Shown here piece by piece: positions 1-32,929 of a stretch of DNA of 32,929 bases; position 1 is the stretch's first letter, and each line of letters opens with the position of its first letter. Location of the stretch: NCBI GenBank assembly GCA_029240595.1, contig JARDZZ010000007.1, forward strand, positions 1 through 32,929, written 5' to 3'. The notes under the pieces were generated by a model. It worked only from the letters and a program-made list of their open reading frames with translations, was not told where the DNA came from and ran no database searches. This DNA comes from Nitrospira sp. GTDB taxonomy: Bacteria > Nitrospirota > Nitrospiria > Nitrospirales > Nitrospiraceae. Both the position numbers and the translations under genes were made by a program.

Positions 1-831
1 CACGAGCGTGGCCGGAAACAACGTGTCCACACGTTTGGGATCCAGACCAGGAATAGCCTGGCGCTCCTTGATCGTCGACCGACGCAGCACCTGCTCAATC
101 TCCTTCACTTCCTTCAGCGAGACGGTGGCCAGGTTGAGCTGCGGTAGAGGGCGGTTCGTTCGCCGCTGATGAATCACCTCGGCGAGGTTGGCCGCCATTC
201 CTGACGTCGCAATGAGACTCTCGAAGCGTTTGGTCTTGAAGCTCTCGAGCGTCCCGGCCAATTGTCCCGTCACCAGGTCTTCAAGTTCACGCAGCATTCT
301 GTCGGACGGCGGCGTGCGTTTCAGAAATTGATCGGCGAGTCTGATGGCACCGAGTTTGAGGCTCTTGGCATGCAGGAGTTGATCCCGGTTGCCCGCCATG
401 ATTTCCACCGACCCTCCGCCGACATCCACCGCCAGCGACGCTTGCTCGGTCATGGGCACGCTATTTTTAATGCCCAGGAAGATCAAACGCGCTTCTTCCG
501 TTCCGCTGATGACGCGGACGGTGAGCCCGGTCTGCTCCTTCACGAGATCGATGAAATCGCCGCCGTTCTTCGCTTCGCGAACGGCGCTGGTGGCCACGGC
601 GATGAGCCGATCGTACCCCTTGTTTTTTGCCAGCGTTGCGAGCCGGTTGATGACGCTGAGGCCCCTCGCCATCGCCTCCTCTGAGAGACGTTGACTGGCG
701 AACGCGCCGTCTCCGAGTCTCGCGATATCCTTGAACCGGTCGAGAATCTTGTAGCTGAAATCGGGCAGGACCTCGGCGAGGACCATGTGGATCGAGTTGG
801 TACCGATATCAATCACGGCAATTTTTGACAT
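1..831 (-). CDS. Ppx/GppA family exopolyphosphatase/phosphatase, C-terminus truncated by window edge
   Basis: Minus-strand translation from ATG at 831: MSKIAVIDIGTNSIHMVLAEVLPDFSYKILDRFKDIARLGDG... ...SLAVDVGGGSVEIMAG; typical Ppx/GppA actin-like ATPase motifs (DIGTNS, DVGGGS). Open to the left edge, so absent from the ORF track. Confidence 0.9.
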   Translation of the reverse strand, partial: MSKIAVIDIGTNSIHMVLAEVLPDFSYKILDRFKDIARLGDGAFASQRLSEEAMARGLSVINRLATLAKNKGYDRLIAVATSAVREAKNGGDFIDLVKEQTGLTVRVISGTEEARLIFLGIKNSVPMTEQASLAVDVGGGSVEIMAGNRDQLLHAKSLKLGAIRLADQFLKRTPPSDRMLRELEDLVTGQLAGTLESFKTKRFESLIATSGMAANLAEVIHQRRTNRPLPQLNLATVSLKEVKEIEQVLRRSTIKERQAIPGLDPKRVDTLFPATLV

Positions 832-937
832 GTCAGAAATTAGACGATTGAGGATCCAAAAAATGCTGTACTGGTCACGCCATTGTAGATGAATCCAGAG
901 GGCGTAGTGAAGAAATCTCTCTCGAATAAAAGCTCGT

Positions 938-961
938 GATTGTAAACTTTCTGTTACAATC
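938..961. promoter_or_regulatory. Inverted repeat GATTGTAA-N8-TTACAATC, candidate operator with a TACAAT -10-like box in the right arm
   Basis: Perfect 8-bp arms read directly; 30 nt upstream of the SDR ATG (991). Confidence 0.45.
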
Positions 962-990
962 CGCGAGAATCGAAGGAAAATAAATCTGAG

Positions 991-1863
991 ATGACTGTCC
1001 AAGGTGCTTCGCGATTCGTCTTGATCACTGGTGCGTCCACCGGCATTGGCGCGGCCTGCGCGATTGGTTGTGCGCAACAGGGCATGACTGTATTTGCCGG
1101 TGTCCGTGATTTGCCGGCGGGTGAAGCCCTTCGCGCCAGGGGAGGCGAGAGGATTGTTCCGATTCATCTCGATGTGACCGACACGAAATCCATTCATGAA
1201 GCCGCTCAGGTCGTGGAGAAGCGCGTGGGCCCCGAGGGACTGTGGGGACTGGTGAATAACGCCGGTATTGCGATTGCGAGTCCGTTAGAACTTATTCCGT
1301 TACCGGAATTGCGCCGTCAATTCGAAGTCAACGTCATCGGACAAATTGCGGTCACCCAAGCGCTGCTTCCCTTCATCAGGCAGGCACGTGGACGCGTCGT
1401 CAACATGGGCTCGATCGCAGGGCGCGGCACCATCCCCATGATGGGACCGTATTCGGCCTCAAAGTTTGCATTGGAGGCGCTCACCGATGCGTTGAGGCTG
1501 GAACTCTATCCTTGGGGGATTGAGGTATCGATCATCGAACCGGGAGCCATCGCCACCCCGATTTGGAGCAAGTCGCTGAGCACTGCGCGCTCACTCGAGA
1601 CGGTTATTCCGCCTGAAGGGAAGCGTCTGTATGGAGAAACGGCCCAACGCTTGAGAGAGAAGGTGGATGAAAGTGCCCGGCGCGCGATTCCGCCTGATGC
1701 CGTGGTTCAGGCCGTCCTGCATGCGTTAACCGCGGGACGACCGCGAACCCGCTATCTCGTTGGTGCCGATGCGAAACTTAGGGCGCTCATGGTGACGTGG
1801 CTGCCTGATCGATTACAAGATTGGATCTTGAAGAAGGTGCTGAAATTGCCCCGGGCGATCTGA
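991..1863 (+). CDS. SDR-family NAD(P)-dependent oxidoreductase
   Basis: TGASTGIG cofactor motif, NNAG, YSASK catalytic motif; ~290 aa. Confidence 0.95.
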   Translation: MTVQGASRFVLITGASTGIGAACAIGCAQQGMTVFAGVRDLPAGEALRARGGERIVPIHLDVTDTKSIHEAAQVVEKRVGPEGLWGLVNNAGIAIASPLELIPLPELRRQFEVNVIGQIAVTQALLPFIRQARGRVVNMGSIAGRGTIPMMGPYSASKFALEALTDALRLELYPWGIEVSIIEPGAIATPIWSKSLSTARSLETVIPPEGKRLYGETAQRLREKVDESARRAIPPDAVVQAVLHALTAGRPRTRYLVGADAKLRALMVTWLPDRLQDWILKKVLKLPRAI

Positions 1864-1896
1864 GATGTGAGAGGAGTCAGGCAATACGCGTTGAAC

Positions 1897-2002
1897 CAGG
1901 TTGTTCAAAAGGTCCGTTCAGCGATGTGAGAACAAGCTTGGTGAAGAGCGCGTCTCGGCGCGCTGGGAGGGTTGGGTGAGAAGAGGCCTTTTCAACAACC
2001 TG
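1897..2002. repeat. Palindrome-bounded intergenic repeat (copy A)
   Basis: CAGGTTGTTCAAAAGG (1897-1912) vs CCTTTTCAACAACCTG (1987-2002), 15/16 inverted match; resembles the 25926-25979 element. Confidence 0.75.
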
Positions 2003-2419
2003 CTAGCCGACGAGGTCGGGGTTGAGTCTATTCAACGATTTGACGGACAACGCTTTAATCTCGTTATAGATGATCGTGCGGCCTGCCTGCCGTAGCCGGG
2101 AAAACACTCCTTCGACGATCACCTGGTCGCCTTCTTTCACTTCCACTTGCCCGAGTCCGATGACCTTCACGGTTCCGGATGAATCTTTGAGAAGGAATCC
2201 ATATGCAGGCTGGCCTTGGCGGTTCGTGGCCAGTTGGACGTTGGTCACCTGGCCGGACACCACGACTTCCTGCCGGTCGTACTGATCGGGATGGGCGATG
2301 ATCTCGGCGAGATTCAGCAGGCCTGACGCGAAGGCGGCTCCTTGAAGGAGGAGCCCGCACCCGAACATGAGGCAGAGGATCCGAAAGAAACCTTGGAAGG
2401 TGAACGCGGCCGTCGGCAT
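2003..2419 (-). CDS. Exported OB-fold-like protein (hypothetical)
   Basis: N-terminal hydrophobic signal, then HPDQYDRQEVVVSGQVTNVQ...FLLKDSSGTVKVIG...EGDQVIVEGVF, typical of small OB-fold domains. Confidence 0.7.
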   Translation of the reverse strand: MPTAAFTFQGFFRILCLMFGCGLLLQGAAFASGLLNLAEIIAHPDQYDRQEVVVSGQVTNVQLATNRQGQPAYGFLLKDSSGTVKVIGLGQVEVKEGDQVIVEGVFSRLRQAGRTIIYNEIKALSVKSLNRLNPDLVG

Positions 2420-2462
2420 CTTAGGAATAACTATAGCGTACGATTCTCAATTTGCAAGCCGT

Positions 2463-3662
2463 CTACCATTTCCCGCCGCCCGTCAGGTCGGGATGCTGCT
2501 CGCCGAACATGCTCTTGAGCACGTGTTCCTTCATTTCATTCGTGGCCGCATCGGCGGGAGCAGGCTCGGGCAGTTCGGCCGGCTGTTCAAAGGCCTTCGG
2601 GGTGGCTCGCGACAGCAAGGCCTCGTCGAGGGCCGGAGCGGAGGTGTCCAGGTCATTCAATATGGCCGCCAACCGTTGAAGGCCGAACAGACTGCGGGTG
2701 ATTTCCGAATGGACGGCATTGGAACTGGCACCTTGCACCAGCGACAGCCAGAACTTGGCTTCAACGTCCTCGTTGAGACTGCCCCAAGCCATGCTTGTCT
2801 CTTTCTCAATCAGTTCAGTTTCCGTGCTCTCAAGGCCATCGTAAATTGAGGTGGAGCGTTGAACCGGTCGGGTTGCCAGAACAGCAAAGGTTTCCTTCCA
2901 TAGATCCAATGGAGCGGTTTGTGATCCGGCGGCCGGAGCGCTCTTCTGCAACGCGGCCTGCAGTCCTTGCAGAAACTGCGTCATATACTTGACCTTACGC
3001 GCCGCGAGGCTTCCGGCCGGCAGGCCCCAGATATGGCAAACTTCATGGTCCTGCAGTGAGCTGAAATCGGCCGTCTGACGTTCACGTTCGGCAAGATCGA
3101 GCCGCTTGCGATATTTGTCGGCCAGGCGGATGTGGGTCTGCATATCGATGCCAAGCCGCTGCCGCTGATATTCCTCGACAGTCAACTCGCGGGCGTCCCA
3201 CCGCTGATCGAGGGCACGAATGGCCGGCTTGGGAAGTGCGGTGCGCGCTTGAGCCTTGAGCTCGCCAATCGCCTCCGCTGCCACACCGAACTTGGTCGAC
3301 AGCAATACGGCCGCCTGCTCGGCCATGGCAGTCCGGATGGCCATCAGCTTGACCAAGCAGTCACACTGGAGTCTGGTGCGTTCACGTTTGAGCCGCACAT
3401 GCCGAAGATATTGGTCGCGCTTTTCAGTGACGGATCTAATGGCGTCTTGCGTCAAGACGTTGTGCGTAGGTTTCGAGCCGGCCACGCACCGTGGGTCGGG
3501 CCGATCCGCCACCATGTACTGAATTTCTTCGTCCGTCACATCGAAATGCTGAAGCATGATGAGGCGCAGCATGATCCGGCCTTGAATCGGCAGGCCACTG
3601 ATGACGGATTCGATCAATTCCGGAGTGAGCGGGGAGGGGTTGGGAGCGGTCATGGTTGCCAT
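2463..3662 (-). CDS. Conserved hypothetical protein (399 aa)
   Basis: Long ORF on the same strand as the small upstream ORF; no recognised domain. Confidence 0.7.
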   Translation of the reverse strand: MATMTAPNPSPLTPELIESVISGLPIQGRIMLRLIMLQHFDVTDEEIQYMVADRPDPRCVAGSKPTHNVLTQDAIRSVTEKRDQYLRHVRLKRERTRLQCDCLVKLMAIRTAMAEQAAVLLSTKFGVAAEAIGELKAQARTALPKPAIRALDQRWDARELTVEEYQRQRLGIDMQTHIRLADKYRKRLDLAERERQTADFSSLQDHEVCHIWGLPAGSLAARKVKYMTQFLQGLQAALQKSAPAAGSQTAPLDLWKETFAVLATRPVQRSTSIYDGLESTETELIEKETSMAWGSLNEDVEAKFWLSLVQGASSNAVHSEITRSLFGLQRLAAILNDLDTSAPALDEALLSRATPKAFEQPAELPEPAPADAATNEMKEHVLKSMFGEQHPDLTGGGKW

Positions 3663-3677
3663 AAAAAATAGTTCCAG

Positions 3678-3890
3678 TTAAGCCGTTCCGGTTTTTTGAG
3701 CTTCGAGATAGACCGCCACATACTCGCGCACTTGCTGCACGGTCCCGCTCGTAAACAACTCCCGGGGGATCTCCACTCGTGTCAGCGTCACAGGGTCGAC
3801 ACCTCGCTCAGCCGCATACTCCTCGTCGATATAGAGACTGACCGACCCGTCGGGATGACGTATGGCGTAGAGGGCGTCGTTATCGGACAT
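3678..3890 (-). CDS. Small hypothetical protein (MSDNDALYAIRHPDGSVSLYIDEEYAAERG...)
   Basis: Internal ATG at 3890 is preferred over the 3926 start; 15 nt upstream of the 399-aa ORF, probable two-gene operon. Confidence 0.6.
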   Translation of the reverse strand: MSDNDALYAIRHPDGSVSLYIDEEYAAERGVDPVTLTRVEIPRELFTSGTVQQVREYVAVYLEAQKTGTA

Positions 3891-4017
3891 ATCAAGGCGC
3901 CTGGCTGTTTGCTCTACAGGTACCACAGGGGTCTCGAACCTGTCAAAGCAGGGAGTGGGCGAGACGGTGTCTTGTTGGCTTCTGGCTTGGGTTCGACCAG
4001 ACTAAGGGGAGGACGAC

Positions 4018-4124
4018 GAGGGCTGTTGGTCTCTCTTGCTCGCCGAACGCGCACACCAGACCAATCGTATTCCTCAGAAAGGCGGTGCTCGTCCAAGCGC
4101 GCAGTGAGAGACCAAGCAGCCCTC
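4018..4124. repeat. Large imperfect inverted repeat in a non-coding island
   Basis: GAGGGCTGTTGGTCTCTC (4018-4035) vs GAGAGACCAAGCAGCCCTC (4106-4124), complementary with a single bulge. Confidence 0.75.
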
Positions 4125-4361
4125 ATCGCAGAAGAAGGAAAGGACCTGCGGCAAGTCGCAGACAAGACACTGTCTTCGCTCTGTTAAGAGGGCGAGGAAG
4201 ACCGCTCGCCATCGGCTGTGGCGACCGTAGCGACAAGGCCCTGGACCCATCGCAAGTCGCTCAGTCGACCATTCACCTCCATATGGATGGAAATGAGCAA
4301 GCTTGGAGGGATCATTTATAAGGCGGTGCTCGCCTGGGCAAAGCGCACGTCGCCGGGAGAT

Positions 4362-4378
4362 CGATTGCGAAGCAATCG
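4362..4378. repeat. Short perfect stem-loop CGATTGC-GAA-GCAATCG
   Basis: Read directly. Confidence 0.6.
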
Positions 4379-4481
4379 GGGGGTTGGGCGGGTGAAAAAA
4401 GAACGCGGGGTCCCGGGCGGGTGAAGAACGTACGCGCAGTTGGAGACCGAACCAGCCCCCGCCCCGGAGAGAGTATGAGCG

Positions 4482-4505
4482 AGCTTGGAAGGACTGATCC
4501 AAGCT
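4482..4505. repeat. Inverted repeat AGCTTGGA-N8-TCCAAGCT
   Basis: Perfect 8-bp arms read directly. Confidence 0.6.
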
Positions 4506-4607
4506 GCTTGGTTCAAACGGAAAGCGACCGGAGCAATTATAGGTGTTCGCTTCGGACACCAGTGCTGTCAGAGACAATCAGGCCCCAACGCTAAAGAAGG
4601 GGGACGA

Positions 4608-5264
4608 TTATCGAGGTGGTTTGTGTAACAAGACATTCCGCCGGAAGAACACATACACGGTGGAGAGCACGACGGCGCCAAGCAACGTGTTGCGGATGCG
4701 TCCGGGTCCGAAACAGGTCAGGTTCACCATTCCGTTCGTGAAGCCGTACGCGGCATAGACGAGGTACAGAAAGAAGGCCCACCGCCTGCACCGGATAAAG
4801 CCGTATCCCACTGCCAGGTGCAAGACGGGGGAGATGGCTTTCGTCAGGAAGCCGGGAATGCCCGTCGGCTTGGTGCAATAAAAGGGAAGCAGGTATTCCA
4901 GGTTCGCCAGAATGATGAAGGTGTCGTTCAGCGCACTAATCACCAGGAGCACGCCGAGAAAGCGGATATCGTGCCCGCGCCGCCAAGCGGTACGAAAGGT
5001 TCGTCTCCAAGTGGAGCCGGTTTCAGGCGGGCCGAGATAGGCATCGTAGCCTTGAAGTGCCCACCAGGGGAGGGCCAGCACCATGAAGAAGAACACTTCC
5101 GCCGCACGGCCGGATACCCGACCGAGCGCCAAGCTGGCGATGATGAGTGCAAGGGTCAGAAGGCCGGCCGAAAGGGCGTGAATGTAACGTCGCTGCAGCA
5201 CCTGGCCCATGCCCGGGACCAGAATTGAAAGCACCGCGGCGCGTAGGTCCCGAGATTCAGACAT
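4608..5264 (-). CDS. Multi-pass membrane protein (hypothetical)
   Basis: Several hydrophobic segments; N-terminal LSILVPGMGQ resembles the PGxGQ motif of small membrane-protein families. Confidence 0.75.
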   Translation of the reverse strand: MSESRDLRAAVLSILVPGMGQVLQRRYIHALSAGLLTLALIIASLALGRVSGRAAEVFFFMVLALPWWALQGYDAYLGPPETGSTWRRTFRTAWRRGHDIRFLGVLLVISALNDTFIILANLEYLLPFYCTKPTGIPGFLTKAISPVLHLAVGYGFIRCRRWAFFLYLVYAAYGFTNGMVNLTCFGPGRIRNTLLGAVVLSTVYVFFRRNVLLHKPPR

Positions 5265-5267
5265 GCC

Positions 5268-5303
5268 AAAAAAGAAGGAGCCGTCGATCCTGCGATCGAC
5301 GGC
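5268..5303 (-). terminator. Rho-independent terminator downstream of the Cld-family gene
   Basis: GCCGTCGATC-N4-GATCGACGGC perfect 10-bp stem (5280-5303), followed on the minus strand by TCCTTCTTTTTT. Confidence 0.85.
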
Positions 5304-5338
5304 CCCTCATGTCCACTCTCCTCACGTCCGAACCCTGG

Positions 5339-6061
5339 CTACCCGCCGAGCGTATCCAGCGTTTCTTTCAGGCTGCCGCGAATACAGGTAAAGATCGGGG
5401 TGTCCCGCAGCGTATAGCGCGAGCCTTCGGTTTCTCGCAGCGCCATTACCAAATCCAGGAAATCCTCCGGTTTGTCGCTTTCAAATGCCACGACCCACTC
5501 CTGATCGTCCAGGCCGAATGAATAGGTGGTGTTGAGCTTCACCGAAGGAAAACGGTGACCGACTTCAATATGTTCGTCCATCATGCCCTGGCGCGCGGCT
5601 TTCGTGAGAAGGAACCATTCACGCGTCTTCAGAAACGGATAGACGAAGATGTACTTGGCTTTTCCGGGGACCACGGTCAGGCGTTTACTTTCCTGTCCTT
5701 CGTGGGTGTGATGGTCGACATAAATCGACCGTTTCGTCATGGATAGGTAGGAATAGGGCGTCGAAAGATACCTGCCCAGGCCCGAGGCCAGGATCTTGGA
5801 ACTCATTTGTTGGAAGAGCTCGAGTTCATAGCTGATGCGCCACAGCAGGAAATCACAATCACCGCGGATGCCGACAGTCGTGTACGGGATGACCAATACT
5901 TTCCCGGAATAATCTTCCACGGCGCGAACGAATTCCTGCTTACCTTTCGTCCGTTCATCCTCGGGCAGGCGCCGCCAGGCCGGATCGAGTTTGTAGAACG
6001 CGAAGTTGACGTATTGCCGTTTTGGCGCCTGCTGCGCCGCTGGTTGTTCGGGGGCTGCCAT
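5339..6061 (-). CDS. Chlorite dismutase / HemQ family heme protein
   Basis: KAKYIFVYPFLKTREWFLL, NTTYSFGLDDQEWVVAFESDKPEDFLDLVMALRETEGSRYTLRDTPIFTCI; start taken at MAAPEQ (6061). Confidence 0.88.
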   Translation of the reverse strand: MAAPEQPAAQQAPKRQYVNFAFYKLDPAWRRLPEDERTKGKQEFVRAVEDYSGKVLVIPYTTVGIRGDCDFLLWRISYELELFQQMSSKILASGLGRYLSTPYSYLSMTKRSIYVDHHTHEGQESKRLTVVPGKAKYIFVYPFLKTREWFLLTKAARQGMMDEHIEVGHRFPSVKLNTTYSFGLDDQEWVVAFESDKPEDFLDLVMALRETEGSRYTLRDTPIFTCIRGSLKETLDTLGG

Positions 6062-6204
6062 GAACTCCTCCGTGTGATGTCTTGATCGAAAAGATGGCGT
6101 GAAGAGCCAATTCTCTAGCACTTCGCCTTTTGCTTTGTCAACGGTCGCGGAGGCTTGAAGGCCGTGCGTTGACAGACAAAAACTGATCTGCTACTGGCTT
6201 GCGT

Positions 6205-6804
6205 ATGAAGGCGGCAGTACGAGCGACGATGGGGGCTGCCGGAGCATGTTTGGTCATCGGAACAGCAGCCGGCGCTTCCGCCATCGAAACCCAGCCATCC
6301 CAGGAACAGATTCAGGCGGCACTCGCGCGAGGCGCCGAAGCCGCCAAACACCACAGTTCTCCCGATACGTTTTACACCCGGTTCGGTGCCGCGGATGACT
6401 TGCATCCGAGCGGTTTTCTGATCACGAAGTTGGGCGCACTCTCGGTGATGGCCACACATATGGGGCTGCGCGGCGTCGAGCCGGCTGAGGCGGACATTGC
6501 CCAGACCCTGGACGGGAAGACCATGTTGGTGAGTGCGACGATTTTCGGCAACGTTCCCAACTTTGCCGTCGATAGTTACATGGTGCTTGATCAAGGCGGA
6601 AAAACGATCAAACCTGTGACCGTGCGGTTTGATGGCCAAGCCAATCGCAGTGCCGCCTGGCCGGAACCGCCCCGCTTCAAGGCAAAAGTCGTCGCCTCTT
6701 TCGCGTACGGCGATTTCGATCCGGTGGCACAGACGACGATCACAATTTTTCCTGCCAACGGCGGGGAGGTGACCTTTCCCATTGACTTCGCCCGGGTGCA
6801 ATAA
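6205..6804 (+). CDS. Exported hypothetical protein (signal peptide)
   Basis: N-terminal signal ...GAAGACLVIGTAAGASA; the ORF-track start at 6199 is TTG, ATG at 6205 preferred. Confidence 0.65.
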   Translation: MKAAVRATMGAAGACLVIGTAAGASAIETQPSQEQIQAALARGAEAAKHHSSPDTFYTRFGAADDLHPSGFLITKLGALSVMATHMGLRGVEPAEADIAQTLDGKTMLVSATIFGNVPNFAVDSYMVLDQGGKTIKPVTVRFDGQANRSAAWPEPPRFKAKVVASFAYGDFDPVAQTTITIFPANGGEVTFPIDFARVQ

Positions 6805-6839
6805 CAGCTTGGACATTCTCACCCACCCATTTGTGTACC

Positions 6840-6878
6840 CGTCCCGTCCGATTGCCCGGCAATCGATTCCGCGGGACG
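6840..6878. other. Compound stem-loop upstream of cinA
   Basis: Outer CGTCCCG/CGGGACG plus inner CGATTGCC-C-GGCAATCG perfect palindrome. Confidence 0.6.
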
Positions 6879-6936
6879 CATCCTCCACCGGGCCACGTTT
6901 TCGCAATCCGTTGAAGATCCTTTTAGACTGATATCC

Positions 6937-8220
6937 ATGGGTCGAGTACGTACCTCCAGCAAACCGCCCGCTGCCGAAACGATCGCTGTCGGCTCGGAGT
7001 TGCTCCTGGGCGGCCGAACGGACAGCAATTCGCTGCACATCACGGATGAATTGGCTACGCTCGGCATCGAAGTGCGCTTCAAATCCGTGGTGGGAGACGA
7101 TCGAGCCGACATTGTCCAAGCCCTGAACACTGCCGTCCGACGGGCGCGGGTCATCGTCATGACCGGCGGACTCGGGCCGACAGTGGACGACTGCACGAGG
7201 GAGGCAGTCGCACAAGCGGCTGGACGGCGACTGGCGAGGCGGAAAGAAGCGTTCGAAGGGATGCAGGCCCGCTTGGCTCAGTGGGGACGAGTCCCCAACA
7301 AAGGACAGTTGCGACAGGCCCTGATTCCGTCCGGGGCCTCGGTGGTGCCGAATCCCGTCGGATCTGCGCCGGGGTTCTGGCTGTCCTGGCGCGGGGCGCT
7401 GTTGATCGCGCTGCCGGGCGTGCCGGGCGAAATGGCCGCGATGATGCGGGAGACGGTTGTGCCCTTGTTGGCGTCTCGCCTGCCCCAAGCCCCCGGCCGG
7501 TCGATTCGGCGTCTGATCTTTCACACATGGGGAATCCCCGAAGCCGATGTCGATGCGAAGTTGCTCGGACTCATTCCTCACGCCATCCCTGTTGATCTCG
7601 GACTCTTGGCTTCGCCGATGGGAGTGCTGGTCTCTCTGACCATGAAGCCGCGGGCCGCCGCCGGGGACGATGCCCTCGTCTCGGTATCCGACGAGGTGCG
7701 CGCCCGTCTGCAGGACTGGATTTTTGCCGAAGGCCAGGAGTCGATGGAGGAAGTGGTCGGGCGGTTGCTCGCGAAGCAACACCGGACCGTGGCCCTGGCC
7801 GAATCCTGCACCGGCGGGTTGATTGGTCATCGCCTGACGCAAGTTCCCGGATCCTCCTCTTATATGGACCGCGGCGTGATCTGTTACAGCAATCGCGCGA
7901 AGGTCGAACTGCTGGGCGTGCGGCCGGAACTCATCGAGCAACAGGGCGCGGTGAGCGCCGAAGTCGCAGCGGCGATGGCGAAGGGCGTGCGAGAGCGCAG
8001 CGGCGTGTCGGTCGGGTTAAGTGTCACAGGTATTGCCGGCCCGGGCGGCGGAACAACGGCGAAGCCCGTCGGGCTGGTCTACATCGGGCTGAACGCAGAT
8101 GACGGCACGTCGCTGGTGAAGGAACATCGATTTCATGGCGACCGGACCGTGATCAAACAACGCTCTTCCCAGGCGGCGCTGGATCTCCTGCGCCGTTGGT
8201 TGCTGGCAGGGCATCCCTAA
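6937..8220 (+). CDS. cinA: CinA family protein (MoCF-like domain + nicotinamide mononucleotide deamidase domain)
   Basis: AVGSELLLGGRTDSNS, TGGLGPTVDDCTREA, ALPGVPGEM, ALAESCTGGLIGHRLT, VTGIAGPGG. Confidence 0.95.
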   Translation: MGRVRTSSKPPAAETIAVGSELLLGGRTDSNSLHITDELATLGIEVRFKSVVGDDRADIVQALNTAVRRARVIVMTGGLGPTVDDCTREAVAQAAGRRLARRKEAFEGMQARLAQWGRVPNKGQLRQALIPSGASVVPNPVGSAPGFWLSWRGALLIALPGVPGEMAAMMRETVVPLLASRLPQAPGRSIRRLIFHTWGIPEADVDAKLLGLIPHAIPVDLGLLASPMGVLVSLTMKPRAAAGDDALVSVSDEVRARLQDWIFAEGQESMEEVVGRLLAKQHRTVALAESCTGGLIGHRLTQVPGSSSYMDRGVICYSNRAKVELLGVRPELIEQQGAVSAEVAAAMAKGVRERSGVSVGLSVTGIAGPGGGTTAKPVGLVYIGLNADDGTSLVKEHRFHGDRTVIKQRSSQAALDLLRRWLLAGHP

Positions 8221-8287
8221 ACGCCGCCAGCGGGATTCTCCCGTCGCTTCACCGCCGTTCCAGCACTTGCAGGAGGGATGAGAGGGC

Positions 8288-8893
8288 ATGATCCGCACGT
8301 TCCTGGCCGTCGAACTTTCTGAACCGCTAAGAACACATCTCGCCACCATACAAGCAGACTTGAAACAGCGCATGGCCAACGCACTGACTCGAAATGTAAG
8401 CATCTCATGGGTTCGGCCGGCCTCCCTGCATGTGACGGTGAAATTTCTCGGCGATATCGATGAAGGGTTGGTCCTTCCGCTGAAGGAAGCCATCACAGAA
8501 CTGCTGAGCGCGCACCGCCCGATTGCGGTTCCTGTGACCCGTCTCGGCGTGTTTCCGCGCCCTCAACAGCCGAGAGTCCTGTGGGCAGGGCCTTCGGAAC
8601 AATGGGAGAGAGGGGAGGATGCGGCGCGATTGGCCGCGCTCCATCGTGCGATTGATGCCTGCTGCGGATCGCTGAATCTGGCCACCGACAGCCGCCCATT
8701 GAGCGCCCACCTGACCTTGGCCCGCGTGAAAGCCGGTGAGCGGGTCGTCGGACAAGTCCTGGCTCAGAGCGGCGTGATGGATCGACCGTTCACCAGCGAG
8801 TCGCTGGACATCAACGCGATTGCCTTGATGAAAAGCGAGCTGAAGCCGAGCGGGTCTGTCTACACACGATTATGGGACGTGAGGGTGGGCTGA
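8288..8893 (+). CDS. thpR: RNA 2',3'-cyclic phosphodiesterase (2'-5' RNA ligase family)
   Basis: Two HxTx motifs: LHVTVKFLG and AHLTLARVK. Confidence 0.93.
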   Translation: MIRTFLAVELSEPLRTHLATIQADLKQRMANALTRNVSISWVRPASLHVTVKFLGDIDEGLVLPLKEAITELLSAHRPIAVPVTRLGVFPRPQQPRVLWAGPSEQWERGEDAARLAALHRAIDACCGSLNLATDSRPLSAHLTLARVKAGERVVGQVLAQSGVMDRPFTSESLDINAIALMKSELKPSGSVYTRLWDVRVG

Positions 8894-8952
8894 AGAGAAA
8901 CGTAGTGCCGCACACGTCGCATGCGACAGCTGACGAGAAACCATCTTCTCTA

Positions 8953-10038
8953 TTATTTTGGCGGCTGTTCGCGAATCGTACGGCAGAACACTTCCACGAG
9001 GGACGGATCGAATGCGGTGCCGGATTGCGCTTCGATCACCTCGAGCGCCTCTTTAAAGGGTACGGGCACGGCGCCGGGTCGGTCGGCGGTGAGTTCGTCG
9101 AACGTTTGGGCAAGCGAGACGAGGCGAGCCAAGTAGGGGATCCGTTCCTCTTTAAGGGCGAACGGATAGCCAGTGCCGTCCCAGCGTTCATGATGGAGGG
9201 CAATAATCTGCACGGCTTCAGACGGGAGGCCGATGGCCCGCCCAATGCGCGCACCGAGATCCGGACGATGCTGCGTCGAGGTGCTGTCATGGTGCAACAC
9301 GGGACTGCTGTCGTGGCAGATCAGGTCCAAATCATGAGCCAGAGCCCCAAGCGAAAGGTGTTGCTGTTCGGGCAAGGGCAGCTGCAGCTTATTGCCCACG
9401 AGAGTCGCGTAGAAGCTCACACGATTGCCGTGGTTGACCAGGTGTCGATCCCTCGCCTCCAGTAAGTCCGAGACCAGTTGGATCAGGGGCGACGTGACTT
9501 CCCGACTCGACACTTCCAGCAAGCCGCTCTTGACCTGTCTGGCGTATCGGGCCAGGAGCGCCTGCCAGGCCTCCGTGCAGCCCGGATCCGGTTGCCACAG
9601 GGCCTCATGCGTCGCCAGCGCCTCGCGAAGCATATCGAGCCGCTGCTTCTTCTGCGAGGTCTGCAAGCTGATGGACAGCAGCTCACCGGCATTGAAGGGT
9701 TTGAGGAGGAAGCCGGCGGCGCCGTGACGCACACAATCCATTGCGGATTGGAGCGAGCCGTACGCCGTCACCATAATGACTTCGATCTCCCGATGTGTTC
9801 GCTTGATTTCCTTTAAGATGTCGGCTCCAGATGTGTCGGGAAGTTTCAGGTCCAGCGTGATCAGGTCGACCCCGCGATCGTTGATCACCGCCAGCGCATG
9901 ACGTCCGTCTTTGGCCGTCAGGATATTGAAGTCCTCTTTCAAAATTTGTGTCAGAGCCGCCCGAGGCGCCGCTTCGTCATCGACGATCAAGACTGTCGGT
10001 TTACGGTCGGCTGTTTCTTGGACGGACGCCTGTGACAT
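8953..10038 (-). CDS. Response regulator with HD-GYP-type output domain
   Basis: Receiver: VLIVDDEAAPR, DLITLDLKLPDTSG, VMVTAYGS, LLKPF. Output: AHDLDL, HHERWDGTGYP. Start taken at MSQASVQE (10038). Confidence 0.9.
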   Translation of the reverse strand: MSQASVQETADRKPTVLIVDDEAAPRAALTQILKEDFNILTAKDGRHALAVINDRGVDLITLDLKLPDTSGADILKEIKRTHREIEVIMVTAYGSLQSAMDCVRHGAAGFLLKPFNAGELLSISLQTSQKKQRLDMLREALATHEALWQPDPGCTEAWQALLARYARQVKSGLLEVSSREVTSPLIQLVSDLLEARDRHLVNHGNRVSFYATLVGNKLQLPLPEQQHLSLGALAHDLDLICHDSSPVLHHDSTSTQHRPDLGARIGRAIGLPSEAVQIIALHHERWDGTGYPFALKEERIPYLARLVSLAQTFDELTADRPGAVPVPFKEALEVIEAQSGTAFDPSLVEVFCRTIREQPPK

Positions 10039-10121
10039 ACCTTCAGCTGTATGATGACAAGCCACTTTCGTCAAGGAAATCACGATTGGGCGTTGTAGGA
10101 GAAAGCCTGAGCCAAGCGCAC

Positions 10122-10150
10122 TTGACTGACCCCACTTCACATTATAGAGT
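10122..10150 (+). promoter_or_regulatory. Sigma70-like promoter TTGACT-N17-TAGAGT
   Basis: Boxes at 10122-10127 and 10145-10150; ATG 6 nt downstream at 10157. Confidence 0.55.
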
Positions 10151-10156
10151 GTCACC

Positions 10157-10549
10157 ATGAAATGGCTGATGGTCATCATGATGCTGGTCTCCGGCCTCTG
10201 CACAACGACCTGGGCAGGGGAAAGTGGCGGGTTCGATCCGGAGCAGCCTTTCAAAGACGCGTTCAATCAGCGATCGCTGCAATCCTTCTTGAACCAGGCG
10301 TTGGAGGCGCTGGAGGATCATTTCGAGATCACCGGCAATCTGAATCCGGATTCTGGTGAAGGCGACCGGACCAACAAGTTGCAATTCAAGTTCTATCCGG
10401 AAGGAAAGTCGAAGTCGAATGACCATGTGACCGCTGAAGGGTGGTTTGGTCCCTCAAAGGACTCACTGCAGGACGAGTTCCACTTCCGCTTTGCCGTGCC
10501 CAAGTCATCCAGCAAGCCCTCCCCTGAACCGTTGAGCAACGTGTTGTAG
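10157..10549 (+). CDS. Small exported hypothetical protein
   Basis: Signal peptide MKWLMVIMMLVSGLCTTTWA; own upstream promoter-like boxes. Confidence 0.65.
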   Translation: MKWLMVIMMLVSGLCTTTWAGESGGFDPEQPFKDAFNQRSLQSFLNQALEALEDHFEITGNLNPDSGEGDRTNKLQFKFYPEGKSKSNDHVTAEGWFGPSKDSLQDEFHFRFAVPKSSSKPSPEPLSNVL

Positions 10550-10624
10550 GCCTCTTCTTCTGTATTGCGGCCATTTTCTTCCTCCCATCACATTCTCTGC
10601 TAGGTTTCTCTCCGCCAACTTGGG

Positions 10625-10630
10625 TATAAT
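10625..10630 (+). promoter_or_regulatory. Candidate -10 box (TATAAT) for recA
   Basis: Perfect TATAAT 34 nt upstream of recA ATG; GAGGAGG Shine-Dalgarno follows; -35 weak. Confidence 0.55.
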
Positions 10631-10664
10631 CCGCCACGCTTCACCCTGATGAGGAGGATTTTCC

Positions 10665-11747
10665 ATGGCGGAAAAAGACGACAAGAAACGCGCGTTGGAT
10701 CTCGCTCTATCCCAAATCGAAAAGCAGTATGGGAAAGGGGCGATCATGAAGCTCGGCGATGCCGAGGCGCCGGCGGACATCCCGGCGATTTCTTCGGGAT
10801 CGCTCGGCTTGGACATCGCGCTTGGCGTCGGCGGATTTCCGCGTGGCCGCGTGATTGAGATTTTCGGACCAGAAGCATCCGGGAAGACGACGCTGACCCT
10901 GCATGCGATTGCCGAAGTGCAAAAGACCGGCGGAGTCGCCGCGTTCATCGATGCGGAGCATGCGCTCGATTTGACGTACGCGAGAAAACTGGGCGTGCAA
11001 GCCGACGATCTGTTGGTCTCACAGCCCGACACGGGCGAGCAGGCGTTGGAAATTGCTGAGACGCTGGTCCGTAGCGGCGCCATCGATGTGATCGTCGTGG
11101 ATTCGGTGGCTGCCTTGACCCCGCGCGCAGAAATAGAAGGTGAAATGGGGGATGCGCACATGGGCTTGCAGGCGCGCCTGATGTCTCAAGCCCTTCGAAA
11201 ATTGACCGGTGCCATTTCAAAATCACTAACCACGGTGATCTTCATCAATCAGATTCGGATGAAACTCGGGGTGATGTTCGGCAATCCCGAAACGACGACG
11301 GGCGGCAATGCGCTCAAGTTCTACTCGTCCGTCCGACTGGACATTCGCCGGATCGAATCGATCAAGGAAGGGCAGGACGTGGTCGGCAGCAGAGTCCGCG
11401 TGAAGGTTGTGAAAAACAAGATGGCTCCTCCGTTCAAGCAGGCGGAGTTCGACATCTTATTCTCGCAGGGCATTTCAAAAGCCGGTGAGCTGGTGGATCT
11501 CGGGGTGGATAAGAAAGTGTTGGAAAAGTCCGGCGCCTGGTATTCCTACCACGGCGAACGTCTCGGGCAGGGCCGTGATGCGGTCCGCGACTTTTTGCTG
11601 ACCAATCAACCCTTGGCTCGCGAGATCGAAGGCAAGCTTCGGGACCTGGCGGGCGTGCCTGGACGCGGCGTCGAAAAACCGGCACTCGCACCGGCCAAAG
11701 AAGACAACAAGCGGGACGAGAAGCGCCCCCACAAAGTCGGCGTCTAA
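10665..11747 (+). CDS. recA: Recombinase A
   Basis: [17 protein letters not shown] Walker [49 protein letters not shown]; no intein. Confidence 0.99.
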
Positions 11748-11771
11748 CGGACTCCGTCAATAGGCGGGAGA

Positions 11772-12254
11772 GTGAAACGGCGCATTCCGCAGTCCGGGGA
11801 CCCATGGTTCCAATGTGCCGTGCGCTATCTTGCACAGTTCGACAGAACGGCGGCACAGGTCGAACGTTTTCTCACGCGCAAGGGCGCGTCATCCGCTCAA
11901 GCCAAGCAGATCCTCAGCCGTCTCTCCACGCTTCGCTATCTTGACGATCGGGCTTATGCCGCACGCTGGATCGAGACCACGCTGGCACGACGGCCGATGG
12001 CGGCCGAGCGCCTCAAGAGCGAGTTGCTGGCCAGAGGCCTGTCTGAAGCGGTGGCCGATGAAATGATCAGCAAGGGCATGGAAGCAGTCGATGAAGAGGC
12101 ATTGGCACGACGGGCGGTGTTGCTTCAGAGTCGTCAGGGTCGCCGGTTTCTTCCTCAGCGAGTGGCGGGGCTCCTACGTCGGCGGGGTTTCGCAGAAGAC
12201 ACGATTGAGCGTATCATAAGGGATTGTACCCAGACCGAGGGATCACCGCCATGA
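11772..12254 (+). CDS. recX: Regulatory protein RecX
   Basis: Position after recA; YLDDRAYAARWIETTLARRPMAAERLKSELLARG. Confidence 0.92.
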   Translation: MKRRIPQSGDPWFQCAVRYLAQFDRTAAQVERFLTRKGASSAQAKQILSRLSTLRYLDDRAYAARWIETTLARRPMAAERLKSELLARGLSEAVADEMISKGMEAVDEEALARRAVLLQSRQGRRFLPQRVAGLLRRRGFAEDTIERIIRDCTQTEGSPP

Positions 12255-14884
12255 CGCAGCGTGCTCGAGAGCTCAGGCAAGCCTTCATCCGCTACTTCGA
12301 GGAGCATGGTCACCAGGCCGTGCCCAGTTCCTCTCTCATCCCGCAGGCCGATCCGACCCTGCTGTTCACGAATGCGGGCATGAATCAATTCAAACGCGTC
12401 TTCCTGGGGCAGGAAACGCGGAGCTATCACCGGGCCGTGTCGTCGCAAAAGTGCCTGCGCGCCGGCGGCAAGCACAACGATCTGGAGAACGTTGGGTACA
12501 CGAGACGGCACCATACGTTCTTCGAGATGCTCGGCAATTTCTCTTTCGGGGATTATTTCAAGGAAGACGCGATCAGGTTCGGCTGGGAATTCCTGACGAA
12601 GTCGGTGGGGCTCGACAAGTCCCGCCTTTGGATCACCGTGTTTCGTGAAGACGACGATGCCGAAGAGTTATGGAAGAAGGTCGGCATCGCTCCTTCGCGC
12701 ATTATCCGTTGCGGAGAGAAAGACAACTTCTGGCAAATGGCGGATACCGGCCCCTGCGGGCCCTGCTCTGAGATTCATTTCGATCAAGGTCGGGCTGTGC
12801 CCGGCAGCGACCGGCCGAACGGCGAAGGGGACCGGGTGATCGAGATTTGGAATCTCGTATTCATGCAGTTCAATCGGGATGCATCGGGAACGCTCCATCC
12901 TCTGCCCAAGCCCAGCATTGACACGGGAATGGGATTAGAACGGCTTGCCGCGGTGGCTCAAGGTGTGCACAGCAACTATGACAGCGATCTCTTTTTGCCT
13001 TTGCTGTCTGCCATCGCCGCTCGAGCCGGGCGGGAATACGGCAAACAGGAGCAGACCGACCGCTCCATGCGCGTCGTGGCGGACCATCTGCGTGCCATCA
13101 CCTTCTTGATGACGGACGGCATTCTTCCCTCCAATGAAGGCCGCGGCTACGTGCTGCGGCGTATTCTGCGCCGCGCCGCCCGCCATGGCAGACTCCTCGG
13201 CATCATTGAACCCTTTCTCCACGACCTGACCGGGACGGTCGTCCAGCAGATGGGGGACGCCTACCCCGAAGTGCGCAATGCCGCTCCGACCGTTGCCGAA
13301 GCGACGAAGGGCGAAGAAGAACGCTTCATCGCCACACTCGATCAAGGCTTGCCGATTTTGAGCGAGCTCATTGCGAAGACCCGCTCGGCCGGGGGCACCA
13401 TCCTGCCCGGGGCGGACGTGTTTAAACTCTATGATACGTACGGCTTCCCGATGGATCTCATTACCGAGGCGTCCCGGGAGCAAGGCATGACGGTGGATGA
13501 GGCGGGATTTGATGCCGCGATTGAGGAACAGCGGACGCGCGCGCGCAAAACAAGCGGATTCGAGCAGGAAATCGCCAGGCCGGCCGTTGCCGATTTAGCC
13601 AAGCGCGTCGGTGCCACGACGTTCGTGGGTTACGACCAGTTGGAGTCCGACAGCATCGTGCAAGCGATTCTCAAAGGCGATCGCCTCGTCAAGGAAGCGC
13701 ACGAAGGGGATGAGGTCGAAGTGGTGTTGGACGTGACCCCCTTTTATGCGGAAGGCGGCGGGCAAGTGGGGGATCAGGGCGTGCTTGTGGGGGCGGAAGG
13801 GCGTCTGGATATCAAGGAAACGACCCGTCCTGTTGCGACGGTCATCCTGCACAAGGGAACTGTCACCACCGGGCGCATTCGAGAAGGGGAACAACTGCAC
13901 CTCTCAGTGAACAGGACGACCCGGCAGGATGCGGCGAGAAACCACACCGCCACCCATTTGGTCCATGCCGCCTTGCGGGATTTGCTTGGTCCACACGTCA
14001 AACAGTTCGGATCGCTGGTGGCTCCCAACCGGCTTCGGTTCGACTTCGCTCATTTCCGTCCGCTGTCTTCGCGTGATATTGACGAGATTGAAACGGTCGT
14101 CAACGGCGAGATCCGCAGGAATGAAACGGTGCGGTCCGAGGTCATGAGCATTCAAGATGCGGTGGCGAAGGGGGCATTGGCGTTCTTCGGCGACAAATAC
14201 GGCGACGAGGTGCGCGTCGTCACGGTTGAATCGTTCAGTAAGGAATTGTGCGGCGGTACGCACTGCCGGCACACAGGCGAAATCGGACTGTTCAGGATCG
14301 TCTCAGAGACCGGCGTGGCCGCCGGCGTCCGGCGGATCGAAGCGCAGACTGGCAGCGGCGCCATGGCCATGATGAAAAAGCTCGAAACCGAAGTCAGGGA
14401 ACTGTCGGAACTCTTGAAGGTCGGGCCTTCCGAGTTGGTGGCCAAGACACGCAAGGTCATGGCGCAACTCAAGGACAAAGAGCGGGAATTGGAAGAGTTG
14501 AAGCTCAAAATGGCCAGCGGCTCCGGCGTGTCCGCCACCGCAAGAACCATTGCCGGAGTGCCTGTGCACGTGCAACGAACCGATGGCCTTGATATGAACG
14601 GCATGCGGGCGCTGGCCGACCAACTGCGGGACAAGCTCAAAACCGGCGTCGTCGCGTTGGGAGCGGCAATGGAGGACGGCAAGGTCTCCTTGCTCGTCGT
14701 GGTGACGAAAGACCTGACCGGAAAAATCAAAGCCGGTGACCTCATCAAGGTAATGGCGGCAGAGGTCGGCGGGACCGGAGGGGGACGTCCGGAAATGGCC
14801 CAAGCCGGCGGGAAAGACTCTTCAAAGCTCGATGCCTCGTTGGAAAAGGTCTTTGGCTTGGTCGAACACGCGCTCCAGCGGTAA
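12251..14884 (+). CDS. alaS: Alanyl-tRNA synthetase
   Basis: FIRYFEEHGHQAVPSSSLIP, NHTATHLVHAALR, CGGTHCRHTGEIG; ATGA overlap with recX stop supports start at 12251. Confidence 0.98.
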   Translation: MTQRARELRQAFIRYFEEHGHQAVPSSSLIPQADPTLLFTNAGMNQFKRVFLGQETRSYHRAVSSQKCLRAGGKHNDLENVGYTRRHHTFFEMLGNFSFGDYFKEDAIRFGWEFLTKSVGLDKSRLWITVFREDDDAEELWKKVGIAPSRIIRCGEKDNFWQMADTGPCGPCSEIHFDQGRAVPGSDRPNGEGDRVIEIWNLVFMQFNRDASGTLHPLPKPSIDTGMGLERLAAVAQGVHSNYDSDLFLPLLSAIAARAGREYGKQEQTDRSMRVVADHLRAITFLMTDGILPSNEGRGYVLRRILRRAARHGRLLGIIEPFLHDLTGTVVQQMGDAYPEVRNAAPTVAEATKGEEERFIATLDQGLPILSELIAKTRSAGGTILPGADVFKLYDTYGFPMDLITEASREQGMTVDEAGFDAAIEEQRTRARKTSGFEQEIARPAVADLAKRVGATTFVGYDQLESDSIVQAILKGDRLVKEAHEGDEVEVVLDVTPFYAEGGGQVGDQGVLVGAEGRLDIKETTRPVATVILHKGTVTTGRIREGEQLHLSVNRTTRQDAARNHTATHLVHAALRDLLGPHVKQFGSLVAPNRLRFDFAHFRPLSSRDIDEIETVVNGEIRRNETVRSEVMSIQDAVAKGALAFFGDKYGDEVRVVTVESFSKELCGGTHCRHTGEIGLFRIVSETGVAAGVRRIEAQTGSGAMAMMKKLETEVRELSELLKVGPSELVAKTRKVMAQLKDKERELEELKLKMASGSGVSATARTIAGVPVHVQRTDGLDMNGMRALADQLRDKLKTGVVALGAAMEDGKVSLLVVVTKDLTGKIKAGDLIKVMAAEVGGTGGGRPEMAQAGGKDSSKLDASLEKVFGLVEHALQR

Positions 14885-14888
14885 TATT

Positions 14889-15434
14889 ATGGCTGGACCA
14901 CGGATACTGGCGTTGGATTATGGGACCAAGCGAATCGGCGTTGCGCTGAGCGATGAACTGGGCTGGACGGCACAGCCGCTGGAAACCTTCGAGCGACGCA
15001 CGCTCGATCGTGACGTGGCGCACATTGTCTCCCTCGTCAATACCCATGAGGTCGGGCAGGTCGTTCTCGGATTTCCGCTGCAGTTGGACGGTCGGGAAGG
15101 CCCGGCCATCCTGGCCATGCGCGATTTTGCCTCCACGTTGGAGCAGGGATTGCCCGTCCCTCTTGTTCTGTGGGATGAGCGGTTGACGACCAAAGCGGCA
15201 GAAGATCTGCTCATCGCCGCTGACGTGAGTCGCAAGAAACGAAAAGGAACCGTCGATCGCATAGCCGCCGCTATTCTGCTTCAAAGTTACCTGGCGAGCC
15301 GCGAATCGGCTGAGCATCGGGTCGTTGAGTCTGACGCCCAGACGATAGACAAGACTGATGAAGCTTCGGAGCATTTTTCTCATTCTGCTGGTCGGCGGCG
15401 CCGTTCTCGGCATGGCCGGGTATCAGATCATTAA
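14889..15434 (+). CDS. ruvX: Holliday junction resolvase-like RuvX/YqgF
   Basis: ILALDYGTKRIGVALSD, VVLGFPLQLDG, LWDERLTT, TVDRIAAAILLQSYL; start MAGPRI at 14889. Confidence 0.95.
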   Translation: MAGPRILALDYGTKRIGVALSDELGWTAQPLETFERRTLDRDVAHIVSLVNTHEVGQVVLGFPLQLDGREGPAILAMRDFASTLEQGLPVPLVLWDERLTTKAAEDLLIAADVSRKKRKGTVDRIAAAILLQSYLASRESAEHRVVESDAQTIDKTDEASEHFSHSAGRRRRSRHGRVSDH

Positions 15435-16392
15435 GTGGGCCCAAGGTCCCGCTGTTTCTGCCCGACTCAATCCTCCCAACCAACTCATCCGGATTCCAGA
15501 CCGATCGAGCTTTCAGCAGGTCGCCACGCTGCTTGAACGTGAACGGCTGATCAGAAGCCGAGCCGCGTTCGTGTGGATGGGGCGACTCCAGTCGGCAGAT
15601 CGAAAGATCCAAGCCGGGGAATATGAGTTGAACCCTAGCATGCTGCCGGCGGAGATTCTGGCGAGGCTGCTCAACGGGCAGGTCGTGCTTCATCCGGTCC
15701 TCATCCCCGAAGGCTTGACAATGGTGCAGATTGCCGACATCTTCGGACAGCAGGGACTTGTCGATCGTGAAGAACTGCTGCGGCTCATGAAAGATCCGGC
15801 GTTTATCGCGTCGCTCGGAATCCGGGCTGACACGTTGGAAGGGTACCTGTATCCGGACACCTATAAATTTCCCAAAAGCGTCAGACCGAAAGACGTGCTC
15901 GTCACGATGGTCGAGCATCTGCGGCAGGTCTACACGGCCGATTTTCACGCCCGGGCGCAGGAATTGAAAATGAGCCAGCATGAGGTGCTGACGCTGGCAT
16001 CCGTGATTGAAAAAGAATCCGCGTCTAATGGCGAGCGGGAAGAGATTGCGGCAGTGTTCCATAACCGATTAAAGAAGCACATTCCGTTGCAGAGCGATCC
16101 GACCGTCATCTACGGCTTGCCGAACTATGATGGGAACATTCACAAAAAAGATTTGTTGAGCCCGAGTCCCTACAACACCTACCGGATCTCGGGGCTGCCT
16201 CCGGGCCCGATCGCGAACCCCGGCATTCAATCGATCCGCGCCACGCTGTATCCGTCGGATTCCCGGGCGCTCTTTTTCGTGTCCAAGAATGATGGGACGC
16301 ATCAGTTTTCGTCCACGCTTGCCGAGCACAATCAGGCGGTCGAAAAATATCAGAAGCGACCGTTTAGGCGGGCAGGGCATCCGCGCACCTGA
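15358..16392 (+). CDS. mltG: Endolytic murein transglycosylase MltG (YceG-like)
   Basis: N-terminal TM; IPEGLTMVQIAD, LEGYLYPDTYKFP, LASVIEKES, LQSDPTVIYGL, YNTYRISGLPPGPIANPG. Confidence 0.96.
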   Translation: MKLRSIFLILLVGGAVLGMAGYQIIKWAQGPAVSARLNPPNQLIRIPDRSSFQQVATLLERERLIRSRAAFVWMGRLQSADRKIQAGEYELNPSMLPAEILARLLNGQVVLHPVLIPEGLTMVQIADIFGQQGLVDREELLRLMKDPAFIASLGIRADTLEGYLYPDTYKFPKSVRPKDVLVTMVEHLRQVYTADFHARAQELKMSQHEVLTLASVIEKESASNGEREEIAAVFHNRLKKHIPLQSDPTVIYGLPNYDGNIHKKDLLSPSPYNTYRISGLPPGPIANPGIQSIRATLYPSDSRALFFVSKNDGTHQFSSTLAEHNQAVEKYQKRPFRRAGHPRT

Positions 16393-16471
16393 GAGGGTGA
16401 TGCTCAAGTCCAGCAGTGGGCTGGGCGATGAGATCGTTAAAATTCGTCATGACCTGGAGCCAGATCGCAGC

Positions 16472-17155
16472 ATGAAACAGACGGAATGGGATCTTCCTGC
16501 GTTGATCGATCACACGATCCTGCGGCCGGAAGCGACGAGAGCCGATGTCCTGCGTCTCTGCCGGGAAGCAAAGGAGCAGGGCTTTCGAGTGATTTTTATT
16601 CCCCCCTGCTATGCGGCCGAAGCGGTCGCGGCCGTTTCGGGCTCCCCGGTCCGTGTGGGCATTCCCATTGGATTTCCGCTGGGCGGACACACCACCGGTA
16701 CGAAGGTCGCCGAAGCCCTGGAAGGAGTGCGGCAGGGCGCATCCGTGTTGGACATGGTGCTCAATGTCAGTCGATTGAAATCCGGCGATCATGATGCCGT
16801 CCGGCAAGACATTGCCGAGGTCGTGCTGGCGACTCCCCAGGCTGAGCACAAGGTCATTCTTGAAACGTGCTATCTCAGCGATCAAGAGAAAATGACGGCA
16901 TGCCGACTGGCGGTGGAAGCCGGCGCCGACTATGTGAAGACCTCGACGGGATTTGGCGCGAGCGGGGCGACCGTGTCCGACGTCAAACTGATGGTTGCGG
17001 CCGTGCAGGGCAAGGCCAAAGTCAAGGCATCCGGTGGCATTCGCGATTGGAACATGACCCGGCAGCTCCTGGAAGCCGGAGCCGACCGCATCGGCACGAG
17101 CGCGAGCCTGGCCATTCTCGATGAATGGTCGGCAGCACGGGCGATCAGGTCATGA
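16472..17155 (+). CDS. deoC: Deoxyribose-phosphate aldolase
   Basis: LIDHTILRPEAT, YVKTSTGF Schiff-base lysine motif, VKASGGIRD; start MKQTEW at 16472 (ATG at 16400 also possible). Confidence 0.94.
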   Translation: MKQTEWDLPALIDHTILRPEATRADVLRLCREAKEQGFRVIFIPPCYAAEAVAAVSGSPVRVGIPIGFPLGGHTTGTKVAEALEGVRQGASVLDMVLNVSRLKSGDHDAVRQDIAEVVLATPQAEHKVILETCYLSDQEKMTACRLAVEAGADYVKTSTGFGASGATVSDVKLMVAAVQGKAKVKASGGIRDWNMTRQLLEAGADRIGTSASLAILDEWSAARAIRS

Positions 17156-17158
17156 GTC

Positions 17159-17413
17159 ATGGCCTTGCATAGGGATGTCCGCTATCAGGTCCAATGTCCC
17201 GTGGCCTTCGTGGTGGACGGGAAACCGGGGCAGGGCACGACGTTCAACCTTTCGCGCGGCGGCTGTGCCATTGATTCAGACCTGTATGCGGCCATTGACG
17301 ATCCGATTAGCCTGCATATCACGGTTTCATCCCAGCCGACGCCGATCGCCATCGAGCTTGGCAAGGTCCGCTGGGCCATTAACCTCCTGATGCGATCATT
17401 CCCGCCGCGCTAG
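17159..17413 (+). CDS. Short PilZ-like domain protein
   Basis: RDVRYQVQCPVAF...TTFNLSRGGCAIDSD...GKVRWAI; RxxxR and N/DxSxGG motifs. Confidence 0.7.
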   Translation: MALHRDVRYQVQCPVAFVVDGKPGQGTTFNLSRGGCAIDSDLYAAIDDPISLHITVSSQPTPIAIELGKVRWAINLLMRSFPPR

Positions 17414-17454
17414 CCCTGGTCACCTCGCCTGTGATGGCTTCACTCATGAGACGA

Positions 17455-17483
17455 TTTGCGGCTCGACCCCCATCTGTTATAGT
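17455..17483 (+). promoter_or_regulatory. Candidate promoter TTTGCG-N17-TATAGT
   Basis: TATAGT at 17478-17483, 6 nt before ATG 17490. Confidence 0.5.
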
Positions 17484-17489
17484 GCGCCC

Positions 17490-18647
17490 ATGATCAAACG
17501 CGTGATTCTACTTGTGGTCGAGGGCCTGGGCGTCGGAGCCACGGACGATGCGTCCACGTATGGCGATACCTCCTGCCATACGCTGGCACACCTGGCCGAG
17601 AGCGCGGGCGGACTCAGTCTGCCGACGCTCGAATCGCTCGGGCTTGGCCACGTGACCACCATTCAAGGCGTCCGATCGATGGCGCAACCGGTCGGGTGTT
17701 TCGGCCGTCTGGGATTCAAAAGCAAGGGAGTGGACTCACTGGTCGGCTATTGGGAGATTGCCGGATGTGTTTCCGAGGAAGAGGGCCGAACGTTTCCAAA
17801 CGGGTATTCGACAGCGGCCATCGCAGCCCTGGAAGCGGCACTGGGACACAAGGTCGTGGGTGGACGTGTGGCGTCCGGTGAGGAGGCTCTGAAAGAGTTC
17901 GGCGCACGCCATCTCTCGGACGGAGCGCCGATTGTCTGGACGGACGGCCGGCAAACGTGTCACGTGGCCGCGCATGACAGCGTGTGGAGCGGTGAGGTGT
18001 TGTATCAACGGGTTCGAGAGTCCAGAAAAGCGCTGAGAGACGCCTGGGGCATGCGGCGGCTCGTCGCACATCCGCTCATCGGAGCTGTCGGGGCGCTGCG
18101 ATTCGGACCGGGCCGGAAGGATTACGCCGGTGAGCCGCCGGGCCAGACGATGCTGGATCTCTTGAATCGGGCGAGTCAGATCTTGATCGGAGTCGGGAAG
18201 GTGGGTGATTTGTTCGGCGGCAGGGGATTGACCAGGTCGGTGGTCACCTCCTCCTGGAGTCAGGCCCTGGATGAAGTCAGCGGCATGTTCAATAAAGTGC
18301 CCCGCGGGTTGATCTTTGCCGGACTGGACGTGATCGGTTCGGACGCGGTGAACTCCGCTGCGGCCATTGAGGAGTTCGATCGACGGCTTCCGGCATTCTT
18401 GGATCAATTGCGCCCGGGCGATCTGTTTATCATCACCGGCGACCATGGACGAGATCCAAACAAGCCTCATGCGGTTCCGACCCGCGAGTGGGTACCGCTT
18501 CTCATCACCGGCCCCAAACTCGCCCAGGGGGTGAACTTTGGTCTGAGACCGACAGCCTCTGACCTCGGTCAAACCGTCGTCGAAGCGCTGAAAGGGGAAT
18601 CCTTGACCGTCGGAGAAAGTTTTCTCGACGTGCTGAGGCCGGGATGA
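17490..18647 (+). CDS. Phosphopentomutase-like protein (alkaline phosphatase superfamily), divergent active site
   Basis: GLGVGATDDAS, GYWEIAG, EPPGQTMLDLL, GVGKVGDLFGGRG, FDRRLPAFL, ITGDHGRDP align with DeoB motifs; sits just downstream of deoC. Confidence 0.82.
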   Translation: MIKRVILLVVEGLGVGATDDASTYGDTSCHTLAHLAESAGGLSLPTLESLGLGHVTTIQGVRSMAQPVGCFGRLGFKSKGVDSLVGYWEIAGCVSEEEGRTFPNGYSTAAIAALEAALGHKVVGGRVASGEEALKEFGARHLSDGAPIVWTDGRQTCHVAAHDSVWSGEVLYQRVRESRKALRDAWGMRRLVAHPLIGAVGALRFGPGRKDYAGEPPGQTMLDLLNRASQILIGVGKVGDLFGGRGLTRSVVTSSWSQALDEVSGMFNKVPRGLIFAGLDVIGSDAVNSAAAIEEFDRRLPAFLDQLRPGDLFIITGDHGRDPNKPHAVPTREWVPLLITGPKLAQGVNFGLRPTASDLGQTVVEALKGESLTVGESFLDVLRPG

Positions 18648-18705
18648 CCAACATGACGCTTGTCGTCCGGACAGCCGGAGCAGTGAGCCGAGTGGACTCT
18701 TTCTG

Positions 18706-19164
18706 ATGACGTATGAAGAAAAGCTTACATCCCTGGGATTAGAACTGCCGGAGGCGCCGAAGCCCGTGGCAACCTATGTCCCTGCCGTGCGGACCGGCAA
18801 TTTGTTATTTTTGTCGGGCGTCCTGCCGATGCGAAACGGACAATTGGCATTCACCGGCAAGCTCGGACGTGATTTGACCGTTCCGGAAGGGGTCGAAGCA
18901 GCCAAGGTCGCGATTCTCAATGCTCTTGCCATTGCGAAACAGGAACTGGGAAGTCTCGATCGCATCACGCGCGTCGTGAAAGTGGTCGGTCACGTCGCCT
19001 CGGCTGACGGATTTGCCGAGCAGCCGCAGGTGTTAAACGGCGCCTCCGATCTGCTCGTTGCGATCTTCGGGGACGCAGGACGGCATGCGCGCGTCGCCAC
19101 TGGTGCCGCCGAACTCCCGCGAGGCGCCGCGGTGGAAATCGAAGTCATCTTGGCTGTTTCCTGA
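18706..19164 (+). CDS. RidA family (YjgF/YER057c/UK114) protein
   Basis: [41 protein letters not shown] with the conserved Arg. Confidence 0.92.
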
Positions 19165-19208
19165 AGAAAATGAAGGGCCTAGAGGCCGGTGTCCCTGCGC
19201 TCTGCGGC

Positions 19209-19238
19209 TTGACACCCGAAAAAACCGCTTGTTATAGT
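19209..19238 (+). promoter_or_regulatory. Strong sigma70-like promoter TTGACA-N18-TATAGT
   Basis: Boxes at 19209-19214 and 19233-19238, upstream of the TIG-protein ATG (19323). Confidence 0.75.
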
Positions 19239-19322
19239 CCGTCGTCCCTCGCTTCACGCTGTACCCCGGTTGCCCTCCAGACTCGTGCGTGGGGTTCTCG
19301 TGCCACGCAGGGCTCTCAACAC

Positions 19323-21020
19323 ATGATGGTCAAGACCTATCTCAGTCGTTGGATCATTGTCTTCGGCACTGTCTTGCTGGTGGCCTTGGGCAGTGATCAG
19401 GGGACGGATGCTTCGCCCTCCGCCCGTCTCGAACTGCAGCCTGCGACCGGCGTCCCCGGCGCGACGGTCTCTATCGTCGGCAAGGGATTGGGTCACTTCA
19501 AGTCTGCTCAAGTGAACCGCGTGTTGTTCCGAGGAGTGCCAGCGCTGATCCAACGTTGGGATGCAGACGTCGTGGAAGTGAAAGTGCCGTTCAAAGCACA
19601 GACCGGTCCGGTTGAGGTGCTGATCGGCAAGAAGAAACTCGCGGCCGGTACCTTTTCGGTCGTCTATCCGAAAATTCTTTCCATTCATCCTCCCGCCATC
19701 GAGCCTGGCCATGCAGTCGAAATCGTGGGCGAGCATTTTGGCATCACAGCCGGACCCCGTGATCCCAACACGATGTTCGGCGTCAACGACGTGATGGTGG
19801 GAAACTTAGTGGTCAGGCCACGACGCTGGAAGGACGATAAAATCGAAGTGGACGTGCCGGCCAATGCGACGTCCGGAGACATCGCCGTTCGCTTGGCTTC
19901 TTCCGATCCCTTGCCCGACGGATCGTGCTGCGCCCCGGTTCAACATACCGTCAGCAACGCCGTTTCGCTGAAACTGATTCCGACTGTGCAGGTTGATCCG
20001 CTGACCGGCCCCGTCGGCACGAAAGTCGTGCTGTTCGGGCAGGGATTTGGTCAAGAAAGGACGGCCGGCGATCTCATTACGATCGGCGGACATGAGGCCC
20101 CGGTTGCACAGTGGAGCGATCGCGCGATCGTGGTGCATGTGCCTCTCAATGCGGAAACAGGACCGGTGGTGTTATCCCGTCAAGGACAAGACCGGACGCT
20201 GGGGACCTTTACCGTCCAGACTCCTAAAGCCACGGGACTCTCTCCTGCGAGCGCCCCCATCGGCACGCTGGTCAGAATCCACGGAGAGCACTTTGGCGCG
20301 TACTCAGAGAGCGGTGCGACGCCCTACAACTATACGGACTTCAATACCGGTCAAAATCGCGTGGAAATCGGCGGTGCACCGGCGGTGATTTACCGTTGGC
20401 ACGACGATCGGATCGATGTCTGGGTGCCATTCAGCGCCAAAAGTGGTCCAGTCGTGGTCACCCGCGGGGCGCCCAAGCCGGCGGCGGATGGATCCTGCTG
20501 CGGCGAACGAGGGACGGTATCGACAACCGCCGGAACGTTCACCCTTGTTGTGCCGACGATCGAGTCCTTCACGCCTGCTTCAGCCGGGTTGGATGAAGTG
20601 GTGACCATCAAAGGGTCCGGATTCGGCTCGTTTATCAAGACGACGGAAGCGACACAGCCGGGACTTGGAGAGGGCGCCTTCAAGCGCAATCAGATCGAAC
20701 TCGGCGAAAACGTCTCGCGAACCGAGGTCCTGTTCAATAACATCGGCGCCATTGTGGTGTCCTGGACCGATACGGAAATCAAAGCGCGCGTCCCGCATCG
20801 TCATTTGTTCGGCATTGGCAAGCCGGGACAGTTCAATGCTGATCTCTCGACCGGTCCCCTGATCATCCGCCGGGGCTCCTGGGATCTGCTTCCGGATGGC
20901 ACCTGCTGTACCCCGAAAAAGTGGGTGACGCTCGAAGCCGGCACGTTCACGATCGAAGCCAAGGGGATGCCCGACCAGAGCTTTTTCCAGTCAAGACCAG
21001 AAGGCAGCACCAACGACTGA
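19323..21020 (+). CDS. Exported multi-IPT/TIG-domain protein
   Basis: Signal-like N-terminus MVKTYLSRWIIVFGTVLLVALG; repeated P..G..G..V.I.G.GFG...V.f.g..a.v..W.d..I.V.VP blocks (about five). Confidence 0.85.
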   Translation: MMVKTYLSRWIIVFGTVLLVALGSDQGTDASPSARLELQPATGVPGATVSIVGKGLGHFKSAQVNRVLFRGVPALIQRWDADVVEVKVPFKAQTGPVEVLIGKKKLAAGTFSVVYPKILSIHPPAIEPGHAVEIVGEHFGITAGPRDPNTMFGVNDVMVGNLVVRPRRWKDDKIEVDVPANATSGDIAVRLASSDPLPDGSCCAPVQHTVSNAVSLKLIPTVQVDPLTGPVGTKVVLFGQGFGQERTAGDLITIGGHEAPVAQWSDRAIVVHVPLNAETGPVVLSRQGQDRTLGTFTVQTPKATGLSPASAPIGTLVRIHGEHFGAYSESGATPYNYTDFNTGQNRVEIGGAPAVIYRWHDDRIDVWVPFSAKSGPVVVTRGAPKPAADGSCCGERGTVSTTAGTFTLVVPTIESFTPASAGLDEVVTIKGSGFGSFIKTTEATQPGLGEGAFKRNQIELGENVSRTEVLFNNIGAIVVSWTDTEIKARVPHRHLFGIGKPGQFNADLSTGPLIIRRGSWDLLPDGTCCTPKKWVTLEAGTFTIEAKGMPDQSFFQSRPEGSTND

Positions 21021-21024
21021 CAGG

Positions 21025-21999
21025 ATGGTGAAAAGGCCTTTGACATTCTTTTTGAGTATCCTGCTTGTGTTTCCTCTCGTTTTCGCAGTTCCATCCGTCG
21101 TAGTGGCTGAACCTCAAGTCAAAGCAGCTCCTCAAAAAACGGGGACGGAAGTGACGCTCATGAGCGTCTATTTCCGCGATGCCAACCTGGGATGGGCGGT
21201 CGGCTCCGGAGGGACGGTCGTCAAGACCGTCGACGGCGGGCAAAAATGGAAGAAACAGGCCAGCGGCACTTCGGTACAACTGACGGGCGTATTTTTTGTC
21301 GACGACAAACAGGGATGGATCATCGGTGCTAATGGCACGATCCGCCATACAATGGACGGAGGCTCCAGTTGGAGGGCGCAACCCATCGAGACAGTGGCGC
21401 CCATGTATGGGTTGTCCTTCGTCTCGCCGGACGAGGGGTGGGTCGTCGGAGGCAACGGAACGATCCTTCATACGACCGATGGAGGAGCCCACTGGACGGA
21501 TCAGTCCAGTCCCACCACCGCGGCTCTCTATGCCGTGCAATTTCTCACGCCGAAGCGGGGAACTGCCGTGGGCGCCGTGGGGACCGTCCTGGCCACGGAA
21601 GATGGCGGGACCACCTGGCTGGCTCAGGAAACCCAGGGATCCGTCACGTTGTTTGATGTCTATTTTTCCGATCCAATGACCGGGTGGGTGGTGGGCAATG
21701 CAGGCGCCATGTTTCAGACGACCGACGGAGGGGGCCGCTGGGTCGATCGGACCCTCCCTTGTTCACGGACCTGCACGAGGCTGACGGACTTGCTTCGCAT
21801 TCGTTTCACCGACCCGAAAACCGGCTGGATCGTGGGCGAACGCGGGATGGCCTACCATACAGCGGACAGCGGATTCACCTGGGAGGAACAGGGAGCGGTC
21901 GCGAATGTCTCGCTTTTCGGCTTGTCCTTTCCTACGACCCTGCACGGCTGGGCCAGCGGAGAAAAGGGCACCGTCGTGCACCTCAAGTTAAGCAAGTAA
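21025..21999 (+). CDS. Exported Ycf48/HCF136-like BNR-repeat beta-propeller protein
   Basis: Signal peptide then six T.DGG..W-type repeats with GWAVG/GWIIG/GWVVG motifs. Confidence 0.88.
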   Translation: MVKRPLTFFLSILLVFPLVFAVPSVVVAEPQVKAAPQKTGTEVTLMSVYFRDANLGWAVGSGGTVVKTVDGGQKWKKQASGTSVQLTGVFFVDDKQGWIIGANGTIRHTMDGGSSWRAQPIETVAPMYGLSFVSPDEGWVVGGNGTILHTTDGGAHWTDQSSPTTAALYAVQFLTPKRGTAVGAVGTVLATEDGGTTWLAQETQGSVTLFDVYFSDPMTGWVVGNAGAMFQTTDGGGRWVDRTLPCSRTCTRLTDLLRIRFTDPKTGWIVGERGMAYHTADSGFTWEEQGAVANVSLFGLSFPTTLHGWASGEKGTVVHLKLSK

Positions 22000-22001
22000 G
22001 A

Positions 22002-22742
22002 CTATCCCAATTCGCCGAACCTCGACTGCAGCACGCTCATGGCGGCGAGTGCCGCCGTTTCCGCTCGAAGGATACGTTTCCCCATGGTGATGGCCTGACA
22101 GCCCTGTTCTTGGGCGAGGCGCAATTCATCTTTGTCCCAGCCGCCTTCCGGTCCAACGACGAGGAGGATTGTGCGCTCTGCACCCAGGTTGGCTGCCATG
22201 CCCGTCAACGAGGCTCCGTCCGATCGTTCGGCTAAGAAGAGTTTGATGGCGCTGGCGTCATACGCGGTCATGACCTGAGAGAGCGTAGCCGGTTCATCGA
22301 TTGTCGGCACCGACCACCGCTCAGACTGCTGTGCGGCTTCGAGGGCAATGCGCTGCCATCTCGCTCGTTGATGATCGAGGCGTTCGGCACGAGGCTTGAC
22401 GACACCGTGAGTCGTCACCACCGGCGCGATCCGATCGACACCCAGCTCCGTAGCCTTTTGGATGATCCAATCCATCTTCTCCCCTTTGAGGAGGGCTTGA
22501 GCCAGGACGATCGAGGGACTGGTTTTCGGCGGAGCGGTTGTCGTCTCAAGAATGCGCGCAGTGAGGTGACCGGCCGTGATCTCACCCACCTCCGTGCGGT
22601 AGCGTCGGCCAGCATCGTCGGTCACTGTGAGCGCCTCACCCGGCTGCAATCTGAGGCTCTGGCGCAGATGATGGAGCAAGGGGCCCGTGATACGCACGGT
22701 CGGCGGGACGACCGAATCGGCTGCCACGAAAAACGTCGGCAT
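22002..22742 (-). CDS. rsmE: 16S rRNA (uracil(1498)-N(3))-methyltransferase
   Basis: LAQALLKGEKMDWIIQKATELGVDRIAPV, LVVGPEGGWDKDE, MGKRILRAETAALAAMSVLQ. Confidence 0.96.
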   Translation of the reverse strand: MPTFFVAADSVVPPTVRITGPLLHHLRQSLRLQPGEALTVTDDAGRRYRTEVGEITAGHLTARILETTTAPPKTSPSIVLAQALLKGEKMDWIIQKATELGVDRIAPVVTTHGVVKPRAERLDHQRARWQRIALEAAQQSERWSVPTIDEPATLSQVMTAYDASAIKLFLAERSDGASLTGMAANLGAERTILLVVGPEGGWDKDELRLAQEQGCQAITMGKRILRAETAALAAMSVLQSRFGELG

Positions 22743-22773
22743 GCGGAAAGGAATCTCGAGTGGGTTGCGCGCG

Positions 22774-23898
22774 TTACTCGAAAAAGGTCTTCATCTTGTC
22801 GAAGAAGCCGTCGCCATCGGGCTCCATGGACATCCCGCTCTCTTTGGCGAATTCGGTCAGCAGTTCCCGCTGCTTGGCAGTCAGTTTGGTAGGAATATGG
22901 ACCTTGATCGTGAACAATTGATCGCCGGTGGTCTGGTTCTTGAGACTGGGAATGCCGAGTCCTTTCAGCCGTAACACCTTATCCGGCTGCGTGCCTGGGG
23001 GCACCTTCATCACGGTCGTGCCCTTGAGTGTCGGCACTTCAATCTTTCCTCCGAGCGCGGCGGTGACAAAGTTGATCGGCACGTCACAGACGATGTCGTT
23101 GCCTTTGCGCTGGAAAATAGGATGCGCTTTGACGGTAATGGCGACGTAGAGATCGCCCGCCGGCCCTCCGTTGATGCCATGTTCGCCTTCGTTCGAAAGA
23201 CGCAAGCGCATGCCGGTTTCAATGCCGGCCGGAATGTGGACGGAGATCGTGCGCTCGCGGTATGTCCGTTGACGGCCCTGGCAGGTCGTGCAGGGGTCCG
23301 TGATGATATGTCCGGAACCTTCGCATTGGCCGCAAGGCCGGCTGACGCTGAAGAAACCCTGTTGAAGCCGGATCTGCCCGGCGCCCTTACAACTGGGACA
23401 GGTCTTCACCGACGAGGCCGATTTGGCACCGCTGCCTTTGCATTCGCTGCATGTTTCCCAGCGGGGGATCTTGAGTTTGGCTTCTTTGCCGTAGACTGAC
23501 TCTTCGAAGGTGATTTCGAGATTATATTGAAGATCGTTGCCGCGCTCTGCACGGTTGCCGCCGCGCTGGCCTCCGAAAAAGTCCTCAAAGATGTCGTTGA
23601 AGACATCCCCGAAGCCGCCCCGGCCGAAATCAAAGCCTTCAAAGCCCGAGCCCGCCTGGGTGCCCGCATGGCCGAACATATCGTAGCGTTTGCGCTTTTC
23701 CTGATCACTCAGGTGTTCATACGCTTCGTTGATCTCTTTGAATTTTTCCTCGGCATGCTTCTTCTGCTGCTCGCCGGTCTGCAGGTCGGGATGAAATTGG
23801 CGGGCCAGTTTCCGGTAGGCTTTCTTGAGATCTTCCTCTGACGCCGTCCGTTCGACGCCCAGGGTTTCGTAGAAATCTCGTTTTGACACGGAAGCCAT
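22774..23898 (-). CDS. dnaJ: Chaperone DnaJ
   Basis: J-domain, G/F region, four CxxCxG zinc motifs. Confidence 0.97.
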   Translation of the reverse strand: MASVSKRDFYETLGVERTASEEDLKKAYRKLARQFHPDLQTGEQQKKHAEEKFKEINEAYEHLSDQEKRKRYDMFGHAGTQAGSGFEGFDFGRGGFGDVFNDIFEDFFGGQRGGNRAERGNDLQYNLEITFEESVYGKEAKLKIPRWETCSECKGSGAKSASSVKTCPSCKGAGQIRLQQGFFSVSRPCGQCEGSGHIITDPCTTCQGRQRTYRERTISVHIPAGIETGMRLRLSNEGEHGINGGPAGDLYVAITVKAHPIFQRKGNDIVCDVPINFVTAALGGKIEVPTLKGTTVMKVPPGTQPDKVLRLKGLGIPSLKNQTTGDQLFTIKVHIPTKLTAKQRELLTEFAKESGMSMEPDGDGFFDKMKTFFE

Positions 23899-23924
23899 TG
23901 TCCCTTTCGGTGGTTGCGCAGAAA

Positions 23925-23955
23925 GACCGAGTTCCGTAGTCGACGAAACTCGGTC
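23925..23955 (-). other. Stem-loop in dnaK-dnaJ spacer (weak terminator/attenuator-like)
   Basis: GACCGAGTT-N13-AACTCGGTC perfect 9-bp arms, followed by TTTCTG on the minus strand. Confidence 0.6.
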
Positions 23956-23976
23956 CCTGAGTAGCCGTATTCTAGC

Positions 23977-25905
23977 TTACTTTTTATCTTTGTCTACTTC
24001 TTCAAACTCTGCGTCCACGACTTTTTCATCGGTCTTTGCACCGTTCGGACTTTCGGCTCCGCCGCCGGTATCCGTCCCGGCACCGGTCGCTGCGGAGGCC
24101 GATGCCTTCTTATACATCTCCTCGGCCAGTTTATGCGAGGCGGTCGTCAACGCCTGCGTGGCCGACTCGATCGCGTCGGGATCGGTGCCTTCCATCGTTT
24201 TCTTCAACGCAGTGACCGCTTCCTCGATCTTGGTCCTATCATCGGCGGAGATCTTGTCGCCGTGCTCCTTGAGATTCTTCTCCGTTTGATAGAGCAGGTT
24301 GTCCGCCTGGTTTTTCGCTTCTGCCGCTTTCCGGCGTTTCTTGTCCTCCTCGGTATGCGTCTGCGCATCCCTGACGAGTTTTTCCACTTCGTCCTTGCTC
24401 AATCCGCTGGATGCGGTGATCTTGATGGACTGTTCCTTTTGTGTGGCCAGATCCTTGGCCGACACGTGCACAATGCCGTTCGCGTCGATATCGAACGTCA
24501 CTTCGATCTGAGGCATGCCGCGCGGGGCGGAAGGAATGCCGACGAGATCAAATTGACCGAGCAACTTATTGTCGTTGGCCATCTCACGTTCCCCTTGGAA
24601 CACGCGGATGGTCACCGCTGTCTGGTTGTCAGCCGCCGTCGAGAACACCTGGCTCTTCTTCGTGGGAACGGTCGTATTGCGCTCAATGAGCTTCGTAAAG
24701 ACGCCGCCCAACGTTTCGATGCCGAGTGACAACGGCGTGACGTCGAGCAGAAGCACGTCCTTGACGTCGCCTTTCAAGACTCCGCCCTGGATGGCTGCCC
24801 CGATGGCCACCACTTCGTCTGGATTCACGCCGCGATGCGGCTCTTTCCCGAAAAAGTCTTTCACCACTGAAATGACTTTCGGCATGCGGGTCATCCCGCC
24901 GACGAGCACGACTTCGTTGATGTCCCGGGCCGACACGCTGGCGTCAGTCAGGGCTTTCCGGCAGGGTTCCACGGTCCGCTGGATCAAGTCGTCCACCAGT
25001 TGTTCCAGCCGCGCGCGGGTCAGCTTGATCACCATGTGTTTGGGACCGCTGGCATCGGCGGTAATAAACGGCAGATTGATTTCCGTTTCTTGTGAGGATG
25101 ACAGCTCGATCTTGGCACGTTCGGCCGCTTCTTTCAGCCGCTGCAGCGCCATGCGATCCTTGCGCAGATCGATTCCTTGATCTTTCCTGAACTCGTCGAC
25201 GAGCCAATCCATGACGCGCAGGTCGAAATCGTCGCCGCCAAGATAGGTATCACCGTTCGTTGATTTGACTTCAAACACCCCTTCGCCGATTTCCAGAACC
25301 GAGACGTCGAACGTTCCACCGCCCAGGTCATAGACGGAAATCCGCTCGTCTTTCTTTTTATCGAGACCATAGGCCAACGACGCCGCAGTCGGCTCGTTGA
25401 TGATGCGCAAGACGTTCAATCCGGCGATCTGACCGGCGTCCTTGGTGGCTTGCCGCTGGCTGTCGTCGAAATAGGCCGGGACAGTCACGACAGCTTCCGT
25501 GACTTTCTCGCCCAGGTAATCCTCCGCGGTCTGCCTCATTTTCTGCAGGATCATGGCGGAGATTTCAGGCGGACTGTAGCGTTTGCCGCGCAGTTCGACA
25601 TGGGCATCGCCGTTGTCGGCTTCGACGACCTTGTACGGCAGCCGCTTCATGGCCTCCTGCACTTCCTTGCTGCGGAACTTGCGTCCCATCAGGCGTTTGA
25701 CGGAGAAAATGGTGTTTTCGGGATTGGTAATGGCCTGGCGCTTGGCGATTTGACCAACGAGCCGTTCGCCTTTGTCGGTGATCGCCACGACGGATGGCGT
25801 CGTGCGGGCCCCCTCCGCATTGGCAATTACAACCGGATCGCCGCCGCTCATGACGGCGACGCATGAGTTGGTTGTCCCTAAATCGATGCCGATGACTTTA
25901 CCCAT
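23977..25905 (-). CDS. dnaK: Chaperone DnaK (Hsp70)
   Basis: [19 protein letters not shown]...; start at 25905, not the ORF-track 25923. Confidence 0.98.
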
Positions 25906-25925
25906 GATGTGCTCCTTCCTCATCT

Positions 25926-25979
25926 CAGGCTGTTGAAAAAGTCCGCCAGCGCGCTGGACGACCTTTTTGAACAGCCTGA
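25926..25979. repeat. 54-bp palindromic repeat (copy B) in the grpE-dnaK spacer
   Basis: TCAGGCTGTTGAAAAAGTCCGCCAGCGC / GCGCTGGACGACCTTTTTGAACAGCCTGA, near-complete inverted match. Confidence 0.85.
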
Positions 25980-25990
25980 AATTCTCCTGT

Positions 25991-26566
25991 TCAATTTGAG
26001 TTGTCTATTTCATCCCCATCTGATCCAGATCCTGCGCCTGATGACACGGTCACCATGGCGGGTCTGAGGATCCGGTCATGCAGCCGGTATCCACGCTGAA
26101 ATTCTTCCACCACATGCTGATCAGGCACCTGCGTTGAAGGCACGGAAGCGACGGCTTGATGACCGGACGGGTCAAAGCGCTGCCCCATAGTCGGGATGGA
26201 CTGGACTCCGAACTTGCTCAGCACACCTTCCAGCTGCTTGAGCGTGAGATCGACGCCCTGAACCAGTCCCTGTGCGGTCTTGCTGTCCTTCGCCGCCTTG
26301 ATGGCCCGTTCAAGATTATCGACGACAGGCAGGAGTTCCTTCAGCAGTTGCTCGTTGCCGAACCGGATTTGGTCCCGCTGATCGCGCTGAGCAAGCCGCT
26401 TATAATTGTCGAACTCGGCGGCAAGCCGGAGGTACTTGTCGTTCAGCGCTTTCAGCTCGCCGTCCCTCGCCGCCGATTCAGCCAGCGAGTCACCGGAAGA
26501 AGCGGGTCCACCCGAGTCAGAGTCTAAGTTGTCGAATGTATTGGTGTTTAATGATTCGTCCGTCAC
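25991..26566 (-). CDS. grpE: Nucleotide exchange factor GrpE
   Basis: [62 protein letters not shown] start. Confidence 0.96.
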
Positions 26567-26587
26567 GATCAGTCCTGTTACACAGGC

Positions 26588-26615
26588 GAGATAGTCACCA
26601 CGACCAATAAGTCAA
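26588..26615 (-). promoter_or_regulatory. Candidate promoter TTGACT-N16-TATCTC for the grpE-dnaK-dnaJ cluster
   Basis: Minus-strand boxes upstream of grpE; no CIRCE or sigma32 consensus seen by eye. Confidence 0.45.
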
Positions 26616-26655
26616 CAGCACCGAGATAAATTAATTACTTGTGAGCCACAGAGAC

Positions 26656-27444
26656 TCAAACCCAGGCAGTCGGAGCGGACCCATTGGCGCGACGGTAGAG
26701 CAGTGCCAGTCCGTCAAGCGTGAGCAAGGGTTCGATGATCTGAATGGAGGTCGCCTCGGAGGCAATAATGGTACTCAACCCACCGGTGGCAATTACGGAG
26801 GTCGAGCGGCCGAGCTCTTGTTCGATGCGTTTGACCAGCGTATCGACCAGGCCGGCGTAGCCAAAGAGCAAGCCGGATTGGATGCTGCTGCCGGTATCCG
26901 TGCCGATGACCGTTTTCGGCCTGGCCAATTCGACTTTCGACAGCTTGGCTGCCCGCGTGAAGAGCGCCTCGGCCGAAATTCCCAGGCCTGGCGCGATGAC
27001 TCCGCCCAAATATTCGGCTTCTTTTGTCACGGCACAGAACGTCGTGGCCGTGCCGAAGTCCACGATAATCAGGTCCCGCGGATACTTGTGATAGGCGGCG
27101 GCGGCATTGACGAGCCGGTCGCTGCCGATCTCTTTGGGGTTCGGGTACCGGATCGTCAACCCCGTATCCATTTCTGACGTGACGATCAGCGGCCGTTGAT
27201 GAAAGTATTGCTCAATCAGCGTTTCGAACGTGGCGGTCAGCGTCGGCACGACGCTGGACATGATCGCACCTGACACCTGCCGCGGAAGGAAGCCTGCAGA
27301 AGCCAGCAGGTTGGTGAACAGAATTCCGTACTCATCGGCGGTGGTTTTCGCATCTGTGGCCAGTCGCCAATGCGCCTTCAGCACCTGGCCGTCATAGATG
27401 CCCAGCACCACGTTCGTGTTCCCGATGTCGGCGACCAACAGCAT
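26656..27444 (-). CDS. coaX: Type III pantothenate kinase
   Basis: MLLVADIGNTNVVLGIYDG, VDFGTATTFCAVT, GVIAPGLGISAEALFTRAAKL, ATGG. Confidence 0.95.
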   Translation of the reverse strand: MLLVADIGNTNVVLGIYDGQVLKAHWRLATDAKTTADEYGILFTNLLASAGFLPRQVSGAIMSSVVPTLTATFETLIEQYFHQRPLIVTSEMDTGLTIRYPNPKEIGSDRLVNAAAAYHKYPRDLIIVDFGTATTFCAVTKEAEYLGGVIAPGLGISAEALFTRAAKLSKVELARPKTVIGTDTGSSIQSGLLFGYAGLVDTLVKRIEQELGRSTSVIATGGLSTIIASEATSIQIIEPLLTLDGLALLYRRANGSAPTAWV

Positions 27445-27489
27445 GCGGTGTATTTTACGGGCTTGGCCGTGGTTTCGCTACCCAAAGCT

Positions 27490-28323
27490 TCATCGGAGGT
27501 GTGTAATATCCGCGGCACGCAGCTGCCGGACTTCTGACCGGCCTCCAGGCCGCGGTGGCTCGTGAACCATTGTCAGCGAACCGTCATCACCGATGCCCTC
27601 GGCTGTGCCGACGTATTCGTTGCCATCCGCCAGCACCGCCTTGACCGTTTTCCCGAGTGTCGTACATCGGCGACGGTACTCCACTGCGAGCCGGTCGATT
27701 CCACGCGTCAGGAACTCCTCGAGACATAGCTCCAGTTCCTCCAGCAACCGGACGAGGAGCCGGTGGCGGTCGACCTCCTGTCCTGTCTCCTGTCGAATGG
27801 ATGTCGCGACGTCTCGGAGCCCGCGAGGAAAACTCGCTCGTTCTCCATTGACATTGATGCCGATGCCGATCACTTGAAATGGCCCCGTACGTATCGAAGC
27901 GCCGCTTTCGCACAGAATGCCCCCGACTTTTCGATCGCCTATGAGGAGATCGTTCGGCCATTTGAGGCTGACCCTGGCGGCTCCGGCGGATTCAATGGCC
28001 TCGGCGGTCCCCAACGCAGTCATCAGCGGCAGCCAAGAGAGCCATTGAGACAGACGTTGGGTATCGAGCGTGGTCCGGATCACGATGGAGGCATAGAGAT
28101 TGATCCCTGGTGGAGAAAACCATTCTCGTCCGAGCCGGCCCCGTCCTGCCGTTTGCGAGTCCGCGAGCACCAGCGTGCCATGCTCGGCGTCGGCTTGGCC
28201 TAGCGCCATGGCTTCCCGGTTCGTCGAGTCAATACGATCGCGCAATTCGATACGGCGGCCCAGGGATCGGGTCGCGAGCGTCCTTTCAATCTCGTCGAGA
28301 GTCAAGGGCGAGGTATGTTTCAC
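27490..28323 (-). CDS. birA: Biotin-[acetyl-CoA-carboxylase] ligase (monofunctional, no N-terminal HTH)
   Basis: DSTNREA, ADSQTAGRGRLGREWFSPPG, LKWPNDLLIGDRKVGGIL. Confidence 0.95.
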   Translation of the reverse strand: MKHTSPLTLDEIERTLATRSLGRRIELRDRIDSTNREAMALGQADAEHGTLVLADSQTAGRGRLGREWFSPPGINLYASIVIRTTLDTQRLSQWLSWLPLMTALGTAEAIESAGAARVSLKWPNDLLIGDRKVGGILCESGASIRTGPFQVIGIGINVNGERASFPRGLRDVATSIRQETGQEVDRHRLLVRLLEELELCLEEFLTRGIDRLAVEYRRRCTTLGKTVKAVLADGNEYVGTAEGIGDDGSLTMVHEPPRPGGRSEVRQLRAADITHLR

Positions 28324-28326
28324 CGG

Positions 28327-29208
28327 CTAGCGTCTCTTTTGGCGGCTTTGGACTGCGCGTTCCAGTTCAAGCGTGAGGGTTGCAGCAGGAGCCGAGTGGG
28401 TCAGTGCGCCGATCGAAATCCGGTCGGGCTTCGCCGCAGCCATGGCGCGCACGTTGTCTAGGGTAATGCCTCCCGAGACTTCGACGAGCGCGCGCCCGTC
28501 GATGAATTTGATGGCCTTCTTGACCATGGCGGGCGTCATGTTGTCGAGGAGAATAATGTCCGCCTGCCCCTCGACGGCCTGGGCGACTTCTTTGAGAGAT
28601 TCCGCTTCCACGATCACCGGCATACCGCCCGGACCCCTTTGGCGTGCCAGTGTGCAGGATTGAAGGACCGTCTGTTTGTGTCTCAATAATTTCAGATGAT
28701 TGTCTTTGATGAGAATCCCATCAGCGAGCGAGCGCCGGTGATTCGTTCCTCCGCCAAGGGCGACGGCCCATTTTTGAATCGACCGCCACCCGGGGATCGT
28801 TTTTCTCGTGTCGAGAATGGCCACGCGGCCCTCCACAGCCTGGCAAAATCGTTGTGTGAGCGTGGCAATGCCGGACAGCTGCTGCAAGAAGTTCAGCGCG
28901 ACCCGTTCAGCCATCAAGATTGATCGGCCGTCTCCTTCAATGCGCAGGAGTGTCTCGCGGTTCAACGCCTGCGCGCCGTCCTTCTTGAGCACGGCGAGCC
29001 TGAGCGAGGCATCCACTGCCAGGAATGTCTGGACGGCGGCTGCCATGCCGGCCACCACGAGCGGCTGTTGGGCGACGATGCGTGCCCGGGCGGGAACCGC
29101 CGAGGGAAAAAGGGCCGATGTGGTCACGTCGCCTTGGCCGAGGTCTTCTTCGAGAGCCAGTCGGACGGCGCGCCGAATGTCGGCAGCTGGCAGCTCCGGC
29201 ATGGTCAC
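28327..29208 (-). CDS. nadC: Nicotinate-nucleotide pyrophosphorylase (carboxylating)
   Basis: LDTRKTIPGWRSIQKWAVALGGGTNHRRSLADGILIKDNHL, VEVSGGITLDNV. Confidence 0.97.
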   Translation of the reverse strand: MTMPELPAADIRRAVRLALEEDLGQGDVTTSALFPSAVPARARIVAQQPLVVAGMAAAVQTFLAVDASLRLAVLKKDGAQALNRETLLRIEGDGRSILMAERVALNFLQQLSGIATLTQRFCQAVEGRVAILDTRKTIPGWRSIQKWAVALGGGTNHRRSLADGILIKDNHLKLLRHKQTVLQSCTLARQRGPGGMPVIVEAESLKEVAQAVEGQADIILLDNMTPAMVKKAIKFIDGRALVEVSGGITLDNVRAMAAAKPDRISIGALTHSAPAATLTLELERAVQSRQKRR

Positions 29209-31973
29209 GGCTCGAGCAGGGCGCGCAGTTGTCGCTCGCTGCTGGCCAGCAGCGCTTGATCATTCTGCAGGCTCCGCAGCCGGCTTTCGTGTTCTGCGAG
29301 GACGTCCGCCGGAGCTTTGCCCCGGAACTCATGGTTATTCAGTTTCCCCTCGAGGCGTGTCAGCTCCTTTTCCTGCTGTTCCCGTTGCTTCACGATGCGG
29401 TCCAACGCCTTCTTGAGATCGACGTCACCGGCTATGACCAACGCGATCGAAAGCCCTCCGGCCACGAGACGAAGGCGCCGTGCTACCGGACTCACCCCAT
29501 TAGAGAGTATGTTGGCGGTTCCGCGGCTGAGATGGGACACATGGAGTTGAAGGTGTTCGAGTTGCCGGAGCTTGGCGGGATCGTCATGCGTCATTGAAAA
29601 CTCGATCGGCTGCCCTGGCGGATAGTTCAGCAACACCCGCCCGGTCCGGACCAAGCCGACCGTTTGCTCGAGCAGGAGAAATTGCTCTTCTGTTACGGGA
29701 TCGTCCCACGTCTGCTCTGATGCGGGATAGGGTCGAATGACGATGCTCTCGCCTTCGTGTGGAATGGTTTGCCAGATTTCTTCCGTGATGAATGGCATAA
29801 AGGGATGCAAGAGCCGCATGGTGACTTCGAGCGTCTCCACGAGGGTCTGCCGCGTCACCGGGCCGTCCGCATGGGAGGGATTCTGCAAGACCGGTTTGAT
29901 CAATTCCACGTACCAGTCGCAGAACTCATGCCAGATGAATTGATAGAGCGCGCTCGCCGCGCGGTCGAAGCGATAGGCCTCGAGCTCGGAGGTGACGGTC
30001 TGAATCGTGTGGTTGAGGCGGCTCAAGATCCATCGATCGGGAAATGGCCGTTCTGACGGGCGTACTGCCGTTCGTGCTCCGTCCAGATACATCAATCCGA
30101 AGCGGGCTGCATTCCAGATCTTGTTGGCAAAGTTACGATAGCCTTCAATGCGTTCTTCCGCCAATTTAAGATCGCGGCCGGGCGACGCCATCGAGGCCAG
30201 TGTGAACCGCAGGGCATCGGTGCCGAACTGGTCCATCACATGCAACGGATCAATGACGTTGCCTTTTGACTTGCTCATCTTCTGGCCCTCAGCGTCCCGC
30301 ACGAGCGCATGGATGTAGACGTCGCGGAACGGGACGTCGTTCATAAAGCGGAGGCCGAGCATGATCATGCGGGCGACCCAAAAGAACAAAATGTCGAGTC
30401 CGGTCACGAGCGTCGCCGTCGGATAATAGGTCTTGAGCTCAGGAGTCTGCTCGGGCCATCCGAGGGTGGAAAACGGCCAGAGTCCGGAGGAGAACCAGGT
30501 GTCCAGCACGTCAGGATCACGCAGCCACTGCTCCCCGCCGCACTGCGGACACTTGGCCGGCGTGGACCGTGCGACGACCGGTTTGGCGCCTTGAAGGAGG
30601 GTGATGCGTGTGACGACGTCGCCGGCCTGGTTGGTGGACGTCTGCCTATGGATGAACGGCTCGTTGCAACGCTCGCAGTACCAGGCGGGAATCTGGTGGC
30701 CCCACCATATTTGGCGAGAGATACACCAGTCTTTGATGTCGCGCATCCAGCCGAGGTAATTGTTTATCCATCCCTCGGGAATGATGCGGATGCGGCCCTC
30801 CTCGACGGCTCGGATCGCCGGTTCCGCCAGCGGCTTGATCTCGACGAACCATTGAGGAGAGAGATAGGGCTCGACGACCGTCTTGCACCGGTAGCATTTC
30901 CCGAGCGCCATCCTGTGATCTTCAACCTTGCTGAGCAGGGCTCGATCTTTCAAGGCCTGTTCAATCTTGGGTCTCGCTTTAGACACGGGAAGGGAGGCCA
31001 CCGCGGAGATAACATCCGCGTCGACGCCGGCTGTCTTCATCAACGCCGGATCGAGCAACGCTTGATGGTTGAATATCGGCAGCCGGGGGAGGTGATGCCG
31101 CTCACCGGCTTCATAATCGTTAAAATCATGGGCCGGCGTGATCTTGACGGCGCCCGTGCCGAATTCGAGATCGACCAGGATGGCATCGCCCACCACGGGA
31201 ATGGTCCGTTGGGTGAGCGGCAACCGGATCGACTTCCCTATAAGATGGCGATAGCGTGGGTCGTCGGGATGCACGGCCACCGCCGTGTCGCCGAGCATCG
31301 TCTCCGGTCGCGTGGTGGCGACGGTCAACGAGGTGCTTGGGTCGTCGGCCAACGGATAGCGAATGTGATAGAGCGTGCCTTTCACGTCCTCGTGTTCCAC
31401 TTCAATGTCGGATAAGGCGGTCAGGCAGCGGGGACACCAGTTAATCAGCCGTTCGCCTCGATAGATAAGGCCGTCCTCGTAGAGCCGGACGAACACTTCC
31501 AGCACGGCCTTGGACAATCCCGCGTCCATCGTGAAGCGCAGTCGCTCCCAGTCACAGGATTCTCCGAGCTGCTTTTGCTGCTCGATGATGCGGTTCCCCG
31601 ACGCCGCCTTCCACTGCCAGACCCGCTCGACGAAACCATCCCGCCCCAGCGCTTCACGGGAGATCCCTTCGCCCAGCAACTGCTTTTCGACGACGTTTTG
31701 CGTCGCGATGCCGGCATGGTCGGTCCCGGGAAGCCAGAGTGTGTTGCGACCCTGCATGCGGCGCCAACGTATCAGGATATCTTGCAGCGAATGATTCAAG
31801 GCGTGGCCGACATGCAACGAGCCTGTAACGTTCGGAGGCGGAATGACGATGCTGTACGGCCGGCCAGGATGGGAGGGATCGGCGTGAAAGTATTGGCGTG
31901 CAGCCCAGAACTGATACCATCGCGATTCGACGGCTTTCGGATCGTACGTTTTGTCGAGTTGGAGAGGGGCCAT
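29205..31973 (-). CDS. valS: Valyl-tRNA synthetase
   Basis: PPPNVTGSLHVGHAL (HIGH), KMSKSKGNVIDP (KMSKS); start taken at MAPLQLDKTYDP. Confidence 0.98.
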   Translation of the reverse strand: MAPLQLDKTYDPKAVESRWYQFWAARQYFHADPSHPGRPYSIVIPPPNVTGSLHVGHALNHSLQDILIRWRRMQGRNTLWLPGTDHAGIATQNVVEKQLLGEGISREALGRDGFVERVWQWKAASGNRIIEQQKQLGESCDWERLRFTMDAGLSKAVLEVFVRLYEDGLIYRGERLINWCPRCLTALSDIEVEHEDVKGTLYHIRYPLADDPSTSLTVATTRPETMLGDTAVAVHPDDPRYRHLIGKSIRLPLTQRTIPVVGDAILVDLEFGTGAVKITPAHDFNDYEAGERHHLPRLPIFNHQALLDPALMKTAGVDADVISAVASLPVSKARPKIEQALKDRALLSKVEDHRMALGKCYRCKTVVEPYLSPQWFVEIKPLAEPAIRAVEEGRIRIIPEGWINNYLGWMRDIKDWCISRQIWWGHQIPAWYCERCNEPFIHRQTSTNQAGDVVTRITLLQGAKPVVARSTPAKCPQCGGEQWLRDPDVLDTWFSSGLWPFSTLGWPEQTPELKTYYPTATLVTGLDILFFWVARMIMLGLRFMNDVPFRDVYIHALVRDAEGQKMSKSKGNVIDPLHVMDQFGTDALRFTLASMASPGRDLKLAEERIEGYRNFANKIWNAARFGLMYLDGARTAVRPSERPFPDRWILSRLNHTIQTVTSELEAYRFDRAASALYQFIWHEFCDWYVELIKPVLQNPSHADGPVTRQTLVETLEVTMRLLHPFMPFITEEIWQTIPHEGESIVIRPYPASEQTWDDPVTEEQFLLLEQTVGLVRTGRVLLNYPPGQPIEFSMTHDDPAKLRQLEHLQLHVSHLSRGTANILSNGVSPVARRLRLVAGGLSIALVIAGDVDLKKALDRIVKQREQQEKELTRLEGKLNNHEFRGKAPADVLAEHESRLRSLQNDQALLASSERQLRALLEP

Positions 31974-32133
31974 GGTTTGCGCTGGAGAGAAGGCGAGGCA
32001 TCTTAACATGCGCGCCGGGACCCCTCAAGGTTACTTCTTCTCCTCTTCTTGAGAGGCAGGGAGGCTTGTGTGATATCATCGCCGAATTGCCGGGCAATCG
32101 ACGGGCTCATTCACATTCGACCGAGGAGAGATT

Positions 32134-32250
32134 ATGGCCACGGGACGAGAGAAGGACCGCAAGACCAGAAAGAAGCATCGGAAAAACGTCCAACGGATGA
32201 AAACGTTGGCGAAAGGGCGGCGCGGCACGAAAAAGGGGAAAAAAGGCTAG
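32134..32250 (+). CDS. 38-aa highly basic small protein (MATGREKDRKTRKKHRKNVQRMKTLAKGRRGTKKGKKG)
   Basis: ATG with GAGGAGAG Shine-Dalgarno, TAG stop; absent from the ORF track because of length. Confidence 0.6.
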   Translation: MATGREKDRKTRKKHRKNVQRMKTLAKGRRGTKKGKKG

Positions 32251-32262
32251 ACGATTTCGGTG

Positions 32263-32922
32263 TCAGGCGGCATCGGTCAGCCGAGCGATTTCGGCACGAA
32301 TCTGTTCTTCGACAATTGAGGGGGCTACCATCTGGACGCTTGTTCTGATCTGATCCTCTGCGATGGTCCGGACCACGTCAGTGGCAAGCTTCTTCGTTTC
32401 AGCCGTCGCAACCTCTTTAAGTTGTGCCCGAACCTCCTCTTCCACCGATCTCAAGTGTTCGCGCACGGCATCCTGAAGTGATTGCCTGACCGTCTCGGCC
32501 TGTTCCCGCACCATGTGCTCGATGTGCTCCTTAATCAACGGGCTGGCGATTTCGACCATGCTGTGTCGGATGATTGGTTCCAGTAGGGTCATTTCGCTCG
32601 TCAAGATTTTCGGCAGCGCCTGCATGACCAGCGGTTCGATTATCTCGGTCAATCGCTCCTGCGACACGGCGGCGCCCAGTTGCAGTTGCACCTCTGCCTC
32701 GACGGCTCTGGACACCTGAGCTTCAAGCCCTGTGTTCACCATGTGGGGCAGCATGTCGGCAATTTTCTTCTCTGTTTTGCCGGACATCGAGTCCAACAAC
32801 TGGCCGAAGAGGCCTTTCATTGCTTCTTCCGGTTCCGCTGCAGGGGGAGTCGTCGTGGAGGGGGATTCGGGCACGGGCGGTTTCATGGCCTCTTTCTTGA
32901 CGGGTGTCACGTCGAGGGTCAT
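32263..32922 (-). CDS. Hypothetical helical/coiled-coil protein
   Basis: Pro-rich N-terminus then long amphipathic Glu/Arg/Leu heptad-like helices. Confidence 0.65.
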   Translation of the reverse strand: MTLDVTPVKKEAMKPPVPESPSTTTPPAAEPEEAMKGLFGQLLDSMSGKTEKKIADMLPHMVNTGLEAQVSRAVEAEVQLQLGAAVSQERLTEIIEPLVMQALPKILTSEMTLLEPIIRHSMVEIASPLIKEHIEHMVREQAETVRQSLQDAVREHLRSVEEEVRAQLKEVATAETKKLATDVVRTIAEDQIRTSVQMVAPSIVEEQIRAEIARLTDAA

Positions 32923-32929
32923 CGGAATG

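Follow-up and report, generated by a model that had tools for sequence, protein, structure and literature searches.

An ortholog of the phosphopentomutase DeoB with an altered active site, probably repurposed, in Nitrospira and its relatives

The window, i.e. the whole 32,929-nucleotide stretch of Nitrospira DNA analysed here, contains a gene for a DeoB-like protein that is followed by a ridA-like gene and preceded by deoC and a short PilZ-domain ORF (Table 1). PF01676 is the sole Pfam match of the 385-amino-acid product. Among the NCBIfam models, the protein scored above the cut-off of the phosphopentomutase family NF003766 (276.9 bits; cut-off 256) and below that of the deoB family TIGR01696 (256 bits; cut-off 341.2), and phmmer aligned its residues 3-383 to the phosphopentomutase (PPM) of Bacillus cereus (E=1e-69). 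The GC content at third codon positions (0.69) is the same as in mltG and deoC, so composition gives no hint of a foreign gene. A preliminary description of the locus had placed the DeoB variant right after deoC, yet the PilZ-domain ORF, 84 residues long, intervenes. As homologs of this ORF keep the same place in several genomes of genera g1, g2, g5, and g9, a link to the DeoB variant is possible; judged from its domain, the ORF product could be a c-di-GMP receptor.

Table 1. Features at the DeoB-variant locus (positions refer to the window, residues to the window protein)
Feature	Position	Strand	Evidence
deoC, deoxyribose-phosphate aldolase, intact by profile	16487..17155	+	TIGR00126, 227.7 bits (cut-off 117.3)
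84-aa PilZ-domain ORF between deoC and the DeoB variant	17159..17413	+	PF07238, 29.7 bits (cut-off 22.5)
DeoB-variant gene, 385 aa	17490..18647	+	ORF and translation; PF01676, NF003766, and TIGR01696 matches; phmmer
E11, at the position of metal-2 ligand D13	17520..17522	+	Alignment
S83, at the position of nucleophile T85	17736..17738	+	Ser in 32/32 close and 5/5 g3 variants
WTDG (150-153) in place of canonical YTSA; D152 at S154	17937..17948	+	W and D invariant in 32 close variants
R190, equivalent of R193 (ribose-5-phosphate contact), kept	18057..18059	+	Arg in every variant and canonical sequence
K237, equivalent of K240, kept	18198..18200	+	31/32 close variants
LDVIGS, site of the six-residue deletion; GHR (H291) gone, no Asp at D286	18324..18341	+	Gap in MAFFT and hhalign alignments
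D318-H319, metal-2 ligands D327-H328, kept	18441..18446	+	Alignment
P330, at the position of metal-1 ligand H339	18477..18479	+	Alignment
ridA-like gene, conserved downstream neighbour	18706..19164	+	PF01042, PF14588; gene order

In what follows, positions shared with canonical DeoB are numbered as in B. cereus PPM, whereas E11, F76, S83, W150, D152, T156, C157, H162, R190, K237, D280, G283, D318, H319, and P330 are residues of the window protein. The comparison comprised 32 close variants (the window protein among them), five variants from genus g3, one each from g6 (L072) and g11 (L056), and 34 canonical DeoB sequences; motifs were read in the 39 altered sequences (38 close ones plus L056), which are a subset of the family members. 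Following the structures of PPM and alkaline phosphatase, we take D286, H291, and H339 to be the ligands of metal 1, and D13, D327, and H328 those of metal 2, next to the nucleophile T85. T85, R193, D286, and S154 contact ribose-5-phosphate (PMC11641776). All 34 canonical sequences have D13, D286, H291, D327, H328, H339, S154, D156, R193, R208, and K240, with position 85 being Thr in 31 and Ser in three of them.

The motifs on which the preliminary description had built its case (VVEGLG, DSLVGYWE, TDGRQT, LDVIGSDAVNSAA, TGDHG, and VPTRE) are all present in the translation, which bears out its overall observation. Its claim that the Asp, His, and His of one metal site are missing agrees with the alignment to B. 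cereus PPM: the metal-1 set is absent from the window protein, where G283 stands at D286, G290-H291-R292 fall within a six-residue deletion, and H339 is replaced by P330. The H291 block is deleted in all 38 close orthologs examined (32/32 close variants, 5/5 from g3, and L072). The position of D286 holds mixed residues across the close variants, a single one having Asp, and that of H339 is Pro (22), Ser (5), Ala (3), or Leu (2) in the 32 close variants and His in none. The nucleophile-side site had been described as conservatively retained, and this holds as well, with E11, S83, and D318-H319 taking the places of D13, T85, and D327-H328 (conservative changes at two of the four positions). Among the 32 close variants, the Asp-to-Glu change is peculiar to the window genome, 29 having Asp at this position and two Gly. 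H328 is kept in all 32; D327 is kept in 29 and replaced by Asn in three.

Alterations in the TSADSV segment, also noted at the outset, do concern S154 (Asp in 32/32 close variants) and D156 (mostly Arg or Gly), yet R208 is lost besides, as no close variant carries Arg there. Most of the sugar pocket is therefore altered, beyond the metal site: of the pentose-phosphate pocket residues S154, D156, R193, R208, and K240, only R193 and K240 are left. An alignment artefact can be ruled out, because phmmer, MAFFT, and hhalign are concordant and the profile-profile alignment by hhalign has its six-residue gap at the same place as MAFFT, and a pattern common to the close relatives reflects neither chance nor sequencing error. 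By these alignments, the nucleophile side is kept, whereas one of the metal sites and the larger part of the sugar pocket are gone.

A protein search found matches to the DeoB variant in 115 of 296 genomes of the phylum, among them 75 genomes of the window's own family (f1), in which the gene is single-copy, with two exceptions: G105 has a remnant, and in G193 the first ~45 codons are repeated just upstream of the full gene (L113:3861-3995), a partial tandem duplication. Variant genomes and the sister genera g4, g7, and g10 have the gene order alaS-ruvX-mltG-deoC-[DeoB variant]-ridA-IPT-ycf48-rsmE-dnaJ in common, some of the compared stretches ending at contig or fetch limits and deoC missing in L045; in the three sister genera, the same slot is occupied by canonical DeoB (L042-L045). 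In the phylogenetic tree, all variants fall into one clade (29 rows; support 100/99) that is nested within a canonical grade. The variant thus descends vertically from the deoB of the family itself, and the change is ancestral to these genera. Gene order and tree argue against a horizontal replacement. A paralog beside an intact deoB is contradicted by the searches for a second DeoB (PF01676 in 17 variant genomes and the protein search across the phylum genomes), in which no canonical DeoB turned up elsewhere in the window genome or in the variant relatives searched. Scans of viral contigs returned no variant and one canonical DeoB, and a single scan of genome contigs gave three matches, all canonical.

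Within the clade, losses appear graded. L072 is devoid of the H291 block and retains H339 and S154; g3 retains H339 and has Asp at position 154; and in g1, g2, g5, and g9, H339 is lost too. A stepwise order of these losses is our reading of the sequences, because the base of the clade is an open fork. A far more divergent DeoB sits at the same locus in g11 (L056:5298-6524, genome G251), with Pro at the nucleophile, Asn at D13, neither H291 nor H339, and a block whose length but not residues are kept. Its branch is very long, and decay may have gone further here, perhaps separately. As a separate observation, the canonical genera carry a gene of ~820 codons between deoC (or mltG) and deoB (L042-L045, e.g. 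L044:1566-4034), which by eye includes a class III cyclase-like stretch (DVRGSTTM...GDAV), has no Pfam match at 1e-5, and is absent from that position in variant genomes.

AlphaFold, run with a five-row alignment, yielded a model with a pLDDT of 75 and a pTM of 0.74 that is weak at the active-site loops (16-28, 77-85, and 320-332); a four-row alignment led to a poor model (pLDDT 59). The best Foldseek matches of the five-row model are PPM structures (TM ~0.7, E ~1e-33). This moderate model suggests that the DeoB fold is retained, and we drew nothing on metals from its low-confidence loops. With DeoB phosphopentomutase (B. cereus PPM, PDB 3M8W), the variant shares homology over its full length (~33% identity), the modelled fold, the genomic slot of the canonical deoB of sister genera, the metal-2 set, R193, and K240, whereas it differs in lacking the metal-1 ligands, in the six-residue GHR deletion, in the altered S154, D156, and R208, and in failing the TIGR01696 cut-off. 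Cofactor-independent phosphoglycerate mutase (iPGM) and its archaeal-type relatives (PF01676) belong to the same Pfam superfamily and appear among the weaker Foldseek matches (e.g. 2zkt and 1o98), yet they match far less well than DeoB and the window assembly has separate iPGM and ApgM-like genes. The ApgM-like PF01676 protein (L003, contig C89 of G000, 1294-2535) is encoded between threonine synthase and aspartokinase and, by its position, might serve as an alternative homoserine kinase instead of as a glycolytic mutase. The iPGM gene (L107, the 5.4-kb contig C218 of G000) lies beside enolase and adjoins an ORF resembling a TRAP-permease/PntB chimera; it is in no other family genome tested, and this contig is possibly a contaminant or misassembled.

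The kept Asp, nucleophile, and Asp-His of the variant also correspond to the one-metal site of arylsulfatases and phosphonate monoester hydrolases. In choline sulfatase, such a set comprises the nucleophile along with Asp14, Asp296, and His297 (PMC5870055), and in an Enterococcus arylsulfatase D20, C61, D311, and H312, the D20N, D311N, and H312A mutants of which are dead; both arylsulfatases and phosphonate monoester hydrolases need one metal (PMC12421950). The variant model resembles arylsulfatase A only distantly (TM ~0.33). As the main alternative to the reading favoured below, the protein might be an active one-metal enzyme with a new substrate, a DeoB that converged on the arylsulfatase/phosphonate monoester hydrolase arrangement, with the nucleophile-side metal held by D/E11, S83, D318, and H319, and with R190, K237, and H162 in place of the second metal. 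Single-metal enzymes of the superfamily use the same kind of set (PMC5870055, PMC12421950), and among the variants S83 and H319 never change and D318 seldom does. Still, we regard this as rather unlikely, since position 13 has become Gly in two relatives and D327 has become Asn in three, i.e. the positions at which D20N and D311N kill the Enterococcus enzyme (PMC12421950), and the formylglycine motif C/S-X-P/A-X-R of these enzymes (PMC12421950) is not found in the variant, which locally reads S-L-V-G-Y (within DSLVGYWE). Equally doubtful is the evolutionary scenario that would go with it, in which a phosphopentomutase took on a new substrate as a one-metal enzyme of the alkaline phosphatase superfamily, arrived independently at the sulfatase-type arrangement, and left living intermediates at one locus, from canonical g4, g7, and g10 through the half-way g6 and g3 to g1, g2, g5, and g9. 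The narrower proposal of the preliminary description, a one-metal variant of phosphopentomutase, is at odds with the replaced S154, D156, and R208, with the same Gly and Asn substitutions in relatives, and with the absence of the purine nucleoside phosphorylase PunA from variant genomes.

PunA is a main source of ribose-1-phosphate. A PunA-type phosphorylase scored above cut-off in G060, G220, G295, and G143, all of which have canonical DeoB (four of the five canonical genomes of the family), and in none of the 75 remaining family genomes, one of which, G239, has canonical DeoB. PF01048 is represented in the window genome by a methylthioadenosine phosphorylase and an HpnG-like protein. A search of 26 family genomes revealed neither pyrimidine phosphorylase (PF07831, PYNP_C) nor PpnP (PF06865). 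The usual nucleoside sources of ribose-1-phosphate are therefore missing in variant genomes. PunA absence tracking the alteration of DeoB is suggestive, though the correlation is confined to a single clade and has canonical exceptions, as G239 and two f6 genomes gave no PunA-type match in spite of their canonical DeoB. These data bear on the reading that the variant is still an ordinary phosphopentomutase in which D280 and D152 replace the lost ligands. A score above the NF003766 equivalog cut-off, Asp at D280 in 30 of 32 close variants, the new conserved carboxylate D152, and the nearby deoC in genomes with no other DeoB would fit, but g3 has Pro at the D280 position, S154, D156, and R208 are gone too, the TIGR01696 cut-off is failed, and the phosphorylases are missing, which makes this reading very improbable. 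Automatic annotation, for which passing NF003766 suffices to name the variant phosphopentomutase, is probably wrong.

Across ten close variant pairs, dN/dS was 0.045-0.143, with neighbour genes in a similar range and a value of 0.081 in one canonical pair. Besides, 62 alignment columns (F76, S83, W150, D152, T156, and C157 among them) are at least 93% conserved in close variants and yet different or less conserved in canonical sequences. That the locus holds a decaying, functionless gene heading for loss is therefore very improbable, for although the variants evolve ~2-3x as fast as canonical DeoB members relative to MltG, and G161 has lost the gene and G105 has only 88 codons of it left, these dN/dS values speak against a pseudogene, reading frames are intact across the family, and many positions are newly conserved. 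Constraint on the DeoB variant has changed, but the gene is not dying. It is nonetheless dispensable in some small genomes, as in G161, where deoC directly adjoins ridA and nothing of the variant is left. Strong purifying selection and new conserved residues also fit the earlier suggestion of a repurposed protein. The link to deoC that had been drawn from their proximity, on the other hand, is weak: deoC is kept almost everywhere, even without the DeoB variant (in G161 and G289, where the variant is absent, and in G105 with its remnant), so deoC does not explain it. No deoC was found in G239 and G091. In L084 (G167), a stop or frame change interrupts the deoC region at 4441-5259, and the adjacent DeoB variant is intact.

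Our literature search, limited in coverage, found no paper on the altered DeoB variant. We consider it probable, at roughly 60%, that the protein, a DeoB ortholog, has been repurposed as a pseudoenzyme or phospho-ligand binder and is no longer a phosphopentomutase. Direct support comes from orthology, the residue losses, the single clade, purifying selection, and the lack of a second DeoB and of PunA; the biochemical role is what we infer throughout. In this scenario, an ancestor of these genera would have lost the metal-1 histidine block from the family's own deoB, and the rest of the metal-1 site and the ribose-phosphate pocket would then have been lost step by step, in a lineage without purine nucleoside phosphorylase. 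Phosphopentomutase chemistry would no longer be performed, and selection would keep the gene for another role. The DeoB fold and a putative phosphate-binding patch (R190, K237, and S83) would be retained, D/E11, D318, and H319 perhaps holding one metal, and the new WTDG loop may bind a different phosphorylated ligand, be it in a pseudoenzyme or in a regulatory or binding protein. Then again, the invariant Ser and the near-invariant Asp and Asp-His set could mean residual catalysis.

If so, the name that NF003766 assigns across most of a bacterial family is very probably wrong, and so would be the nucleoside-salvage predictions built on it. Besides, one locus holds a graded series from an intact enzyme to a gutted active site under continuing purifying selection, which makes it a good test case for the loss of chemistry in a two-metal mutase and its recruitment to another role.
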